Assembly: GCA_016223145.1 (NCBI GenBank)
Contig: JACRPN010000015.1
Location: 1-64,000, forward strand
Length of the DNA: 64,000 nt
Direction: 5' to 3'
Source of the DNA: Armatimonadota bacterium
GTDB lineage: Bacteria; Armatimonadota; Fimbriimonadia; Fimbriimonadales; Fimbriimonadaceae
Part shown: piece by piece, positions 1-64,000 of the stretch
Layout of the letters: every line of letters starts with the position of its first letter
Position numbering within the stretch: the first letter of the stretch is position 1
The notes under the pieces: generated by a model
The model's database searches: none
What the model saw: only the letters and a program-made list of their open reading frames with translations
What the model was told of the DNA's origin: nothing
Position numbers and translations under genes: made by a program

Positions 1-70
1 AACCCCCAAACCACCCCAGACCTTCTCGACGCGGGGGAGGGTGGCCTTTAGGCCGGGTGGGGGTGCGATG

Positions 71-102
71 GGGTGCAGGGTGTAGGGTCTGGGGTTCAGG
101 GT
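71..102. repeat. Heptamer array, GGGTNNN type
   Basis: Four consecutive 7-bp words (GGGTGCA, GGGTGTA, GGGTCTG, GGGTTCA) are followed by GGGT. It belongs to the same word family as 261-311 and, on the other strand, 60787-60830. Confidence 0.8.
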
Positions 103-213
103 AACTGGCGAAGGCCGAGGAAGACCTCCCCCACCCTGTCCCTCCCCCTCGCTACTCCATACCAGAAAACGCCCAAGCTCAGACCCCGCGAAGGAGAGGG
201 GACCAAACCCTTC

Positions 214-251
214 GTCATCGTCCCACCCCCAGGCACGTGATTTGTGATGAC
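214..251. repeat. 38-bp CACGTG element, copy 1
   Basis: The element begins GTCATC and ends GATGAC (inverted ends), with CACGTG inside. Copies at 351-388 and 2705-2742 have exactly the same length. The function is unknown; it could be a small palindromic repeat or a protein-binding site. Confidence 0.8.
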
Positions 252-260
252 GCTAAGGGA

Positions 261-346
261 GGGGTTCAGGGTTGAGGGTTCGGGGTTCGGGGTCTGGGGT
301 TCAGGGTTCTGAGCCCCCATTCGCCCTTCGCCCTTCGCCCTTCGCC
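261..346. repeat. Two adjacent heptamer arrays
   Basis: Positions 261-311 are seven degenerate GGGTTCA-type units. Positions 320-346 are nearly four exact TTCGCCC units. Both have a strict 7-bp period but different words, so independent arrays have accumulated at one place. Confidence 0.85.
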
Positions 347-350
347 TACC

Positions 351-388
351 GTCATCGTCCCACCCCTAGGCACGTGATCCGGGATGAC
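351..388. repeat. 38-bp CACGTG element, copy 2
   Basis: It has the same length, the same GTCATC/GATGAC ends and the same internal GGCACGTGAT as the copy at 214-251. Differences are confined to a few positions. Confidence 0.8.
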
Positions 389-432
389 ACTAAGAGCGTA
401 GGTGGGCTGTTGAATGAGGAATGAGGCCCGGA

Positions 433-460
433 CCGTCAACCGTCATCCGTCAACCGTCAA
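433..460. repeat. CCGTCAA heptamer array over the transketolase stop codon
   Basis: Four units (CCGTCAA, CCGTCAT, CCGTCAA, CCGTCAA) span the 3' end of the leftward transketolase gene. Its stop codon (TCA on the plus strand, 450-452) lies inside the array, so the array supplies the last residues of the enzyme. Confidence 0.8.
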
Positions 461-2597
461 CTGCCACCCGCCGTCCAACTTCCGCCACGTGCTGGGCCGT
501 GAACCCAAACTCCTCCATTAGCTTCGGACCCGGCGCAGACGCCCCAAAATGGTCCAGCCCGACGTGGGCAGTGGCATACCTTTCCCAACCCAGCGTCACT
601 CCCGCCTCGACCGACACGGTGCGCCCCCGGTCTGGCAGCACTGAGGCTCGATACCCCGCCGACTGCCTTTCGAACAGAAACGCACTGGGCAGGTTCACGA
701 CCCGCGTGGCGATTCCCTCCGCCTCCAGGATGTCGCGCGCCTGCAGCGCCACCGACGTCTCACTCCCGGTCGCCACCAGGATGACCTTTGGGGACCCCGA
801 AGACGCCTCATTCAGGATGTAGCCCCCCAACCGGGCAGGGTGAGAGGAGGAGGGGTGCTCAGGTGGGGAGAGGAGGTTTTCAGGTTTTCGGGTTGTCTGG
901 TGTTCGTGCCCGGATTCCTGAGGACCCGACAACCCGAGAACCTGATCACCCCTCTCCGTGATCACCGGCAGATTCTGCCGCGTCAGCGCCAGCAGAGAGG
1001 GCCCGTCTTTTCGTTCCAATGCGAGTTGCCAACAGGCCGCTGTCTCGGCGGCGTCGGCGGGGCGCATCACGTTCAGGTTCGGGATCGCCCTCAGGCTCAT
1101 CAGGTGCTCGACCGGCTGGTGCGTGGGGCCGTCTTCGCCAAGGCCGATGGAATCGTGCGTGAACACGAAGATCGAGGGGCAGTGCATGAGGGCTGCGAGC
1201 CGGATCGCCGGGCGGCAGTAATCGCTAAAGACCAGGAAGCTGGCGCCATAGGCCCGGAGGCCGCCGTGCCGGTTGATGCCGTTCACGATGCAACCCATCG
1301 CATGCTCCCGAATGCCGAACGCGATATTGCGCCCCTCGGGGGTCTCCGGCTGGAATTCGGGAATTCCCTTAAGATGGGTGAGGTTGCTCTCGGCCAGGTC
1401 CGCGCTGCCTCCCACCAGGTAGGGGACCTCTTGCGCCAGGACCTGAAGGGTCTCTGACCCCGCGACCCGGGTCGAGGTGGGCTTTTCGAACTTGGGAAGT
1501 CGCTCGGCGAGGTCTGCGGGGAGTTCTCCTGCTAGGGCTCGATCCAGCCGCATCGCCTCCTCGGGATAGGCGCTTCGGTACGCGCTGAGCCGCTCCTTCC
1601 AAGCCGCTTCGGCAGCCGCCCCACACGCCACGGCTTTGCCCATAGCCTCCCGCACCGCATCGGGCACAAGGAACTTCGGCTCCAGCGGAATCCCCAGCCT
1701 CTGCTTGGCCAGGTCCACTTCTTCCGCCCCCAAGGGTGCTCCGTGAACCTTCGAGGTCCCAGCTTTGTTCGGGCTGCCGAAGCCGATGGTGGTCTTGCAC
1801 GCGATGAGGCTCGGGGCATCGGTGTGGGCCCGGGCCGCCTGAATGGCCCGATCCACGGCGTCCACGTCCATCCCGTCCACGGTCTGCGTATGCCATCCCA
1901 GCGCGGCGAACCGGGCGGGAACATCCTCGGTGAACGCGATCTTGGTCGAGCCGTCGATGGTGATGCCGTTATCGTCGTATAGGGCGATCAGCTTGCCGAG
2001 CCTCAGATGCCCGGCCAGCGAGCAGGCCTCGTTGGTTACGCCCTCCATCAGGTCGCCGTCCGAGCAGATCACATAGGTGAAGTGGCCGATCAAGTCGAAA
2101 CCGGGCTTGTTGTAGCTGGCAGCGAGGTGACGCTCGGCGATGGCCATGCCGACCGCCGTGGAGAGCCCTTGGCCGAGCGGTCCGGTGGCCATTTCAACTC
2201 CGGGGGTGAGGGTGTTCTCAGGGTGGCCCGGCGTGCGGCTTCCCCACTGGCGAAACGCTTTCAGATCGTCGAGGCTGACGTCGTAGCCGGTCAGGTGGAG
2301 CAGCGAATAGAGGAGCATCGACCCGTGCCCGGCGGAGAGCACGAAGCGGTCGCGATCAAACCAATCTGGGTTCTTGGGGTTGTGTTTGAGGTGCCTTGCC
2401 CAGACCGCGTAGCCCATCGCTGCGGCGCCCATGGGGAGCCCAGGATGGCCCGAATTGGCCTGCTGCACGCCGTCCATGCTGAGCCCCCGGATGGTGTTCA
2501 GGCAGAGGTTGACGAGTTCAGGCGAGAGGGGCTCCACGATTCGGGATGGTACCGGAAGGAGACGCCTCCAGACATGAGAACGAACGCCCACGCACAC
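450..2597 (-). CDS. tkt: Transketolase
   Basis: Thiamine-diphosphate enzyme of the non-oxidative pentose phosphate pathway that moves two-carbon ketol units between sugar phosphates in the cytoplasm. The N-terminal TPP domain shows [26 protein letters not shown] and the GDG/N metal site ([10 protein letters not shown]). The central Pyr domain has FGIREHAMG and [10 protein letters not shown], and the C-terminal domain has LVATGSE. At 715 aa it is about 40-50 residues longer than usual. The excess is a Pro/Ser/His-rich insert at about residues 544-590, in the linker before the last domain, and it is encoded by repeat DNA (838-965). The start is uncertain: the family match begins near residue 22, where a GTG at 2537 is an alternative. 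No partner gene is adjacent. Confidence 0.95.
838..965. repeat. In-frame repeat insertion inside transketolase
   Basis: A 17-bp inverted repeat (881-897 against 928-944, one mismatch) lies inside the coding region, with heptamer-like words around it. It is read through without a stop and adds about 40 residues to an interdomain linker. The 35 bp at 916-950 match 21054-21088 in nrdJ at 29 of 35 positions in the same reading frame. Confidence 0.75.
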
Positions 2598-2704
2598 CGC
2601 GTCCGACTGGTGATTGAGGTAGATACAGCGAATGTGGGATGTGGGATGCTGGATGCGTCTCAGAGTTTCCTTCGCCTCTCGCCTCTCGCCCTTCAGCCCT
2701 TTGT

Positions 2705-2742
2705 GTCATCGTCCCACACATAGGCACGTGATTCGTGATGAC
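2705..2742. repeat. 38-bp CACGTG element, copy 3
   Basis: Third copy of the GTCATC...CACGTG...GATGAC element. With the copies at 214 and 351 it flanks the transketolase gene on both sides. Confidence 0.8.
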
Positions 2743-2807
2743 GCTATGAAGGGCGAGGCTCCGTCCGAGCAGGAGGATAGAGGACAAAGGACAACCGGAC
2801 GGGATTC

Positions 2808-2840
2808 CCCTATCCCCTATCCCATATCCCATATCCGTCC
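2808..2840. repeat. CCCMTAT heptamer array
   Basis: Units CCCCTAT, CCCCTAT, CCCATAT and CCCATAT follow in strict 7-bp phase just upstream of the start of the secreted protein gene at 2864. Confidence 0.75.
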
Positions 2841-2863
2841 CCCCACCTCAGTGAGCAAAGACG

Positions 2864-5311
2864 ATGACTCGAACCACCTCAGGTACCCTCTCGGGCGTGT
2901 TCCGCGCAGCCAAACTGGCATTACCCGCACTGGCATCCTTGTTCGCTCTGCTGCTGCCGGGCCAAGTCGCAGCCCAGGCGCGGTCGGGCAGCTACACACC
3001 CGCCGGCGCGGCGCCGGTCTCTTGGAGCATCAACCCAAACCACGCCCTGATCTGGGACGGCAAGCCCTACCTTCCCTGTGGCGTCCGGATTCCCGGCTCT
3101 GTCGAGGCCGTGGCTCGGGCCAAGGCCGCCGGGGTCGCCGACGTAATCGTGGAGCTTCCCGCAAGCGGAATGGGCTGGCAGCCGGTTCTCGACAAGCTCG
3201 AAGCCGAAGGCATGCGGTACCTGATCGCGATCAACTCGCTGGCCGCACCTGCCACCGGAATCGCCGTCGAGCCACAGGCCTACCGCATCACAGGCATCAC
3301 CAAGAAGACTCATCTCGAAAGGTCCATCCCAGGGGCAACGAGCGCACTCGTGCTCTTTGTGACCCGGGTCGACGGCACGATCCGGCAGACCAAACGGGTC
3401 CAAATCGAGAACGGCAAGCTTTCCCTTGACGTGGACCCCATCAGCAGCCTGGAACACGTGGTGCTGGTCTATCCCGAAATGGCCAGCCTGGCGCAGCTCG
3501 ACTGTTGGGCGGGCCTCGACGCGCACCGCGACACCCTTTTGCTCACGCTCAAACGCCACAAGCTGGGGCCCGGACTGCGCGGCATTCTCAACCCCGTCGG
3601 CGCATCGCCAAGACTGCGCACGCCGCAGAGCTTCGTCCCCACCGACCCGGTCTTCCGCAACGAGTTCCAGAGCTATTTGGCAAGCCGCTATTCCGGCGCG
3701 CTCGAAACGCTGCAGCGAACCTGGGGCCTAAAGGCCGCGAACCTGAATTCGTTCGAGCAAGCAGCCCGACTGGTGCCCCTGTGGGCAGGCACACGAGGGG
3801 TCCCCATGGTCTTCGATCCTTCGACCGGGATGACCTACCAGGTGGACATGCCGACCTCCAAGATCTGGTCCGACATCGAGACCGTGATCACCCAAGCCGA
3901 GGCGCGGCGGTTCCGGCGGCTGGCGGGAAGCCTCAAGCAGGTTTGCGATGTCCCGATCGTACAAGAGTGGATGGGGTGGAATGCGCCCTATGAGAACGGC
4001 ACGGCGGCCCTCGACGGCCTTGCTGCGGCGACGTCTGGCACGACGCCCTCCGAAGTTTCGAATTCTGCGGCCCGCTGCGCCAGCTCCGTGTTCCGCTGGA
4101 AGGACTCGGGATGGCTCATCGCCGGATCAATCGATCTTGGCTTGGGCGAGGGCCTGGACGCCAAGCTGAACCCGGTGCTCGAAGACTTGACGGCCATGGG
4201 CTACCGGGGATGGTTTGTCAAGGCGGACGATGCGAAGCTGCTGATGGCAGTTGGTCAGGAGGCCCCGAAGCGGGGTGCGGACGTCACGGCGGCCAACTGG
4301 ACCGTTCAGCCGGTTTTCTTCCCGGAGAGCGCGCTGAACCCCGCGAACACGATGGCCTTGCCGGGTTTCAAGTGGTGGCTGCCGAGCCCGGACGACGGAA
4401 ACCGAGTGGAATTGGGCGAACGGATCTCCTGCTACCGGATCGGGCAGGGTGGGGCTTCGACGTTTGTGCTCTGGTCAAAGGCCCAGCCGATGCGCGTGAA
4501 GCTGCTTTTCACCGATCCCAAGAAGCCCCTCTTCTCAAGCCTCGATGGCTCCGACCCGAAGCCCAAACTGGTCAAGGGCGGGGTGGAGGTAGACCTCTCG
4601 ACGCTGCCTCTGATCATCACCAACACCGAGGAGATCCCGATCCCGGAGACTTGCGTCAAGGAGGTCAGTTGGCAGTTCGACCAGCTCCTGAAGGAGGCCG
4701 AAGGGTTACGCATCGACACAAACGACATGCGCTTCCTCTACATCACATCGCTCGATGGGCTGGAACGCAGCCCGGGGGGGAACTTCGTTCAGATGCGTCA
4801 GATCGTGGACAAGCTGAGCCAGAGGCTGGCGCCCTTCGTGTGGCTGGAGGCCGAGAACGTCGGTGAGACCAATTTCAGCGAAATCCTGAAAGCTCCCGGG
4901 GTCAGCAACGGTTCGGTGCTGGGTTTGCGCACCGCGCTTTCGGCGGGTTCGAGCGGTTTCGACGCGGAGTACCGGTTCCTGCCGAGGTCGGAGGCTGAGA
5001 CGGAGGTCTGGATTGCCGCACGGATTCCAGCGGAGGCGCGTGGCGCCGTGCAGATTCGGGTCGCAGGCCAGACCTTGCGGATCGAGGAAGGTCCCCTGAG
5101 CCTCTATGGTCCGGGCTTTGGCTGGTACCGAGTGGGCTCCACGAGGCTGGCCAGGGGCGAATCCAAGCTCATCGTGCACATCGACGGGGGCGACGGTGTC
5201 GAGTTCGCTATCGATGCGATCGTACTGGCGCCCGGCCACTTCACACCGAACGGCATCAAAGCACCCACGTCGTACATCTACACCGGTTCGAATGAGAAAG
5301 GAAAGGGTTGA
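2864..5311 (+). CDS. Secreted glycosidase-like protein (TIM barrel plus carbohydrate-binding-like tail)
   Basis: An 815-residue exported protein. The signal peptide has a hydrophobic core at about residues 18-32 and a likely cut after AQA (about 39). The following text (HALIWDGKPYLPCG, then alternating barrel-like segments) and the motif around NEFQSYLASRY...LQRTWGL resemble the active-site barrel of GH42/GH5-like glycosidases, where a stretch reading YxSLexLNxaWG is common. I could not identify the catalytic acids. From about residue 658 (WLEAEN) to 800 (FAIDAIVL) the sequence looks like a beta-sandwich carbohydrate-binding module. It is probably a cell-surface or periplasmic polysaccharide-acting protein. 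Substrate and catalytic competence are not known. Confidence 0.7.
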   Translation: MTRTTSGTLSGVFRAAKLALPALASLFALLLPGQVAAQARSGSYTPAGAAPVSWSINPNHALIWDGKPYLPCGVRIPGSVEAVARAKAAGVADVIVELPASGMGWQPVLDKLEAEGMRYLIAINSLAAPATGIAVEPQAYRITGITKKTHLERSIPGATSALVLFVTRVDGTIRQTKRVQIENGKLSLDVDPISSLEHVVLVYPEMASLAQLDCWAGLDAHRDTLLLTLKRHKLGPGLRGILNPVGASPRLRTPQSFVPTDPVFRNEFQSYLASRYSGALETLQRTWGLKAANLNSFEQAARLVPLWAGTRGVPMVFDPSTGMTYQVDMPTSKIWSDIETVITQAEARRFRRLAGSLKQVCDVPIVQEWMGWNAPYENGTAALDGLAAATSGTTPSEVSNSAARCASSVFRWKDSGWLIAGSIDLGLGEGLDAKLNPVLEDLTAMGYRGWFVKADDAKLLMAVGQEAPKRGADVTAANWTVQPVFFPESALNPANTMALPGFKWWLPSPDDGNRVELGERISCYRIGQGGASTFVLWSKAQPMRVKLLFTDPKKPLFSSLDGSDPKPKLVKGGVEVDLSTLPLIITNTEEIPIPETCVKEVSWQFDQLLKEAEGLRIDTNDMRFLYITSLDGLERSPGGNFVQMRQIVDKLSQRLAPFVWLEAENVGETNFSEILKAPGVSNGSVLGLRTALSAGSSGFDAEYRFLPRSEAETEVWIAARIPAEARGAVQIRVAGQTLRIEEGPLSLYGPGFGWYRVGSTRLARGESKLIVHIDGGDGVEFAIDAIVLAPGHFTPNGIKAPTSYIYTGSNEKGKG

Positions 5312-5337
5312 GCGCAGCGCCAGCCCCCCAGAGCAAT

Positions 5338-6105
5338 CTAGCCCGACACGCCCAGTTGTCCGACCCCCATCGCCTCACAAACGAACGTGATCGTGCTCCG
5401 GACATGCTCATCCCAATACTCCCAGGTATGCGCACCTGGATGCTCCTCATAGGTGTGCGGGTAGTCGACTTGGTCCAGGTGCCCGTGGAACGCCCGGTTT
5501 GAGTCCAGCAGAAAGTCCTCCACCCCGCAATCAAACCGCAGTCGCGGGCGCTCCCCAGATGCCGCGAGCGAATCGGCAAGACCGTAGAGGTCATTCGGAC
5601 CACCCTGCGGAGCCGCCCCGAGCACCCGTCGAAACTCCTCCGCAAACGCGTCGTCACGATAGGGCTCGTGGCCAAACCCTAGCGCCCCGCTGTGGCTGGA
5701 CGCGGCGCAGAACCGATCGGGATGTCCCAGCGCCAATCGGAACGCGCCGTAGCCCCCCATGCTCAGCCCCGCCACCGATCTTCCCCCACGCTCCTTGCGC
5801 ACAGGGAAGTAGGATTCGACGATCTGGGGCAGTTCACTGCCGATAGCCGTCCCATAGGCGAACCCCTGTTCTGCGTCGCAATAGAAGCTGCGGCCGCCAT
5901 CCGGCATCACAACCACGAGCGGCAGGCCCTCGACGTAGCGCTCGATGCTTGTTCGGCGGGTCCAAATCGTGTGGTCGTCGCTAAGGCCATGAAGCAGATA
6001 CAGCGTGGACCAGGGCTTGGGCGTGAGCGGGTCGGGAAGCAAAATGATCGCCGAGGTCTGCTTCTGGAGAGCGGGACTGAAGAAGCGAAGCTCGCAGTGG
6101 GGCAT
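5338..6105 (-). CDS. Putative esterase (EstA / S-formylglutathione hydrolase-like alpha/beta hydrolase)
   Basis: A 255-residue alpha/beta hydrolase of the esterase D superfamily. LYLLHGLSDD forms the oxyanion-hole strand. GLSMGGYG carries the nucleophile serine in the GxSxGG context, followed by FCAASSHSG. The C-terminal part supplies the likely Asp (DFLLDSNR) and His (HPGAHTWEYW) of the triad. The length is normal. No signal peptide is seen, so the enzyme is probably cytoplasmic. It is divergent from the cysteine desulfurase gene with only 39 bp between the start codons, so the two promoters must overlap. The substrate cannot be read from the sequence. Confidence 0.88.
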   Translation of the reverse strand: MPHCELRFFSPALQKQTSAIILLPDPLTPKPWSTLYLLHGLSDDHTIWTRRTSIERYVEGLPLVVVMPDGGRSFYCDAEQGFAYGTAIGSELPQIVESYFPVRKERGGRSVAGLSMGGYGAFRLALGHPDRFCAASSHSGALGFGHEPYRDDAFAEEFRRVLGAAPQGGPNDLYGLADSLAASGERPRLRFDCGVEDFLLDSNRAFHGHLDQVDYPHTYEEHPGAHTWEYWDEHVRSTITFVCEAMGVGQLGVSG

Positions 6106-6144
6106 GAGTGGAGTTTACGCAGGAATGGCGTAAGATGCGGATCG

Positions 6145-7221
6145 ATGGACCTCGCGCACTACTTCGACAACGCCGCGACGACGCCCGTCGATCCGCAAGT
6201 GCTTGAGGCGATGCTTCCCTTCCTCAAGGAAGCTTGCGGCAACGCCCACTCCATCCACTCGTATGGGACGCAAGCTCGAGATGCGGTCGAGCGGGCGCGC
6301 GAGCAGATCGCTCTCTTGGTCGGCTCTGAAGACCCCAGCGAGATCCTCTTCACAAGCGGAGCCACCGAGAGCAACAACCTGGTGCTTCAGTCCTCGATGG
6401 AAGCCGCCATCAGCTCCATCGAGCACAGCTCGGTGCGAGAGCCCGCCCTTTTCGCCGGATTTCATGAGCTGGACCTCACGGACGGCCAACCGGCCCCGCC
6501 GGCGGGCCACAGAGCGCTGATCTCCGCGATCCGCGTCAACAACGAAACGGGCCACACGTTGAACCTGGACCGGCTCGCACCCCGTTGCGACCGGCTCCAT
6601 TCCGACCTGACCCAGGCTGTCGGCAAGATCCCCGTCTCTCTCGGCTCAAGCGCCATCGGCCTTGCCAGCTTCAGCGCCCACAAGCTTTATGGTCCCAAAG
6701 GCGTCGGGGCCCTCTATGCCAGGGGCGGCGAATTCCCGGAGCCCCTCATGCGCGGCGGGGGCCAAGAGCAAGGGTTCCGCGCGGGGACCCTCAACGTGCC
6801 GGGAATCGTCGGTTTTGGCGAGGCGGCCAGGGTCGCCATGGAGCGCCAAGACGACGACTTTCACCATGCCGAGCACCTCAGGAGCGTGGTGATCGAAGAG
6901 CTTTCAGGACTTTCGGACTGGCGAATCAACGAAGGCTCAGACCAGTCTCCTTTCATCCTGAGCCTGAGCTTCTTAGGCTTGGAAGGAGAATCGCTGGTAC
7001 TTGAACTGGATCGTGCGGGCTACGCGATCAGCGCCGGCGCAGCGTGCAGTTCCACCAAAGTTGAACCCAGCCATGTGCTCATCGCACTGGGTTTGACGCC
7101 GGAATGGGCACGCGGAACCGTCCGAATCAGCTTCGGCCGCACCAATACGGCGGATTCCGCCGCCGGGCTTGCACGGACGCTGAGAGCCTGCGTGGGAACT
7201 CTTTTGAACTTAAGGCTGTAG
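6145..7221 (+). CDS. Cysteine desulfurase (NifS/IscS-like)
   Basis: PLP enzyme that takes sulfur from cysteine for Fe-S clusters or thiolated cofactors. The ATG at 6145 is chosen because the family start (YFDNAATTPVDP) follows at once; the frame is open further upstream over the esterase gene. Visible motifs are TSGATESNN, HSS, the PLP-pocket HSDLTQAVGKIP, the Schiff-base lysine in FSAHKLYGPKG, and the active-site loop cysteine in GAACSS followed by SHVL. At 358 aa it is shorter than classical IscS, mainly between the HSS and NNETG motifs, like compact NifS-type enzymes. No iscU/sufU scaffold gene lies next to it. Confidence 0.92.
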   Translation: MDLAHYFDNAATTPVDPQVLEAMLPFLKEACGNAHSIHSYGTQARDAVERAREQIALLVGSEDPSEILFTSGATESNNLVLQSSMEAAISSIEHSSVREPALFAGFHELDLTDGQPAPPAGHRALISAIRVNNETGHTLNLDRLAPRCDRLHSDLTQAVGKIPVSLGSSAIGLASFSAHKLYGPKGVGALYARGGEFPEPLMRGGGQEQGFRAGTLNVPGIVGFGEAARVAMERQDDDFHHAEHLRSVVIEELSGLSDWRINEGSDQSPFILSLSFLGLEGESLVLELDRAGYAISAGAACSSTKVEPSHVLIALGLTPEWARGTVRISFGRTNTADSAAGLARTLRACVGTLLNLRL

Positions 7222-7338
7222 ACACTCTTGCAACGCTTTTCGGCGGATTTGACGTCAATACAATAGTCCGCGCGAAAGTGTTTGCCAGGGCAATGAATGG
7301 CGCAACGGCGCGCCGAGCCCGAAATTGGAAATCTCGGC

Positions 7339-7367
7339 TTGACAGAAAGCACAACCTGTGTTACGTT
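7339..7367 (+). promoter_or_regulatory. Candidate sigma-70 promoter for the primary sigma gene
   Basis: A perfect -35 (TTGACA, 7339-7344) is followed after 17 bp by a weak -10 (TACGTT, 7362-7367). It lies about 105 bp upstream of the rpoD start. Confidence 0.5.
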
Positions 7368-7472
7368 ATGTCTGGAGTTCCAGGAAAAGGACAGAGCAGG
7401 AATCGGGCGACTCCGAAGACAATTATCTCTCATTGCGGTCTTTTTGGTGAGTTGCGCTCCTGACGAAGGAAG

Positions 7473-8555
7473 TTGAAACGAGATTTGGAGGACAAGAACA
7501 AGCGAATGCCGACGGAACCAGGCCTTGTGACGCAGCCCAGGCGAGGAAGGGCAATTACGGTTAGGACCCCGGGCCGACACTCCTTTATGGATGTCGGTGC
7601 TCGCCCGATGACTGACGAGTTCAATGCCGAGCCTGGCGATGAAGACCTGTTGGATCTTGAGTCGGCCGACGAAGAAGAAGAAGTTGGCGAGGTCCCGCAT
7701 CACGACGATTCGGAAGAGCTCGAAATGTGGATGCGGCAGACTCGCCGTGCCCAGCTTCTGACCCCCGAGCAGGAAGTCGACCTGGCCCGCCGCGTTCAGG
7801 CCGGCGACATGGTAGCCAAGAAGATCCTCATCGAGTCGAACCTGAGGCTCGTTGTCTCGATCGCCAAGAAGTACAACGCGCGCGGCATCCCGCTCGCCGA
7901 CCTGATTCAGGAAGGCAACCTCGGTCTCATCCGCGCGGTCGAGAAGTTCGACTGGCGAAAGGGTTTCCGCTTCAGCACCTACGCGACGTGGTGGATTCGC
8001 CGCGCGATCGCGCGCGCCATCATCAACCAGGGCCGCACGATCCGCATTCCCGTGTACGTTGCCGAACTGATCAACAAGGTCGTCAAGACCGCCAGTCGGC
8101 TGCTGCAGGAGCTTCAGCGCGAGGCGACCGAAGAGGAGATCAGCCGCGAGGTGGGCCTCAGCGTCGACCGCGTGCGCGAAATGATGCGCGTGGCCGTCGA
8201 GCCGATTTCGCTCGAGACGCCGGTTGGTGAAAAGGACAACTCCTCGATCGGCGACTTCGTGCAGAGCACGAACATGCCGACGCCCACGGACGTGACCTGG
8301 GGCCTCATCCGCCGCGAGGAGATTGACGGCATCCTTGGCCGCCTGACCAGCCGCGAGCGCGACGTGGTTCGTCTTCGGTTTGGTCTGGATGATGGGCGGT
8401 CGCGCACCCTCGAAGAGGTTGGCGCCGAACTGAACGTCACTCGCGAACGAGTGCGCCAGATCGAGCTCCGCGCGATGAAGAAGCTTCGCCACATCGGCCA
8501 GGAGCTTTCTGCGCAGGGCTTCACGATCACGCCGAACCCAGCCCCGGCGAACTAA
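7473..8555 (+). CDS. rpoD: Primary RNA polymerase sigma factor (RpoD/SigA)
   Basis: Sigma-70 family group 1 factor that directs RNA polymerase to housekeeping promoters. A short acidic N-terminus ([14 protein letters not shown]) is followed by region 1.2/2.1 ([17 protein letters not shown]). Region 2 has [32 protein letters not shown] and [13 protein letters not shown]. Region 3 covers [12 protein letters not shown] through ISLETPVGE, and the region 4 helix-turn-helix is [20 protein letters not shown]. The 360-aa length and the lack of a long 1.1 domain resemble SigA of non-proteobacteria. The first in-frame start is a TTG at 7473; an ATG at 7506 is an alternative. Confidence 0.95.
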
Positions 8556-8575
8556 ACGCAAACTCAACCACAGAG

Positions 8576-8601
8576 CGCCCGCAGCGTTGCCGTTGCGGGC
8601 G
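8576..8601 (+). terminator. Possible terminator hairpin after rpoD
   Basis: CGCCCGCA and TGCGGGCG form an 8-bp GC-rich stem with a 10-nt loop 21 bp past the stop codon. There is no clear T-run, so it may stop transcription only weakly or act as an RNA-stabilising stem. Confidence 0.4.
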
Positions 8602-8619
8602 TCTCCAATGTCAGAACCA

Positions 8620-8663
8620 CCTCTCCCCTTGCTTCCGAGTCCCGACGTGTCGGTAGGGAGAGG
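8620..8663. repeat. Inverted repeat CCTCTCCC/GGGAGAGG
   Basis: Stem arms at 8620-8627 and 8656-8663 enclose a second small palindrome (CCGAC-GT-GTCGG). The flanking text GAACCGGGTGA recurs inside glcF at 13880-13915, so this is a member of a dispersed family. Confidence 0.6.
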
Positions 8664-8788
8664 TCCGGCTCCACCCCGCAGGGGAAGGAAGTGAACGAAG
8701 TGAACCGGGTGATTGGGCTAAGGGCGTACGGAAGTGTGTACGGATGGAAGTTTGGAGGGAGGGGGGCAGCGCGTGTCTCCACCCCCAA

Positions 8789-8827
8789 CCCCCTCCTCAG
8801 TTTCGCTGCGCAAAACCAAGGAGGGGG
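8789..8827. repeat. Inverted repeat CCCCCTCCT/AGGAGGGGG
   Basis: A perfect 9-bp inverted repeat around a loop containing TTTCGCTGCG. Similar elements with the same arms lie inside glcF (13807-13846) and, with arms CCCCTTCCTCCT, inside rdgB (59322-59358). Confidence 0.7.
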
Positions 8828-9140
8828 CAGCTCTTCGCACTTCGCACCTACATCTTCGCCGATCACGTTCCATCGGTAGAGAGGGTGAGTCCCGAGGGGG
8901 GTCACCGAACGCATAGCGTCTTTGGTACTCTCATCTTGACCTTCCCGCAATCACTTTCCGCGCGGGGAGTCCGGAGAGCCCTTGGCACCCATCGCGTTCT
9001 GCGCACCGAACAGTCCGCGCCTTTGTGCGCTCGGAGAGACGGCTTGAGCGGTGGCCAAACCGCCGCAAACCTCCAGCATCTGTTCCATTTGTGCCTCGTC
9101 CTTACGGTAAAGCTCTCCCTTTTCAGGAGCACGCAAAACC

Positions 9141-10010
9141 ATGGATAACGGAATCAGTTTCGACGCCCTACTGCCTCCCGAAATGGCCCGCAAGGCCGAG
9201 AGCATCGGCGTTCGCAAGGCCGAAGCGCCCGCGCTGAACACCTTCGCCCTTTCCATCATGGCGGGCGCGTTCATCTCCCTTGGCGCGGTGTTTTCGACGA
9301 CCGTCGCAGGAGGCCTGGCCGGAGGCGTGCCGTTCGGCATCGGCCGCCTGATTGTCGGCCTCAGCTTCAGCCTGGGCCTGATCCTCGTCGTCGTCGGCGG
9401 CGCGGAGCTTTTCACCGGCAACTCGCTGATCGTGATGGCCTGGGCCAGCAAGAAGGTGTCCACTGCCCACCTGCTACGCAACTGGCTGATCGTCTATTTC
9501 GGGAACTTCCTGGGTTCCATTGTGACGGCGCTCGTGGTGTTCCTGGGCAAGCAGTACGCGATGGGAAACGGCGCCATTGCCCAAGCGGCCCTCACCACAG
9601 CGAACTCAAAAGTACACCTCGGCTTCGTTCAAGCCCTCGCTCTCGGCGTGCTGTGCAACGCTCTGGTCTGCATGGCGGTCTGGCTCTCCTACAGCGCCCG
9701 AACGGTCGTTGACAAAGTGTCGGCCACCTTCCTTCCAGTGGCCGCATTCGTCGCGGCCGGATTCGAGCACTGCATCGCCAACATGTACTTCGTCCCCATG
9801 GCGCTGTTCATCAAAGAGCTCGACCCGGAAACCGCCAACAAGGCGGCCGCAGCAGGCAAACTTGACCTCTCCAGCCTGACCTGGGCCGATTTCTTCCTGA
9901 AGAACCTTCTGCCTGTTACGCTGGGCAATGTGATCGGCGGTACGGTGTTCGTCGCCGCGATCTATTGGGTGGTCTATCTCAGGCCAAAGCCCGAAGTGCC
10001 GGAGTGGTAG
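9141..10010 (+). CDS. Formate/nitrite transporter family protein
   Basis: A pentameric inner-membrane channel of the FNT family (FocA/NirC), passing small monovalent anions such as formate, nitrite or hydrosulfide. The 289 residues form about six membrane segments. They include the family stretch MAGAFISLGAVFSTTVAGG, the GGAELFTGNS loop (the SGAELFTGN signature), NWLIVYFGNFLGS, LGVLCNALVCMAVW and FEHCIANMYFVP with the pore histidine, and NLLPVTLGNVIGG near the C-terminus. The ATG at 9141 fits the family start. The small membrane protein gene begins 2 bp after the stop, so the two are probably co-transcribed. Confidence 0.93.
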   Translation: MDNGISFDALLPPEMARKAESIGVRKAEAPALNTFALSIMAGAFISLGAVFSTTVAGGLAGGVPFGIGRLIVGLSFSLGLILVVVGGAELFTGNSLIVMAWASKKVSTAHLLRNWLIVYFGNFLGSIVTALVVFLGKQYAMGNGAIAQAALTTANSKVHLGFVQALALGVLCNALVCMAVWLSYSARTVVDKVSATFLPVAAFVAAGFEHCIANMYFVPMALFIKELDPETANKAAAAGKLDLSSLTWADFFLKNLLPVTLGNVIGGTVFVAAIYWVVYLRPKPEVPEW

Positions 10011-10012
10011 GG

Positions 10013-10339
10013 ATGAGTGGGCCGCTGCACAAAGACGACCGGCCGACCCAGGAGAAGATGCTTAGGAAACATGCCGGTGCATTGCTCACAGTCGGGTTCC
10101 TGGTGTCTCTGTTGACGCATGCACTGATGGGATGCATGTGCGGACTTTTGCCAGTTGAAGCAATGTTTGGGACTTTGCCGGGAGCCGTAATCTCCTGGCT
10201 TGGTTTCACTAGCCTCCAAGAGCCGCGGTTGGCCCAACGCATAGGGGCCATAGTAGCAACAGTATTTTCGACCTGGGCGCTCCTGCAGAATGTCCACAAC
10301 GTCCTCTGGTCGGGACACAACCCGTTCTTCGACCACTGA
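10013..10339 (+). CDS. Small membrane protein downstream of the FNT channel
   Basis: A 108-residue protein that I do not recognise. It has a charged N-terminus and three hydrophobic segments (about residues 22-42, 50-66 and 76-92) with a Cys-containing loop (GCMCG), and it ends in a His/Asn-rich tail. The ATG at 10013 was chosen because it follows the transporter stop by 2 bp; the frame also runs back into the transporter gene. Position suggests a partner or neighbour of the FNT channel, but nothing in the sequence fixes a role. Confidence 0.65.
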   Translation: MSGPLHKDDRPTQEKMLRKHAGALLTVGFLVSLLTHALMGCMCGLLPVEAMFGTLPGAVISWLGFTSLQEPRLAQRIGAIVATVFSTWALLQNVHNVLWSGHNPFFDH

Positions 10340-10487
10340 GACCCCTAAGCAAGACGGTCACTAGAACGTGGTGAAGGGTCACATGGTCCTCGGTGCATCC
10401 CTCCACCCGGGCGGAGGGCTGCACCTGATCTTCAGACCCTGTGCATCTGACCCTAATACCATAGACCCCGGACCCCAAACCCTCTTC

Positions 10488-11561
10488 CTAGAAGCTCACG
10501 TCCACAGGCTCTTCCCTGCCGGTCTCCGAACTCTTGTACATTGCGTCGAAGATGGCGTTGAGGATCAGCCCGTTCTCACCGGGGACCGGCGACGGCTTGC
10601 CGTTCTGGATGGCATCTACGAACGCCTGAACCTCGGCGACGTGGGAGCTTTTCACATCGGGCAGGTACTTCGGCTTCATGTTGAAGATCTGCTTGTCGCG
10701 CTCCGTGAAGATCTCGATCGGATCGTCGCCCCAGGCCCGAACGGTGGCGCCGGCTTTGGTACCGAAAAGCTGCGTCATGAACGGATCGCCGTCCATGTTG
10801 CCCATGAACGAGCTTTCCAGCACCACCACCGAGTCGTCGGCGAACTTGATCATGCCAACCGCGAAGTCTTCGACCGTAAACTTGCTGCGGTCGTATTCGC
10901 CCCAAGGGTTGCTGATGCTGGGGTCCTTGCCCAGCATGTCCCAGGTCTTGCCGCTTGCCACGACAGGCTTTGGATAGCCCATGAAGAACAGTGTCAGGTC
11001 GAGGATGTGCACGCCGATGTCGATGAGCGGTCCGCCGCCCTGCTTTTCCTTGTCGATAAACACGCCCCATCCCGGGACGCCGCGTCGGCGCAGGGCTTGA
11101 GCCCGCGCATAGTAGATCTTGCCCATGTGGCCCTTGTCGATGAAGTCCTTCATGAACCGTCCGGGACCTCCGAAGCGGGACTGAAGGGCAACCTGCAGGA
11201 TCTTGCCGCTGTCGCGCGCGGCCTTGCACATGAGCTTGCCCTCGCTGGCGTTCATGGCGAGTGGCTTTTCGCAAAGCACGTGCTTGCCGGCTTTCAGGGC
11301 GTCTACCGTTGGGCCGACGTGGAAAGCGTTGGGAGTCGCGATGGACACCGCATCCACTTCAGGATCATTGATGACGTCTTTGTATTCGGTGGTGGTTTTC
11401 GAGCCGCCGGCCTTCTCGGCGGCCTCCTTGGCGACGTCGGGGTTGATGTCGCAACACCAAACCACTTCGCAGAGATCGGGCATGGAAAGATAACCCGGAA
11501 TGTGGCAGCCCTGGGCGATTCCGCCGCTGCCGATAATGCCGACTTTGAGCTTCTTGGACAT
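10488..11561 (-). CDS. Gfo/Idh/MocA family oxidoreductase
   Basis: An NAD(P)-dependent sugar or inositol dehydrogenase-type protein of 357 residues. The N-terminal Rossmann fold begins KVGIIGSGGIAQGCHIPGY with the GxGxxA/G dinucleotide motif. CDINPDVAKEAAEKAG forms the second strand, VSIATPNAFHV follows, and the conserved CEKPLAM carries the catalytic-site lysine. The C-terminal alpha/beta domain contains GGPLIDIGVHILDL with the conserved Asp and His. These proteins act on diverse cyclic sugars and polyols; the substrate cannot be set. No clear operon partner is adjacent: terC, 57 bp upstream on the same strand, reads toward this gene and could be co-transcribed. Confidence 0.92.
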   Translation of the reverse strand: MSKKLKVGIIGSGGIAQGCHIPGYLSMPDLCEVVWCCDINPDVAKEAAEKAGGSKTTTEYKDVINDPEVDAVSIATPNAFHVGPTVDALKAGKHVLCEKPLAMNASEGKLMCKAARDSGKILQVALQSRFGGPGRFMKDFIDKGHMGKIYYARAQALRRRGVPGWGVFIDKEKQGGGPLIDIGVHILDLTLFFMGYPKPVVASGKTWDMLGKDPSISNPWGEYDRSKFTVEDFAVGMIKFADDSVVVLESSFMGNMDGDPFMTQLFGTKAGATVRAWGDDPIEIFTERDKQIFNMKPKYLPDVKSSHVAEVQAFVDAIQNGKPSPVPGENGLILNAIFDAMYKSSETGREEPVDVSF

Positions 11562-11617
11562 GGGAGGTTCCTATCATGGAGATGTTACTCAAAGGAGCCT
11601 GGAGATGGCAGGTGGCC

Positions 11618-12403
11618 CTACTCATCTGGAGTGTGAGGGGCAGTTATCGGCTGAGATGGCTCCTCATCAGACAAGGCCCCCTCCTGCGCCGCCCGACTCA
11701 CCGCCAGCATCACACCGACCACCACGATCAGCCCCATTCCGGTCCAGAAGACCCCCGGGTGCATCTCCGGCACGTTCCACCCAAGCGCCTTGCCAGGGTG
11801 TTTGCCCTCCCACCAACGGACGTAGGTGTGCCCGCCCACAAACAGGAGCTTGATGCCGGCCCACCCCACCAGCGCATAGGCTACGTGGTCCAATACGGGG
11901 TACTTCTCCAGCAGCCTCAGACACCATCCCGCCGCAAACCTCAGCAGAATGATCCCTAGGAACGCTCCGGCGTAGATCACCCAGATCTTGTCCTGCCGGT
12001 TCACGATCGCCACCGCCACCAGCACCGAGTCGATGGCAAACGCGAGGTCGGCCAGATCGGCATAGACAACCGTCATCCAGAACCCCGCGCCCTCGCGGGT
12101 CTTCACTTGCTTCCCACCGCTATGCTTTAGAAAGTGCTTCGTCGGGAGGTAGATCAGGTACAGCGCGCCGACAAGTTGAAGCCACCAGAAGTTTAGGATC
12201 GAGGCCGCCGCGAGGATCGCGAGGAACCTGAGCGCGAATGCGCCCGCAAGTCCGTAGAACAGCGCTTTCTTCTGCAGGTCTCTGGGCAGATGGCGAACGA
12301 TGATCGCCAGGATGAGCGCGTTATCAGCCGAAAGGAGCGCCTCCAGGACCAATAGAGCGCCGATTTTCCCAATGTCGGCGGATTCAAAGGTCTGAGGGCT
12401 CAT
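11618..12403 (-). CDS. TerC family integral membrane protein
   Basis: A 261-residue membrane protein of the TerC/Alx/YkoY family, linked in other bacteria to manganese or other metal export and tellurite resistance. The signature LEALLSADNALILAIIVRHL, with the conserved acidic residue and SADN in the first membrane helix, is plain. VYADLADLAFAIDSVLVAVA repeats the acidic pattern in the middle. About seven hydrophobic segments can be counted. It starts 12 bp after the glcF stop codon and is probably the last gene of the glcD-glcE-glcF string, though a functional tie to glycolate is not established. Confidence 0.9.
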   Translation of the reverse strand: MSPQTFESADIGKIGALLVLEALLSADNALILAIIVRHLPRDLQKKALFYGLAGAFALRFLAILAAASILNFWWLQLVGALYLIYLPTKHFLKHSGGKQVKTREGAGFWMTVVYADLADLAFAIDSVLVAVAIVNRQDKIWVIYAGAFLGIILLRFAAGWCLRLLEKYPVLDHVAYALVGWAGIKLLFVGGHTYVRWWEGKHPGKALGWNVPEMHPGVFWTGMGLIVVVGVMLAVSRAAQEGALSDEEPSQPITAPHTPDE

Positions 12404-12415
12404 CGAAGTGCGAGT

Positions 12416-13921
12416 TTACCGGTCTGCCCCAGCGTTGGCAGGCCCTCCCCAGCAACCTGAGAGTGCCGCTTCCAAAACCTCGACGGTATGAAGGACCTGT
12501 ATGGGGCTTCCCTTCTCCCGGGCGGCCTGCGCGATCCAGGCATGGCATCCGGGGTTCCCCAGGGCGACCGTTTCGGCCCCTGAAGCCTCGATATGGGCCC
12601 ATTTTCGCTCGAGAAGGGCCCGCGCCATCTTGGGCTGCGTCAGGTTGTAGATGCCCGCGCTGCCACAGCAGGTGTCCGATTCCTTGAGCGGGTCCAATCG
12701 CACCCAAGGGATGGCCTCCAGCAACGCGCGCGGCTGGTCAAAGACCCGTTGTCCGTGCACCAGATGGCAGGCATCGTGATAGGCGATCTTGCAGGACGGC
12801 AACGCTGCGTCCTGCGGTGACTTGTCACCGCTTATCTCCAGCCGGCTTGACGACGCGCGCCCCCCCAGGGCCGAAAGCAGCTCAGCCAACCCCTCTTTCA
12901 ACAAGAACTCGCTCACATCTTGCACTCGATCGCCGAGGTGCTCTTTCAAGTGGCAGCCGCAGCCGGCCGAATCGACGATGATCGGAAGGTCGCCGGGCAT
13001 CGCCCTTCCAAGCTCCGTCACCTTCTGGCCCGATTCCGATCGAAGGCCCTGGTGAGCGTGAAGCGCCCCACAACATCCGGCGTTGGTCTCCTCGACCTCA
13101 TAGCCCACCCGCCGCAGCAGGCGCCGCGTCGCCTCGTGGACCCCAGGGAACAGCACACGCATGGCGCATCCCTCCAATAGGTAGACTTTTCCCCTAACAG
13201 GCGGGAGTTCGGCCTCCGGCTCCCCGCCTCGCCTCCCGATTGAGTGCTCACCACCTCGCCCCCTTGAGGAGAGGTCGGAGCTTGCCCCGGTTCCATCGGG
13301 GAGCGCATCGAATCGCAGATCCCGCGCCTTACGGGACCGGGTGAGGGGCGGCCAGGAGCCAGCCTTTTGAGCTCGTGGCCTCTCGGCCTCGGGTTTCTCC
13401 TTGGTGAGGAGCCGACTGAAGAAGCCAGGTACCCTCTTGCCCGGCAAGAACCGCCCCAAGACGAGTTGCAGCCGCAGAATGCGCGGGCTCGTGAGCATCC
13501 CCAGTACCCACGCCACACCCAATCTGGGCCTGTCCCGCTCCAGCCTTTCCCGGGCCAGCTCCAGAATCGCCCCGTACTGCACGCCGCTCGGGCATGCGGG
13601 CTCGCAGGCCCGGCAGCCCAGGCAGGCATCCAGATATTGCCCGACATGCTCCTGGTCCCACGCGAGGTGCCCTTCGTCGGCGCTTCGGATCAGATAGATC
13701 CGGCCTCTGGGCGAGGCGGTCTCCAAACCCGTTTCGGTAAAAGTCGGGCAACTCTCCAGGCAGAACCCACACCGGATGCACTTGGTGGTGAGGTCCGAAA
13801 GCGCGGCTCCCCCTCCTCGCTTTTGCTCCGGCGAAAATGAGGAGGGGGTAGGGATTGCCGCCTCGCCCCCTTGGGGAGAGGCCGGTGAGCGCAGCGAACC
13901 GGGTGAGGGGTGCTCGCTCAT
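12416..13921 (-). CDS. glcF: Glycolate oxidase iron-sulfur subunit
   Basis: Electron-transfer subunit of the glycolate (or D-lactate) dehydrogenase GlcDEF. Two 4Fe-4S motifs lie near the N-terminus (CIRCGFCLESCP at about 48-59 and CLGCRACEPACP). The C-terminal half has two CCG domains (GCCGALHAH and DTCCGSAGIYN). At 501 aa it is about 90 residues longer than usual. The excess sits in two low-complexity Pro/Ser/Gly-rich stretches, residues about 2-43 and 192-243, both encoded by inverted-repeat DNA (13790-13915 and 13190-13345). The start overlaps the glcE stop (ATGA, 13918-13921), so translation is coupled. Confidence 0.92.
   Translation of the reverse strand: MSEHPSPGSLRSPASPQGGEAAIPTPSSFSPEQKRGGGAALSDLTTKCIRCGFCLESCPTFTETGLETASPRGRIYLIRSADEGHLAWDQEHVGQYLDACLGCRACEPACPSGVQYGAILELARERLERDRPRLGVAWVLGMLTSPRILRLQLVLGRFLPGKRVPGFFSRLLTKEKPEAERPRAQKAGSWPPLTRSRKARDLRFDALPDGTGASSDLSSRGRGGEHSIGRRGGEPEAELPPVRGKVYLLEGCAMRVLFPGVHEATRRLLRRVGYEVEETNAGCCGALHAHQGLRSESGQKVTELGRAMPGDLPIIVDSAGCGCHLKEHLGDRVQDVSEFLLKEGLAELLSALGGRASSSRLEISGDKSPQDAALPSCKIAYHDACHLVHGQRVFDQPRALLEAIPWVRLDPLKESDTCCGSAGIYNLTQPKMARALLERKWAHIEASGAETVALGNPGCHAWIAQAAREKGSPIQVLHTVEVLEAALSGCWGGPANAGADR
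13190..13345. repeat. In-frame repeat insertion inside glcF (second)
   Basis: The DNA contains CCTCGCCCCCTTGAGGAGAGG and later GGGACCGGGTGAGGGG, the same ordered words as 13860-13915. It is translated as a Gly/Arg/Ser-rich stretch (residues about 192-243) between the Fe-S half and the first CCG domain. Confidence 0.65.
13790..13915. repeat. In-frame repeat insertion at the glcF N-terminus
   Basis: A perfect 10-bp inverted repeat (13807-13816 against 13837-13846, CCCCCTCCTC/GAGGAGGGGG) is followed by the CCTCGCCCCCTTGGGGAGAGG...CGGGTGAGGGG block. Together they encode residues about 2-43, before the first Fe-S motif. Confidence 0.7.
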
Positions 13922-14970
13922 AGGAACCCGAACTCCCCGGGGTTGAGCTTCCCTTCCGGGTCAAAGATCGCTTTCGCCCGCTTCATGAACCGGATCTGCG
14001 TCGGGTCGGCGATCTGGACATTCTTCTCGCCGCAGCCGGTGCGGACGACCCAATCGCCGGGATACCGCGGCAGGTCCTGATCCGGCGAATCCAGCCAGCA
14101 CCAGAGCGTGCAGCCGGCGTTGTCAGCGTAGAGGAGGTTGTCGCCGGCGCCGGCGAGGGCGGCTTGGTAGTGGCTGCGGAGAACGCGCTGCCGCCAGACG
14201 TACTTCCCCGGCACCAATTCTCCCTTGAACTTCTCTTGCGCGTTGCCCCAGGTCAGGTCGGGCTCGGGAAGCGCCTTCAACGGGAACGTGCGCAGGTTCA
14301 CGTCGACGACGATCCCGAGCGTGTCGTAAGCGCCGATCATCAGCTTGTGCACGTCGTAACCCGCCACGCTCTTGACCGCCTTGCTGCCCGTCTTGACGAT
14401 GGTGCCGTCGGCCAGGACGACCGTCATCCCGAGCACCCAATCCCGCCACGATCCGCATTGGGTCTGGAGGGAGTGGGGGAAGTTGAGGGCAAGGCCACGG
14501 CCGACGAGCGTGTTTCCTCCGTTCAATGCGAAGTCGGTCAGATCCGAGGCAAAGGTCTTTGGAAACGGCAGACACTGTCCATGTTTCGCTAGGATCGGCT
14601 GAAGGTAGCGATCGGCCTCGCCCTCTTTGGATCTCGCAAGGGGGTAGATATGGGTCGCCGTTCCGACGCGCGCCACTTGGTCGGCCGGATCCAACTCGAA
14701 AACCCCATCGAGTTCCCTCAAATCAATGCAAGTGAAGTCGATGTAGGGCTCGATCAGCTGTTCGTTGCCAGGATTCCAGGGATCGAATTCGCCAAGCTGA
14801 TAGCGTATGGCTTGACGTCCCGCCTCTCGCACTAGGGTGCGAAGGCTCGTAGGCCAACCTTCGCCCACACTATCGCCCACTCCGAACACAACAGGCCCAC
14901 CGGTCTCCCGGACCAGCTCGCTCAGCTCCTCCACCGTCTCGGGCACAAACCGCGCCCCGATCTTCTTCAA
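13918..14970 (-). CDS. glcE: Glycolate oxidase FAD-binding subunit
   Basis: FAD-binding (PCMH-type) subunit of the glycolate oxidase complex, 350 residues. The family pattern is seen in the N-terminal ETVEELSELVRE, VFGVGDSVGEGWP in place of the usual GGGT/S loop, VARVGTATHIYPLA, FALNGGNTLVGRG (usually GGTVA), WVLGMTVVLADGTIVKTG and KSVAGYDVHKLMIGAYDTLGIVVDV. The C-terminus is shorter than in a full FAD-linked oxidase, as normal for GlcE. It overlaps glcF by 4 bp (ATGA). It probably pairs with GlcD and passes electrons to GlcF at the membrane. Confidence 0.88.
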   Translation of the reverse strand: MKKIGARFVPETVEELSELVRETGGPVVFGVGDSVGEGWPTSLRTLVREAGRQAIRYQLGEFDPWNPGNEQLIEPYIDFTCIDLRELDGVFELDPADQVARVGTATHIYPLARSKEGEADRYLQPILAKHGQCLPFPKTFASDLTDFALNGGNTLVGRGLALNFPHSLQTQCGSWRDWVLGMTVVLADGTIVKTGSKAVKSVAGYDVHKLMIGAYDTLGIVVDVNLRTFPLKALPEPDLTWGNAQEKFKGELVPGKYVWRQRVLRSHYQAALAGAGDNLLYADNAGCTLWCWLDSPDQDLPRYPGDWVVRTGCGEKNVQIADPTQIRFMKRAKAIFDPEGKLNPGEFGFL

Positions 14971-15379
14971 CCGCCCGCTCTCCCCTTGGTGGCGTTATTT
15001 TCCCCTTTGTGACTTTGTGCGATATCCAGGGCTCCGACGCCGGCACGGAACCGGCGGCTACGCTCTTCTTCACCTTGGCGTTCCTTTGCGCCCTGGCGCC
15101 TTTGCGGGAGATCCCTAGGGACGCAAGCCAAAGACCTGCGGCTACTCTCCGATAAATCCCCTTCGCGCCCTTTGCGAGTTCTCTGCGTCCTCTGCGAGAA
15201 ATCGGTGGGCACGCAGACTAAAGACCTGCAGCTACAGACAATCCTCCGAGGTCGCCCGGAACCTCCACCCCCCGACCCACTTTCCACCGCTTTGCGGCGG
15301 AGCCACCTCTCGCTTCGCTCCAGGGGGAGGGGGAGTCCCCCGCCAATCGTAAATCGTAAATCGTAAATCGTAAATCGAA
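14971..15379. other. Repeat-filled gap between glcD and glcE
   Basis: I see no gene. The 409 bp hold three related units (about 15013-15063, 15101-15147 and 15190-15238). Each reads TTTGYG or CTGCGAG, then an ATC-containing word, then a run ending in a CCTGCGGCTAC- or CCGGCGGCTAC-like word. After these come a CCACCTCTCGCTTCGCTCC hairpin type (about 15300-15335) and an ATCGTAA array (15345-15378). Such a gap inside a tight operon suggests later insertion. Confidence 0.7.
15345..15378. repeat. ATCGTAA heptamer array
   Basis: Four to five near-perfect 7-bp units (ATCGTAA) end 2 bp before the glcD stop codon, in the glcD-glcE gap. Confidence 0.85.
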
Positions 15380-16822
15380 TCACCACGCCGCGCCCCTCCA
15401 CCTTTTCTTGTGCTCCACACACCCCTTCTGGTTCGGCAAGACCTTGCACGGGTTGCACAGCTCGCCCTCGTTGAAAATGCGCTTCGCCAGCGTCTGCGCG
15501 TGCAGGCCGCCCGGTCCGAGCATCTCCGCAAGCAGCTCGACCTTCTCCACGCCAACCCCGTGCTCGCCGGAGATGCTCCCGCCCAATTCAATGCATTTCC
15601 TCAGCACGATCTCGCCCGCTTCGATCACGCGCTTCACCTGATCCGGGTCGCGGTCGTCGAAATAGAAGCACGGGTGCAGGTTGCCGTCGCCCGCATGGAA
15701 CAGGTTGGCGATGCCCAGGTTGTGGTCCTGTGCCACCCGGTAGCAGAACTCCAGCATCTCGGGCAGCTTGGAACGCGGGATCACGCCGTCGTGGGTGACG
15801 ATGCTTGGCGCGAGCCGCCCCATCGCCCCGATGCCCTTCTTGCGCGCGGTCCACAGCTTCAGCCGCTCGGCTTCGTCCTTGGCGATGCGCACATCGATCG
15901 CCCCGTTCGCCGCGCTCACCCGCTCGACCGCCGCCATCTCCTCAGCTACCGCATCCGGCTCGCCGTCGCACTCGATCAGCAGCAGCGCGTCCGACCCTTC
16001 CGGATATTCCAGTCCGAATGCAGCCTTGAGCGCCTTGAGAATCCCCCGGTCCATGAATTCCATCGCCGCCGGGATCACCCCCAGCGCGATCAGGTCGCTG
16101 ACCGTCTGCGCCGCGCCGTTGACTTCGGGGAACGCCACCAACGCCGTCTTGACCGCTTTTGGCAGCGGCGTCAGCTTGACCCACGCCTCCGTGACGATCC
16201 CCAGCGTGCCTTCCCCGCCGACGATCAGCCCCAGAAAGTCATAACCCGGCGCGCCGTGAACCTTGCTTCCGAACTCCAGAACCTCCCCATGCGGGTCGAC
16301 CATCTTCACTCCCAAGACGTGCTGCACCGTGACGCCGTACTTCAGGGTGTGCGGCCCGCCGGAGTTCTCGGCGATGTTTCCGCCAAGCGTGGCAACGGTC
16401 TGGCTGCTGGGGTCGGGGGCGAAGTGCAGGCCGTGCGCCGCGACCGCATCCGAGAGCTTCTTGTTCGGCACGCCCGCCTGGGCAAGAAGACACCGGTTCT
16501 CTACGTCGACTTCGAGAATCTTGGTTAAGCGCTTGGTGGACACGATCACCCCGCCGGTGGCCGCCATCGATCCCCCGCTGAGGCCGGTGCCGGCGCCCCT
16601 TGGCGTGAAGGCAACGCCCCTTTCCACACAAAGCCGCACGACCGCGGCCACCTCGTCCGTGCTCTCCGGCAGCACGACCACCGAGGGCCGCGACCGATCC
16701 ACCGTGTACGCGTCGCAATCGTACGCGCGCATGGCGCCCTTGCTGTGGAGAACCCGCTCCGGGGTGAGGAACCTCTCAAACTCCCGGATCAACTCCCCTT
16801 GCACTTGCCCCTCCTCTGTCAC
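15380..16822 (-). CDS. glcD: Glycolate oxidase subunit GlcD (FAD-linked oxidase)
   Basis: Catalytic FAD subunit that oxidises glycolate (or D-lactate) to the 2-oxo acid. Its 480 residues carry the PCMH FAD domain: RPSVVVLPESTDEVAAVVRL, FTPRGAGTGLSGGSMA, TVATLGGNIAENSGGPHTLKYG and GYDFLGLIVGGEGTLGIVTEAW. The C-terminal FAD-oxidase domain has VTHDGVIPRSKLPEM, IANLFHAGDGNLHPCFYFD with the conserved His/Asp, and GGSISGEHGVGVEK. The length is normal. It heads the leftward glcD-glcE-glcF-terC string, although a 409-bp repeat gap separates it from glcE. Confidence 0.94.
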   Translation of the reverse strand: MTEEGQVQGELIREFERFLTPERVLHSKGAMRAYDCDAYTVDRSRPSVVVLPESTDEVAAVVRLCVERGVAFTPRGAGTGLSGGSMAATGGVIVSTKRLTKILEVDVENRCLLAQAGVPNKKLSDAVAAHGLHFAPDPSSQTVATLGGNIAENSGGPHTLKYGVTVQHVLGVKMVDPHGEVLEFGSKVHGAPGYDFLGLIVGGEGTLGIVTEAWVKLTPLPKAVKTALVAFPEVNGAAQTVSDLIALGVIPAAMEFMDRGILKALKAAFGLEYPEGSDALLLIECDGEPDAVAEEMAAVERVSAANGAIDVRIAKDEAERLKLWTARKKGIGAMGRLAPSIVTHDGVIPRSKLPEMLEFCYRVAQDHNLGIANLFHAGDGNLHPCFYFDDRDPDQVKRVIEAGEIVLRKCIELGGSISGEHGVGVEKVELLAEMLGPGGLHAQTLAKRIFNEGELCNPCKVLPNQKGCVEHKKRWRGAAW

Positions 16823-16995
16823 AACCGGATTCTATCAGAGCGCGACGGCCCCGCAGGGGTCAACACACAGCCAATTCACGGTTCGGTCCCTACCATTCTC
16901 ACAACTCTCACCAATCTCACCGTTCTCAGATTCCCCCTGTGGAAATCCGGTGAAAAACCGTTGGAAAACCGGTCGACGGAAATTGCCGAAAAAAG

Positions 16996-17027
16996 TTGGT
17001 GCTACCCCACCGCTTGTGTCGTATAAT
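16996..17027 (+). promoter_or_regulatory. Candidate promoter of nrdR
   Basis: A perfect TATAAT (17022-17027) lies 31 bp before the nrdR start. A TTGGTG at 16996-17001 could be the -35, but the spacing (20 bp) is long. I saw no clear NrdR box. Confidence 0.45.
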
Positions 17028-17058
17028 GACATGCACCCCAAAATATGGGATCTGAGAG

Positions 17059-17568
17059 ATGAAGTGTCCGTACTGCGGTTTCGACGATCAAAAGGTTCTG
17101 GACTCTCGTCCGGCCCGCGACGGCGAAGCGATTCGAAGAAGGCGTGAATGTCTGAAGTGCGCCCGAAGATTCACGACGTTCGAGGCGCCGGAAAGGCCGC
17201 GTCTTTTCGTCATCAAGCGCGACGGCACCTACGAGGATTTTCAGCGCGAGAAGGTCCTGAACAGCATGATCATCGCCTGCCGCAAACGGCCCGTCACCAT
17301 GGACCGCCTGCGCGCCGCCAGCGAGTGGATCGAGCGCGACCTCTTCTCCGAGTTCGAGGAGGAGGTCGAGACCAAGGTCATCGGCGAGCGCGTTATGGAG
17401 CACCTGCGTTTCATCGACCAGGTGGCCTACGTACGGTTCGCGAGCGTGTACCGAGAGTTTCAGTCGATTGAGGAGTTTCGGGAGCTTGTTGAAAGCGTGG
17501 GGATCGAGGTCCGAGGTCCGAGGTCCGAGGTCCGAGGAGCGGAAGCTGAGGTGCCAAACGGTGGATGA
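17059..17568 (+). CDS. nrdR: Transcriptional repressor NrdR
   Basis: ATP/dATP-sensing repressor of ribonucleotide reductase genes. The N-terminal zinc ribbon has CPYC (residues 3-6) and CLKC (31-34) with RRRRECLKCARRFTTFE between and after. The ATP-cone follows (LFVIKRDGTYEDFQREKVLNSM to FIDQVAYVRFASVYREF). The conserved part ends near residue 146. The rest ([16 protein letters not shown]) is a tail encoded by a GAGGTCC heptamer array (17506-17537), so the native C-terminus has been extended. Its target, nrdJ, lies just downstream but is separated from it by a four-helix-bundle gene. Confidence 0.95.
   Translation: MKCPYCGFDDQKVLDSRPARDGEAIRRRRECLKCARRFTTFEAPERPRLFVIKRDGTYEDFQREKVLNSMIIACRKRPVTMDRLRAASEWIERDLFSEFEEEVETKVIGERVMEHLRFIDQVAYVRFASVYREFQSIEEFRELVESVGIEVRGPRSEVRGAEAEVPNGG
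17506..17537. repeat. Left GAGGTCC heptamer array bracketing the four-helix gene
   Basis: Four exact GAGGTCC units plus GAGG lie in the 3' end of nrdR. They are the reverse complement of the array at 18035-18072, on the far side of the four-helix-bundle gene. Confidence 0.9.
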
Positions 17569-17593
17569 ACCGAGCGGCAAGAGACACACGCCG

Positions 17594-18082
17594 ATGGAGG
17601 AATTGGACTTCTTCGTTAGGCTCGAAGCCATATTGGACGAGATGTGGGATCAAGTCGTGACTTGGGACTGGTTCGCCAAACGTGTCGTGGGAGTTCAGAT
17701 GATGAGCGCGGCCGACAGCATCGCAGCAAATCTGGTGGAAGGTGACGGGCGATTCGGCGAAGCAGACGCGGTCAGGTTCTTTCGCATCGCCAGAGCGTCG
17801 CTTCAGGAAGCAGTTCGATGGATCAAGCGCGCTCACCGGCGAAAGCTTATTGAGATCTGCACCCGGGACGCATGGGTTGACCAGTTGAGCCAAACCTCGA
17901 GGGTCATCAGCAAGCTGATCAGCTACAGGCAGGAATTCACATCGGGAAACAGAGTCAGGGAGGACCGAATGCGCTATGGGGATATCGAAGTCGATCCGGA
18001 CTTCGAGCCTTCTGGATCCAATCCAAACGTCGGCCCTCAGACCTCAGACCTCGGACCTCGGACCTCGGACCTGAAATGTTGA
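17594..18082 (+). CDS. Four-helix bundle protein (S23 / Avd-like)
   Basis: A small helical protein of the family found in 23S rRNA intervening sequences and related to Avd, the nucleic-acid-binding accessory protein of diversity-generating retroelements. The pattern is [23 protein letters not shown] followed by [22 protein letters not shown], equivalent to Q-x-RRA-x-SI-x-N-x-EG-x-GR and IA-x-SL-x-E. The ATG at 17594 is chosen because the first helix ([13 protein letters not shown]) begins there; the open frame runs back into nrdR. The last residues ([12 protein letters not shown]) come from a heptamer array. Inverted arrays flank it, and it interrupts the nrdR-nrdJ pair on the same strand. 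Confidence 0.8.
18035..18072. repeat. Right CCTCRGA heptamer array bracketing the four-helix gene
   Basis: Two CCTCAGA and three CCTCGGA units plus CCT form the 3' end of the four-helix gene. The array is the reverse complement of the left array (17506-17537), giving a terminal-inverted-repeat arrangement around about 530 bp. Confidence 0.9.
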
Positions 18083-18110
18083 GGGCAATCACCATCACGG
18101 AGGATATGGA

Positions 18111-21100
18111 ATGAAGATCAAGCGTTATTACACGACGGCTGGCCAGAGCGCCTACGACGGCATCACTTTCGAACCGCGGAGGAGCGAGATCCGCAACCCG
18201 GACGGAAGCACCGTGTTCCTGATGGAGAACGTCATGGTGCCGGAGCATTGGTCGCAGGTGGCCACCGACATCCTGGCGCAGAAGTATTTCCGAAAGGCCG
18301 GTGTCCCCGCCGATCGTGCCGACGCTTGGAAGAAGGAACACCCGGGCGCCGCGTCCGAAGCCGAAGCAACTCTCTTGGACGTCGCCGAAACCAATCCAAA
18401 GTCCGGAGCCAATCCTCAATCCGAAATCTCCCAGAGTCCGCGCCTCACGGACCGCAATCCGAAATCCGGGACGAATCCGAAATCCGCAATCCGAAATCCG
18501 CAATCCGGCGAAGTGGACTCCCGCCAGGTATTTCACCGTCTTGCCGGATGCTGGCGCGCCTGGGGCGAGGAATTCGGCTACTTCGACTCGCCCGAAGACG
18601 CGAAGGCCTTCTATGACGAGCTGATCCACATGCTCGCCAAGCAGATTTCCGCGCCGAACAGCCCCCAGTGGTTCAACACCGGGCTCTACTTTGCCTACGG
18701 CATCGACGGCCCGGCGCAAGGACACTGGTACATCAACCCCAAAACCGGCAAGCAGACCGCCAGCACGAACGCCTATGAGCGCCCTCAACCCCATGCCTGC
18801 TTTATCCTGAGCGTCAGCGACGACCTGGTCAACCCTGGCGGCCTGATGGACCTCTGGACCCGCGAGGCGCGCATCTTCAAGTACGGCTCCGGCGTCGGCA
18901 CGAACTTCTCCAAGGTGCGCGGCGAGAATGAGTCCCTCTCCGGCGGGGGCAAATCCAGCGGCCTCATGAGCTTCCTCAAGGTCGGCGACCGCTCGGCCGG
19001 CGCCATCAAATCCGGCGGCACAACCCGCCGCGCGGCGAAGATGGTCTGCCTGGACGTCGACCACCCGGACATCGAGACCTTCGTCCGGTGGAAGGTGATC
19101 GAGGAGCAGAAGGTCGCTGCGCTTGTCGCCGGCTCCCAGATCAACCAGCGGCACCTAAACGCCGTGATGAAGGCGTGCCATCTGGGTGACTCCGATTCCC
19201 CAATCCAAAATCCAAAATCCGAGATCCAAAATCGACTCGATCCTCGTTCCAACCCCGCCCTCCGCAAATCCATCGCGGAGGCCAAGCTCGCCGGTGTGCC
19301 GCTGAACTACATTCAGCGCGCCATCCAACTCGCCGAGCAAGGCTTCACGAGCATCGAATTCCCCACCTACGATACCGGCTACGAATCGGAGGCCTACGTC
19401 ACCGTCAGCGGCCAGAACTCCAACAACTCCGTTAGGATTCCTAACGCGTTTTTTGAGGCTGTCGAGGGTGATAGCGACTGGAAGCTGATCCGCCGGACAG
19501 ACGGCAAAGTGTCCAATACCCTGAAGGCCCGAGAGCTTTGGGACGACATCTGCTATTCCGCCTGGAACTGCGCCGACCCCGGCATCCAATACGACACCAC
19601 CATCAACGAGTGGCATACCTGTCCCGCCGACGGCCGCATCAACGCCAGCAACCCCTGCAGCGAATACATGTTCCTCGACGACACCGCCTGCAACCTGGCA
19701 TCGTTGAACCTGATCACGTTCTACAACGCTGAGACCGGCGCCTTCGATATCGAGGGCTATAGGCACGCCATCAAGCTTTGGACGGTGGTGCTGGAAATCA
19801 GCGTGCTCATGGCGCAGTTCCCCAGTAAGGAGATCGCGCAGCTCAGCTACGACTTTCGAACGCTGGGCCTCGGCTACGCAAACCTAGGCGCCCTACTCAT
19901 GCAGCTAGGAATCCCGTACGATAGCGCTCAGGGCCGCGCAATCACCGGCGCGCTGACCGCCATCCTCGGCGGCGAGAGCTATGCCGCGAGCGCCGAAATG
20001 GCAAGGGAGATCGGAACATTCCCTAGGTTTGCTAGCAATAGAGACAGCATGCTGCGGGTCATTCGCAACCACCGCCAGGCGGCCTACAATGCCACGAAGG
20101 ACCAGTACGAGGGGCTCAGCATCACGCCAGTCGGCATCGATCCGGACGAGTGCCCCACGGACCTTCTGAAAGCGGCCCGCGAAGCCTGGGACCGCGCCTT
20201 GCAGCTTGGCGAGGCGCATGGCTACCGAAATGCGCAGGTCACCGTGCTCGCCCCGACAGGCACCATCGGCCTGATCATGGACTGCGACACCACGGGCATC
20301 GAGCCCGATTTCGCGCTGGTCAAGTTCAAGAAGCTTGCCGGCGGCGGCTATTTCAAGATCGTCAACCAGTCGGTGCCGATCGCGCTCAGGCGCCTGGGCT
20401 ACACGCAGGAGCAGATCGAGGACGTGGTGGCCTACTGCGTCGGGCGGGCGACGCTGGCCGGAGCGCCGCACATCAACCACGAGACTCTGAAGGCCAAGGG
20501 CTTCACTAAAGAAGCGATCGACAAGGTGGAGAAGACGCTCGCCAACGCCTTCGAGATCCAATTCGCGTTCAACAAGTACACGCTCGGCGAGGACTTCTAT
20601 AAGGACTATCTCGGCATCCCTGAAGAGCTTCTCAACGACTGGAGCTTCAGTCTGCTAGAACACCTAGGCTTTAGCAAGCAGCAGATCGAGGAAGCGAACG
20701 AATTCGTCTGCGGCACCATGACCATCGAGGGCGCGCCGCATCTGAAGCTCGAGCATTACCCCGTGTTCGATTGCGCCAACAAGTGCGGCAAGAAGGGCCA
20801 GCGCTACATCACCGCCGATGGCCACATCCGCGGCATGGCCGCGGCGCAGCCGTTCCTGTCCGGTGCCATAAGCAAAACCATCAACCTTCCCTCGCATGCC
20901 ACGATCGAGGAGGTCGGCGCGGCTTACTGGCTCTCCTGGCAGCTTGGGCTGAAGGCCAACGCGCTTTATCGCGACGGCAGCAAGCTCAGCCAGCCGCTCA
21001 ACGCCGGCACCGACGATGCCGCCGCTGCGATTCTGGAGGCGAGCCTGGAGGAAGGGGACCAGGTTGTCGGGTTATCAGGTCTTCAGGACCCCGAACACAC

Positions 21101-22061
21101 AACACCTGAGCACCTGAACACCCAGGACCCGGTCTACCAAGCCGCCCAAAAGCTCGTCTACCGCTATATCGCCAAGCGGCGGGCCATGCCCGCGCGGCGC
21201 AGGGGCTACACCCAGAAGGCGCGCGTCGGAGGCCACAAGGTCTACCTGCGCACCGGCGAATTCCAGGATGGCTCGCTTGGCGAGATCTTTATCGATATGC
21301 ACCGCGAGGGCGCCGCGTTCCGCTCCCTGATGAACTGCTTCGCCATCGCGATCTCGCTGGGCCTGCAATACGGCGTGCCGCTCGAGGAGTTCGTCGAGGC
21401 GTTCGTGTTCACGCGCTTCGAGCCGAACGGCATGGTCCAGCTCCACGACAACATCAAGATGTCGACCTCGGTCATCGACTACATCTTCCGCGAGCTGGCG
21501 CTTTCGTACCTCGGCCGCACCGACCTGGTGCAGGTGAAACCCGAGGACATCCGGCACGATACGCTTGGCCGCCCTGAGCAGCTTCCGGACTATGAGGAAG
21601 AAGAGGATGCGGGCGAGATCGCCACGCCGGTCATCCCGGGCCTGGCCTGGGAGGATCACGACAGCAACGGCTATGGCAAGACCCGGGAACAGGTCGTCGC
21701 CGGCCCGAACACGCCTCCGGGAGCGGAGACGGTCTTGGGTCCGAGGCCCGAGGTCCGAGGCCCGGAGGGAGCAGGTCAGAGGTCTGAGGTCCGAGGCCCG
21801 GGGTCCGGAGAGGTCGCAGGTCGCGGGCCGCAAGCCGCAGGCATGGCGGTTGCGGCTCCGGATTCGTCAATCGTCAATCGTCCATCGTCCATTACCTCGG
21901 ACCTCAGACCTCAGACCTCGGACCTCTCAGAGAAGATCCGCGAAGCCCGCTTGAAGGGCTACGAGGGCGACCCCTGCACCGAGTGCGGCAGCTTCACCCT
22001 GGTAAGGAACGGCTTCTGCCTCAAGTGCAACACGTGCGGGGCAACGAGCGGGTGTAGTTAG
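18111..22061 (+). CDS. nrdJ: Vitamin B12-dependent ribonucleotide reductase (class II)
   Basis: Adenosylcobalamin-dependent enzyme that makes deoxyribonucleotides. GGAGG lies 6 bp before the ATG at 18111. Core motifs are [61 protein letters not shown] around the active-site loop, [22 protein letters not shown], and a C-terminal zinc-ribbon-like tail (CTECG...[13 protein letters not shown]). The 1316 residues include four low-complexity inserts at about residues 95-136, 361-378, 982-1007 and 1209-1275. All four are encoded by short-word repeat DNA and fall between conserved blocks. Expected to be repressed by the nearby NrdR. Confidence 0.95.
18395..18515. repeat. In-frame repeat insertion 1 in nrdJ
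   Basis: Heptamer words of the ATCCGAA/ATCCGCA type are broken in the middle by a unique stretch. They are translated as NPKSGANP...[11 protein letters not shown]: 21 bp makes one 7-residue repeat in every frame. Confidence 0.85.
19192..19240. repeat. In-frame repeat insertion 2 in nrdJ
   Basis: CAAAATC, CAAAATC, CGAGATC and CAAAATC units in 7-bp phase encode [11 protein letters not shown]. The peptide resembles insertion 1 (NPKS-x-I-x-N), so the same word class was inserted twice in one gene. Confidence 0.8.
21054..21130. repeat. In-frame repeat insertion 3 in nrdJ
   Basis: The first 35 bp match the transketolase insert (plus-strand 916-950, opposite orientation) at 29 of 35 positions and are read in the same frame, giving [11 protein letters not shown]. 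The rest is CACCTGA/ACACCTG words. Confidence 0.75.
21735..21940. repeat. In-frame repeat insertion 4 in nrdJ, with inverted heptamer arms
   Basis: The left arm has GAGGTCC/GAGGCCC words (about 21737-21800). The middle has a GTCAATC array (about 21868-21892). The right arm has CCTCGGA/CCTCAGA words (about 21896-21930). The arms are the same words, in the same inverted arrangement, as those around the four-helix gene about 3.7 kb upstream, but with no gene between them. Confidence 0.85.
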
Positions 22062-22082
22062 CAACTCTTTGATAAGTGAACC

Positions 22083-22709
22083 GTGTGGACTGACGACAGA
22101 AACAAGATTTCGGAATGGCTACTAAGCCTGAGCCCGCATAGTCTGGCTTACCCATACCGGGCCCTAGTTGAGTTGTCTCACATGGACGGATTTCCATGCG
22201 CAGCCGAGCTTTCGTGTCATTGTGGCCGGGAGATCATCAACACAATCGTGCGGCTACATGTGGGCCCTTCTCCAAATGACTCAACTAAGGCACTGAAGAG
22301 AATTGAAAATGCTTGGCTCCCTCGCCTTGATCAATACAATCCAGAATCTGATCCTACCGCATTGTCCCCTGTAGACGGGACCGTAGAAGTTACGGCTGAA
22401 CAAGAGCAGTCCGTTCTAGCTTTCTTGAATGCAAAAGCCACCGCTGATACACACGCAAGACGAATAGACGAAATGTTCTCCAGGAAATTTGGTGCCCTGG
22501 GAAAGCCACGTGCCGCATCTCAACTCCTCTCCCTTCACACTGAATTCGTAAGGCTGACCCACTTTGACCATGATCGTTCGGCGGCAAATCTCACATTCGT
22601 TTGTGAACTCCTTGCCCAACTCGAGCAAATACTCTTACAACTGTCGATGCCATCCGCTACGCAAAGGATCCAAAACGTAGATGCGCTCTTACTCGAAGCC
22701 AACCAATAG
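22083..22709 (+). CDS. Hypothetical protein, first gene of a low-GC two-gene unit
   Basis: A 208-residue protein that I do not recognise. It looks helical. The N-terminal part has HCGREIINTIVRLHVG. A central VTAEQEQSVLAFLNAKATADTHARRIDEMFSRKFG follows, and the C-terminus is Leu-rich (VCELLAQLEQILLQLS). There is no signal peptide or membrane segment. The start is a GTG at 22083; a later ATG (about 22182) is possible. Base composition is clearly lower in GC than the flanking genes. It overlaps the next gene by 29 bp in a different frame, which implies translational coupling. Confidence 0.7.
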   Translation: MWTDDRNKISEWLLSLSPHSLAYPYRALVELSHMDGFPCAAELSCHCGREIINTIVRLHVGPSPNDSTKALKRIENAWLPRLDQYNPESDPTALSPVDGTVEVTAEQEQSVLAFLNAKATADTHARRIDEMFSRKFGALGKPRAASQLLSLHTEFVRLTHFDHDRSAANLTFVCELLAQLEQILLQLSMPSATQRIQNVDALLLEANQ

Positions 22710-25488
22710 TCAGGTCAGATCGGCTCTCGACTCCCTCATTCTAGAGCAGGAGCATAGACGATTCTTTAATGGTCTCACCAATCCCAATTGGCTGGTTCCG
22801 TTGCGAGATGAGCATGTGTTCTCCAATCCAAGCAGGCCAGCAAAGGGCGATTCTGACGAGAGCACGTACTTTCCTGCTTGGCACCCAATGGCGTACCTGC
22901 AATCGGTATCTCAATACGAAGACTTAGAAGTACAAACGACGCTTGCCGAGATACTCTGTGAGATGGACTTGGACGGTCATCTCTTTTTGCAGCATGATCG
23001 GGCCGTGATTGCGCAGAGACTTCCCCCAGAATTGGCAGCCCGCATTTCGGTTGAGATCTCGAAGTGGATCAGGTCGCTTGACTCAATCCCGATGCACATC
23101 GAAGATGCATTCGTCGATCTCTCGTTAAAGCTTTATCAAGAAGGAGCAGCAACTGAGGCCCATAACCTAATCTGGTCCGTTCTTCATTCCCTGCCCCCTC
23201 GAAGTGCACCTGGAGAGCGCGTTTTCAACAACCGCACTCGCTTCAGAGTAGACGGATTCAGCTATTCGCGCGCCCTTTCGAAGGTGTTTCCCGAAATGCT
23301 CAAGGCAGAAGGCATTAGCTGCCTTAGAGCCCTGTGTGCGGCTCTCGGCAGAATTCTCGATTTCGATTACTCGGCCGCATCTAAGGAGGAGGGCTTGGAC
23401 TTCTCTGGAACATGGCGTTGCAGGATCTCCGAAGACGAAACTCCGCCCAGACATCAGCCGAAGGAAGAGTTGGTTTCAAAGATCCGCGATGCCGCGTTTC
23501 ATCTTGGGCATGTCGAACTTCAGCCTGTCGTTGAACTGCTTCGGGCCAATCGCTGGGAGATATTTGCGCGAATTCTTAGGCATGTCTTGTCGCAGTTTCC
23601 CGAGGCTCCGCTAGAGTTAGTCGAGCCGCACATTGACATCAATCAATTGCTCCGTGATAATTCAATGTCTCCTGAGACCTGGGAGATGGTGTCAAGTCAC
23701 TGGAAGCGCCTGCCATCTCCATTCCGCACTCAGCTACTCAGGGCCATCAGCGAAGGCCCCGAAATCGGTGACTGGCCCGAACGATATAAGGAACATAATG
23801 GCCATGATCTTCCGGACTCCGTAAGAGATGCATACGCTTTGAGATGGCAATGCGAGAGAACCCAGTGGATCTCGAGTGCTGTCAATGACGACGAGCGTGC
23901 GATCGTACAGCGGGCGATCGACTCCATCGACACATTCAGAGCCAATGTCGCTGAAGAGCCGAAAGGGGTCTTTCATCCCACTAGTCCAAAGAATAGCCAG
24001 GAGCTCTCTGCAATGTCTGACAACGATCTTATCCAATACATGTCTGAATGGAGCAGTGACGATCAGAAGTACTGGTATGACCGTCATGCACTTCTTGCTG
24101 AGTGGAAAGACGTTGTATCTTCTTCGCCAGTTCGAATACTGGAACTTGGCGAAAGGTTGCCATTGCTCCCGCTAGACGCGAGAAGTGCTGCTATCGACGC
24201 GTTCGAGCAGCTGGTAAGGCAAGGGAAACTGTTCCCTGTGGATCCAGCATTGGACTTCGTCGTCGAAACCGTTCACTCCGAACCTAACGATAAAAGCGAC
24301 GTGAATCACCGAGCACTGAACTTTATCGAGTCCATTATGCAAAAGGGTGTTGCCGTGGCAGGCAACGCACAACGGGACAGGGTGTGGCAGATTATTAATC
24401 GTGTAGCTCAGATTCCATCTCCCAACCAAGTGTACGAGGAAGATTACGGCCCTCCAAATATGAATTGGACTATGTTGGCTCTTAACACCACGCGACCTCG
24501 AGCGATATATGTCGCAATTCGGTACGCTTTATGGATAAACGGTCACTTAATTGACGATCCCATGGATCCCAATCACATTCATTTGCCGGATGAAGTTAGA
24601 GAGCTCCTAACTGCTGCTGCGTCAGATTCGTCCCATGCAGTCCGAGCTCCATTCGGGGAGTTTCTACCTTGGCTCGCAAAAATGGATGAAAGATGGCTGC
24701 TCTCTGTACTAGGAGAACTACTACCGGAAGATTCGGAACGCGGAACATATTTTGACGCCTGTTGGGAAGGCTACGTCTGTTATTCCTCCTATTTCGATGA
24801 CAGTTTTATGTTGCTTCGCGAAAAGTACCGAACAGCAATTGCCCTGCAAGACTTTGAGGGTGATTCACACGAGGACAGGCCAGCGCTTGGTACAGCTAGC
24901 CATATTCTTATTGCCTTCCAGCGGGGGCTTGAGGACTTGTCGGAAGAGAGCCTCATGTCAGGCTTGCTCGCAAAGGCAAGCTCAAAGTTCATTGCAGATC
25001 TACTAACGAACCTTGGAAGAGGCTATCGAGACCGCAAAGAAATCATGCCGAATGTCATTGCAAGGCTTGTTGAGTTGTGGCAATACATTAAGGAAAGGAT
25101 TGTCCCACTACACTCGCTCGAAGATCAGACATGGATTTTTGAAGCCTTCACCACCTGGTTTACTTGCAACATTTTTGATCGCTCCTGGAAGCTAGAGCAA
25201 TTTGAAGATGCGCTACAGAAAATGAAAGCCGTATCTGACATTCCTGAAGTCATTAAGGTTCTCTCGTCGTATGCATCGGAACAACCAACTGGAGTGGCCA
25301 CGTCCCTTACCTTTGTAGTGTCAAGGCCGGTGAGAGACTGGTCGCTCAGCATAGCAAGCGACGAAATCGCAGAACTATTGTCCAATCTTGAGAATTCCAG
25401 TGTCGACGCAGCGAGGACCAAGGCACGTGAGGCGAGAGACGAATTGGTTCGACGTGGTCACCTAGACTTCGTACCCAAAGCGCAATGA
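22681..25488 (+). CDS. Large helical protein of unknown function (possible defense-type scaffold)
   Basis: A 935-residue cytoplasmic protein with no Walker motif, nuclease motif or membrane helix that I can see. The text is a long series of amphipathic helices. Segments such as FDACWEGYVCYSSYFDDSFMLLREKY and SHILIAFQRGLEDL resemble, from memory, the C-terminal helical-repeat halves of large STAND/Avs-like and SIR2-associated defense proteins. That likeness is an impression, not a match I could test. It overlaps the 208-aa gene by 29 bp, shares its lower GC and lies between chromosomal genes. It is probably acquired. Confidence 0.7.
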   Translation: MRSYSKPTNSQVRSALDSLILEQEHRRFFNGLTNPNWLVPLRDEHVFSNPSRPAKGDSDESTYFPAWHPMAYLQSVSQYEDLEVQTTLAEILCEMDLDGHLFLQHDRAVIAQRLPPELAARISVEISKWIRSLDSIPMHIEDAFVDLSLKLYQEGAATEAHNLIWSVLHSLPPRSAPGERVFNNRTRFRVDGFSYSRALSKVFPEMLKAEGISCLRALCAALGRILDFDYSAASKEEGLDFSGTWRCRISEDETPPRHQPKEELVSKIRDAAFHLGHVELQPVVELLRANRWEIFARILRHVLSQFPEAPLELVEPHIDINQLLRDNSMSPETWEMVSSHWKRLPSPFRTQLLRAISEGPEIGDWPERYKEHNGHDLPDSVRDAYALRWQCERTQWISSAVNDDERAIVQRAIDSIDTFRANVAEEPKGVFHPTSPKNSQELSAMSDNDLIQYMSEWSSDDQKYWYDRHALLAEWKDVVSSSPVRILELGERLPLLPLDARSAAIDAFEQLVRQGKLFPVDPALDFVVETVHSEPNDKSDVNHRALNFIESIMQKGVAVAGNAQRDRVWQIINRVAQIPSPNQVYEEDYGPPNMNWTMLALNTTRPRAIYVAIRYALWINGHLIDDPMDPNHIHLPDEVRELLTAAASDSSHAVRAPFGEFLPWLAKMDERWLLSVLGELLPEDSERGTYFDACWEGYVCYSSYFDDSFMLLREKYRTAIALQDFEGDSHEDRPALGTASHILIAFQRGLEDLSEESLMSGLLAKASSKFIADLLTNLGRGYRDRKEIMPNVIARLVELWQYIKERIVPLHSLEDQTWIFEAFTTWFTCNIFDRSWKLEQFEDALQKMKAVSDIPEVIKVLSSYASEQPTGVATSLTFVVSRPVRDWSLSIASDEIAELLSNLENSSVDAARTKAREARDELVRRGHLDFVPKAQ

Positions 25489-25843
25489 ACCTGTTACCCA
25501 TCCGGCGAGCCACGCTTCGCGTGGGTTCCCCTCGTTCCCCTTCTTCGGGTGGCTACGCACTTCAGTGCGTTGGGATTGGGGGAGCGCCCGAGAGCTCGTG
25601 CCGCCGTTCGCAGGCCATCTGTTTCAGGTCTCGGGTGCCACCCCGCTTTAGCGGGGTGTCCGAGGGCAGCGCCCGACAATTCCACAAACTCCCCAAAGCC
25701 CCAGCACCCGAAGATGCTGAGGCAGACAAAGCTCGGAGACTGGAAAGGGCCGCCTGGTCATCTCACCCCGGATGAGGCCGGAGGCCATCGGTGCCCAAAG
25801 CCGCAGCTTCAAAGCGTCGCCTAACGTGAGCCGCCCAAACGGC
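25489..25843. other. Intergenic hairpin-rich region
   Basis: I see no convincing gene. Small palindromes follow one another: ACGCTTCGCGT, GCACTTCAGTGC, and CACCCCGCT-TT-AGCGGGGTG at 25639-25658. The last recurs at 28828-28847. Confidence 0.6.
25639..25658. repeat. Hairpin CACCCCGCT-TT-AGCGGGGTG, copy 1
   Basis: A perfect 9-bp stem preceded by GGGTGC. The copy at 28828-28847 has the same stem and the same GGGTGC before it. Confidence 0.7.
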
Positions 25844-26359
25844 CTACACCGCGGCTCCCACAGGCTGTTGGGCGACCCTCGCATTGATCATGAACTCCGC
25901 GAGCACGGTCAGCGCCTGGTCCGCGCGGGCCTCTTCGTCCAGGGTCTCCTGCAAGAGCCTCGCCTGGTCATCGTGTCCAACCAGCCGCGCGAAGGTTCGA
26001 CAGGTTCCATAGCCGGCGATTTCGTAGTGCTCGACCTTTTGAGCGGCGGCGATCAGCGCGACGTCGAGAAGCTCCGGATTCTCGATGTCTGCAAGGAGCT
26101 CTTCGGTTTCCAGGATCAGCCCCTTCATGGCGGCACAGGGATGCCCGTTCGGGCTCTCACCCAGCATCTTGAAGATCCCTTCCAGTCGGCTGACGTGCAC
26201 TTCCGTTTGCTTCAGATGCTCTTGTAACGCGGTCTTGAGCTCTGGGCATTTCGCTGCGGATGCGACCTTTGGAAGGGCCTTGACGAGCTGTGTTTCAGCA
26301 CTATAAAGATCTCGCAGGCTCATGGTGTAGAGCTCATGCATGGTGGCGACTTTTGACAT
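25844..26359 (-). CDS. Ferritin-like YciE/DUF892 family protein
   Basis: A 171-residue protein of the YciE/YciF (DUF892) ferritin-like family, induced by stress in other bacteria and built as a four-helix di-iron bundle. The start is set at 26359, where the family opening MHELYTMSLRDLYSAETQLVKALPK follows within a few residues; the frame runs on upstream without family likeness. Helix motifs with candidate metal ligands are DLYSAE, LKQTEVHVSRLEGIF, QKVEHYEIAGYGT and ETLDEEARADQALT. It is a single gene with no clear operon partner. Confidence 0.9.
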   Translation of the reverse strand: MSKVATMHELYTMSLRDLYSAETQLVKALPKVASAAKCPELKTALQEHLKQTEVHVSRLEGIFKMLGESPNGHPCAAMKGLILETEELLADIENPELLDVALIAAAQKVEHYEIAGYGTCRTFARLVGHDDQARLLQETLDEEARADQALTVLAEFMINARVAQQPVGAAV

Positions 26360-26965
26360 TTTGAATGCTCCTTGAAAACCGGAATTGCGGGTCCGGGTGC
26401 AGGTCAACTTCGAGGCACCGACGCGCCCGATTGGCCCGTGCCGTTCGTTCTCGCTTACGAGTGTCCCATCCAGGTGATGCACGGACAAGTCATGGCTTTG
26501 TCGTCCGTCGCTTTATGTCATCGATTGTCCATACGAAACCGCCTCATCCAAGCAGCCTCGGGTGACGGGCAGGCTCCCGTCGGGCGGGTCAGCAGGAGGG
26601 ATGTAGAGTCCAGCAGCCAGGCCCCGCCCACCGCTGTCCCGCCGGTCCCCTGTCCAAGACTCCATGTCCATCGTTCCATAGACATCATCTCAAAGACTTG
26701 TGCCGCACCCCTGATAGGGGCACAATGCCTTTGTACAAACATGACACGTGTACCGGGCCTTGCGGGAGAGGAGAGGATACTCTTGAAGCTGAATCTGCCC
26801 CGATTCCATACCGATGGCGATGCAGGCTGAGTTCATTGACCTTCATGGGCGCCCGATCCAGGCGATTGGGCGCCACCTTCTTGATTCTTTCGATATTTGA
26901 CCTTGAGCTCTGCGGCTGTGCTCTGTCGGCACGGACTGCAGCACTAACCCAATAAGGGGACCAGA
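26360..26965. other. 606-bp intergenic region
   Basis: Open frames here look non-coding: their composition is random and they have no family likeness. One small stem was noted at about 26700-26724 (GTGC...CCCCT-GAT-AGGGGCAC). Promoters for the ferritin-like and LuxR genes should lie here, but none is clear. Confidence 0.5.
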
Positions 26966-27271
26966 ATGGCATATTCAATCGATCAAAGTACTCTTTCATC
27001 GCTTCAAGGAGACGAAGCTCCGAAGTCCTTCAAGCTCACGACACGCGAGCTCGAGGTGCTGGCTGAGATCGCCAAGGGGTCCAGCAGCAAGGAGGCAGGC
27101 GACGCCCTGTTCCTATCGAAGCGCACGATCGACTTCCATCTGTCGAGCATCTTCCTGAAGCTCCACGCTTCCAATAGGGTTCACGCCCTAAGGGTGGCCC
27201 AGGACATGGGGCTCATGTTTGAAGCCCCAACAGCCGATGGCCACCACAAGCGCCCAATCACTTTGGCCTGA
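26966..27271 (+). CDS. Stand-alone LuxR-type HTH regulator
   Basis: A 101-residue protein consisting almost only of a GerE/LuxR helix-turn-helix. FKLTTRELEVLAEIAKGSSSKEAGDALFLSKRTIDFHLSSIF spans about residues 22-66, with the usual T-x-RE-x-EVL opening and the S-x-RT-x-x-x-H recognition helix. No receiver or sensor domain precedes it; residues 1-20 are a short unstructured lead. GGGG lies about 10 bp before the ATG. The targets are unknown. It lies between a stress ferritin-like gene and another LuxR-type gene, both on the other strand. Confidence 0.85.
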   Translation: MAYSIDQSTLSSLQGDEAPKSFKLTTRELEVLAEIAKGSSSKEAGDALFLSKRTIDFHLSSIFLKLHASNRVHALRVAQDMGLMFEAPTADGHHKRPITLA

Positions 27272-27423
27272 GCGAGCCCGAACTCTCTGGTCCAGTGGTT
27301 CTACCTCGATGCGGTCCTTTGCAGCGACGCGCTAAGAGTCCTGCCTGAATGGCTTGGCTCTGTGCGCGTCGCTGTTGCCGGAAGACGTCCTTGTTGGTTT
27401 GCGATCACCTGCGGCAGGATTCC

Positions 27424-28044
27424 CTACTCGCCCACGTAGTTCATGATCCCGATACAGCCCATGATTTCGTGGCTCTCATCTCGCAATGGGAGGGCCTTTA
27501 GGATCATCTTGCTAAACTCGCCCTCAAGGCGAACGGTCGATTCCTTCCCCTTCAATGCACTCAAGTGCATGGCGATCGGAGGGTGGTTGGGGTCTTCGCT
27601 CTTAAAGATCTCATAAACCGTCTTGCCAACCTCCCACAGCACGCCGAAATGCTCTTTGGGCATGACTCCGTTGGCGATCATGGAGATCCGCAGCTTCAGA
27701 TCGGTCGCCCAAACGGTCGACTGGATCTGCTCCATCGCAAGCTCCAAGAGGCCCAGCGAAGCGCGCAGCTCCAAGAGGTCGTGCTCGCGTTTCGCGATGT
27801 GTTCAGCCAGGCCTTCTCGATCCACGTTTGCCGCTCGCAGCGCCAGCTCGGCGCGATCACTGATGACCTTGGCGACGGAGTCGGTCCGGCCCACGCCCCC
27901 GGCCTTGAGCCGGATGCGCAGCCAGTAGGTGTTGACAGTGCCTATACTAACGCCCAACGTGTGGGCAATCCCCTCGTTGGTGTATCCCTTAGTTGCCAGT
28001 TCAACGATTTCGGATTCTCTCGGTGAGAGTTGGATGTTGCTCAT
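27424..28044 (-). CDS. LuxR-type HTH protein with C-terminal PAS-like domain
   Basis: A 206-residue regulator in reversed order: the LuxR HTH is at the N-terminus (LSPRESEIVELATKGYTNEGIAHTLGVSIGTVNTYWLRIRLK). A coiled linker follows (about residues 75-105, AEHIAKREHDLLELRASLGLL). A PAS-like domain ends the protein (TVWATDLKLRISMIANG through LPLRDESHEIMGCIGIMNYVG). The TVW-x-TD-x-x-L/R opening and the final MGCIGI strand fit a PAS fold sensing an unknown signal. The N-terminal HTH arrangement is less common than C-terminal HTH. No operon partner was seen. Confidence 0.8.
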   Translation of the reverse strand: MSNIQLSPRESEIVELATKGYTNEGIAHTLGVSIGTVNTYWLRIRLKAGGVGRTDSVAKVISDRAELALRAANVDREGLAEHIAKREHDLLELRASLGLLELAMEQIQSTVWATDLKLRISMIANGVMPKEHFGVLWEVGKTVYEIFKSEDPNHPPIAMHLSALKGKESTVRLEGEFSKMILKALPLRDESHEIMGCIGIMNYVGE

Positions 28045-28159
28045 CAGGAATCGAGCCCCTTCCTCTGTTTGTTTATCCTAATTGTTGGCGCAAGCGCAAC
28101 TGGCCGAAAAATCAGTCTGACCGCTCTCAGAGGTACCTTCTGTACCTAGGGTTGTGCCG

Positions 28160-28423
28160 TCAATGCTCTTGTGTCACGTTGAGACGCTTTAAGACTGCGG
28201 AAACCATCGCGTGCCGGATGATCCCATCCGCGAGGTCGTCGCTATCCGAACTATACTCGCCCGCATCAACGCGCTCCTTAAGTCCGTTCAAGACGGCATC
28301 AGGGTTCGGTGTGTTCAGCAGGATGAGTAGGTCCTCAACCAGCTTTTGGTCCATTGTCCCGTCCTTATTGGCTGCAATGGAGTGCTCCATATAGATCACC
28401 ATGCCCCATGATGCGGCTCCCAT
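28160..28423 (-). CDS. Small hypothetical protein
   Basis: A protein of up to 87 residues that I do not recognise. The likely coding part begins at the in-frame ATG at 28390 (MEHSIAANKDG). It reads as helical and acidic (KLVEDLLILLNTPNPDAVLNGLKERVDAGEY), with ADGIIRHAMVSAVLKRL near the end. Codon pattern and amino-acid balance look real, but no motif fixes a role. It stands alone on the minus strand, upstream of the LuxR-PAS gene. Confidence 0.45.
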   Translation of the reverse strand: MGAASWGMVIYMEHSIAANKDGTMDQKLVEDLLILLNTPNPDAVLNGLKERVDAGEYSSDSDDLADGIIRHAMVSAVLKRLNVTQEH

Positions 28424-28857
28424 ACAAGTCGGTTCTTTGGCTGTCCGCTATTCCATGGACAGTAAATGTCTGGTGCAGCCCAAGTCGCGCTGACCCCAAG
28501 TCCCTGCTTTGGGCGCGATCAAGTGACGCGCGTCGCGCGAATCCGGCTATGGAGCAACGGCCGATCCCGGGCGATGCGCAACGCCGTCACCGGGAGCCCT
28601 GGGGCAGCCCGCGTGTGTCCGAGGAGCACCGCAAGTTGACATCTTCTCCTCCAAAGCACTTAGGGGCGTGAACCTCTTTACAGCCTCTGCTGCGTGTTCA
28701 ACATCCATTCCCAATGTACTCATTTTCCAGAAGTGAAGGGAGATTTGGAGGATTTCGAGGACGAGGTAGGCGCCCATTCACCCTTAGCCCGGGTACCGGG
28801 TGCGGTATGCCGGCTGCAAGTGGGTGCCACCCCGCTTGAGCGGGGTGTATAGGGCGC
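28424..28857. other. 434-bp intergenic region
   Basis: I see no convincing gene. The end of the region carries the CACCCCGCT/AGCGGGGTG hairpin (28828-28847), just past the stop of the leftward caspase-like gene, where it may help end transcription. Confidence 0.5.
28828..28847 (-). repeat. Hairpin CACCCCGCT-TG-AGCGGGGTG, copy 2
   Basis: A perfect 9-bp stem 11 bp beyond the caspase-like stop codon. It lacks a T-run. The same stem and the preceding GGGTGC occur at 25639-25658, so it is a repeat rather than a dedicated terminator. Confidence 0.6.
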
Positions 28858-29763
28858 CTACTTCTTCGGAAAGAACATGAATTGCCCCTCTCCCAGGGTC
28901 TTCCAGACCGGGATCTGGCGCATTTTCATGAGTTCTGCGACGTCGCGGCGGATGTTCGGCAGAAGGTCGCTCACCAGATAGGGCCTTCCGCCTGCCGCTT
29001 CCTTCTTGCAGTGCTTCAGCATCGTCTGCGTCAACGCCCCGCCGCCGATCTTGGGCACCTCGTAGGAGCTTTCGAAGCTCATGCTGGAGAGCAGAATCAC
29101 CGTCCCAGGCGCAGCCAGAAACTTCTTGAGCGCCTCTTCCGGCCAGGTGGAGACCTTGATGATCCCGCCTCCGGCATGGCAGCAGTCGAAGACGATCAGC
29201 TTGTGCTTCGGCGGCGACTTCTGTACGGCCTCGATCAGCCCCTCAAGCGGCACCTTTTCGATGGTGACCTGCGGCTCGCCCGAGACCCCGTCCCTATCCA
29301 CCGAGGGATAAATGAACGAAGCCTCGCTGCCGGACGGAAAAAGACCCTCCGAGGAGCCTGTCGTCAGCACGCCATGCCCGCCTACATAAAACACGAGACA
29401 CGTCTCGGCGGGTAGCGAATAGAGCCCCGCGATCGCCTTGAAAAGCGACGACTTCGAGACGTCCTTTCCGAGGAGCATCTGGATGTCGCCTGCGGGATAG
29501 CCGCTTGAGAGCAGGAACTCCCGTATCGCCTTGGCATCGCTCTCTGCGAAGTTCAGGTTGTTGAGCGATGGAGGCTCGTCGCGATTGGCGGTGATCACTT
29601 CGAGCGAGGCCCCACTTCCCTTCGTGTAGTTGTCTACGCCGATCAGGACGGCGTGCGCCCGCTTGTAGCCCGCAGCGGCGATCTCCTGTGAGACCTCGAC
29701 GCCCCGCGCCTGGCCCACGTCTTGGGCCAGAAGGTTAAGGGCCAGCACCGCAGCGACCAGCAT
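28858..29763 (-). CDS. Secreted caspase-like (C14, metacaspase-type) protein
   Basis: A 301-residue cysteine peptidase of the caspase fold. The N-terminus (MLVAAVLALNLLAQ) is a short export signal. The p20 core is seen in AHAVLIGVDNYTKG and NLNFAESDAKAIREFLLSSGYP. CLVFYVGGHG carries the catalytic His at residue 130, and LIVFDCCHAGG carries the catalytic Cys at about 195. VILLSSMSFESSYE and GGGALTQTMLKHC follow, as in family members that recognise basic substrates. There is no separate effector or sensor domain. Bacterial metacaspases of this shape are common in multicellular or developmentally complex phyla; the substrate is unknown. Confidence 0.87.
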   Translation of the reverse strand: MLVAAVLALNLLAQDVGQARGVEVSQEIAAAGYKRAHAVLIGVDNYTKGSGASLEVITANRDEPPSLNNLNFAESDAKAIREFLLSSGYPAGDIQMLLGKDVSKSSLFKAIAGLYSLPAETCLVFYVGGHGVLTTGSSEGLFPSGSEASFIYPSVDRDGVSGEPQVTIEKVPLEGLIEAVQKSPPKHKLIVFDCCHAGGGIIKVSTWPEEALKKFLAAPGTVILLSSMSFESSYEVPKIGGGALTQTMLKHCKKEAAGGRPYLVSDLLPNIRRDVAELMKMRQIPVWKTLGEGQFMFFPKK

Positions 29764-29891
29764 GATCTAATTATGGGTGCGCGCTTGCCAAATTGGACGT
29801 TAAGGGGGTGCGCCGCGGCCCGACCTTTGGGAAGTGGCAACAATCTATATTGCCAGATCCACTGCCAGGCCCCACACGGCTCACTCCATTT

Positions 29892-30344
29892 TCAGCGAAT
29901 TCCTGGTTGCTCCCTATTGCCCTGGCACTTGTGGGGGCCGGGTTGGTGCGCACCTTCATGGCCACAAGCGCCGGCAATGCAGAGCACTTTCGTCCCGCAC
30001 ACCGGGCAAGCAGGCGCGATCTGACAAAGGTGTTTCTTGGGGTACGTGTGCCCACCTCCATGCCCGCACTTGAGCAAGCACCTTCGCTTTGCACCACATA
30101 CCTCGCACTTGGCCTCGCGGCTGCACGGATGCTCGGCGGCCGAGTGGGAGTCTCTGCGTTGGAAGCCTGGGTGCTGGCTCGGCAGGATGCACCGGAGAAG
30201 TCTATGGCAGCCGGAACATGTGAAGTACCGCCTGCAGGTTTCAAAGCCGCCGGCAAGGCTCGGACCGCTGGCCCAAGCCATGAACAGCGCCATCAGCACC
30301 ACGGACAGATGTGCTTTTGAGAAACGGACGGCAATCTTGTGCAT
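29892..30344 (-). CDS. Cys/His-rich secreted small protein
   Basis: A 150-residue protein with a likely signal peptide (hydrophobic stretch at about residues 14-31, ending ASGPSLAGG) and about 17 cysteines. Repeated pairs such as CSGCH, CEVCG, CPVCG, CGHGGGHTYPKKHLC and CGHEGAHQPGPHKC look like zinc-binding or disulfide-linked knuckles, with two imperfect CGH-GAH-C repeats near the C-terminus. I know no family for it. It lies on the same strand as the caspase-like gene, upstream of it (128 bp gap), so the two may be expressed together. Confidence 0.5.
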   Translation of the reverse strand: MHKIAVRFSKAHLSVVLMALFMAWASGPSLAGGFETCRRYFTCSGCHRLLRCILPSQHPGFQRRDSHSAAEHPCSREAKCEVCGAKRRCLLKCGHGGGHTYPKKHLCQIAPACPVCGTKVLCIAGACGHEGAHQPGPHKCQGNREQPGIR

Positions 30345-30464
30345 TTCCAGGCGCCTCCTGCACGGATGCAGTCATTTACAGGACCCTGATTGCAGCCGGC
30401 TGGTTCCCAGGCGCTGGCTACCAGACATCCAACTCATAGTCCCGATGGACTCTGTCCCTGCCCG

Positions 30465-31421
30465 TCACCCGGCTTTGTAGCGCCTCCTCAGCATAGCTGC
30501 GCAGCCAAGTACAAGTGCAGCCATAGTTCCCGGCTCGGGCACCAAGTTCAGCTCGTGCAGCTCGACCCCTGCGGTATCGCAGCGCAGGCTTAAACTCGCC
30601 GTGTTCGAGAAGTCGGCGTTCGAGAATATCTCGAAGGGTCCAGGGACCTTCGCCGTCGCGCGAATCCGGTAGTTCACCTGGAACGGGGTGTTGGCGGGAG
30701 CGTCGAATACGTCGTTGAAGCCCTCCAAATAGTTCAGGTCGAACATCTTGTCCTGATCCCCGCGCACCGTCGATTCCAGCGTGTTCGTGGTGTCGGACCA
30801 GGCGCCTACCCAGCCGGCATCCGAAAAGCTGCCGCCGCCGACGCTGAACGACGTGGACAGACCCGAACCTCCGCCGAGGGTTGCGCCGATATCCAACACG
30901 TTGAACGCGAAATCGGCGATGTCCACTTTGATGTCGATGCTTGCAAAGGCCTCGTCGGTGTAATACGCGGTGAAGAGCCAGCCTTCCAAGAAGTAGTGAA
31001 TGTCGATCGGAATCGGGTCCGAACTGGCCGAAGTCGCCATCCACCAGGATTGGACCTCGACGGTCGTCTCGGCAAAGCAGTCCTCGGGCGGGTCGTTCCC
31101 TGGGCTCCAGCCGCCCGCCCTTGCAAAAAGGTGCTCCTGGCCCGGGTGAAAGACCTCGCCCCACGCGTTGGACTCGTCGTAGCAGGTGGTCCTGTCGCTT
31201 CGGCCGATCCCCGTGTCGCCCCCGACGATCGCGCTGCTCTGAGCCATCGTGTGTGCTGGGTTGCTTGAGAACGGCGAGGCTTCATAGCCTGTGTTCACGC
31301 CTCCGTTCAGACCCTGATAATAGGCGTTGGTCGTCACTCGAACGAAGGACTGCTGTGTCGCTATTGCCGAAGAAAACACGGCAAGCGCGGCCAAAATGGC
31401 AAGGTTTCGCAAAGATTTCAA
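30465..31421 (-). CDS. PEP-CTERM surface protein
   Basis: A 318-residue exported protein. The signal peptide covers about residues 1-21 (LRNLAILAALAVFSSAIA). The body is a beta-rich Gly/Ser/Asp domain with paired cysteines (TTCYDE and DDC-like). The end is the sorting motif VPEPGTMAALVLGCAAMLRRRY: PEP, a hydrophobic helix, then basic residues. PEP-CTERM proteins are processed by an exosortase and end up on the surface or in extracellular matrix; no exosortase gene is in this window. It is close in pattern to the protein at 44952-45827 (both have a TDEAFAS/GGSF-type body). Confidence 0.88.
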   Translation of the reverse strand: MKSLRNLAILAALAVFSSAIATQQSFVRVTTNAYYQGLNGGVNTGYEASPFSSNPAHTMAQSSAIVGGDTGIGRSDRTTCYDESNAWGEVFHPGQEHLFARAGGWSPGNDPPEDCFAETTVEVQSWWMATSASSDPIPIDIHYFLEGWLFTAYYTDEAFASIDIKVDIADFAFNVLDIGATLGGGSGLSTSFSVGGGSFSDAGWVGAWSDTTNTLESTVRGDQDKMFDLNYLEGFNDVFDAPANTPFQVNYRIRATAKVPGPFEIFSNADFSNTASLSLRCDTAGVELHELNLVPEPGTMAALVLGCAAMLRRRYKAG

Positions 31422-31598
31422 TAAAACCCCCTAAGAACCTCCCCTCAAAACTGGGATGGCTCCCCTGCTCCGGCTGATGAAGCCGAGTATCTGGCATCTT
31501 ACGACAGAACGCAGCAAGGATACGAGTACGAATTACCAGGTTTTGAAGCGTCGCCGGTCAGCGAACTGAAGGAGGTCGGGGAGCGGAGATCGTCTGCG

Positions 31599-31865
31599 CT
31601 ACGGCCGGCTCTCCTCCTTCCAATCGCCTTCGAGCAGCTTTTCGATGACCTCCGGAGGAGGATCGGCGGGGCGCGTCTCCTTCACCCTTTTGAGCATGGC
31701 CTCCAGGCTCTCAAGGAAGCGCCGGCATGGACCGCAACGCAGGACGTGCGCCATCGCATATAGGCGCTTGAATCCCTTCAGCCTTCCTTCGGCCTGCCCG
31801 TGGAGCATGTTCACCATGAACGTGCATGGCTGGTCGTGGTCGTGTTTGTGAAAAAGCCTTTTCAT
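31599..31865 (-). CDS. Small zinc-finger anti-sigma-like protein
   Basis: An 88-residue soluble protein starting within the stop of the ECF sigma gene (ATGA overlap, 31862-31865). The HVLRCGPCRRFLESLE stretch fits the H-x3-C-x2-C knuckle of zinc-binding anti-sigma (zf-HC2/ZAS-like) domains. The usual membrane helix is missing, so it would act in the cytoplasm. The order sigma then anti-sigma with coupled translation supports a regulator of the neighbouring ECF factor. The C-terminal part is a short helical tail rich in Pro/Glu/Lys. Confidence 0.75.
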   Translation of the reverse strand: MKRLFHKHDHDQPCTFMVNMLHGQAEGRLKGFKRLYAMAHVLRCGPCRRFLESLEAMLKRVKETRPADPPPEVIEKLLEGDWKEESRP

Positions 31866-32401
31866 GGCGCCTCCGTGTCGATGGGGATCGTCTCAGCGAG
31901 CGCGTTTCTGAGCATGTGTCGCGCGCGATGGAGTCTTGAACTCAAGGTTCCAAGTGGGATGTCGAGGATGGTGGCGGCTTCCTTGTAGGGGACCTCTTCC
32001 ACGTCGCATAGGACCAGCGCCTCCCGGAATTCCAGCGGCAGATTCCCGATCTCTTCGTTGATCTGTTCCAGCGCAATCCGCCGCATGGCCTGGGCCGAGA
32101 CCGGCATGTGGTGGCAGACCGCATTTGCCATAGCCTCCGGGGGCTCCAGGACCAGGGACTTGCGCCGAACCTCTTGCAAGTGCTCGTTCCGCAACACCTT
32201 GAGCATCCACGCCCGCGCGTTTTGGCCGTCGAACCGGTCCCACCCCTTGGCACATTGAAGCAGCGCCCGGCCGACGAGGTCCTCAGGATTCCCGCGCGGC
32301 CCTGTCAGGCGCGTCGCAAAGCGGTAGAGGATGGGCAGTTCCCGCCGAACCGCCGACTCAAGGGAGTCGGCGGCAGCGGGAGCGTAGGTTCGAGTGGGCA
32401 T
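31862..32401 (-). CDS. ECF-type RNA polymerase sigma factor
   Basis: A 179-residue sigma-70 family ECF factor. Region 2 reads LESAVRRELPILYRFATRLTGPRGNPEDLVGRALLQC, then ARAWMLKVLRNEHLQEVRR. Region 4 reads LPLEFREALVLCDVEEVPYKEAATILDIPLGTLSSRLHRARHMLRNAL, with the HTH complete. Its start codon overlaps the stop of the spondin-type PEP-CTERM gene by 1 bp (TGATG at 32399-32403) and its stop overlaps the anti-sigma gene by 4 bp. The three are therefore a tightly coupled operon, read leftwards. Confidence 0.93.
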   Translation of the reverse strand: MPTRTYAPAAADSLESAVRRELPILYRFATRLTGPRGNPEDLVGRALLQCAKGWDRFDGQNARAWMLKVLRNEHLQEVRRKSLVLEPPEAMANAVCHHMPVSAQAMRRIALEQINEEIGNLPLEFREALVLCDVEEVPYKEAATILDIPLGTLSSRLHRARHMLRNALAETIPIDTEAP

Positions 32402-33141
32402 CAGGAGGCTTTCGCCTTCCTCCTAAGGATGAGCCCGGCTCCAAGGGCCAGAGCGGCGATGCTCGAGGGCTCAGGAACGGGCAGGACGGTCACGGTCGCC
32501 AGGTGCGTGTCGTTCGACCAATCGGGCAGGGCCTGCCAACTGTCGCCGTAACCCGAGACGATGGTCTCGTGCACGCGGATAGCTGAGTTGGAGTCCGGTG
32601 TGTTCCCCGAGCCGCCCAACGCTGCAAGATCGGCCATATTCTGCGTGTTCTCCTCGGTGCCCGCATCCCAAGCGCGAGCCCCATAGATGTTGACGCTGAA
32701 GCCCGTTGGAGTGGAGCCCTCAAACAAGTTGAGGCCCATCGAACTCAAGCTTTCACCGATGAATCCGTCGTTGGTCTTGCCAAGCATCGAAGCGAACTGA
32801 AAGTAGCCGTGAGAGACGTCGGCGCTGATGTTCGCCGTGCGCGTCTGGCCTGGCAGCAGCGGCCCGCCGCTCAGCGTGCCAAAGGCTTGCACCGAGGATC
32901 CCGCGGCGGCAGCGATGCCAAGCATGGTTGTGGCGTTGCCGGTTTCGGCGATCCTCTTGATGCCCGCAGAGGCAGGGCTCCCGAAGGCGAAGATGTCGAA
33001 CGACGCGTCGCTGACCGACCAGAAAAGGGGGCTGAGCGGCTGGGGGCCGTGGTTTTCCCAGATGATTTGGAAATTGGCGGCGCCGGCGAGCGGAATAGCC
33101 GCCAAGGTTGCAGCGGCAGCAGCGAGTTTTGAAAGTTTCAC
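32401..33141 (-). CDS. Spondin-domain PEP-CTERM protein
   Basis: A 246-residue exported protein. The signal peptide covers about residues 1-21 (AAAAATLAAIPLAGA). It is followed by a spondin-N-like domain (FQIIWENHGPQPLSPLFWSVSDASFDIFAFGSPASAGIKRIAETG, then LPGQTRTANISADVSHGYFQFASML with a KTNDGFIG segment), which elsewhere binds matrix partners. The C-terminal sorting motif is VPEPSSIAALALGAGLILRRKAK. It is the first gene of a spondin/ECF sigma/anti-sigma operon, an unusual place for a structural surface protein. It is divergent from the hypothetical gene at 33183, with 41 bp between the starts. Confidence 0.88.
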   Translation of the reverse strand: MKLSKLAAAAATLAAIPLAGAANFQIIWENHGPQPLSPLFWSVSDASFDIFAFGSPASAGIKRIAETGNATTMLGIAAAAGSSVQAFGTLSGGPLLPGQTRTANISADVSHGYFQFASMLGKTNDGFIGESLSSMGLNLFEGSTPTGFSVNIYGARAWDAGTEENTQNMADLAALGGSGNTPDSNSAIRVHETIVSGYGDSWQALPDWSNDTHLATVTVLPVPEPSSIAALALGAGLILRRKAKAS

Positions 33142-33182
33142 GATGTGTTTTCCTCCGAATCAAAAAGTGCTTCCGCGATTGG

Positions 33183-33626
33183 ATGCACACGGTGAATGAA
33201 AATGCTGACGGCGCTTTGAAACTTCCCGACGATTGGCAAGAAGCCGTCAAAACCACCTGCCTACTCGCCGAATTGATCGACGGCACTTGGCGCCGCGCAA
33301 AGCTCCTCTCCATGGCCGACGGCAACCAAATGCTCGCCGAAGCGCTGGCGCTGGTCGGGCGGGGCAAGGTGTTCTACGACGAGCCGCGCGAGTTCTGGAA
33401 GATAATGGGCAAGGGCGGCACGTTCGGCGAGGCGTGGAAGCGGTATTTCCAGGTGGAGTCGGCGGACGCCCGGCCGGCGCAGGACGGCATCGGCCGCAAG
33501 CGAAGCACCTTCTGGAGCCTATTGGGCGACTTCACGCTGAGGTTGCCGGAGGGGTTGGTGAATCCTGGGCAGGGAGGCAAGCAAGGGAGTGGCCGCCGAA
33601 CTTGCTGTGCCAAAGAGCCGTGCTGA
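33183..33626 (+). CDS. Hypothetical protein divergent from the spondin gene
   Basis: A 147-residue soluble protein starting at the ATG at 33183 (the frame is open further upstream). The text KLPDDWQEAVKTTCLLAELIDGTWRRAKLLSMADGNQMLAEALALVGRGKVFYDEPREFWKIMGKG looks like a compact helical domain. The C-terminal 40 residues are less ordered. I know no family. It shares a 41-bp divergent region with the spondin/sigma operon, so the two could be co-regulated. Confidence 0.6.
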   Translation: MHTVNENADGALKLPDDWQEAVKTTCLLAELIDGTWRRAKLLSMADGNQMLAEALALVGRGKVFYDEPREFWKIMGKGGTFGEAWKRYFQVESADARPAQDGIGRKRSTFWSLLGDFTLRLPEGLVNPGQGGKQGSGRRTCCAKEPC

Positions 33627-33959
33627 TTCCAATGACACCACCCTAAATGGTGGAGCCACCCAAAGATCATATCCTGGGTACCCCCACCCGAATGGGTGGC
33701 CCGCCGGGGGCGAAGTAGCAGCCACGGAGTGCCACAGCGGCGAATGACCTGTAGGTCGAGATCCGGGCCGGGGGACAGGAATACCGGAAGCACGGGTAGG
33801 GCTGGTAGAGCTTTTCGGGACGCCTGCAAGGAACGCGAGAAACCAGGCAGGGACCCTCCCCGAGCGCCTGACCCGTCGTCCCTGGCCGGGGGCGCGCTTC
33901 AACGATTCAGGAAGTCTCTCGGGCCACTTCCCGCGAGAGAACTCGAAAACAAACCCAGT
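33627..33959. other. Intergenic region with a two-hairpin element
   Basis: I see no convincing gene. Positions 33631-33714 hold a two-hairpin element that recurs at 40940-41026. The remainder (33715-33959) shows only a Gly/Arg-rich pseudo-frame. Confidence 0.6.
33631..33714. repeat. Two-hairpin element, copy A
   Basis: Hairpin CCACC..GGTGG is followed by AGCCACCCAAAGA, a 15-bp variable spacer, hairpin CCACCC-GAAT-GGGTGG and GGGGCGAAG. Copy B (40940-41026) keeps the order and the conserved AGCCACCCAAWGA but changes the stem bases in pairs. Confidence 0.7.
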
Positions 33960-36353
33960 TCATGCCCGATCAAAATCGATTTCGAATTGCCCTTCCGGAG
34001 TCACCAAAGGTGCGTCAAGCACATGTATCCCTCCCTTTTGGAGCTCAAGCACCATGCCCTTGAACTCTTGCAGAACCTGCTTGACCAGGGGCACTATCTT
34101 CGGCGTAATCGCCGCAGCTATCTCCTTCGCAGCACTTCTCTCTTGAGCCTCAGAGACCCTGAGGTGCATCACGAAAAACGCTAGCAGATGCAAACCGAGC
34201 AGCAGACGGTCATCCTTCGGAGAAAACGCAAGCACCTCGCTCTTGACGATGTCGATGTGACCTGACTCGATAGCTCCGGCCAATCTCAGGAACTCAGCGT
34301 GTTCCGCGGACTCCTCCGGCGGCACACCCAACTCGACGTTGAGTATCTGATCCGACGAAACCGAATCACGGGCTTCGAGAAAGTGGAATATAAACGCAGT
34401 AAGCGGATAGGAATCGCCGCTCTCTTGAGCCCTGAGGAAGCCCGCAAAGCAGTTTGCCAACTTAAGAATGACCTCTCCCAGCACGGCACGCCTAACGTCC
34501 ACATTGGTCTTGTAGCAGGCCTGCAACGCTAGCCCGATCGTCACTAGTGCCCGATACGCTGCGATCCCCGCACCAACATCAACATTCGCGCACAATACGG
34601 CCAGCTCATCGCCCCGCGTCGATCTCGCCCCATATGCGAACACGATTGCGTTTCGCCACCACTCGTCTGAAACAACGCTCTCAATGTCCTGTACCGATTC
34701 TATCGACGCTCCCGCAAAGTACTCTTGGAATAGATGATGACGGAAGGCGACCCGCTCCTCGCTTTCGACGAGGAGACCTGACCTCAGTATTTCATCCGCC
34801 ACCGCGTCTGCCTTCTCGCCTCTACCCCAGCTTGTAAGAATCCGCTTGACATCCGATCTGAACTCAGAAACCGACTTTTCCGTATGGCGCCTATTATGCC
34901 AGCCGAGAGCGATTTGCTCAAGCACGCCGTGCTTCTCCTCCCATTCGTACTGGACACTTATTCCCTTCCGGTCGTCCCATTGACCAAGCATTAGCGCGGC
35001 GAACTTCCGGAATATCGCGCTAATGTTTGGCGGAATGTCCTTAGTGTAGAAGTTCGGCGTCGCGGCAAACACGGTAACAAGCAACGGGTTTAGCTTCATA
35101 CCATGAACGTCCTGCAGCTTTCGAAGCACTTCGGTTACGGCTGCGGGCTGAATATCCTTGCCGGCAACCGCCCTGTTCACAATACTGCTTGCCTGCTTAA
35201 TGCTAAAGTCAGATATCTCGTAGATAGGTATCCGCCTCTCAGTTGCGTAGTTTCTCACTGTGAGCCGGGGTCTCGAAGAGACTACTACCTTGCAGGAGGG
35301 GTAGGAGTGTGCAAATGACTCGATCAGATTGAGGACATGGGCGTACCCCAAGCTTGACCCAGCTTCATCAACAGCGTCAATGAACACTTGGACACGGCCT
35401 GATGTGAAATCGTTTTCCTCCAGCCCGGAATCAGGTTCCATCAGTGCTTGAGCTATCTTAGCCTCTGCAGCTTCGCGCAACGAGTCCGCCTGAATAAGGT
35501 CGACTGCACGGAGCAGAACAGGGATAATACACTCGTCCTGTCCTGTCGCCGAAAGAGAGCGGTTACAAGATAGAAGACAAAGGCGACGCAGCAACGTCGT
35601 CTTTCCGGTTCCACCGTCTCCAACGACAAAAGCGACCGGCTTGGCCATCTCAAGGAGTCGCTCGTCAGCGATCTCCTCTATCAGGGGTTCTGACTTCACG
35701 ACGCCTTGCTTGACCACCATGTGCGTGGTGAGACGGAAAAGCTTCTGTCCCACGTATGCCTCTTCGGCGAATGGAGCAAGTGCCGGCTCATGCCCGTCTC
35801 CTGGGTACAGAAGCACTGCATCGGTCATTGAGAGGAGCTTGGCTCGAAGCTCTTCTACATATTTTCGGTTCAGCCTACTAATGCTTATCCAGAATGTTTT
35901 GTAATGCTGATCTATCGCATCGATCAACTCATCTGCGTCAAGTATCGTGACGTTCGACCCTGTTAGTTGCCTAGCGATCTCGGCGCGCGCCGACGTGTTC
36001 GCTGAGCCGCTCGTGCAAAGAAAGACATAGTCGGGCCTTACCTTGGTGTTGTTATGTAGGAGCACGACTTCCGTGTTCGACGCTGTCTTCAACTGCGTGA
36101 TCGCCTCGATGACATTCTGGCTGGCCTTCTGACTCATGTTCAGCTTGGTCGTCTTGGTCTGCACTACATACACGTGTCGCTTGCCGAACTCAACGTCCTT
36201 GAAGAGAATGCAATCCTTGCCCTCTTCGTCCACTCCACAGACGTCGCGGTAACACCGGAATCCCTGTGCTAGGAACAACTCCCTAACCACTCGGTCTCGG
36301 AATTCGTCTTCAGACAAGCTTGCTAGTTTTGCCCTCTTTTCTGCGTGTGTCAT
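33960..36353 (-). CDS. PD-(D/E)XK nuclease-NACHT (STAND) ATPase, probable defense protein
   Basis: About 797 residues. The N-terminal 170 residues read as a restriction-endonuclease-like domain: EFRDRVVRELFLAQGF, the acidic residue in DEEGKDCILF, then YVVQTKT as the QxK part of the D-(D/E)xK/QxK site. A NACHT NTPase follows, with Walker A GDGGTGKTTLLRRL (about residues 245-258) and Walker B VQVFIDAVDEAG (about 322-333), where DAVDEA is the typical NACHT form. VVVSSRPRL and FRHHLFQEYFAG mark the ARC/winged-helix part, and the last 300 residues are a helical sensor. The ATG at 36353 is preferred over an upstream TTG (36389). Known bacterial NACHT fusions of this shape abort phage infection. GC is lower than that of its neighbours. 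Confidence 0.88.
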   Translation of the reverse strand: MTHAEKRAKLASLSEDEFRDRVVRELFLAQGFRCYRDVCGVDEEGKDCILFKDVEFGKRHVYVVQTKTTKLNMSQKASQNVIEAITQLKTASNTEVVLLHNNTKVRPDYVFLCTSGSANTSARAEIARQLTGSNVTILDADELIDAIDQHYKTFWISISRLNRKYVEELRAKLLSMTDAVLLYPGDGHEPALAPFAEEAYVGQKLFRLTTHMVVKQGVVKSEPLIEEIADERLLEMAKPVAFVVGDGGTGKTTLLRRLCLLSCNRSLSATGQDECIIPVLLRAVDLIQADSLREAAEAKIAQALMEPDSGLEENDFTSGRVQVFIDAVDEAGSSLGYAHVLNLIESFAHSYPSCKVVVSSRPRLTVRNYATERRIPIYEISDFSIKQASSIVNRAVAGKDIQPAAVTEVLRKLQDVHGMKLNPLLVTVFAATPNFYTKDIPPNISAIFRKFAALMLGQWDDRKGISVQYEWEEKHGVLEQIALGWHNRRHTEKSVSEFRSDVKRILTSWGRGEKADAVADEILRSGLLVESEERVAFRHHLFQEYFAGASIESVQDIESVVSDEWWRNAIVFAYGARSTRGDELAVLCANVDVGAGIAAYRALVTIGLALQACYKTNVDVRRAVLGEVILKLANCFAGFLRAQESGDSYPLTAFIFHFLEARDSVSSDQILNVELGVPPEESAEHAEFLRLAGAIESGHIDIVKSEVLAFSPKDDRLLLGLHLLAFFVMHLRVSEAQERSAAKEIAAAITPKIVPLVKQVLQEFKGMVLELQKGGIHVLDAPLVTPEGQFEIDFDRA

Positions 36354-36600
36354 AGGATGGTAGCACCCCGGAAACACTATACACCCCAAGAAGGCGTTTC
36401 GTCCTGCGAACGGTGGTCACCCATTGCATCCCGGCGACCAAGGATGTCGGGAGGTCTTGCTGAGGGAGAGGAAGTGGCCCCGACAACCTAATCGATGACG
36501 TGCCCCCGACACGACGAATGGTTCTTGCCGTCTTGTCGGGGCTGATCGGAGCGGGCCGCAGGATGGGCAATCTTGCCAAAGGTAGACTCGCCTTCCCCCG

Positions 36601-37116
36601 ATGAGACTTGAACTGCCCTCTGAAAGGTACGTGGACAGCTTCTTTCAGGCGATGGCCGAATTCGAAGCGGAGGGCGACCCTCAAATCCCCGCCGGCCTGA
36701 CCCCGGAGCAGTTTCCAGCCTACGTGCAGAGGCTGCACAACAACGCCCTTGGGAAGAACCTACCGGAGGGCTACGTTCCTTCGCAGGAGTTCTGGATGGT
36801 TGATTCAGACGGTTTCGCGGGCAGGATCATCCTCGGTCTCTCCTACTACCCGAGCCCCGAGAGGGTGGGGCATCACGTGGGCTACGCCGTCCGGCCGAGC
36901 AGGCGCCGGAGGGGGTACGCGACCCAGGCCCTTCGATGTCTGCTCGATGAGGCGAGGAAGCGGAACATCTTTCGGCTCATGCCCACATGCGGCGCGGCCA
37001 ACGCCGCCTCTCGCAAGGTCATTGAAAGGAACGGAGGCGTGCTCTTGAACCCCGATCCCGCCGAAGCGGATGGCGAGCTTCGGTATCTCATCGAGTTGGA
37101 AAGCACGCCCGGCTAG
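36601..37116 (+). CDS. GNAT family N-acetyltransferase
   Basis: A 171-residue acetyl-CoA-dependent transferase. The GNAT core is clear: GRIILGLSYYPSPERVGHHVGYAVRPSRRRRGYATQALRCLLDEAR with the R/Q-x-x-G-x-G/A acetyl-CoA loop (RRRRGYA), then ASRKVIERNGGVL. The N-terminal SERYVDSFFQAMAEFEAEG is typical of the YesJ/ElaA-like acetyltransferase group. The substrate is unknown. It is divergent from the NACHT gene and convergent with the URO-D-like gene; no shared operon. Confidence 0.92.
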   Translation: MRLELPSERYVDSFFQAMAEFEAEGDPQIPAGLTPEQFPAYVQRLHNNALGKNLPEGYVPSQEFWMVDSDGFAGRIILGLSYYPSPERVGHHVGYAVRPSRRRRGYATQALRCLLDEARKRNIFRLMPTCGAANAASRKVIERNGGVLLNPDPAEADGELRYLIELESTPG

Positions 37117-37202
37117 CCCGATGGGATCGCACGGCAAGCCACACCGCAATGGGCCGGCACCTTGGGCGCTTCTCGACGAACTCCTTATCGTCGACGCTGC
37201 CC

Positions 37203-38291
37203 TCACCTCCCCCCAAACTTCTCGCAAGCGTCCAGGTAATACTGCACCCCCAGCGGCGGCATGTCCCAAGGCAGGTGGTTCGCCACGCAGAAGAAGTAGC
37301 CCGGCATGTCTTTCCCAAGCTCCACCATCTCCTTGACCATCTTCTCGATCGCGGCCTTGTCGGCGGTCTTGACGATCCGGTTGTCGCCGCCGCTGATCAG
37401 CACCTTGTCCGGGTGCTTCTTCTTGTAAGCCTTCCAGTCCGTATACACCTCGCTCAGGCAACCGTCCGCGCCGCGGGCGAGCACGTCGTCCGCGACCTGG
37501 TCGATGTTGCCGTCGCTGACGAAGAACACGGTCTTCCCCTGCGCCTTCAGCAGCGACCAGTACTCCTCGTAATAGGGATACAGCCACTTGCGGTACCAGT
37601 CCGGCGAGAACACCGCGCCGCGCTGATAGCAGATGTCGTCGTGGCTGTAGACGACCTCCAGGTCCGTCCTCGACCACGCCGTGAAGACCCGCCGCGAGAG
37701 CACGGCGAAATCGCGCAGCAGCCGCTCCCACTCGGCGGGGTACAGCGTGCCGAGCTCGAGCAGGTTCTCCCAGCCGAACAGCAGCAGCGGCCACATGAAC
37801 AGCGTGTTGTAGAACCCCATGTAGTACAGCGCCCGCTCGCCGTTTCGGGCGCGCATGTCGTCGAGCTCGGCCTGCAGGTGCGCCGTCAGTGCGTCGTCGG
37901 ACATGCGAAGGTCCAGGTCCACGGGGTCCATCCACCGAAAGTCGAGGTCCGCCAGCGGGTCGAACCGGATGCAGCTTTCGACGTCGGGGAATTTCGCGCC
38001 CCAATCCCAGTGCCAGGTCTCCTCGGTGCCCCATCGCGCGGTCTTGCGACCCTTGGCGTCGGTGAAGACGTTGCCCTCGGGGAGCTTGGGGATGGGTGTG
38101 TCGTCCTTGGGGAGCATGTAGATGTCGAGGTCGTAGCGGTCGAGGAGCCTCAGCGCGGCGGACCTGGGCGCCTCCCACGGGCTGATGCCGGTGAGGTGCT
38201 CGATGGCGTCCGGGCACGAGAGGATCTCGCAGTGCGGGATGCGGTCGGTCGGTTCTCGACGAAAAGCCTTAAGCGCTCGTTCACGTCCCAT
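37203..38291 (-). CDS. Uroporphyrinogen decarboxylase (URO-D) family protein
   Basis: A 362-residue TIM-barrel protein of the URO-D/MtaA superfamily. The start at 38291 (MGRERALKAFRREPTDRIPHCE) is the standard family opening; the frame extends upstream through repeats but without likeness. HDDICYQRGAVFSPDWYRKWLYPYYEEYW and FFVSDGNIDQVADD follow the family plan, and DKVLISGGDNRIVKT sits where the barrel closes. The heme-pathway arginines are not recognisable. It is more likely one of the many methyltransferase-like homologues acting on methylated compounds with a corrinoid protein than HemE. Confidence 0.85.
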   Translation of the reverse strand: MGRERALKAFRREPTDRIPHCEILSCPDAIEHLTGISPWEAPRSAALRLLDRYDLDIYMLPKDDTPIPKLPEGNVFTDAKGRKTARWGTEETWHWDWGAKFPDVESCIRFDPLADLDFRWMDPVDLDLRMSDDALTAHLQAELDDMRARNGERALYYMGFYNTLFMWPLLLFGWENLLELGTLYPAEWERLLRDFAVLSRRVFTAWSRTDLEVVYSHDDICYQRGAVFSPDWYRKWLYPYYEEYWSLLKAQGKTVFFVSDGNIDQVADDVLARGADGCLSEVYTDWKAYKKKHPDKVLISGGDNRIVKTADKAAIEKMVKEMVELGKDMPGYFFCVANHLPWDMPPLGVQYYLDACEKFGGR

Positions 38292-38635
38292 GGGGTTTGG
38301 TCTCCGGGTGGGGTCGTTTAGAGTATGGATGGAAGGGGGAACGGCAGTGTTAGCACCTCCCTCGTCAAGCTTGTCAGCGATTGATCCTTCCGAGTCCCGA
38401 CGAGTCGGGAAGGGAGGGGTTGGGGACGGAGATCCGGCGCGCGGATAGGATAGTGTTCTTTGTGTGGCTCCAACCTCCGGTACCCCCCGAAGGGGGGCTC
38501 CTCGAAGGATATTTGGGACCACTTGGAGAAGGTCTATGCAGGCTCGAAGGACATCCGGGCGCATCCGGCCGATGGTAGGTCTGAACCCATTGACCGTATG
38601 GACCCGCACGCCGTCGGCTGTTGGGGAGGCGAACC
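38292..38635. other. Intergenic repeat region
   Basis: No gene. Hairpin-type words CCTTCCGAGTCCCGACGAGTCGGGAAGGGAGGGG (about 38385-38420) and CCCCCCGAAGGGGGG (about 38485-38500) resemble those at 8620-8663. A strong Shine-Dalgarno (GGGGAGG) at the right end serves the next gene. Confidence 0.55.
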
Positions 38636-39508
38636 ATGTGGGGGAAGGTCAAGAAGGCGTTCAAGGGGGGATGGAATGCGCTTAAGAAAGGCTGGGAAAA
38701 GCTTAAAGGCATGGGGAAAGCAATTTGGAGCGCGATAAAGACACTCTTCGGTTCGTTCATCATCTTTTTGGTCTGGCTCTTAACCCTACCATGCCGTATC
38801 TTCCAAGGGCGAAAGAAGCTTAACGATCGAGAACACGCACTCCTAAAGAACGTGTACCGCGACGGGCTAAATATCAACAAGATCAGGATCGTGCCAAAAC
38901 ATGCATGCCTGATCGAGGTGGCTGCGATTGCCTGGGAGTGGTCGAAGGAAGTCGGCAAGATGATCATCAGGCATATGTTCCGCCAGCCAGAAACTCCGAC
39001 AGGCGCTACAGAAAGCGAGACACCCGAGGGTACGGAGCTCAGGAGACCGAGCTTGCGTCCATTTACCATTGGCTATACGATTTACCTCGAGGGCGTCAAA
39101 ACATCGGAGAGTCCCGAAACGCTCGTGCACGAATCTGTGCATGTCTGGCAGTACGCGCACGTTGGGGCTGGGTACATCACGGACTCCCTCGTCGGACAGG
39201 CATTGCGAGGACAAGGCACGTATGATTGGCGAAGTGTAGTAGATGGTGGGCAGTCCACCTGGGCTGAACTCAGTGTCGAATCACAGGCGTCGCTGATAGA
39301 GGACACCTTTCTCAGGGGCGAGCTCATGTCTAACGGGGTCGTGGAGGAGTTCGGCAACGGGTGCTTCTTCAAGGCGGACTGGGTCAAGAAGTTTGGACGG
39401 CTGAGGTTACTTAAGTTGTCCGCAGACGATGAGGGCCCCTGGAACGACAACGACTACGACGATTACACGGAGTTGGCGCGGTCGGCCGTCGAGTTGCTTA
39501 GGGGATGA
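38636..39508 (+). CDS. Zincin-like (HESVH) protein with Lys-rich amphipathic N-terminus
   Basis: About 290 residues. The ATG at 38636 follows GGGGAGG at a 6-bp spacing. Residues 1-33 are a Lys/Trp/Gly-rich amphipathic segment (MWGKVKKAFKGGWNALKKGW...), then a hydrophobic stretch (TLFGSFIIFLVWLLTL) that could span a membrane. The middle is charged and variable. The zinc site is LVHESVHVWQY (His-Glu-x-x-His at about residues 165-169), then ITDSLVGQAL, a Tyr/Asp-rich span and SVESQASLIEDTF. This plan (HE-x-x-HVWQ...E-x-QA-x-I-x-D-x-F) is known from proteins labelled as Rhs/eCIS-associated DUF4157-like peptidases. GC is lower than average. It is possibly a toxin-like or processing peptidase. Confidence 0.65.
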   Translation: MWGKVKKAFKGGWNALKKGWEKLKGMGKAIWSAIKTLFGSFIIFLVWLLTLPCRIFQGRKKLNDREHALLKNVYRDGLNINKIRIVPKHACLIEVAAIAWEWSKEVGKMIIRHMFRQPETPTGATESETPEGTELRRPSLRPFTIGYTIYLEGVKTSESPETLVHESVHVWQYAHVGAGYITDSLVGQALRGQGTYDWRSVVDGGQSTWAELSVESQASLIEDTFLRGELMSNGVVEEFGNGCFFKADWVKKFGRLRLLKLSADDEGPWNDNDYDDYTELARSAVELLRG

Positions 39509-39543
39509 ACCGCAGGTGGCGCGCCGGGGCCACCTGCAGGGCT

Positions 39544-39640
39544 GCCGGCAAGGGGTCTCCCAAGCATCCCGGACAAAGGGCGTACGAGCCCTCGCCTCCT
39601 GTCCGGGACGCGTTCTTTAGGGAGTTGTCGGGGCCACCAG
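39544..39640. repeat. 97-bp direct repeat, left copy
   Basis: Matches 40832-40928 without gaps at 78 of 97 positions (hand count). Each copy contains an inverted pair (CCCGGACA/TGTCCGGG here). The pair brackets the RelA/SpoT gene exactly, between its upstream and downstream neighbours. Confidence 0.85.
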
Positions 39641-39653
39641 CCCCCCCCCCCCC
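39641..39653. repeat. Homopolymer of 13 cytosines
   Basis: C13 lies 39 bp before the probable RelA/SpoT start codon. Such tracts can change length by slippage and could affect the promoter or leader of this gene; the exact count may also be a sequencing or assembly uncertainty. Confidence 0.7.
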
Positions 39654-39692
39654 AGAACGGTGGCCAAACGATACTGTAGTACCATTGTGCTG

Positions 39693-40730
39693 ATGAAGCC
39701 AGCGAAGAAGCGTGAATGGACAAAGGTCAGAGTAGACAACGCTGGAGCAGCCCTGCTCAGAAGGCATTGCTCGCTAAGTGAGCTTGATCGGGCGTTCAGA
39801 ACAATCAACGAATGGAGGTCCTCACACGCCTTCCCACTGAACACCTTTCAAACGACGCTGCGTCGAAAGGCGAGGCAAGTCGACCCAAAGTGCCTTGTAG
39901 CTCAACGCCTGAAGCGCCTTTCATCTATTGACAGTAAGCTTCGAAGATTCAGTTGGCTGCAACTCTCGGAGATGCAGGACATTGCTGGTTGTAGGGCCGT
40001 TCTTCCTTCAGTGCACGACGTAGATGCTCTAGTAGGGCTCTATGGCGACAGCGATCTCAAACACGAGCTCATAGATAGCGACGACTACATCCGCTCTCCG
40101 AAAAAATCGGGTTACCGCGGAATCCACTTGATCTATAGCTACTACAGTGACAAGACAGAGAAATACAACGGCCTGAAGATTGAAATCCAGTTTCGTTCAC
40201 GTCTCCAGCATGCATGGGCCACGGCCGTTGAGACGGTCGACACCTTTACGCGGCAGGCCCTAAAGTCGAGTCAGGGCGAGCGGGATTGGCTACGATTCTT
40301 CCAATTGATGTCCTCAGAAATGGCGGTCCGAGAAGGCACGCCTACTGTGCCCGGAACTCCCAATGGGGCGGACGATCTTATAGAGGAGTTGAGACACCTG
40401 GCAAAGCAGCTCGACGTGGTCGGCAAACTCAGCGCTTTTGGCCACACACTGAGCAAGGCACAGCCCAACTTGCGGGGATCGCATTACTTTCTAATGGTCC
40501 TTGATTCGAGAGATCATAGGATCACGGTGCATGGCTACCGAAAACGGGATTTGGTCGCTGCGTCAACGAGGTATCTCGAGATCGAACGGCAGAATATTGA
40601 GGATCCAAACATGGACGCCGTCCTCGTTTCTGTGGACTCGCTCCAAGCGCTAAAGAGGGCCTACCCGAACTATTACCTTGACACGCGCGTGTTTCTTGTT
40701 GAGTTACAGCGGGCAATCGCGGAACCCTAG
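39693..40730 (+). CDS. RelA/SpoT-domain (p)ppGpp-synthetase-like protein
   Basis: About 345 residues from the ATG at 39693 (an upstream in-frame start exists at 39660). The nucleotidyltransferase core is clear: WLQLSEMQDIAGCRAVL, the SGYRGIHLIY G-loop, LKIEIQFRSRLQHAWATAVET. An N-terminal helical part (about residues 25-80) and a C-terminal 140-residue region of unknown type surround it, with no TGS, ACT or hydrolase HD domain. Relatives are small alarmone synthetases, including toxic (toxSAS) and phage-responsive forms. No antitoxin gene is adjacent, so the C-terminal region may serve. It is bracketed by 97-bp direct repeats and lower in GC than the host genes. Confidence 0.85.
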   Translation: MKPAKKREWTKVRVDNAGAALLRRHCSLSELDRAFRTINEWRSSHAFPLNTFQTTLRRKARQVDPKCLVAQRLKRLSSIDSKLRRFSWLQLSEMQDIAGCRAVLPSVHDVDALVGLYGDSDLKHELIDSDDYIRSPKKSGYRGIHLIYSYYSDKTEKYNGLKIEIQFRSRLQHAWATAVETVDTFTRQALKSSQGERDWLRFFQLMSSEMAVREGTPTVPGTPNGADDLIEELRHLAKQLDVVGKLSAFGHTLSKAQPNLRGSHYFLMVLDSRDHRITVHGYRKRDLVAASTRYLEIERQNIEDPNMDAVLVSVDSLQALKRAYPNYYLDTRVFLVELQRAIAEP

Positions 40731-40831
40731 TGCGAGTGTCGCCGACCCCGGCTATGAGCGGCAGGGGCGGCGGGCCGATGGCAGCGCCGTTTGTCGGGGT
40801 GGAGGGTATCGAGCCGCTGAACCCCGGACGG

Positions 40832-40928
40832 GCCGGCAAGGGGTCACTCGAGCACCCCGGACAAAAGGCGCACGGACTCTCGCCTCCTATCCGGGGCACG
40901 TTCTATGCGAGGCTGTCGGGGCCACCGG
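40832..40928. repeat. 97-bp direct repeat, right copy
   Basis: Same orientation as 39544-39640 at an offset of exactly 1288 bp, with no gap in the alignment. Inner inverted pair CCCCGGA/TCCGGGG. Confidence 0.85.
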
Positions 40929-40939
40929 CCCCACGCTCC

Positions 40940-41026
40940 CATCACACCACTGCAAGCAGTGGAGCCACCCAATGACTACAGCCGTTGGGGAGACCCACCC
41001 CACGGGTGGCTCGCCCGGGCGAAGAT
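40940..41026. repeat. Two-hairpin element, copy B
   Basis: Hairpin CCACTGC-AA-GCAGTGG, then AGCCACCCAATGA, a spacer, hairpin CCACCC-CAC-GGGTGG and CCGGGCGAAG. Against copy A the stem bases differ in pairs while linkers are kept, which points to selection for RNA or cruciform structure. Confidence 0.7.
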
Positions 41027-41117
41027 CAGATCATCGCAGACCATTGAGAAACATGCCCCGACCCCGGCTAGGGCGGCGAGTGGATAAGATCGTGGTCTTC
41101 AGTTTGCCCGCCGCGTT

Positions 41118-41789
41118 TCACACCACACTTTCCCTGCCAGGATTCACCACCAAGAAGTCCTCCATCGGTCTGCCGGACTCCACCATGCGATTCCAAAGGT
41201 CATGGATCCCATGGCTCACCTTGAACTCCAGCTCGGACTTCGTGATGGGTACGGCCATCATCAGGTTCACAGTGAACCCATCGCCACGGAACACGCGGGC
41301 TTCTTCAGGCAGAATCACAGGTTCTGCAAGCATGGCTCCATAGAACTGGGTCCCTGGGTATGGCAAGGGCTCGGGGTGACTGCTTGGGATGCTGATGCCA
41401 GGAACAAGAGGACGGTTCGCCTCAAACGGGAGCCGGCCGAATATCTTGAGGGCGCGAATTGGCCAGTAGTTGGATTCATCCTCCCACTCCTCGGTGTTTA
41501 GCGGCCAGTCTTGGGGCAATGCAATTCCTACCTCGGCGAAGCGCATGTCCTTCGAAGGCGCCTTGGGCATGGGCTTGGCAGACATCCCGCACGTGACCAA
41601 GAAGTGCCAGGGGCGTTTCTCAGGAGCAGTGTATCGAAACACATCCAGGTGGACGATCTCTGAGACCAATTCATGAAAAACATTGGCGTCTTCAGTCACG
41701 CCCAGTTGTTGCTTCCAATGCTCGTCGATCGCATTCATGTGCTTCGCATAGGCAACCCTGTGCCCAAAGAGCTTCTGAAGAAACCGCAT
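41118..41789 (-). CDS. Suppressor-of-fused (SuFu) domain protein
   Basis: A 223-residue SuFu-domain protein. The family plan is seen in VFHELVSEIVHLDVFRYTAP, WHFLVTCGMSAKPM, FAEVGIALPQDWPLN, NYWPIRALKIFGRLPFEAN, and near the end VNLMMAVPITKSELEFKVSHG. In bacteria such proteins are frequent immunity partners in contact-dependent or polymorphic toxin systems; others are stand-alone. It lies convergent with the RelA/SpoT gene, and a zincin-like gene is nearby, but no toxin with a recognised delivery domain is in the window. Confidence 0.88.
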   Translation of the reverse strand: MRFLQKLFGHRVAYAKHMNAIDEHWKQQLGVTEDANVFHELVSEIVHLDVFRYTAPEKRPWHFLVTCGMSAKPMPKAPSKDMRFAEVGIALPQDWPLNTEEWEDESNYWPIRALKIFGRLPFEANRPLVPGISIPSSHPEPLPYPGTQFYGAMLAEPVILPEEARVFRGDGFTVNLMMAVPITKSELEFKVSHGIHDLWNRMVESGRPMEDFLVVNPGRESVV

Positions 41790-41938
41790 GGATGAAGGAT
41801 TCGACGCTGAAACGGAGCCTTCCCTCCCGATCGCCCATAGTGGGTGTCAGTCTCCATCAGAGCTCTGGCGGGCCGACTGAGCGAACCACAAGTACGGCGG
41901 TGCCCACGCTTTGCGTAGCCGCCCGACAAATGGAACGG

Positions 41939-41964
41939 AGGTCCGGAGCATGGGCTCCGGACCT
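41939..41964 (-). terminator. Terminator-like hairpin after a PEP-CTERM gene
   Basis: Perfect 11-bp stem AGGTCCGGAGC/GCTCCGGACCT with a 4-nt loop, 33 bp past the stop of the leftward gene at 41997. Only a weak T-rich run follows on the minus strand. Confidence 0.5.
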
Positions 41965-41996
41965 TCGTTCACTGCCGCCGACTAAAGGCGCGCAGG

Positions 41997-42686
41997 TTAC
42001 GCCTTTCTGCGGCGGCGAAGAAGCGCCAGGGTGCCCAATCCGAGGGCGGCAACGCTCGCCGGCTCGGGCACCAAATCCACCACGCTAACGTCGTCGATGA
42101 CGAAGTAGTTTTTGATCGTCGTAGACTCCGAGCCCAGGATCAGCGTGTAGCTGTCGGTACTGCCGACCACGAAATCCGCCGTGCGCAATTCCCAAGCGTG
42201 ATCCGCGGTCGGCGCCGCGAACACGTCCAGGACGCTCGACGCCCCGTTGCCCTGACGAAGCCGCACGGTCAGCGGGGCCGGGTTGTTGTAGCCGCTGCCG
42301 TTGTGCGAGTCGTACGCCATTCTCACGGTCAGGCGGTAGGTCGCATTGGAGCTGAGCGCCATGGCGGAGCTCTCGAGCCCTTCGCTAAAGTTCGGCCCGT
42401 CCGAAGCGATGGACACCATGTTGGTGCCGTCGTAAGCCAGGATGTGGGTGAAGAAGCCGAAGGAGCCCGGCGCCAGCCCGTCCTCTCCGGCGTTGTCCCA
42501 CACGTCGGGCGAGCTCTGCGTGTTGAAATCGTTAAAGTTGAGCCAGCCGTCGGGCCGGTCGTCCGCGCCACCGTTTCCGCCCACGTTGGTGTTCGTTTCA
42601 AAACTGCCGTTGAAAACAAGGTTGGCGTTTGCCGCCGCCGCAACCGTGATGAGGGACAATGCCAAAATAGACTTCAATGTAAACAT
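41997..42686 (-). CDS. PEP-CTERM surface protein
   Basis: A 229-residue exported protein. The signal peptide covers about residues 1-22 (FTLKSILALSLITVAAAANA). NLVFNGSFETN opens a DUF642/carbohydrate-binding-like beta-sandwich that includes WDNAGEDGLAPGSFGFF, and ATYRLTVRMAYD and YTLILGSES follow. The ending is VPEPASVAALGLGTLALLRRRRKA, a complete exosortase sorting motif. The NGSFE opening is typical of secreted sandwich domains in this class. It is the first of five further PEP-CTERM genes between 42 and 50 kb. Confidence 0.9.
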   Translation of the reverse strand: MFTLKSILALSLITVAAAANANLVFNGSFETNTNVGGNGGADDRPDGWLNFNDFNTQSSPDVWDNAGEDGLAPGSFGFFTHILAYDGTNMVSIASDGPNFSEGLESSAMALSSNATYRLTVRMAYDSHNGSGYNNPAPLTVRLRQGNGASSVLDVFAAPTADHAWELRTADFVVGSTDSYTLILGSESTTIKNYFVIDDVSVVDLVPEPASVAALGLGTLALLRRRRKA

Positions 42687-42931
42687 GGGTTCAGTATGGC
42701 AGTGCCGAGCGCTCCCGGGCCCCTCAAGAGAATTGCCCGTACATTTGCCGGGCAGGCCACCCCTTCAAAGCTGCGTCATTGTGTCGCAGGGCGCCCTAAA
42801 CACACGACGCATCTTCCTTCGGGTGGTTCTTCTACCTCATCGGTAGTTTGGGCGCAGCCGCCCGAAGACGACGAGACCAGCGGGGGGCCACCGGATCTCA
42901 CGCAAAGGACGCGAAGAAGACCCAAACACTT

Positions 42932-42961
42932 ATCGGGCCGAGGCGAACGCTCCGGCCCGAT
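42932..42961 (-). terminator. Hairpin after a PEP-CTERM gene
   Basis: ATCGGGCC/GGCCCGAT, an 8-bp stem with a 14-nt loop, lies 23 bp beyond the stop of the gene at 42984. No clear T-run is seen. Confidence 0.4.
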
Positions 42962-42983
42962 TCGCTGACTTGAACGGGTTGTG

Positions 42984-43652
42984 TCACACCCTGCGCCTTC
43001 GCGCAATGGCAAACGCGCCGATGCCCAGCGTGCAGAGTGTTGCAGGCTCGGGAACCACCCCATATTCCAGGTTGTCGATGCCCCACTCGTGGTCCCCGCT
43101 GGAATCCAGTTGAATCCGTTTGATTCTCGGTTTGTCGTTACGCCAGACTCCCCAGAACTCAGCGGGCTGTGCCGAATCCAGATTCGTCTGTTCAGTCGTG
43201 TCGTCAATGAAGGTGACGATCAGCACTGTGCCCGTGTGGTCAAGGTCAAATCCGGCAACGTAGTCCACGGGTGCGGCAGTAAAGTCGAGCTCCAGATAGG
43301 CTTGCTCGTTGTGGGCAACCCCGCGAGTATCAAGCGGAAGGTTGCCGCCAAAGAACGAGCTCGAGCTTTGGACGAAGGCAGCATGCGCCGTCGAGGTGTC
43401 CCAGATCACGAGGCCGCCAGGCAGCAGACCAGTTTGTCCATGGAGGTTTGTACCGACGGCAATGGCCTCGAAGTCCTCGAAGTATTGGCCGGACGTGACG
43501 CCGCACGCTGTAAGCCATGCGTTGCGCTCGGAGGTGTTGGCAGCAGCGTTAGCTGCATCGAAGAAGCTCGCAGAGGCCAGCGCCGGCACAGCGGCGGATG
43601 TAGCCGCGATAGAGATTGATAGTCGAACGAATGCCCTTTTCGTGCAAAGCAT
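42984..43652 (-). CDS. PEP-CTERM surface protein
   Basis: About 222 residues from the ATG at 43652, where a signal peptide begins (MLCTKRAFVRLSISIAATSAAVPALASA). The body has FFDAANAAANTSERNAWLTACG, then FEDFEAIAVGTNLHGQ, the start of a secreted beta-sandwich domain found in several PEP-CTERM proteins. YVAGFDLDHTGTVLIVTFID and WGIDNLEYGVVPEP follow. The sorting motif is VPEPATLCTLGIGAFAIARRRRV. The frame is open further upstream (43706), but that part lacks signal character. It stands alone on the minus strand. Confidence 0.88.
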   Translation of the reverse strand: MLCTKRAFVRLSISIAATSAAVPALASASFFDAANAAANTSERNAWLTACGVTSGQYFEDFEAIAVGTNLHGQTGLLPGGLVIWDTSTAHAAFVQSSSSFFGGNLPLDTRGVAHNEQAYLELDFTAAPVDYVAGFDLDHTGTVLIVTFIDDTTEQTNLDSAQPAEFWGVWRNDKPRIKRIQLDSSGDHEWGIDNLEYGVVPEPATLCTLGIGAFAIARRRRV

Positions 43653-43805
43653 AGTGATCACTCTCAATAGAGAATTGATCGATCTGCCACCCGGTGTGAC
43701 AAACAAAAAAGTAGGTAATCACCATCACAACGCCACCTTCGCTCACCCCAGCGGTTGCATTGTGTCGACTACCCCTGTTCACCAGTCACTGGTGTCTTGC
43801 AGATC

Positions 43806-44204
43806 CTACAAGACCAGTGGGATGGCCGCCGCCACCAGCATTCCTGCATAGACCAGGCGGTCCATAAACTCCTGCCGGGTGAACCAGTAGAGCCCGCCAA
43901 GCCCGAGCAGCAAGATCAGCAGCCGTGGCCAGCCGAAGGTGGCCGAGAACGAAAGGGGAAGAAAGAGCCGGATCGCCACGGAATAGCCTCCCGCTGCCCC
44001 CACGACGAAGATCGGCATGTTGGTGTTCGCCCAACCGAGGCCTGCAGCCAGAGCCCAGAGCGCGAGCGCGGGATAGAGCACCCAGGGTTGAAGGGTGTTT
44101 GAGGCGGAGATGCACTGCGTGATGCCACTGAGGAATGCCGCCCCAAGCGCTACCGGCGCCGCATATTGTTCGACCTTCTCACGCCACTCTTGCTCTTCCG
44201 CCAT
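43806..44204 (-). CDS. Small integral membrane protein
   Basis: A 132-residue protein with four or five hydrophobic segments (about residues 15-35, 40-58, 64-82, 88-104 and 112-131) and a short acidic N-terminus (MAEEQEWREKVEQYA). GAGGG lies close before the ATG on the minus strand. I do not recognise a family. It may be a small channel or a membrane-stress protein, but nothing specific supports either. Confidence 0.65.
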   Translation of the reverse strand: MAEEQEWREKVEQYAAPVALGAAFLSGITQCISASNTLQPWVLYPALALWALAAGLGWANTNMPIFVVGAAGGYSVAIRLFLPLSFSATFGWPRLLILLLGLGGLYWFTRQEFMDRLVYAGMLVAAAIPLVL

Positions 44205-44291
44205 CTTGCCCTCTTGAAGGAGCGCCGCGCCCCTACCGCATTATGGACGTGTGGAACGAGGCGGGTGGTGCTGTGAACCTCGGCCGCAGGG

Positions 44292-44870
44292 TCAGGTCGG
44301 TTTGGGTCCGACGCCCCCAGTCACTCGAAGGAAGCAATAGAAGCCCAGGGCAACCGTGAGCGCCACACCAACGGGATTGGGTGATGGAGACACTACCGAC
44401 ATCAATAGACTTAGCACGGTGCCGAACAAGATGAACCACAAGCCCCAAGACCTTGAGCGATAGACGCCAATGCAGGCGACAAACTGAAGCGCAGAGAGAA
44501 AAATCCCGAAAGCGACAAGCGCGATAACGGAGCCGTCGTCGACCGGTCGCGGGAACGAAGTTTCAACGCCAGGCATCGAGCCACGCCAAAAGCTGTCCAT
44601 GGACTTCTGTCGCTCAGAGAGCGTCGCAGCGGCTGTCAGCAACACACCACCGGCACACAAAGACGCCAGCATCCCCAAGCCGCCGACAATCTGGTCGGCC
44701 ACAAATCCAGGTTCGCGATGCTGAGGGACTTCCTGTTCCCAACGCCTGACGCGCTCGATGTCCTCAGGATCGGGCAGATCCTTGGGGTCCATGTTGGAAG
44801 CATAGCGAAACCTCTCCAGAATGTCAACGCGCTCTCGCAGGGACACGCCAAAGAACACTTCTTTGTCCAT
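44292..44870 (-). CDS. Hypothetical membrane protein
   Basis: A 192-residue protein with a charged N-terminal 60 residues (DPKDLPDPEDIERVRRWEQEV) and four membrane segments from about residue 62 to 182 (GGLGMLASLCAGGVLL, VIALVAFGIFLSALQF, SRSWGLWFILFGTVLSLL, GVALTVALGFYCFL). No motif known to me. It is divergent from the PEP-CTERM gene at 44952, and the -35 of that gene's promoter overlaps this start codon. Confidence 0.65.
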   Translation of the reverse strand: MDKEVFFGVSLRERVDILERFRYASNMDPKDLPDPEDIERVRRWEQEVPQHREPGFVADQIVGGLGMLASLCAGGVLLTAAATLSERQKSMDSFWRGSMPGVETSFPRPVDDGSVIALVAFGIFLSALQFVACIGVYRSRSWGLWFILFGTVLSLLMSVVSPSPNPVGVALTVALGFYCFLRVTGGVGPKPT

Positions 44871-44898
44871 TTTCAGTGATGAAAGTTCTCCCTATAAT
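44870..44898 (+). promoter_or_regulatory. Promoter of the PEP-CTERM gene at 44952
   Basis: -35 TTTTCA (44870-44875), 17 bp, then a perfect TATAAT (44893-44898). It sits in the 81-bp divergent gap and overlaps the start codon of the leftward gene. Confidence 0.6.
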
Positions 44899-44951
44899 CT
44901 TTGTATCAAGTTTGGAGGCATGTAGCCTCTGTGTTTTGGAGGAGTGAATTC

Positions 44952-45827
44952 GTGAAAAAGTGTTTGTATTTGCTTGCTGCTCTCGTTGCCGCCTGCTCTG
45001 TGGGCGCCCAGGGCCTGACCTACGTCACCAACGTCCGCGCGATGGTGGACGAGGGGTATGACGAAATCTACGTCGAAAACGACCCCGACCTCAAGGAAGC
45101 GTCCGTTGCCGGTACGACGGGCAACGCGGTTGCGAGGGCACGAATCGCCCCAGGCATCAATTCGGCCTATGCGCATTGGGACTCGCTCAACTCGACAAGT
45201 CCAGCCGCGACCCTAATGGCCGATTCATGGACGCACTGGACCGACACCGTCGTGATTTCGGATCCCAATCTCGATGGCACGGTCGGCCACTTTACCGCGA
45301 GCCTCCGCGTTTTTGGGAACGCCGCTTTCAACCTGACAGGCGGCTACGCTTCGGGAGACATCTACAGCGACGCGTACGTGTACGGGTTCTGGGATTCTTG
45401 GATCGGGACGAGCACGGACGGGGGCGGCAGCTTTTTGGTCGGCGGGTGGTTCGGCGACTGGCACAGTGATGAGTTTGGCGACGTTTGGTATTCCGGCGAT
45501 GAGCTAAACCAACCGCTGACCGAAGTGCAGCTCGAGTTCATCTATGGCCAGCCGTTTCTCCTGCGAATGAACCTCGAGGCCTATTTCGACGCGCAGAACT
45601 CGAGTCTGTTGGAGGGGACCGTAGAGGGCACCCTGGACTTCTCGCACACGGCCTATTGGAACGGCATGGGCGGCATCTTCGACGCTCAAGGCAACCGGGT
45701 CAACCCCTCGTTTTGGTCGGAGTCCGGCGTGGACTGGCGCCAAGGGATCGTGCCGGAACCCTCCGGAGCAGCGGCGCTCGCGCTTGGATGGCTCGTCCTC
45801 TTTGCTTTGCGTCGGCGGACATCCTGA
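44952..45827 (+). CDS. PEP-CTERM surface protein
   Basis: About 291 residues. The GTG at 44952 follows GGAGG and opens a clean signal peptide (KKCLYLLAALVAACSVGAQG). The body is a beta-rich domain with WDSWIGTSTDGGGSFLVGGWFGDWH and LEFIYGQPFLLRMNLEAYF. The end is VPEPSGAAALALGWLVLFALRRRT. Overall plan and the GGG-S-F segment recall the protein at 30465-31421, suggesting old duplicates. One of the few with a readable promoter (44870-44898). Confidence 0.88.
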   Translation: MKKCLYLLAALVAACSVGAQGLTYVTNVRAMVDEGYDEIYVENDPDLKEASVAGTTGNAVARARIAPGINSAYAHWDSLNSTSPAATLMADSWTHWTDTVVISDPNLDGTVGHFTASLRVFGNAAFNLTGGYASGDIYSDAYVYGFWDSWIGTSTDGGGSFLVGGWFGDWHSDEFGDVWYSGDELNQPLTEVQLEFIYGQPFLLRMNLEAYFDAQNSSLLEGTVEGTLDFSHTAYWNGMGGIFDAQGNRVNPSFWSESGVDWRQGIVPEPSGAAALALGWLVLFALRRRTS

Positions 45828-45947
45828 AAACCAGTTCGGCCCCCCGCCACCCGACAGTCTGCCGATGGCGGAGGGACACGAACAGGTTCTCGCCAACCTC
45901 CAGCAATTAGGGCCCTCCGGCATTCGGGGCCGGCCAGGGCCGCTCGC

Positions 45948-46553
45948 TCACTTCAGACCGCGACGCCGCAACATCAGCAGACCAATCCCAAGGCACGCCA
46001 GGCTTGCCGGCTCAGGAACGAATCCGCCGATTCGCACTTGCTGGACGTCCTGAATGTCTGCGTCTGAGGATGTCAGCCGCACCCAGATCATTTCATCCGC
46101 CACCGCCTCGACACGGAACTTGTTGTTGCCGTGATCAGACACGGCAAAGGTCTGCACGTCGTCCGCGCCGGCCTTTCGGTGGGTCGTGAAGGTCACGCTG
46201 CCGTCCTGATCCACCTCCAGATTGATGATGAGCGTGAGGAAGTTGAGCCCTTCGCTCGCCATGGAGATCGTGACGTCGGTGAGTGCCGGCGCCGAGAGTG
46301 GCTCGATTCGCGATTGGCCGCCGTCGGCATGCAGGGCCTCGACCGGATCGTAGAAGTCGACGTACAGGGCGCTGTCGTTGGTCACGCCCTGAACGAAGAA
46401 GTCGTTGTTGGGCAGCCCACTGTGGTTGAACTGCACGTTCTCGTCTCCGGCGAAGTTGCCCCCGCCCGTGGTGATGACAATGGAGGCGGATGCCGAGCCA
46501 GAAGAGAGTATTGCCAGCCCGGCTGCGCCAATCAGCGCCATCCTGGTGTTCAT
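45948..46553 (-). CDS. PEP-CTERM surface protein
   Basis: A 201-residue exported protein: signal peptide at residues 1-24 (RMALIGAAGLAILSSGSASA). The beta-rich body starts IVITTGGGNFAGDENVQFN, with FFVQGVTNDSALYVDFYDPVE, and VWVRLTSSDADIQDVQQVRIGG near the end. The sorting motif is VPEPASLACLGIGLLMLRRRGLK. The body looks like a single sandwich without repeats. Confidence 0.88.
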   Translation of the reverse strand: MNTRMALIGAAGLAILSSGSASASIVITTGGGNFAGDENVQFNHSGLPNNDFFVQGVTNDSALYVDFYDPVEALHADGGQSRIEPLSAPALTDVTISMASEGLNFLTLIINLEVDQDGSVTFTTHRKAGADDVQTFAVSDHGNNKFRVEAVADEMIWVRLTSSDADIQDVQQVRIGGFVPEPASLACLGIGLLMLRRRGLK

Positions 46554-46719
46554 TGTTAGCTCCTTTTTGGGAAGCCGAGGGACCAGTTATTGAAAGCCCC
46601 AGCGTTCGGCCTCCACTGGGTAATCCGATTCGGCGCCTGGGAATGTGACCGGACGAAATCGTACGGAATCGCTAAAGCGCGCATGGATTCATGTTCGCGC
46701 CATTTCCCTGGACGGGTAC

Positions 46720-46754
46720 AAAAAACGGGCCGTGGACTTTAGTCCACGGCCCGT
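46720..46754 (-). terminator. Rho-independent terminator after the 63-aa membrane protein gene
   Basis: Perfect 13-bp stem (46725-46737 against 46742-46754, TTTA loop). Read on the minus strand, it is followed by TTTTTT (46720-46725). It lies 19 bp past the stop codon of the gene at 46773. Confidence 0.85.
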
Positions 46755-46772
46755 TCAAATCGCACAAACGCC

Positions 46773-46964
46773 TTACGGGAGGTATCGCCGGCGGCCACCG
46801 CCAAGGGCGCTGCGGTTGATCAACCCGTAGATCACCAAGCCGATGCCGAGAACGATGGCGAGCGGGGTGATGAGCGCCATCACGCTCTTGATGATGCTGA
46901 TCGCCAAACCGACGGCGATCACGCCGAGGATCAACATGACACCAAGTTTCAGGCTTCCGGACAT
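46773..46964 (-). CDS. Small membrane protein (63 aa)
   Basis: A 63-residue protein with two adjacent hydrophobic segments (about residues 5-28 and 30-50: GVMLILGVIAVGLAISII, LAIVLGIGLVIYGLI) and a basic C-terminus (GGGRRRYLP). No known family. A strong terminator directly downstream supports it as a real transcription unit. Confidence 0.6.
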   Translation of the reverse strand: MSGSLKLGVMLILGVIAVGLAISIIKSVMALITPLAIVLGIGLVIYGLINRSALGGGRRRYLP

Positions 46965-47516
46965 AGGACACGCTCCACGAACCCTAAGGACGAATTATGG
47001 GATCGATATTTCTCCGTCCTCGGGACTCTGTAACCTAATTTACTGCAAGTATCGGCATCGTGTTCGGAGATCGGGACCTTTGGGGGACCTTAGGCCCTGT
47101 TCAGGTCTCTGTGAACTCGCTTCTTCGACCCGGAATCCGGAGGCACACGGGGATTGAGGGTGGGCTTGGGTAGAGAGCGGCCCCGTGGCGGAAAGCTCCC
47201 TTCGCCGGATGTCGCAGCAAGGGAGAAGTCTGTGAAGGATGGGTTGTGGGTGCTGTGGGAAGAAAGGAGGGCGGGGCCAATAGAAGGCGGGGTTTATCCC
47301 GTCCTCCATTCAGTTCGCCCCGCCATCCCTTCATCTCTTCACCCCCTCATCCCTCCATCCCATCATCCCTTTCCCCCATCACCCCTCCCGCTGATCCCAT
47401 GGTCCCATTTCCAGACCATCCGCGGAACGGATTTGGTACAATAGGCGTTAGTTCATGTACATGAGTCTATAAGACTCAAGATATTTTAGTATAGAAGACT
47501 AAGAAGCAGGTTCAAA
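46965..47516. other. Upstream region of dnaK
   Basis: No gene. About 47325-47400 is a CATCCC/CCATC-type pyrimidine-rich word stretch. Positions 47454-47478 hold two overlapping palindromes that may be an operator. No CIRCE element was seen. Confidence 0.55.
47454..47478. promoter_or_regulatory. Two palindromes before dnaK
   Basis: CATGTACATG (47454-47463) and TGAGTC-TATAA-GACTCA (47462-47478) overlap by 2 bp, 39-63 bp before the dnaK start. They may be a binding site for a heat-shock regulator other than HrcA, or a leader structure. A TATAAG inside could be the -10. Confidence 0.4.
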
Positions 47517-49463
47517 ATGGCAAAAACTGTTGGTATCGACCTTGGAACCACGAACTCCGTCGTCGCGGTCATGGAAGGCGGAGAGCCCGTCGTCATCCCC
47601 AGCGCGGAGGGCGGGCGCACCGTCCCGAGCGTCGTCGGATTCAAAGCAAATGGCGAGCGCCTGGTCGGCGTCACCGCCAAACGCCAGGCCGTGGTCAACC
47701 CCGAGAACACCGTATTCTCGATCAAGCGCTTCATGGGGCACAAGATCGACGAAGTGAAGGAAGAGGCGGGCCGCATCCCCTACAGGATCAAGGCCGACCG
47801 CAAGGGCATGGCCATCGCCAACATCCCCGCGCTCGACAAGGACTTCACGCCCGAAGAGATCAGCGCCATGATCTTGCAGAAGCTGAAAGCCGACGCAGAA
47901 GCCTATCTCGGCGATACCGTCACCAAGGCCGTCATCACCGTACCCGCCTATTTCAACGACGCCCAGCGCACCGCCACCAAGAACGCCGGGGAGATCGCGG
48001 GCCTCGAGGTGCTCCGCATCATCAACGAGCCCACGGCCGCATCCCTTGCCTACGGGCTCGACAAGAAGGCCAACGAGACCATCCTCGTCTTCGACCTGGG
48101 CGGTGGCACCTTCGACGTCTCGGTCCTCGACGTTGGCGAAGGCGTTTTTGAAGTCAAATCCACCGCCGGCGACAGCCATTTGGGTGGCGACGACTTCGAC
48201 CAGAAGGTCGTGGACTGGCTTGCCTCGGAGTTCAAAAAGGACCAGGGCGTCGATCTGCTGAAGGATCGCCCCGCCTTGCAGCGCCTCCGGGAGGCCGCCG
48301 AAAAGGCGAAGGTCGAGCTAAGCTCCCAGGTCACGGCCCAGATCGAGATTCCCTACATCACGGCGATCGACAACGAGCCCAAGCACATCAGCACCACGCT
48401 GACGCGCGCCAAGTTCGAAGAGATGTGCGCCGGCCTCATGGACCGCATCAAGAAACCCTTCCAGGCCGCGCTCGAGGACGCCAAGATGAAGACCGCCGAG
48501 ATCGACGAGATCGTGCTGGTCGGTGGCGCGACGCGCATGCCGATGGTTCAGGAGCTCGTCAAGAAGCTGACCGGCAAGGAGCCCAATCGAACGGTGAATC
48601 CGGACGAGGTGGTTGCGATCGGCGCGGCCATCCAGGGCGGAATCCTCGCCGGTGAGTTTGGCAAGGACATCGTCCTCCTGGACGTCACTCCGCTCTCGCT
48701 GGGCGTTGAAACCCAGGGCGGCATCTACGACAAGATCATCGAGCGCAACGTGACGATCCCCTGCCGCAAGAGCCGCACGTACACCACGGCGGTCGACAAC
48801 CAGCCGGAGGTCGAGATCCACATCCTTCAGGGCGAGAGGCCCTTGGCGCGCGACAACAAGAGCCTGGGTCGGTTCCACCTGGGAGGGATTCCGCCGGCGC
48901 CGGCGCGCGTGCCGCAGATTGAGGTCACCTTCGACATCGACGCCAACGGCATCCTGAACGTGAGCGCCAAAGATCAGGGCACAGGCAACCAGCAACGGAT
49001 CACGATCACGGGCTCGGGCAACCTGAACCGCGACGAGATCGACCGCATGGTGAAGGAAGCCGAGATGAACGCCGAAGCGGATCGCAAGGCACAGGACGCG
49101 GCGGAGCTTCGTAACAAGGCCGAGCACCTCTGCTACAACACCGAGAAGTCGATCAAGGACCTTGGCGATAAGGTCACCGAGGCAGAACGGCAGAGTGTCG
49201 AGGAGAAGATCGCCGAGCTACGCAAGGCGATCGCAAGCGGCAGCGACGACGACATCGAAGCGGCGTTCAAGGTCCTGGAGGCGGAGAGCCACCAATTGGC
49301 CGCAAAGCTCTATGAGCACGCTAGCGCCTCAGCTGGATCGGAGTCTGATGAGTCCGACGGGTCGGACGATTCAGCAGGCACGCCACCTACCGCCGGCGTT
49401 GGCGCCGAAAAAGGCTCGTCCGAAGGCGACGTGATCGACGCGGAGTTCAAGGAAGAGAAGTAA
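47517..49463 (+). CDS. dnaK: Molecular chaperone DnaK (Hsp70)
   Basis: A 648-residue Hsp70. The ATPase domain is complete: [79 protein letters not shown]. The substrate-binding domain follows ([45 protein letters not shown]), then the helical lid, and the acidic end [11 protein letters not shown]. The length is normal and it has no repeat insertion, unlike several neighbours. grpE and dnaJ are not adjacent, so the gene is a single unit here, ended by a strong terminator (49511-49551). Confidence 0.97.
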
Positions 49464-49510
49464 CGAAGTCCGCTCCTGCATCTCGGTGCAGATTGTGAGG
49501 CAATGCAAAC

Positions 49511-49551
49511 GACTGAGCCCCCATCGGCAGTATGCCGATGGGGGCTCAGTC
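49511..49551. terminator. Bidirectional terminator between dnaK and a PEP-CTERM gene
   Basis: Perfect 19-bp stem (49511-49529 against 49533-49551) with a 3-nt loop. It is T-rich on the plus strand (TTTATGTCTTTTT) after the stem. Convergent genes dnaK and the gene at 49583 both end beside it. Confidence 0.85.
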
Positions 49552-49582
49552 TTTATGTCTTTTTGGAGTACCGTCTATCCGC

Positions 49583-50170
49583 TTACTTGCGGCGTCGGAT
49601 CAGAGCGAGCGCACCGAGGCCGAGCACAGCCATCGAAGCGGGCTCCGGCACGAGGTCGGCATTGAACTGCAGGTCCAGCCTGCTACCGTCATGCCAAAAG
49701 CCGTCCTGAGCGTCAGCGAAGTCGTTGAACGACTCATAGAACTCCAGGCGCAGGATGTTGTCGGCATCCAGGACTACGGTCAGGCCGGGGCCAACGAGGT
49801 CGACGATTCCACCAGACGAGTAGCTGCCCGTTCCGCCGAAGTTGTTTCCGGCACCCGGACGGAGATACACACCGTCCGCTTGGGACGAGCTCTCGAAAGC
49901 TGCAGCCAGTTCCGACAGCCAGCTAGGGGCCGTCGCCGTCAGGGTAACGTCCCAGCCAAGGCCCGTGAGCACGAAGTTCTGGTAGTTGCCATAGCCCGAG
50001 AACACGGCGTTCATGTCGATGCCGAACACCATGTTGTCCGAATCGCCATAGCCATCCATGCTGGGCATGTCGCCCGAGATGGTTAAGCCAACGGTCAACA
50101 CGTCAGCGGAGGCCAAAGCCGTCGCGCCAAGCAACATCGAAAAAGCAAGAGTTTTCAATTTCATATCCAA
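49583..50170 (-). CDS. PEP-CTERM surface protein
   Basis: A 195-residue exported protein. Signal peptide at residues 1-22 (LKTLAFSMLLGATALASA). The body begins DVLTVGLTISGDMPSMDGYGDSDN and contains VLTGLGWDVTLTATAPSWLSELA, GGIVDLVGPGLTVVLDADNILRLEFYESFND and LDLQFNADLVPEP. The sorting motif is VPEPASMAVLGLGALALIRRRK. The body lacks cysteines. A perfect 10-bp palindrome (50252-50275) lies 82 bp upstream of its start, a possible control site. Confidence 0.9.
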   Translation of the reverse strand: MDMKLKTLAFSMLLGATALASADVLTVGLTISGDMPSMDGYGDSDNMVFGIDMNAVFSGYGNYQNFVLTGLGWDVTLTATAPSWLSELAAAFESSSQADGVYLRPGAGNNFGGTGSYSSGGIVDLVGPGLTVVLDADNILRLEFYESFNDFADAQDGFWHDGSRLDLQFNADLVPEPASMAVLGLGALALIRRRK

Positions 50171-50632
50171 TCACCCTCCCGGCTTTGGACTTGCGCCCTT
50201 AGCAGGAAACGATGACAGGATACGACGCTACTTGTGCCATTGCCAAATTCCAATACAGGTAGGAGTACCTGTATTCAAGTCAATACTGGAACAATTACTT
50301 GTCACAAGCAAATATCGTTGTTCCATTTGACAATTGCCTGACAAAGGACGTTTCCCAGCTTATGTACTGGGATACTTTGGCGTTAGGCAGCCCGATGGGC
50401 CATCTGCGCAGACCCGGAGTGCTTGGGAGGCTCCGGGAGTGAAAATGGAGCGCCGCGATCGGGAGTTGCGCCTGATGTCGGCCGCCAGATAGGGCCGTAA
50501 CAAACGGCAATTCCGGTGCTGCCGCCGCCATGTCAGCGGTCACGCACGACTCCTAAGGCCAAGGCGTATCCCAATCCTGCGACCCGCTGCGAAGCCGCCG
50601 TACTCAGCCCCTGTAAGCGCGTACCCTCCGGT
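50171..50632. other. Intergenic region with a perfect palindrome
   Basis: No gene. Apart from the palindrome at 50252-50275 it holds only a few weak open frames. The upstream part of the amidase frame (50516-50632) is excluded, since the signal-like start lies at 50633. Confidence 0.5.
50252..50275. promoter_or_regulatory. Perfect palindrome AATACAGGTA-GGAG-TACCTGTATT
   Basis: A 10-bp perfect inverted repeat with a 4-nt spacer, 82 bp upstream of the leftward PEP-CTERM gene. The AT-rich ends and symmetrical core look like a repressor operator. No T-run, so a terminator is less likely. Confidence 0.45.
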
Positions 50633-51259
50633 ATGCTCCTCTTGGCCATGCTTGCGACGTTGATTCTGACCGTGGCGTTGGGAGATGCTCTGCTCAGTTC
50701 GCCCCCTCAAAAGGCGCCTTCTATCCTGGCGAGAGCAGAGTGGGGCGCCAAGCCTCCCATCGCGCCGTGGCGGGAGCACATCCCTTCTCGCATCACCATT
50801 CACCACGCCGGAGTGCCCACCGACCTAACCCGGACGCTACCGCAGAAGCTGCGAGCCTTGCAGGCGTTCAGCCAGCGGCAAGATAAGCTTGCGGGCGGAA
50901 AGGACAAGCCGCCCTGGCCGGATATCCCCTACCACTGGTACATCGGGCGCGATGGGACGATCGCCGAGTGCCGCGATCCCAAGCTGGCAGGTGACACCAA
51001 CACCGAATATGACCCCACAGGCCACCTGCTGATCTGTTTGGAGGGAAATCTGGAAGAGGAAGAGCCGAGTGGAGCGCAAATCCGCTCCCTGGATGCGATG
51101 GTGGTCCACCTCGCGGCCAAGTATCACGTGCCGCCGTCGAAGGTTGGGGCCCACAAGGACTTCGCCCAAACGACTTGCCCAGGCAAGAACCTCACCCCAG
51201 AAATCGCGAAGGTGCGAGCCCGGCTCGAGCTCAGGGCTTTGAGTTCGGGGCGGTCATAG
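50633..51259 (+). CDS. N-acetylmuramoyl-L-alanine amidase (amidase_2/PGRP-like)
   Basis: About 208 residues from the ATG at 50633 (MLLLAMLATLILTVALG, export signal or anchor). The zinc amidase domain has RITIHHAG with the first His, IPYHWYIGRDGTIAECR, GHLLICLEGN, VGAHKDFAQTTCPG supplying the second His and the Cys. The enzyme cuts the amide bond between muramic acid and L-alanine in peptidoglycan. Its stop overlaps the convergent M28 gene by 6 bp (51254-51259). The upstream extension from 50516 lacks signal character. Confidence 0.9.
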   Translation: MLLLAMLATLILTVALGDALLSSPPQKAPSILARAEWGAKPPIAPWREHIPSRITIHHAGVPTDLTRTLPQKLRALQAFSQRQDKLAGGKDKPPWPDIPYHWYIGRDGTIAECRDPKLAGDTNTEYDPTGHLLICLEGNLEEEEPSGAQIRSLDAMVVHLAAKYHVPPSKVGAHKDFAQTTCPGKNLTPEIAKVRARLELRALSSGRS

Positions 51260-52828
51260 GGGTTTGCCCGCCGGCTCCAAACCGCCACCCTGAGCCACAT
51301 CCTTCGCGAACGGTTTCTCGCGGTCTGCCGCGAACGAAGTCGCCAGAAAGAAAAGCTTGGCCGCGTTGGTCAGCTTCTCAAAGTTGATCTTGTCCACGGT
51401 GTCGGTCGGGCGGTGGTAGTCCGGGTGGAATCCGTCGAAGAGGAACGCGATCGGAATGCCTTTGGCCGCGAAGTTGTAGTGGTCGCTCCGGGTGTAGACG
51501 TCCTCGGCGTCGTACTTGAACTTGAAGTTGACGTACTTGGTGTTCAGATCCTGGATCATCGCATCGAGCTCGGTGGAGATGCGCTTGCTGCCGACCAGCC
51601 GAATCGTGTCGTGGTTCTCCTCAAGCTTGTCCACTCGGTTGCGATCGCCATTCTGGACGCCCTCGGAGTCGCGCCCCACCATGTCCATCTGGAACTCGGC
51701 GATCATCTTGTCCAGCGGGACCATCGGGTTGTTCGCCAGGTAGCGCGACCCGATCAAGCCCATTTCCTCAGCGCAAAACAGCATGAACAGAATGCTTCGC
51801 TTGGGCTTGATGCCGCTGTCGCGATAGGCCTTGGCGACCAGCATGACCGCCGTCGAACCGGACCCGTCGTCATCTGCGCCCGGATAGACGACGCCCTGGG
51901 CGTTGACCCCCATGTGGTCCAGATGCCCGCCGATACCCACGAATTCGGCCTTCAGCGTCGGATCAGAGCCCTCGATCATCCCGACCACGTTTGGCACCCC
52001 AAACTCTTGCGTCTCAGACTTGGCCAAGACATGAATCTGCTTGTTGCCGCTTGACGACTTCTCGCCCTCAGCCGCAGCCTCATCGATGACGGTCATTAGA
52101 GGGTCCACCCCGACCGCCTGGGCCAGCGCCTTGGCTTCTGCCGGGGTTAGGTCGGCGCGAAGCTGGCTGGCGAAGGGGCTGTTGCTCGGCCGGTTGGCCG
52201 AGGAGCCTCCAGTGCGTCCGCCCTGAAGAGGTCTGGCGTTGCTCCATGCACCAGCCGGCCCGGCTTTCGGGTTGATGGTGAAAACGGCGATGGCGTCGCT
52301 GATGCGAAGCTGGCTTCGGAGCCCGGTGTTGTCGGAGGATGCCGCGACCACGACGATCTTGTCCTTCAGGGCGTCGGTCGAGTCCATCGTCTTCTTCGAG
52401 CCGGTCACTTGAACGAAGACAACGTCTGCCGACTTATCGAAGTCGGCTACGCTACCGGTGACCCTCAGCCCCTGGATCCTGGTGGCTCCCGCGTCGATGC
52501 CACTTTGCAGCGGATCCACCCTTGACCTCGAAAAGGGCACATTCTGGAAGTAGGTTCCGTTGTCGCCCATCGGCTTCAGGCCGTACTCTTTGAAGCGCGC
52601 CGCGGAGAAGTTCGCAGCCTTCTGATAGCCGTCCTGGCCCGAGCCGCGCCCTTGGCACTCGGGTCCCGCGAGATAGCTCAGAATCGCCTTGCCTGCGTCC
52701 ATAGTGATGGCGTCAAACCCCTTCTTGAACTTATCCGGAACGGGCTGCGAGCCAGGGTACTGGGCAAGCAGCGTGGCGGAGAGGCACAGGCTGAAGCCGA
52801 CGACTAAGGGGGCGCGGACAAGACGCAT
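51254..52828 (-). CDS. Secreted M28 family metallopeptidase (aminopeptidase-type)
   Basis: About 524 residues from the ATG at 52828 (signal peptide VGFSLCLSATLLAQ). A PA-like insert (about residues 95-185) precedes the M28 catalytic part: VGIGGHLDHMG with the first metal-binding His, YPGADDDGSGSTAVML with the bridging Asp, LFCAEEMGLIGSRYLAN with the catalytic Glu and a metal-binding Glu, FQMDMVGRD with Asp, and FHPDYHRPTDTVDKI supplying the last His. All five zinc ligands are present. The family removes N-terminal residues in the periplasm. It is convergent with the amidase gene, overlapping by 6 bp. Confidence 0.93.
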   Translation of the reverse strand: MRLVRAPLVVGFSLCLSATLLAQYPGSQPVPDKFKKGFDAITMDAGKAILSYLAGPECQGRGSGQDGYQKAANFSAARFKEYGLKPMGDNGTYFQNVPFSRSRVDPLQSGIDAGATRIQGLRVTGSVADFDKSADVVFVQVTGSKKTMDSTDALKDKIVVVAASSDNTGLRSQLRISDAIAVFTINPKAGPAGAWSNARPLQGGRTGGSSANRPSNSPFASQLRADLTPAEAKALAQAVGVDPLMTVIDEAAAEGEKSSSGNKQIHVLAKSETQEFGVPNVVGMIEGSDPTLKAEFVGIGGHLDHMGVNAQGVVYPGADDDGSGSTAVMLVAKAYRDSGIKPKRSILFMLFCAEEMGLIGSRYLANNPMVPLDKMIAEFQMDMVGRDSEGVQNGDRNRVDKLEENHDTIRLVGSKRISTELDAMIQDLNTKYVNFKFKYDAEDVYTRSDHYNFAAKGIPIAFLFDGFHPDYHRPTDTVDKINFEKLTNAAKLFFLATSFAADREKPFAKDVAQGGGLEPAGKPL

Positions 52829-52897
52829 AGCCCTAACTACTTCGAATCTGGGCCCAAAGATTCCTTTTGGCACAGGACTTTCGGACCGTTGGGCCGG

Positions 52898-53674
52898 CTA
52901 TTTCTGCCCTAAGAGCGCCTCAACGACCGGATCGAGCGACTCGACGATCATATCGGGTTCGGGTGTGCCTGGCGGGAGGTCTTCCAGCCGTGCGCCCTCA
53001 CCGTTGCGGCTGGGAGGAACGTCGGACTCCCTACGGACCCAGACGGTCTTCCACCCCGCCCTGATGGCGGGAAGGATGTCGTGGGCGAAGCTGTTGCCGA
53101 TGAAAAGGCACTCGCGGGAGGAACATCCCGACTCGCGCTCGGCCAGACGGAAAATCTCCTCAAGGGGCTTGCCGAAGCCGAGCTCACCCTCGATCAGGAT
53201 GCTCTGGAACCTGGGTTCGAGGCCAAGGTCGACGACCTCCTCGCGCTGAACGTCGGCCGGGCCGTTGGTGATCATCCCGAGATAGAAGCGCCCTTCGAGC
53301 TTGTCGAGAGCGGGGAGGGCATCGTCGAAGAGTTGGAGAGCCGATCGGCGCTGGACAGCGTAGAAGTCACCGACTTCGCGCGCGAGCTTTGGATCGTCAA
53401 TGCCGGCCGCGAGGTAGGTGAGCCGCATGAGCTCCGTTCTTGTGGGTTCCCCGGATTTCAAATAGGGCTCGTACCAGGGGGTCTTCTTGATCCCGTGGCA
53501 ATAGCCGTCGAACTCGCGCGACCAAAGGGCGATCATGCTTTCGGCGGAATGGCCCTCGGGGGCAAAGCGCTCAAAGGTGATCCCCAGCGCCTGTTTGGCG
53601 GCCTCCCAATAGGCGCACAGTGTGTCATCAAGGTCGAAGAAGACGGCTTTGATCTCTCGCATCTTCGAGCTCAC
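52898..53674 (-). CDS. HAD family hydrolase
   Basis: A 258-residue haloacid-dehalogenase-type phosphatase. Motif I is FFDLDDTLCAY (nucleophile and acid Asp residues), motif II is MITNGP, motif III is the lysine in GFGKPLEEIF, and motif IV is LFIGNSFAHDILPAIRAG. The cap resembles YjjG/pyrimidine 5'-nucleotidase types. The first ATG is at 53674 and overlaps the GxxExxY stop (53671); the second in-frame ATG (MREIKAVFFD) at 53662 is at least as likely. It is the last gene of the lysA-M50-trpS string. Confidence 0.88.
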   Translation of the reverse strand: MSSKMREIKAVFFDLDDTLCAYWEAAKQALGITFERFAPEGHSAESMIALWSREFDGYCHGIKKTPWYEPYLKSGEPTRTELMRLTYLAAGIDDPKLAREVGDFYAVQRRSALQLFDDALPALDKLEGRFYLGMITNGPADVQREEVVDLGLEPRFQSILIEGELGFGKPLEEIFRLAERESGCSSRECLFIGNSFAHDILPAIRAGWKTVWVRRESDVPPSRNGEGARLEDLPPGTPEPDMIVESLDPVVEALLGQK

Positions 53675-54168
53675 CGATGTGACCTTCTTTCCTCGTTCAC
53701 TTCTCTGCCCTCCCGTTCCGTGCTCTCACGCTGAGGACGCAGAGGATTCGCAGAGGACGCGGTGGGTGTCGATTGTGCTATTGGCGGCTCGGGCAGTTTG
53801 TTGACGATGCGTTTGATCCCGTCCGTGAGCTTTGGCACGTTGAAGTTGATCAAGAGCCCTACTCGCTTGTCTGCCAGCCGAAGATAGGTGAGGAGCTGGC
53901 AAAAGTGGATGTGGGCGAGAGCCTCGACCGACTTGATCTCGACAATCACCTTTCCTTCCACGATCAGATCGCACCGAAAGCCCTCTGCAAGCTTGACGTC
54001 CTCATAGACCACGGGAATCCCTCGCTGGGTCTCAACGTCAAAACCCCGCCTGTCAAGCTCAAACGCCAGCAGCGCTTCGTAGACGCTTTCATAAAGTCCG
54101 GGCCCAACGGCTGAATGAACCGTGATCGCCGCGTCGATGATCTCGCGGGTTATCTCGTTCTCGGTCAA
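53671..54168 (-). CDS. GxxExxY family (PD-(D/E)XK nuclease superfamily) protein
   Basis: About 165 residues. EITREIIDAAITVHSAVGPGLYESVYEALLAFELDRRGFDVETQ carries the family GxxExxY (GLYESVY). FRCDLIVEGKVIVEIKSVEALAHIHFCQLLTYLRL gives the D...E-x-K nuclease-like core, and KRVGLLINFNVPKLTDGIKRIV closes it. The start is placed at a TTG (54168) just before the conserved part; the upstream frame is word-repeat DNA that overlaps trpS. The C-terminal tail is also repeat-derived. Inverted repeat-word arrays flank the gene (53731-53762 and 54179-54218), and it sits inside an operon otherwise made of housekeeping genes. Confidence 0.8.
   Translation of the reverse strand: MTENEITREIIDAAITVHSAVGPGLYESVYEALLAFELDRRGFDVETQRGIPVVYEDVKLAEGFRCDLIVEGKVIVEIKSVEALAHIHFCQLLTYLRLADKRVGLLINFNVPKLTDGIKRIVNKLPEPPIAQSTPTASSANPLRPQRESTEREGREVNEERRSHR
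53731..53762. repeat. Right-hand repeat words bracketing the GxxExxY gene (coding 3' side)
   Basis: GAGGACGCAGAGG and CGCAGAGGACGC words. They are the reverse complement of those at 54179-54218, giving inverted arms around the gene. Confidence 0.75.
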
Positions 54169-54178
54169 TGGACTATCA

Positions 54179-54218
54179 CCCTTTGCGTCTCTGCGTTCTC
54201 TCTGCGTTCTCTGTGTGA
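54179..54218. repeat. Left-hand repeat words bracketing the GxxExxY gene (coding 5' side)
   Basis: TTTGCGTCTCTGCG, TTCTCTCTGCG, TTCTCTGTGTG words (period about 11-13). The reverse complement has AGAACGCAGAG, matching the GGACGCAGAGG words on the other side. The same vocabulary occurs in the glcD-glcE gap (15165-15205). Confidence 0.75.
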
Positions 54219-54280
54219 AAGCCCCCTCCTTCCCAAGCTGTTCACCACGGGACTGGCCCAGGAGTTCGAGAGCGTGCACT

Positions 54281-55285
54281 TCACCTGCTCCCCATGGCCG
54301 CCCTGACTTCATCCATCGTCTTCGCCGCGAATTCGCGCGCTTCGGCGGCGCCCTTCGTCAGGATGGCCTCGATGTCGCTGTCGGTGATAGAGTTTCGGCG
54401 CTCGCGGATGGGCCGCAGGTACTCGTTGATCGCCTCGGTCAGCTCACGCTTGTTTTGCACACACCCGCGGACCCCTTCACGATCCTCCTCCCACTGAACC
54501 TGCCAATCCTTGGAATACAGCCGCAGGTACTGGCACACCGCGCAGCCCTCGGGCACTCCCGGGTCGGTCTTTCGCATCTTCGTCGGGGTCGTGAAGGCGC
54601 TTTGGATCTTTTTGGCGGTCTCCTCCGGGGTGTCGTTCAAATAGATGCAGTTGTTGTAGGACTTGGACATCTTCCTGAGCTGCCCGTTCTCGTCCGCGTC
54701 CAGACCGGGCACCTTGGCCCTAAGTTCATCCTTCGGGATGATGTTCACGAACTCCGGGAACACCTCGCCGTACAGGTGGTTGAACCTTCGCCCGATCTCT
54801 CGGGAGATTTCAAGATGCGGCGCCTGGTCCTTTCCGACAGGCACACCATAGGGCTTATAGAGCAGGATGTCGGCGGCCTGGAGCACGGGATAGCCCAAGA
54901 GGCCGTAGGGCTCCGTCTCGGCTTGAAGCTGCTGGCGCTTCTCCTTGAACGTCGGCACCCGCTCCAGCCAACCCAGCGGGGTGACCATGCTGAGCAGAAG
55001 GTGAAGCTCGGCGTGCTCCTTGACGTGCGACTGGATGAAGATGGAGGAGCGATCCGGGTCGATCCCGGCGGCCACATAGTCTTTGGCGACCTCGCGGGCG
55101 TTGCCGGCGATCTCGCTCGGGTTCTCGAACATCGTCGTCAGGGAGTGCCAGTCCACCACACAGCAATAGAGCTTGTTGTCCTGCTGAAGCTCCACCCAGT
55201 TGCGAAGGGCGCCCTCATAGTTGCCCAGGTGCAGCCGCGAGTTGGTGGGCTGCATGCCGCTGAGGATCCGCCGTTTTTCGCTCAT
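54281..55285 (-). CDS. trpS: Tryptophanyl-tRNA synthetase
   Basis: A class I aminoacyl-tRNA synthetase of 334 residues that charges tRNA-Trp. The Rossmann ATP site shows ILSGMQPTNSRLHLGNYEG (HIGH-type HLGN), and LPVLQAADILLY-like GYPVLQAADILLYK. The second ATP motif is LRKMSKSYNN (KMSKS). The length is normal. Its start overlaps the stop of the M50 peptidase gene by 4 bp (ATGA, 55282-55285), so translation is coupled. It is the middle gene of lysA-M50-trpS, followed downstream by a GxxExxY gene. Confidence 0.95.
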   Translation of the reverse strand: MSEKRRILSGMQPTNSRLHLGNYEGALRNWVELQQDNKLYCCVVDWHSLTTMFENPSEIAGNAREVAKDYVAAGIDPDRSSIFIQSHVKEHAELHLLLSMVTPLGWLERVPTFKEKRQQLQAETEPYGLLGYPVLQAADILLYKPYGVPVGKDQAPHLEISREIGRRFNHLYGEVFPEFVNIIPKDELRAKVPGLDADENGQLRKMSKSYNNCIYLNDTPEETAKKIQSAFTTPTKMRKTDPGVPEGCAVCQYLRLYSKDWQVQWEEDREGVRGCVQNKRELTEAINEYLRPIRERRNSITDSDIEAILTKGAAEAREFAAKTMDEVRAAMGSR

Positions 55286-55965
55286 GGGATGCCTACAAGG
55301 AAGGAGAAGATCCGTTCCGTCATCGGGAAGAGCACCAAGCGCAAAAAGTTGAGTTCACGGTTGAACTGCCCAATCAACACCAGGCCGATAAACAGAAAGC
55401 CCCCAACCTGGCGGTTCCACATGTACCACCGGATGCGCATGGGCTCGGGCATGAAAGCCCCGACCAGCCAGTGCCCGTCCAGCGGACCAAGGGGAATCAG
55501 GTTGAACAGGCATAGGCTGACGTTGATCAGCACGCCCATCACCAGCAGCAAATAGACCACGGGCAGCCCGCCGCTTGCGGCGTGCATCGCCGCACCCTCG
55601 CGTACCCCGTCCATCTGGTTCACCAGCCGGAGCGCGATCGCGTAGACCACCGCCTGAAGCAGGTTCGACGCAGGCCCCGCAGCCACAGATGCGAAATGGT
55701 CCCACCTGGGGTTTCGCATCTTCGTAGGGTTCACCTGCACAGGTCTTCCCCACCCGATGCCAAACCCGGTGAGCGTGGTGAACACCATCATCATGGTGCC
55801 CATCGGGTCGAGGTGCGCGAGCGGGTTCAGGGTCACGCGCCCTTGCAGCCGGGGAGTGGGGTCGCCGGCGGCATCGGCCATTTTCGCATGGGCGAACTCG
55901 TGGATGCTTATCGCGAAAATCAGCACGAGGATCGTGACGAAGAAGAAAACAGGGTCTACGTTCAT
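55282..55965 (-). CDS. Site-2-protease-type M50 zinc metalloprotease (integral membrane)
   Basis: A 227-residue membrane protein of the M50 (SpoIVFB/Rip-like) family. The zinc site is ISIHEFAHAKMAD (HExxH) in the first helix, and the second metal-binding part is NLIPLGPLDGHWL (N-x-x-P-x-x-P-x-DG). The other conserved blocks are GRVTLNPLAHLDPMG and RPVQVNPTKM. Five or six membrane segments are seen. Typical members cut membrane-embedded regulators. Overlaps lysA and trpS by 4 bp each (ATGA). Confidence 0.93.
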   Translation of the reverse strand: MNVDPVFFFVTILVLIFAISIHEFAHAKMADAAGDPTPRLQGRVTLNPLAHLDPMGTMMMVFTTLTGFGIGWGRPVQVNPTKMRNPRWDHFASVAAGPASNLLQAVVYAIALRLVNQMDGVREGAAMHAASGGLPVVYLLLVMGVLINVSLCLFNLIPLGPLDGHWLVGAFMPEPMRIRWYMWNRQVGGFLFIGLVLIGQFNRELNFLRLVLFPMTERIFSFLVGIP

Positions 55966-57302
55966 CGTTTGGCCCCAAGATCCGAGGGGATCACTTCCCT
56001 TGCGCCCATCTCCTCGAACGACTCGCGCTTTTGAACCAGCGCGAACGATCCGTCCTTCCGAACCAGCACCGTCGCGGGTCTTGGGTAGCGGTTGTAGTTG
56101 CTCGCCATCGAGGAACTGTAGGCGCCGGTGCAGAGCACCTGGAGCAGATCGCCCTCGGCAAGGTCGGCGGGCAAGGAGACGTCTGCAAAAAGCTTGTCGG
56201 TCTCACAATGCCGCCCGCTGACCGTGTAGAGCCTCTCGCCCGGATTGGCCGTCCTGGTCTCGCTCCCCCTGGCCGCACGCCGCACCGTGTAGCGCGCTCC
56301 GTACATCGTCGGGCGCGGGTTATCGGCCAGGCCGCCGTCTACGCAAACATAGGTGCGGGTCGAGCCGTCCTTCAGGGGCACGTCCTTGATGACGCCGACC
56401 TCATAGAGCGTTAGGCCTTCCTCGCCGACGAGCGCCCGGCCCGGTTCCAAGATGAGCAATGGATCGAGGCCCGAACCGGCGAGCCCCGCCTGAACTCCTG
56501 CGACGATCTCACCGACGTATTGCTCGATCGGCATGACTTCGTCGGAATCGAGATATTGGATTCCGAGTCCACCTCCGACGTTGAGCCAGGTGGTCTCGAC
56601 GCCGTGTTGGGCCTTCATTCGGGCTGCAAACTCCGCGATGAGCTCAGCGCCGCCACGCTGGGCGTCCGCATCCAGAAGCTGCGAGCCGACGTGGCAGTGG
56701 TAGCCGATTACGTGAAGACCCAGTTCGAGGGCGCGGACCGTGGCGCGTTCTGCCGAGCCGTCGCCGATATTGAATCCAAACTTGGTGTCGGCCTGTCCTG
56801 TCGAGATCTTTTCGTGGGTCTGGGGGTCAACACCGGGCGCCAAGCGGATGGCGATACCCGGACGGTAGCCGGAAGGCGACTTGGCGAAGACGTCCGCGAT
56901 CGCTTCCAGCTCTCGAAAGTTGTCCGCGACGATCTGGCCCAGGCCCAGGGTGACGGCCAGTTCGATCTCGGCGCGCGACTTGTTGTTGCCGTGCAGATAG
57001 ACCCTTCTGGGGTCGGCCCCCGCCGCTAGCGCCGCCCTGACCTCGCCTTCCGATGCACCGTCGAGCCGACATCCCTGGTTTGCAGCGATGGCCAGCAGCG
57101 CATAGGTCGAATTCGCCTTGGTTGCAAAGGACACTTCGCCGTTGGGCCACAGCTTCTTCAGCGAAGACTGAAATCGTTCGATGCGCTTTTCGAACCCAGA
57201 CTCAGAAAGCACGTAGAGGGGTGTTCCGAACTCAGAGGCCAATTGTCTGGCTTGTTCCTCGGTCACTCGAAAGCGTGTGTCTTGAGTCGGCGCGGCCGTC
57301 AT
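55962..57302 (-). CDS. lysA: Diaminopimelate decarboxylase
   Basis: PLP enzyme that makes L-lysine from meso-diaminopimelate. Its 446 residues show the alanine-racemase-like barrel: SFATKANSTYALLAIAANQGCRLDGASEGEV with the PLP lysine, GNNKSRAEI, GIAIRLAPGVDPQTHEKISTGQADTKFGF, GYHCHVGSQLLD, LNVGGGLGIQY, and the C-terminal VSGRHCETDKLFADVSLP with CTGAYSSSMASNYNRYPRP. The length is normal. First gene of a coupled string (lysA-M50-trpS) joined by ATGA overlaps. Confidence 0.95.
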   Translation of the reverse strand: MTAAPTQDTRFRVTEEQARQLASEFGTPLYVLSESGFEKRIERFQSSLKKLWPNGEVSFATKANSTYALLAIAANQGCRLDGASEGEVRAALAAGADPRRVYLHGNNKSRAEIELAVTLGLGQIVADNFRELEAIADVFAKSPSGYRPGIAIRLAPGVDPQTHEKISTGQADTKFGFNIGDGSAERATVRALELGLHVIGYHCHVGSQLLDADAQRGGAELIAEFAARMKAQHGVETTWLNVGGGLGIQYLDSDEVMPIEQYVGEIVAGVQAGLAGSGLDPLLILEPGRALVGEEGLTLYEVGVIKDVPLKDGSTRTYVCVDGGLADNPRPTMYGARYTVRRAARGSETRTANPGERLYTVSGRHCETDKLFADVSLPADLAEGDLLQVLCTGAYSSSMASNYNRYPRPATVLVRKDGSFALVQKRESFEEMGAREVIPSDLGAKR

Positions 57303-57474
57303 GCGAACCCAGATTATGGCATGGCAGCTCTCGCCCCAGTCCGGGAAGGACTAACGGATTGTCGTAGGCGGAGTTCCACCCTACTTGAAGGACTTCTGGA
57401 GCTTGGACACCAATTCCAGAGTACGAACGTCCTTACCGGCAGGCTTCGCGCCCTCTGGCGATCCAGGACCCAGC

Positions 57475-58338
57475 ATGAGACTCCGCAGCACGTTCCTTCA
57501 CCTTCAGCGCCAGCTAGAAGAAGTTCCCGACCACGGCTTTGTTCACGCTACCGACGACGCCCCTGCCGAAGCAGCCCACCGATTGTTGCTGGGTGTGATC
57601 GAGGCGATCCCCGATGCGGTGCTGCTCGTGGACCCCTTTGACCAAATCATCTTGGCGAACAAGCAGGTTGAAGAACTGTTCGGTTACAGCCGCAGTGACC
57701 TGGTGGGACGGCCGATCGCCGACCTGATCCCCGAACGCTTGCGCTTTGTCCATGAAAGGCACGTTAGGCGCTATCAGGAAGACCCATACACTCGGCCAAT
57801 GGGGCAGGGTGGCGATCTGTGGGCACTGAGAAAAGACGCCAGCGAGGTGGCGGTCAGGATCACGCTCAGCCCGATCCACGCTCCTGATGGCTTGTTTGTT
57901 TTGGCACTGATCCGAGATGTCACCGAGGAAAGGCAAATCGCGATGGAAAGGCGGAAGTCCGAGGAGCGGTACAGGGGTCTCGTGGAGGCCCTCGATGACA
58001 TCGTTTATGTCGTGCATCTCACCGAGGATGCCATGCGGGGCAAGGTGGACTTCGTGAGCCAGAAGGTCACCGAGATTCTCGGATATGAAGGGCAGGAGTT
58101 CATCGACGACCCGTCCCTGTGGATGACGAGGCTCCACCCAGATGACCTACCATCGGTGACGGAGCAGACCGATCGCATGGTCAGCACGAAGGCACCCTGC
58201 GAGCGCCGGTTTCGAATACAAACCAAGTCTGGCGATCGTTTCTACTGGATTAGGGACCGAGTAGCTCCAATCTTGGACGAGCGTGGCGAAATGGCCTCGT
58301 TTCAGGGCGTGGCGACAATCCTGCCAGATCCAGCATAG
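57475..58338 (+). CDS. Protein with two PAS domains
   Basis: About 287 residues from the ATG at 57475. PAS 1 covers about residues 38-150 (LLGVIEAIPDAVLLVDPFDQIILANKQVEELFGYSRSDLVGR, LALIRDVTEERQIAMERR). PAS 2 covers about residues 160-285 (YRGLVEALDDIVYVVHL, WMTRLHPDDLPSVTEQTDR, RRFRIQTKSGDRFYWIRDRVAPILDERGEMASFQGVATI). No kinase, HAMP, GGDEF or output domain follows, so it is either a stand-alone sensor or a broken remnant. The end of the frame is a clean stop. Its partner is unknown. Confidence 0.85.
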   Translation: MRLRSTFLHLQRQLEEVPDHGFVHATDDAPAEAAHRLLLGVIEAIPDAVLLVDPFDQIILANKQVEELFGYSRSDLVGRPIADLIPERLRFVHERHVRRYQEDPYTRPMGQGGDLWALRKDASEVAVRITLSPIHAPDGLFVLALIRDVTEERQIAMERRKSEERYRGLVEALDDIVYVVHLTEDAMRGKVDFVSQKVTEILGYEGQEFIDDPSLWMTRLHPDDLPSVTEQTDRMVSTKAPCERRFRIQTKSGDRFYWIRDRVAPILDERGEMASFQGVATILPDPA

Positions 58339-58388
58339 GTCCCGACCATCGCTCGGTCCATTGCAAGACGCTCCATAATGCCAATGCG

Positions 58389-58877
58389 ATGGACGTCATC
58401 CGATACCGGCCGGCTGAAGCGGTGAAATGGCTGAGCCACGGAGCAGGACACCTGCGCAAGGAGGCGGCGCGACAATCCGGCAGCATCCTGCGCAGAGAGG
58501 GAACGCGAACCATCCAGAAAGACCTGATGGATGCCGCCGAAGTCCTGCTGGGTGTGGGAAAGAGCGCGATCGCTGAGATCATGCATGTGGGCGCGGCAGG
58601 CGTCGAGTACATCCTTCACAAAGACCGTTTTGAGGTTCACAAGGGAAACTCGATGAAAGTCTATCGCTACAAGGACGTGATGGCGATGAAGATGCGCGGC
58701 GACCGTCTTTCGGTCCAGATGAAGGCTGCGACGGCGACCATTGCCCCCCCGGCGCACATTGTCTCGGCGAGGGTCCGGGTGCCGATCGGCTGGTCGCGCA
58801 ACGGGATCGAAGTGCCCTACGAGATGTTGCTCGACGAACTCTCAGCACGCTGCGGGATTGAGATTGAGAGCCCGTGA
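58389..58877 (+). CDS. Hypothetical protein
   Basis: A 162-residue soluble protein that I do not recognise. A helical N-terminal half (HGAGHLRKEAARQSGSILRREG, DLMDAAEVLLGVGKSAIAEIMHVGAAG) is followed by a beta-rich half (VEYILHKDRFEVHKGNSMKVYRYKDVMAMKMRGDRLSVQMK) that reads like a PH-like barrel strand pattern. GTG-starting alternatives are not needed; the ATG at 58389 is 50 bp after the previous stop. No membrane segment. Its composition matches the host genes, so it is likely a conserved lineage protein. Confidence 0.65.
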   Translation: MDVIRYRPAEAVKWLSHGAGHLRKEAARQSGSILRREGTRTIQKDLMDAAEVLLGVGKSAIAEIMHVGAAGVEYILHKDRFEVHKGNSMKVYRYKDVMAMKMRGDRLSVQMKAATATIAPPAHIVSARVRVPIGWSRNGIEVPYEMLLDELSARCGIEIESP

Positions 58878-59024
58878 GGGACTGAGGAACAAGGGACAAA
58901 GGGGATCACGTTGGGCAGACTCTCAGTCTGCATTCGCAAAAGCCGCTCCACCAATTGGTGAGGGAACGCAGGGACAAAGAGAAGAGGCCATGAGGAGGTG
59001 AGACACTCTCGGTCCAAACCTGGC

Positions 59025-59100
59025 ATCAAATCCTTCACCCGCTCACCGACTCACACACTCACCCTCTCACCCTCTCACCCACTCTCCGACTCATCTTCTC
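59025..59100. repeat. 8-bp word array over the rdgB stop
   Basis: CTCACCGA, CTCACACA, CTCACCCT, CTCACCCT, CTCACCCA and CTCTCCGA units in 8-bp phase. The rdgB stop (59059-59061) falls inside, so the last residues of the enzyme (RRVGERVRG) come from the repeat. Confidence 0.8.
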
Positions 59101-59877
59101 TTCCAGCCAGTCACCAAACAACGCGAGCACCTTTCCCCTGTGGCTGATCGAATGTTTCTGGTCCGCAGAGAGGTCGGCCATGCAGCAGCCGCGATCTGGG
59201 AGGTAGAAGATCGGGTCGTAGCCGAAGCCACCCGAGCCCGAGGGGGCATAGGCGATGCGGCCGTCGCAGGTGGATTCGAAGATGAGAGGGGGAGAGGGTG
59301 AGTCGGTGAGTGGGTGACTAGCCCCTTCCTCCTGGAGCGAAGCGAGAGGAGGAAGGGGTTGGGGATGGAGGTCTGCGAGCGGAGCGACCTGCGACCTGCG
59401 ACCTGCGACCTGTCCCTCCGTCCCTTCGTCCCCTTGTCCCCCGGTCCCTTCCGGTCCCAAATTCGTCAATCGACAATCGTCAATCGTCAATCGCCCCGCC
59501 ACCGCCACACAGCACCGGAACCGCGCCGTCCGCTTCTCCTCCGGCACATCCTTCATCAACTTAAGGATGCGCGCCATCTTCTCGGGGAACAGAAGGTCTT
59601 CCCCGCCGAAGCGCTTCGACATGTGCCCCGGCGCGCCATCGAGGGCGTCGATCTCCAGGCCCGCGTCGTCCGCGATGCAGAGCTCCCCGGTGAACGCCGC
59701 TGCTGAAAGCGCCTTGATCGCCGCGTTCTCGGCATACGTCTCGCCGGTTTCCTCGGGCTCCGGCGCACCGGGATAGTCAGCGAGGGTCTTGATCTCAAGC
59801 TTGGGAAACCGCCGGGAGAGGATGGCCACCATCTCCCCGGCCTTCTTGCGGTTGTGCGTGGCGATGACTATTCTCAT
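59059..59877 (-). CDS. rdgB: XTP/dITP diphosphatase (RdgB/HAM1)
   Basis: Nucleotide pool cleaner that hydrolyses ITP, dITP and XTP. Its 272 residues (usual about 200) show IVIATHNRKKAGEMVAIL, TYAENAAIKALSAAAFTGELCIADDAGLEIDALDGAPGHMSKRFGG, then after the insert DGRIAYAPSGSGGFGYDPIFYLPDRG and FSADQKHSISHRG-like ADLSADQKHSISHRGKVLALF. About 75 residues (126-199) between CVAVAG and FESTCDG are repeat-encoded. They hold at least four word types: GTCAATC, GTCCC words, CCTGCGA, and a CCCCTTCCTCCT inverted repeat. The domain still appears complete around the insert. Confidence 0.9.
   Translation of the reverse strand: MRIVIATHNRKKAGEMVAILSRRFPKLEIKTLADYPGAPEPEETGETYAENAAIKALSAAAFTGELCIADDAGLEIDALDGAPGHMSKRFGGEDLLFPEKMARILKLMKDVPEEKRTARFRCCVAVAGRLTIDDCRLTNLGPEGTGGQGDEGTEGQVAGRRSQVAPLADLHPQPLPPLASLQEEGASHPLTDSPSPPLIFESTCDGRIAYAPSGSGGFGYDPIFYLPDRGCCMADLSADQKHSISHRGKVLALFGDWLEEKMSRRVGERVRG
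59278..59500. repeat. Composite in-frame repeat insertion in rdgB
   Basis: From the right: a GTCAATC array (about 59465-59490), GTCCCTT words, CCTGCGA heptamers (about 59390-59412), a perfect 12-bp inverted repeat CCCCTTCCTCCT/AGGAGGAAGGGG (59322-59333 and 59347-59358), then 8-bp GGTGAGT words. No stop occurs in frame. Confidence 0.85.
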
Positions 59878-59954
59878 GCTCTGGACCGAGTGTCATTATG
59901 GTTGAGGGTTGAACTCCGTGCGGCAAGTCGCGTCAAACTCATCGAGGGTTCGTC

Positions 59955-60785
59955 ATGATTTCCCTGGTGTTCGTTGCCGTAGTCGGCCAGTCCCTTTCGG
60001 GACCTCCTCGCGATCCCATGACCTATCTTTCCGACTACCGGCCGCCCGTCCTTGCTCTGAAGGACTTAAGAGCCGTCGGCTTGCGCGCTTTCGTGGGGCG
60101 CCGCGCGGTTCGCGGGTACTGGGCCATAGAGTCTGTATGGGTCATTCACCACCCACTTTCGGTCGTGGCTCATTCGCTTGCGAAGGAGATGGCCCCACCT
60201 TTTCAATTCGATCAGCTTTCCGATGAACGAATCATGAACCGAGGAACAATCGTGTTCGGAAGGAGTCTTGCGGATCGTCGGGTAGAGGCTAGGGCACGCT
60301 CAGGCCGCGAGATACAAGTTTCGGCCGGTCCAAACAAGGGCTGGCATATCCTAAGCAAGTCTGAATACACCACAGTCCTGGTCATCGAATCTCCTCGGCT
60401 CGTGGGCTCTATGCCCGCCAAGTGGCCAGCGAAGGCGATGAATGCGGACTCCCTTCCAAAGAGTTGGAAGGGCCTTCCGCTGAAGGAGCTTCCCGCCTTG
60501 CCGACGGCATGGGTCCGAACCAGTGAATTGAGCCCAGTCGGCGGAACTCAGTATTGGATGAAATGGGTCGTCCACGAGGACCCTTCGACTCTCTTTCCTC
60601 GCCTTTGCTCAGCACTCGAAGCGACCGGTAACTGGGCTCTCCCGGAAAGAAGGTCCTTTCCATTCATCAGCTGCCGGCCCAAGAGACGTGGCGTAGGACC
60701 ATTGTGGATCAAGCTCGACTTCACCCGCGAACTGGATTCAGAAGTGCCCAAAGCGGGCTGGAGCATCATCCACTCAACAGGCTGA
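59955..60785 (+). CDS. Hypothetical secreted protein
   Basis: A 276-residue protein with a short hydrophobic start (MISLVFVAVVGQSLS) that may act as an export signal. The rest has no recognised motif: a Pro/Arg-rich body with MNADSLPKSWKGLPLKELPALPTAWVRTSELSPVGG and KWVVHEDPSTLFPRL. The gene is not associated with any operon; it is divergent from rdgB and convergent with rph. Nothing supports a function. Confidence 0.55.
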   Translation: MISLVFVAVVGQSLSGPPRDPMTYLSDYRPPVLALKDLRAVGLRAFVGRRAVRGYWAIESVWVIHHPLSVVAHSLAKEMAPPFQFDQLSDERIMNRGTIVFGRSLADRRVEARARSGREIQVSAGPNKGWHILSKSEYTTVLVIESPRLVGSMPAKWPAKAMNADSLPKSWKGLPLKELPALPTAWVRTSELSPVGGTQYWMKWVVHEDPSTLFPRLCSALEATGNWALPERRSFPFISCRPKRRGVGPLWIKLDFTRELDSEVPKAGWSIIHSTG

Positions 60786-60786
60786 T

Positions 60787-60830
60787 CCCAAACCCCAAAC
60801 CCTGAACCCCGGACCCTAGACCCCCAACAC
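60787..60830. repeat. CCCNNAC heptamer array over the rph stop
   Basis: Six units (CCCAAAC, CCCAAAC, CCTGAAC, CCCGGAC, CCTAGAC, CCCCAAC) span the stop codon of rph (60816-60818) and begin 2 bp after the stop of the convergent hypothetical gene. It is the reverse complement of the GGGTTNN words at 261-311. Confidence 0.85.
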
Positions 60831-61526
60831 CCGCTTCTGCTCCAGCACCAACTCATCGATCCCTTTCTTCGCTATTCGGAGGAGTTTGCCGAGGGTTTCC
60901 GCGCTGAACGGCTCCTGCTCCGCCGTGCCCTGGATCTCGACGAACTTGCCCGATTCGGTCATCACCACGTTCATATCGGTCGCGGCGGTGCTGTCCTCGT
61001 CGTAATTCAGGTCGAGGATCTCGTTGCCCCGGTAGATGCCCACGCTCACGGCCGCGATGGCCTCCTTCAGCAGGGTGCGCTTGAGCATGCGCTGCTGGAC
61101 CATCCACTGCATGGCGTCGTAGGTCGCCACGTAGGCGGCGGTGATGCTGGCGCAGCGGGTGCCGCCGTCGGCCTGGATGGCGTCGCAATCGAGCGTGATC
61201 GTGCGCTCGCCCATGGCGTCGGTGTCCACGACGCAGCGCATGGCGCGCCCGATCAGCCGCTGGATCTCCAGCGAGCGGGCGTTGGGCTTCTGGTTGTCGC
61301 GCTGGTTGCGCTGTCTGCCCGAGCGTGGGAGCATGGAGTACTCGGCGGTGACCCACCCCTTGCCGGAGTTTTTGAGGAACGGCGGCACGCGGTCCTCGAC
61401 GGTCGCGGTGACGAGCACGTGGGTATCGCCCGCCTTGATGAGGCACGAGCCCTCGGCAAACTTGGCAAAGCCTCGGGTGAGGGTGACGGGTCGGAGTTGA
61501 TCGGGCGCTCGGCCATCGGGTCGCAT
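60816..61526 (-). CDS. rph: Ribonuclease PH
   Basis: Phosphate-dependent 3' to 5' exoribonuclease that trims tRNA 3' ends. Its 236 residues follow the family: [148 protein letters not shown]. The length is normal. Only the last few residues (LGV) reach into repeat DNA. Confidence 0.96.
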
Positions 61527-61544
61527 GAGGGAGAGGATACCGGG

Positions 61545-61700
61545 CCTATTGGGATGAGTGGGTGATTGAGGATGAATGAGGGTGAATGAGGGGTGATGGG
61601 ATGATGGGATGATGAGATGATGGCTCCTGTCCGTGTCCGTCCGTGTCCGTCCGTGTCCGTCCGTGGTTGCTGAGGGGACGCTAGGCGATGGGACGATGGG
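61545..61700. repeat. Mixed 8-bp and 10-bp word arrays upstream of rph
   Basis: GATGGGAT-type 8-bp units (about 61590-61622) and TGTCCGTCCG 10-bp units (about 61628-61665). They fill the 220-bp gap between the GH130 gene end and the rph start. No gene was seen. Confidence 0.75.
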
Positions 61701-61746
61701 ATGAGGGGAAGCCCGGATTGCCCAGGCTCGGATCCTTTCGTCCCGG

Positions 61747-62709
61747 CTAGATGTTTCCGAAGTACAACTTGCCGTTGTCCTTCAGCCATTGCAGGAGGGC
61801 GCTGATCGAGGCGGTGGCGAGGCACACGCTGGTGTCCGCCGCGCCGTAGTACAGGTGGAGCGTGTCGCCATCGGGCAGGACCGTGTAGCCGCATGGGAAG
61901 ACGACGTTCGCCACGTCGCCCCTTCGCTCATAGTCTTCTTCCGGCCCAAACACCCAGGAGTCCCCGCGCAGGGTGGTGACTTCTGGATTCTCGAGCTCGA
62001 ACAGAGCGAGCCCGAGGCGATAGAGGCAACCGGCCGGGGTCTGGCGCACGCCGTGATACAGCATCAGCCAGCCTTCTGGGGTCTCGATCAGAGGTGGCGA
62101 GAGGCCGATCTTGTTGGCGTCCCACCAGGCGCCCTTGCGCGCCGCAAGAATGCACCGGTGGTGTCCCCAATACTGTAGGTCCGGCGAACGTGAGCTCCAG
62201 ATGTGCGAGCCAAGCGTCGTGACCGGGCGGTGGATCAGCATCCAGGTTCCGTCGATCTTGCGCGGCAGGAGCGCGGCGTCTTTATCCTCCGGCTGCCCGA
62301 TGACCCCCATGCGCTCAAAGTGCACGAAGTCCTTGGTCGTCGCCAGCGAGACTCCGGGGCCGGCATGGGAATAGGACGTGTACGTGATCGCGTACTGGTC
62401 CAACTCCTTCAGATAGACGATTCTTGGGTCTTCGACGCCCCAAACCTCTTCAGGGTGTTCCTTTGGTGAAGGTTCAAAGGTCGGACGGGGGTCGACCACC
62501 CATCCGTCGATGCCGTTTTCAGACCTGGCCGCCGTCAAGTGAGAGATACCGGACCGATCTTCGACCCGGCAGAGGAGAAGCGTCGTGCCGTCCTTGAGCA
62601 CGGTCGCACCCGCATTGAAGACCGAGTTCACCGGATACGGCCAGTGATCCGCAGTCAGGAGTGGGTTGTGCGGATACCGGCTGAAGAGATTGGCGTAGTG
62701 ACTGCTCAT
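61747..62709 (-). CDS. GH130 family glycoside phosphorylase/hydrolase
   Basis: A 320-residue five-bladed beta-propeller enzyme of the GH130 family, which phosphorolyses or hydrolyses beta-mannosides. [40 protein letters not shown] is the family start, and [26 protein letters not shown] holds the catalytic Asp. [43 protein letters not shown] and [32 protein letters not shown] complete the propeller. Overlaps the upstream glycosyltransferase gene by 4 bp (ATGA, 62706-62709), so the two work together, most likely in a mannose-containing glycan. Confidence 0.93.
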
Positions 62710-64000
62710 CGCACGACGGCCTTGTCGGGCAAGGGCACGGGGGCCGAGAACGGAGTGGACTCTGCAAGGTACATCTCACCTAAGGACAGCAGAAAGGCGA
62801 GCGTCGATTCTGCTCCCATGTTCTCATTCACGCCATCCGGATGCAGGCCGTCTCGACACCCGCCTGAGCCAAGATCGTAAAGGGGCTGTCCCAAGTCGTT
62901 GAGTCCGAGGAACCAGTCAAAGGTCGACTGAGTGCTCGCTATCCATTTCGGCTCGTTCGTCACCCGATGCGCGGCCAGGCACGCCTTGATCGTGCAGAAC
63001 GCTTCAATGGGTTGCTGGTCGAAGCGCGCGCACTCACAGCCTTTGCGGTAGTGCCCGTGGCTTCCAATCGGCGAGAAGCTGCCCGATTCCGAGGTCTGGA
63101 TGGCAGTGAGCCATTCGAGCGACTCAATGCCGATCGCCACAGCGTCTTCCCGGCCCATGCTGCGGCCTGAGACAATCAGGGCATACGGGATGATCGCGTT
63201 GCTATAGGCGACGATGCTCTCATACCATCGCCAGTCAGGCTCTGAGTTGAGGTGATAGCTTCTGATGAGCCGATCCACGAGTTCCTCGCGGAGGACCTCC
63301 ACGGACTCGTCCGAACCCTGGCTTTGCAGGTACTCATCAAAGCCGTTGAGAGCAAAAGCCCATGCCCTTGGGCTGGTGAACGCCTCGGCTGCCGGAAGGC
63401 CATCCTGAAATAGCCGTCGCGCAACGATTGACCGTCTGGCGGATTTCGAGCGGTTGCTGGTGAAACCAAGCGCCCAAAGAGCGCGCCCGTGCGAATCTTC
63501 TGAACCGATCTTCTCGAGCCATCGGCGCTCATAGCTCATGAAGTTCCGGAATCGCCCGACCAGCGGATTGAAGGAGTGCCAAAGGAAGGCCATGTACTTG
63601 GCAGCAAGTTCCTTAACATGCAGTCCTTCGCCTAAACCCAGATAGTCCACCAACGTAACGAGCATGAGGGCCCTCGCGTTGTCGTCCACGCAATACCCTT
63701 CGTCATAGTTCGGCACGTCGAATACGGCGTGTTGGAGCAATCCAGTGTCATCGGTCATCCGGCGCAGGTGAGACAGTTTGAACGCCGGCAGCTCGATCGG
63801 ACGGTCCTTGAGCGATTTGAGTTCGAAAGCTCGTCCGTGCACGGACTCCCTCTCCACTGCCGCAAGCTTGAAGACGCGAATCGTCTCGCGGGCCACCTCG
63901 GACCAGACCATCTTTCTGCCGGCGCGATAGGCCTCCTGGCGCATCTTCTTGCGAGCGTCGCCGTCCCTTAGGAGGCCTCCAACGGCTTCGGCGATCGCGG
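62706..64000 (-). CDS. Glycosyltransferase C-terminus fused to an (alpha/alpha)6-barrel-like domain (partial)
   Basis: The frame continues past the right edge, so the start lies outside. The first visible part (AEAVGGLLRDGDARKKMRQEAYRAGRKMVWSEVARETIRVF) is typical of the last helix of a GT4 (GT-B) glycosyltransferase. The rest (about 370 residues) has HAVFDVPNYDEGYCVDDNARAL, ARDRALW-like SHGRALWALGF, WRWYESIVAYSNAIIPYALI and PIGSHGHYRKGCECARFDQQPIEAF, an (alpha/alpha)6 toroid with conserved acidic residues. This pairing is known in large two-part glycosyltransferases next to GH130 enzymes. It is coupled to the GH130 gene by an ATGA overlap. Confidence 0.85.
   Translation of the reverse strand, partial: AIAEAVGGLLRDGDARKKMRQEAYRAGRKMVWSEVARETIRVFKLAAVERESVHGRAFELKSLKDRPIELPAFKLSHLRRMTDDTGLLQHAVFDVPNYDEGYCVDDNARALMLVTLVDYLGLGEGLHVKELAAKYMAFLWHSFNPLVGRFRNFMSYERRWLEKIGSEDSHGRALWALGFTSNRSKSARRSIVARRLFQDGLPAAEAFTSPRAWAFALNGFDEYLQSQGSDESVEVLREELVDRLIRSYHLNSEPDWRWYESIVAYSNAIIPYALIVSGRSMGREDAVAIGIESLEWLTAIQTSESGSFSPIGSHGHYRKGCECARFDQQPIEAFCTIKACLAAHRVTNEPKWIASTQSTFDWFLGLNDLGQPLYDLGSGGCRDGLHPDGVNENMGAESTLAFLLSLGEMYLAESTPFSAPVPLPDKAVVR

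Follow-up and report, generated by a model that had tools for sequence, protein, structure and literature searches.

Arrays and genes at the nrdR-nrdJ junction

The window, the whole stretch of 64,000 nucleotides analysed here from an Armatimonadota genome, contains a small gene of the PF05635 (23S_rRNA_IVP) family, designated the IVP gene, that lies between nrdR and nrdJ and is bracketed by two tandem heptamer arrays (Table 1). An earlier note had described these arrays as inverted relative to each other, had placed the gene in the four-helix-bundle family and had taken both arrays to be coding, the left as the tail of nrdR and the right as the end of the bundle gene. The arms do pair, a 33-nt stretch matching at 94% and a 24-nt stretch at 100% across a spacer of 497-511 nt, and the best inverted match of the flanks is 28, compared with 8-10 in six windows of the same geometry nearby. 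The family assignment is confirmed by matches above both curated cut-offs (PF05635, 53 versus 33.8 bits; TIGR02436, 59.1 versus 24 bits), and the ORFs bear out the coding status of both arrays. The left array is located inside the nrdR ORF and also in the stretch by which the bundle ORF extends upstream, as the IVP frame is open 5′ of its ATG, with a possible GTG at 17561 immediately ahead of the nrdR stop. The right array, given by Tandem Repeats Finder as 18030-18072 (6.1 copies, 91%), supplies the codons for the C-terminal tail of the bundle protein.

Table 1. Genes and heptamer arrays of the nrdR-nrdJ region, in window positions
Feature	Position	Strand	Remarks
nrdR	17059..17568	+	ORF; TIGR00244, 169.6 bits; final codons cross the left heptamer array
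Left array, (CGAGGTC)4.7, perfect copies	17505..17537	+	G-rich on the sense strand of the IVP gene
IVP four-helix-bundle gene	17594..18082	+	PF05635, TIGR02436; ATG 17594
Right array	18035..18072	-	C-rich on the sense strand; repeats the left word in reverse complement; codes for the IVP protein tail
nrdJ, class II ribonucleotide reductase	18111..22061	+	Following operon gene; NF005736, 1956.6 bits
Gene-less heptamer array, CCGAAAT/CCGCAAT	18452..18507	+	In frame within nrdJ
Gene-less array, AATCCAA	19202..19233	+	In frame within nrdJ
Gene-less arrays	21738..21926	+	In frame close to the nrdJ end; 21738-21764 (GGTCCGAGGCCCGA) and 21894-21926 (ACCTCAG/ACCTCGG)

The nrdJ gene has several in-frame heptamer-coded insertions between 18452 and 21926 and encodes 1316 aa, versus 1222 in the family model. 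The word of its first array recurs at another IVP element of the window genome (L050), and the two arrays close to its end belong to the word family of the IVP arrays, in inverted orientation. There are also octamer and decamer arrays, several of them clustered, at 47314-47388, 59035-59100 and 61560-61709 that are unlinked to any IVP gene of the window.

In the AlphaFold model the IVP region forms four helices (pLDDT 86) arranged as a four-helix bundle, and the tail, which is partly array-encoded, is modelled at low confidence (pLDDT 55-60). The best fold match in the PDB is 2gsc, with a TM-score of 0.89 by target length. Among solved structures, 2gsc (XCC0516 of Xanthomonas campestris) and 2rld, each containing five chains, come nearest in fold, followed by Avd (4dwl). 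As 2gsc is the solved structure of a close homologue of a Xanthomonad IVP copy, binding is directly testable. The 3.87 Mb window genome has 13 PF05635 matches, and such matches are present in 21 of 41 near relatives and in 102 of the 201 genomes sampled across the phylum. Close relatives look planctomycete-like on our own reading, and many of the genomes analysed are drafts. Three matches in the window genome (L067, L068 and L069) are weak, of another subtype and without period-7 arrays; one of these adjoins groEL.

Association of inverted arrays with IVP genes

Flanks were scored as the best ungapped inverted match between the 300-bp stretches on the two sides of the profile match, at 157 usable IVP loci, up to 80 of them named, from many phyla. 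A score of at least 14 was obtained at 109 of these loci but in only 3 of 676 windows of the same geometry shifted along them, and direct repeats reached this score at 16 of the 157. Inverted flanks are present at 25 of 29 IVP loci in Xanthomonads (controls, 2/114), 25 of 31 in Nostocales (0/124), 12 of 14 in one Terriglobia genome (0/54) and 4 of 10 in Sphingobacteriaceae (0/40). A clear inverted pair is thus missing at ~15-30% of the loci in the larger sets and at 6 of 10 in Sphingobacteriaceae. Of the 338 other small ORFs examined in genomes with IVPs, 6 have inverted flanks, and at least two of the six read as Y1 transposases. The association of arrays with this family, the point on which the earlier note had staked its proposal, goes well beyond chance. 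Heptamer arrays are common elsewhere in the window genome; what is unusual is the inverted pair around an IVP gene.

At least one gene that does not encode an IVP (L282, 614-1075, in G019) does lie between several inverted arrays of TTTGGAT and CTGAT words (score 44) and, therefore, the IVP protein is not strictly required for the arrangement. DUF559 was considered as a further member and rejected, as the repeat that flanks the sole example is of another type than the heptamer arrays.

Words, period and polarity of the arms

Self-matches peak at lags of 7, 14, 21 and 28 on both sides of the IVP gene, with no such peaks in the gene itself or in the controls. The best period among the 109 arms is 7 for 73 and 14 for 9, with most of the remainder at 8-12; one arm has a period of 6 and two have no period. 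Inverted IVP arms with periods of 8 to 12 were noted, for example, at L017, L025, L043, L056 and L178, so that a period of 7 is common rather than fixed. The heptamer word varies between IVP loci, yet corresponds across both arms of each. In 62 of the 79 loci with heptamers on both sides, the words of the two arms agree at 6 or more of 7 positions, versus 4% after re-pairing. A universal word was sought and rejected, as beyond a G-rich, C-poor bias there is a weak motif only. This bias gives the arms a polarity: on the sense strand the upstream arm has 40% G and 11.5% C, with G exceeding C in 100 of 109 arms. The same polarity is shared by gene-less inverted pairs in the samples from G000 (the window genome), G019 and G014, and by the convergent inverted heptamer pairs described for Xanthomonas in passages of PMC4692102.

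Arm mismatches of the G-T and A-C types number 96:96 and 71:99, and there is no bias towards G-U. The lack of a G-U excess over A-C disfavours selection for an RNA hairpin, which as the main force is ruled out by this wobble test, and therefore favours a DNA-level unit with mutually templating arms.

Occupied and empty operon junctions

IVP cassettes are located mainly between codirectional genes. For loci with a GC content up to 50%, both neighbours are read in the IVP direction in 54 of 77 and both are opposed in 7, approximate counts based on ORFs, which places the IVP in the sense orientation at 54 of 61 codirectional junctions. The junctions recognised, named by reading the translations of the neighbours rather than by profile search, include groES-groEL, accB-accC, carA-carB, sdhA-sdhB, nuoC-nuoD, argC-argD, prfB-lysS, thiolase-acyl-CoA dehydrogenase, pdhA-pdhB, sucC-sucD, purC-purF and a BREX operon. 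In the BREX case, from a Thiodictyon MAG (L085), the IVP gene lies between apparent pglZ and brxL genes of the defence operon. A Nostoc plasmid has a cassette between nrdB and nrdA in the opposite orientation.

Adjacent nrdR and nrdJ genes were found at 28 loci, the window genome counted, with two of the 30 loci inspected lacking a readable nrdJ. At 26 of the 28, the gap is -3 to 254 bp and holds no IVP, and in two congeners of the window genome it is 19 bp without any insert. These are the empty sites that the earlier note had called for. Its alternative, that relatives keep the gene in place without arrays, does not hold, as the 26 IVP-free loci have no such gene there. One genome (G015) has a gene-less array of 44 bp within the gap. 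An IVP gene is present at this junction only in the window genome (gap 543 bp) and in G008 (488 bp), and the two proteins are 36% identical, each is nearer to other IVPs and their words differ. A single inherited copy is rejected on these grounds; sequence comparison favours, without proving, two independent insertions.

The mobile-cassette reading of the earlier note is supported by two Nostocales loci (L388 and L397) with 456 bp in common at 86% identity, a stretch that runs precisely from one arm to the other and lies in unrelated surroundings. At the L397 site, the insert in G423 is 550 bp. Its nearest relative, G452, in which the flanks are 95% and 92% identical, has in its place 61 bp that include the word of the insert but no gene; in other species, gene-less inverted arrays built from different words occupy the site. 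No target-site duplication was recognised by eye at the G423 cassette, where the array ends blur the junction. IVP phylogeny tracks the operon junction; cassettes are therefore mostly inherited and seldom move, and within a lineage most of them are long-term residents of one junction. Spread by phages or plasmids was rejected as the main route, with IVP genes in 0 of 50,697 phage and 45 of 72,556 plasmid records.

At fixed junctions, the word differs between species and both arms agree within species, so the arms evolve in concert. For accB-accC, the arm match is 24.0 within and 15.5 between genomes (p=0.0002). For groES-groEL, it is 14.7 within and 7.4 between (permutation p=0.0002) in a group of 12 that includes the mis-grouped L068, joined through its neighbouring groEL and kept in the test. 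As the IVP tree tracks the junction, the word must turn over at a fixed site with the two arms staying complementary.

Dispersed gene-less arrays

Excluding the arrays of its nrdR-nrdJ IVP element, the window genome has 37 heptamer arrays in 464 kb sampled. There are 29 in 420 kb of G019, 22 in 400 kb of G014 and 9 in 209 kb of other IVP-rich genomes, versus none in the 367 kb sampled from IVP-free relatives, which may, however, be poorer in repeats of all kinds. In two of the three IVP-bearing genomes tested, the dispersed arrays clearly carry the words of that genome's own IVP elements (24 of 37 in the window genome versus 0-8 for the words of other genomes; 13 of 22 versus 0-4 in G014); in G019 the correspondence is weak (6 of 29 versus 0-5, with values of 4 and 5 among them, for the words of other genomes). 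Inverted array pairs in these random samples have gaps of up to 124 bp, gene-sized gaps belonging to IVP loci.

Transposases and IVP genes as cargo

IVP and Y1_Tnp genes co-occur across 201 genomes (OR 3.1, p=1.6e-4), and their copy numbers are correlated within the family of the window genome (rho 0.78), a correlation that may reflect general repeat load. None of the 12 Y1 matches of the window genome is near a heptamer array. Most are flanked by inverted repeats that are not heptameric, as in RAYT/REP pairs, and a RAYT/Y1 protein was rejected as the user of the heptamers because the repeats beside the Y1 genes of the window genome are of other kinds. In one Nostocales genome (G430), an ISL3-type insertion sequence of ~1.9 kb carries a transposase and an IVP gene, with heptamer arrays immediately internal to the terminal repeats. 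The genome has at least seven almost identical copies of it (L393, L413-L417 and L419), and a target duplication is recognisable for at least one of them; IVP units can therefore be transported as cargo as well. These near-identical loci do not document direct transposition of the cassette, as they are copies of the insertion sequence bearing the IVP. In ordinary cassettes no transposase is encoded between the arms, and no enzyme of movement was identified.

A proposed cassette with mutually templating arms and its alternatives

The reading of the IVP unit as a cassette is well supported, and the recurrence of the arrangement across many phyla points to a so far undescribed type of element that moves or spreads repeats. 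On balance, we lean towards regarding the unit at 17505-18072 as a copy of such a widespread cassette, with arms that template each other and an IVP that aids its persistence or spread. Such a cassette comprises an IVP gene flanked upstream by a G-rich heptamer array and downstream by its reverse complement, placed at the junction of two operon genes and usually read in the operon sense. Its ends would be recognised by structure, that is inverted and with a period of ~7, and not by one fixed sequence. Pairing of the arms in single-stranded DNA could allow one arm to template the other, renewing the word jointly on both sides. The IVP, an Avd-like bundle with relatives that crystallise with five chains, would be made through read-through transcription and may bind the arrays or their hairpin. 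With host enzymes it might then aid the persistence and spread of cassettes and of their gene-less derivatives, as RAYT is thought to do for REPINs. We infer this role in array spreading from the trans link, the dispersed arrays with own-element words, which fits the suggestion of the earlier note that the protein may help to make or move the arrays. A broader proposal, offered tentatively as possible rather than probable, is that IVPs power a system, general among bacteria, in which short-word arrays are copied and spread with no need for a fixed recognition sequence. The protein would recognise a 7-nt-periodic, hairpin-ended structure, renew both arms together and seed the long-known heptamer repeats of Xanthomonas and of cyanobacteria.

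The protein family is identical to that of the intervening sequences (IVS) of 23S rRNA (PF05635) and the IVP gene is mostly read in the operon sense. In Coxiella, the ends of the IVS are inverted repeats that pair as a 28-bp stem around an S23p gene, and RNase III removes the unit (PMC4990558). The unit could, by extension, be an IVS of this type in an mRNA, with arms that pair in the transcript, RNase III cutting the stem and selection on the RNA keeping the pairing. This seems unlikely, as such selection predicts G-U mismatches in excess of A-C, contrary to the counts obtained, gene-less arrays of the same words are scattered through the genome and the site in the window is an nrdR-nrdJ mRNA rather than an rRNA. 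Alternatively, the arrays might be passive microsatellites: small inverted repeats would grow by slippage, quasi-palindrome repair would make them equal, and the IVP would be an unrelated passenger that happens to tolerate operon junctions. The many periods, the bracketed non-IVP gene of L282 and the existence of gene-less hairpins are consistent with this. It is nevertheless improbable given how few other small ORFs in IVP-bearing genomes are flanked, at least two of those few being Y1-like, the lack of heptamer arrays in IVP-free relatives and the confinement of gene-sized gaps to IVP loci.

The long residence of sense-oriented units at groES-groEL, accB-accC and nuoC-nuoD would be expected if the host kept them as operon spacers that tune the expression ratio of the neighbouring genes. 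Most relatives, however, have no unit at the junction (26 of the 28 readable nrdR-nrdJ loci) and the word turns over completely at an unchanged site, and we consider this distinctly unlikely. Movement by a DNA transposase, either a Y1/RAYT protein or an IS element, with the IVP as cargo, could draw on the co-occurrence with Y1_Tnp and on the insertion sequence of G430. With heptamer arrays near none of the Y1 matches of the window genome and ordinary cassettes free of transposase genes, it is very unlikely to explain the units in general. The link between arrays and IVP genes places a large protein family of unknown function in a recurring genetic context and suggests where the heptamer repeats so far reported piecemeal might originate. 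An element that keeps mirror symmetry and period but not sequence at its ends would be unusual, as it implies recognition of structure and joint renewal of the arms. As cassettes are present inside core operons (groES-groEL, nuoC-nuoD, accB-accC, sucC-sucD and pdhA-pdhB), an effect on expression is testable.

Comparison with known systems

The 23S rRNA IVS (S23p/IVP), as in Coxiella burnetii (PMC4990558), has a protein of the same family in a unit of ~0.4-0.6 kb with inverted terminal repeats. In contrast, the window unit lies between nrdR and nrdJ, outside a 23S rRNA gene, the cassettes occupy operon junctions within mRNAs and have tandem heptamers of variable word at their ends, the wobble test gives no sign of RNA selection and there are dispersed gene-less relatives. 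Avd of diversity-generating retroelements (4dwl, 8ube) has the same fold (TM-score 0.87 by target length) but ~10% identity, and neither template and variable repeats nor a reverse transcriptase were identified beside the IVP gene, the immediate neighbours of which are nrdR and nrdJ.

The REPIN/RAYT system (PMC3116915) similarly has a gene within inverted genome-specific repeats that are also scattered without the gene, partly as short hairpins, and the flanking repeat of IVP elements is likewise dispersed in G000 and G014 (24 of 37 and 13 of 22 arrays) and weakly so in G019 (6 of 29). The cassette protein is, however, an Avd-like bundle (PF05635) and not a Y1 (HUH) transposase, and the repeat is a heptamer array of changing word that does not flank the Y1 genes of the window genome.

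Heptamer repeats and IVS are described separately in the open-access literature searched, in which no paper joining them was found. TAACTGA repeats (passages of PMC4679880) and cyanobacterial STRR are further comparisons, and neither these passages nor those of PMC4692102 mention a bundle or S23 gene. The arms of Xanthomonad IVP elements, GGGAATC, GGGATTC and GGGACTC, are of the word type of the heptameric repeats of Xanthomonas and Nostoc described in the passages of PMC4692102, which also record 70 cases of close convergent inverted heptamer pairs in Xcc. The link of such heptamer repeats with the IVP is made in the present analysis.

Follow-up and report, generated by a model that had tools for sequence, protein, structure and literature searches.

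Does a RelA/SpoT gene that lies between two direct repeats belong to a mobile cassette whose ends the repeats mark, or did the gene and the repeats come together separately? We addressed this question for a locus in a 64,000-nucleotide stretch of contig JACRPN010000015.1 from an Armatimonadota bacterium; the whole of this stretch is referred to here as the window. The preliminary description of this DNA had reported two gapless 97-bp copies at an offset of 1288 bp, each with an internal stem, enclosing one gene of lower GC, and this anatomy was confirmed. Copy 1 (39544–39640) and copy 2 (40832–40928) agree at 78 of 97 positions without gaps over that start-to-start distance, and the match in fact runs on to 109 bp at 80% identity. 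Between them lies one long open reading frame, opening with GTG, with a GC content of 0.530 compared to 0.603 for the window (Table 1). The 47-nt stems at 39566–39612 and 40854–40900 beat all 200 shuffled sequences (z = −3.5 and −3.9, respectively), and the folding of the 138–149 nt stretches around them is unremarkable (z = −0.85 to −1.94). When the organism's own genome was searched with the 97-bp unit, copies 1 and 2 were the sole matches at E ≤ 0.001, copy 1 recovering copy 2 at E = 1.1e-19. Three elements of Table 1 had escaped the preliminary description: copy 3, the degraded partner of copy 2, and the second repeat family.

Table 1. Features of the locus and their positions in the window
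Feature	Position	Strand	Remarks
Second dispersed repeat family, member	33628–33706	+	9 own-genome matches at E ≤ 0.01, including itself
NACHT NTPase carrying an Mrr-type nuclease domain at its N-terminus; probably a second defence gene	33960–36389	−	Pfam NACHT 1.2e-8, Mrr_cat 8.2e-7
Copy 3, a diverged REP-like unit in the opposite orientation to copies 1 and 2	36498–36556	+	Upstream of the NACHT/Mrr gene; within-window blastn; congener-only model E = 0.09 (weak); R1 40.6 bits, in R1 training set
Repeat copy 1, 109 bp, REP-like unit	39544–39652		Palindrome core 39552–39613 on − strand; congener-only model E = 3.5e-5; R1 53.3 bits (in R1 training set)
Fused CapRel homologue: toxic small alarmone synthetase-type domain and pseudo-zinc-finger autoinhibitory domain	39660–40730	+	Likely start ATG 39693
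Degraded inverted partner unit of copy 2	40776–40802	+	Congener-only model E = 0.062 in 64 kb; E = 1.1e-4 over 111 bp beside copy 2
Repeat copy 2, 109 bp, REP-like unit	40832–40940		Unit 40840–40901 on − strand; congener-only model E = 0.0013; R1 52.4 bits (in R1 training set)
Second dispersed repeat family, member abutting copy 2	40937–41024	+	

The product of the enclosed gene matches the Pfam family RelA_SpoT at E = 3e-16. A housekeeping small alarmone synthetase of the RelQ or RelP type would carry this domain as well, since it is common to such enzymes (5dec and 2be3 match), but that identity is scarcely probable for our protein. Among solved structures, only CapRel-SJ46 covers the whole chain (7ztb and 9erv, the latter assigned to CapRel-SJ46 in the excerpt of PMC11578894; E = 4e-43, residues 19–349, 117 of 324 aligned residues identical, or 36%). 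The next structures are small alarmone synthetases that match from E = 1.5e-10 and in the catalytic domain only. The NCBIfam YjbM equivalog model is matched far below its cut-off (55.5 of 320 bits), the PADLOC candidate defence model PDC-S33 is matched at E = 9.5e-123, and both the YXXY motif and interface residues are kept.

The excerpt of PMC9712102 assigns residues of CapRel-SJ46 to the ATP site, the G-loop, the autoinhibitory YXXY motif with its interface, and capsid binding. In our alignment, R79, R116, Y155, Y352, and Y355 of SJ46 correspond to R83, R112, Y152, Y335, and Y338, respectively; A77 is matched by an identical residue, and the interface residues V338, L339, and A351 by V321, L322, and A334. 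The YXXY motif reads Y335-P-N-Y338 and lies in the C-terminal domain of the same chain. SJ46 A341 is S324 here, L307 is R287, and L280 is unaligned; because the sensor residues L280 and L307 are not kept, the phage trigger is not predictable. Across 44 homologues (38 on viral contigs and 6 in named genomes), R83, R112, and Y152 are present in all 44 and both YXXY tyrosines in 35, the nine misses including one partial match (L160) and one protein cut by a stop (L032). An AlphaFold model built with six sequences (mean pLDDT 79.4, pTM 0.78) has CapRel chains as its top three Foldseek matches (E = 4.5e-25 to 2e-24, with the fourth at 6.2e-8). Over the whole chain it deviates from CapRel by an rmsd of 9–10 Å, which may reflect a different domain arrangement. 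The parts of CapRel are thus present at the level of sequence, key residues, and predicted fold. Together with the PDC-S33 match, they support the earlier suggestion that this RelA/SpoT protein is of a toxic or phage-responsive type, and point to a fused CapRel homologue.

By analogy with CapRel-SJ46, as described in the excerpt of PMC9712102, from which we infer the substrate, the autoinhibition, and the phage trigger, the protein is most likely an autoinhibited tRNA pyrophosphokinase that is released by a phage protein. In an uninfected cell, the C-terminal pseudo-zinc-finger domain would cover the ATP site via Y335 and Y338 and keep the enzyme shut. During infection, binding of a phage protein to the variable C-terminal domain would open the synthetase, and the N-terminal toxSYNTH domain could then pyrophosphorylate tRNA and stop translation. 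The phage would fail, and the infected cell would be sacrificed.

Close chain-long homologues occur in 3 of 61 genomes (the own genome and two of 60 relatives, G019 and G023), and five more genomes contain weak part-chain matches at E ≤ 0.001, a threshold at which neither of the two congeners, G001 and G002, matches the protein. Beyond the 38 loci on viral contigs, the six named-genome loci belong to two Chloroflexi bins, a Spartobacteria bin (interrupted), a Dormiibacterota bin, a Sulfitobacter bin, and Natronohydrobacter thiooxidans. The Spartobacteria-bin homologue (L032, 4971–6044) is broken by an in-frame stop. When ten neighbours of homologues from other genomes were run against the PADLOC models, none matched at E ≤ 1e-5. 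The low GC and patchy distribution indicate that the capRel gene was probably acquired horizontally. Our locus adds a CapRel-type defence gene from this bacterial genus to a family found in bins and viral contigs.

The repeats have a different distribution. In a DNA search of the same 61 genomes, the stronger foreign matches lie in the two congeners (E = 1e-6 to 3e-3); G023 has a 30-bp match (E = 0.0014), and all other matches, extending to E = 1, are weak. The congener element is about 206 bp long, has inverted 44-bp ends with 82% identity, and folds as one long hairpin (two copies folded). A covariance model with 12 base pairs, R1, was built from 17 aligned units, of which three (copies 1–3) are from the window, and the R1 scores of these three are therefore not independent evidence. 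By our own reading of this alignment, 8 of the 17 units have GT(A/G)G as their palindrome head, 8 have GTGC, and 1 has GCGT. At E ≤ 0.1, R1 detected at least 3 units in the own genome, at least 24 in G001, and at least 29 in G002; these searches scored 136 or 150 of about 1,400–2,070 first-look candidates (150 of 2068 in one), and weak copies may be missed. With stricter filters and E ≤ 0.05, matches were obtained in 3 of 41 genomes of the family, a sample with G002 outside it: 3 in the own genome, 24 in G001, and 5 weak ones in G018.

To control for circularity, we built a profile HMM from six congener units only and searched it over the 64-kb window. Four matches at E < 1 were obtained: 39609–39554 (3.5e-5), 40899–40842 (1.3e-3), 40776–40802 on the opposite strand (0.062), and 36500–36549 (0.09). 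The first two fall in copies 1 and 2, and the two weak matches appear credible by virtue of their position beside or among the others. The last of them is copy 3, whose surroundings (near 36455–36559) also emerge from within-window blastn at E = 4e-5 and 5e-4; by DNA similarity genome-wide, copy 3 is not significant (E = 3). Because the match at 40776–40802 is inverted and lies beside copy 2, the segment 40776–40901 is best read as a decayed inverted pair like those of the congeners, with copy 2 as its right half. No partner unit for copies 1 and 3 was found by this HMM in the window.

Unit coordinates in the congeners show how the family is arranged where it is abundant. By our count, 10 of the 24 units in G001 fall into 5 inverted pairs, two form a same-strand pair, and 12 are singles. 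In G002, 12 of 29 units fall into 6 inverted pairs, two form a same-strand pair, and 15 lie outside these, two of the 15 beside a pair. Pair members are about 0.06–0.2 kb apart and every other neighbour distance in these two genomes exceeds 6 kb, which is why no pair of the units found there is spaced to frame a single gene. The preliminary description had named single copies at random positions, unrelated to gene cassettes, as the pattern that would speak against its reading, and the 24 and 29 congener units, scattered as singles or close pairs, largely show that pattern. The search for more copies that it recommended found them in the own genome, G001, and G002. Comparison of individual sites gave no clean empty site: at L043, the flanks exist in G001 with other DNA between them, and at L040, G002 carries the element with a further unit beside it. 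At an orthologous 206-bp element shared by the two congeners (L038 and L042), the DNA directly to its right differs in order, a rearrangement at the element's edge.

These findings bear on the proposal that the repeats bound a gene cassette, of the integron or another recombinase type, and act as attC-like or direct recombination sites. The repeat–gene–repeat layout invites it, as do the common orientation of copies 1 and 2, their internal hairpins, the roughly 7–40 bp between the end of the 109-bp repeat and the start codon, and a third copy upstream of another defence-type gene. A search of the own genome (97% complete), confined among recombinase families to the integron integrase model TIGR02249, gave no match over the cut-off. 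The two tyrosine recombinase loci that did match score best as XerC/XerD, both below the cut-offs of those models, and one of them clears the threshold of NF001399, a subfamily model for tyrosine recombinases. The attC core is GTTRRRY. The end motif of our repeats varies between copies (GTTGTCG in copies 1 and 3, GCTGTCG in copy 2) and does not fit that core.

Homologue loci argue in the same direction. Among the 44 homologues, 39 have at least 300 bp on both sides of the gene and five have flanks that are too short; in none of the 39 did direct repeats enclose the gene within 1 kb at E ≤ 1e-3, a test in which the window scores 7e-24. The G019 and G023 homologues (loci L052 and L053) fall outside this set, and self-comparison found no repeat around either gene. 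Looser direct repeats lie farther out at L031 (53 bp, at 3379 and 6538) and L035 (62 bp, at 1965 and 6103), where the gene is not framed within 1 kb. With no integrase over the cut-off, two recombinase loci that score best as Xer-like, congener units that frame no genes, and no bracketed homologue among the 39, the integron/attC cassette was rejected, and a cassette bounded by recombination sites, as first suggested, is highly improbable. Cassette-like anatomy, tempting as it is, can arise from dispersed palindromic repeats.

The repeats could also permit loss of the gene without any recombinase, through homologous recombination between two direct copies 1.3 kb apart that are 80% identical over 109 bp. 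The absence of a protein match in the two congeners at E ≤ 0.001 and the restriction of close chain-long homologues to 3 of 61 genomes would be in keeping with easy loss. RecA usually needs an identical run longer than 14 bp, and the longest run shared by copies 1 and 2 is 14 bp; ordinary homologous loss should therefore be inefficient. In addition, no relative was found with a single fused repeat at a matching locus, a 19.9-kb query giving short scattered matches in 4 of 6 relatives. Taken together, we consider this explanation very unlikely. Two further candidates were set aside. Phage or tRNA-type integration was rejected because a scan of the window found no tRNA or tmRNA. Plain intrinsic terminators found no support, as a scan of 39400–41100 returned one weak site, inside the gene, compared to 1.5 expected by chance.

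What the units resemble is a REP family. According to the excerpt of PMC8266576, REPs consist of a 20–50 nt palindrome after a tetranucleotide, most often GTAG, occur in inverted combinations, and are associated with TnpA-REP; the head is defined as GT(A/G)G before the palindrome in the excerpt of PMC2817692. We call the present family REP/REPIN-like because the palindrome and the doublets fit, the head fits in part, and the association with a transposase is putative. The own genome has 12 matches to Y1_Tnp (PF01797), 11 of which exceed the cut-off, each congener has 4, and 5 of 14 control genomes also match. A repeat unit lies near 2 of 20 Y1 loci, at about 0.4 kb (L071) and about 1.3 kb (L057, whose unit is in the R1 training set), a proximity that is suggestive only of a link to Y1. 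None of the 20 loci has a Y1 gene flanked by the repeat on both sides within the stretches examined. The units are homologous, form hairpins, pair in inverted orientation, and are dispersed in two congeners, and Y1 genes are present in the genomes; we infer that a Y1 (RAYT-type) transposase working on single strands probably dispersed the units.

An alternative to Y1-moved units would be MITEs of a DDE transposon. The length of the congener element and its inverted 44-bp ends lend themselves to this idea, as the REPINs of P. fluorescens SBW25 are shorter, with 71 bp between the conserved 16-mers of the GI doublet in the excerpt of PMC3116915. However, the two ends are each a hairpin in their own right, carrying a GGTG-type head, many units belong to no inverted or same-strand pair (12 of 24 in G001 and 15 of 29 in G002, where two of the 15 adjoin a pair), and Y1_Tnp genes are present, all of which make MITEs an unlikely identity. 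Overall, we consider it likely that the repeats are decayed copies of the genus's REP/REPIN-like palindromic family and mark no cassette boundaries, and that the gene between them is a separate, unrelated fused CapRel homologue.

Among the observations that count against the REP/REPIN-like reading is that all three units found in the own genome, which spans 3.87 Mb, fall within 4.4 kb of the window, unlike a dispersed family. This same concentration makes an independent scatter of the three copies unlikely, and local duplication or joint acquisition offers a simple account of the clustering. Copies 1 and 3 each lie just upstream of a defence-type gene (capRel and the NACHT/Mrr gene, respectively), in the same orientation relative to it. 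The NACHT/Mrr gene is low in GC like capRel (about 0.53–0.55), and its product, with weak, partial PADLOC and NCBIfam matches only, resembles a STAND-type anti-phage protein. Because a GNAT gene and a URO-D gene separate the two, the region is mixed rather than a compact defence island. Comparison of the surrounding 19.9 kb with six relatives, scoring up to 40 candidates in each genome, revealed no shared gene order, and four of the six gave just short scattered matches. We consider it very improbable that this genome has kept the REP-derived unit solely beside defence genes, where it could serve as a site of landing or duplication through which Y1-transposase-processed DNA gathers or sheds them. 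Were the clustering of the three repeats beside these two genes functional, REP-type repeats would be tied to how defence islands grow. Among the literature matches listed, we found none that treats REPINs and CapRel together.

Several other features of the window were recorded. The two members of the second repeat family are direct repeats of each other, one at either end of the 7.3-kb NACHT-to-CapRel region; elsewhere in the genome, on contig C13, a Y1 transposase gene has a member of this family at a distance of about 1 kb. AGGTCCG-type units form short tandem arrays, with both orientations represented, at 17493–17557, 18027–18073, and 21730–21926, and a 45-bp repeat occurs three times (213–257, 350–394, and 2704–2748), the second and third copies being 89% and 87% identical to the first. 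A 295 aa protein encoded at 38621–39508 (+) is low in GC, has no Pfam, PADLOC, or NCBIfam match, and contains an HESVH (HExxH-type) motif. Adjoining copy 2 is a gene for a SUFU-family protein (41118–41789, −; Pfam 6e-31); proteins of this family are often immunity proteins of polymorphic toxins. A caspase-domain (Peptidase_C14) protein is encoded at 28858–29763 (−; 2.6e-12).

Compared to known systems, the locus shares with integron attC cassettes a repeat–gene–repeat layout with hairpins, but differs in having no integrase over the cut-off, no conserved core, no array in view, and units that are dispersed in congeners. With REPIN/REP families and their RAYT (TnpA-REP) it has more in common: imperfect palindromes, a GTGG-like head in some units, inverted doublets that form one hairpin, and Y1_Tnp genes in the same genomes. 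The doublet here is nevertheless about 206 bp long, the head varies, three decayed units were found in the own genome, and the cognate RAYT is only a candidate. For the gene, the counterpart is CapRel-SJ46, a prophage-encoded fused toxSAS toxin–antitoxin, whereas our gene sits on a 116-kb contig with no phage-type Pfam family among 19 window open reading frames, and the SJ46 sensor residues L280 and L307 have changed. Chain-long homology, the adenine-site arginines, the G-loop tyrosine, the YXXY motif, and the best fold match are all shared with CapRel-SJ46.
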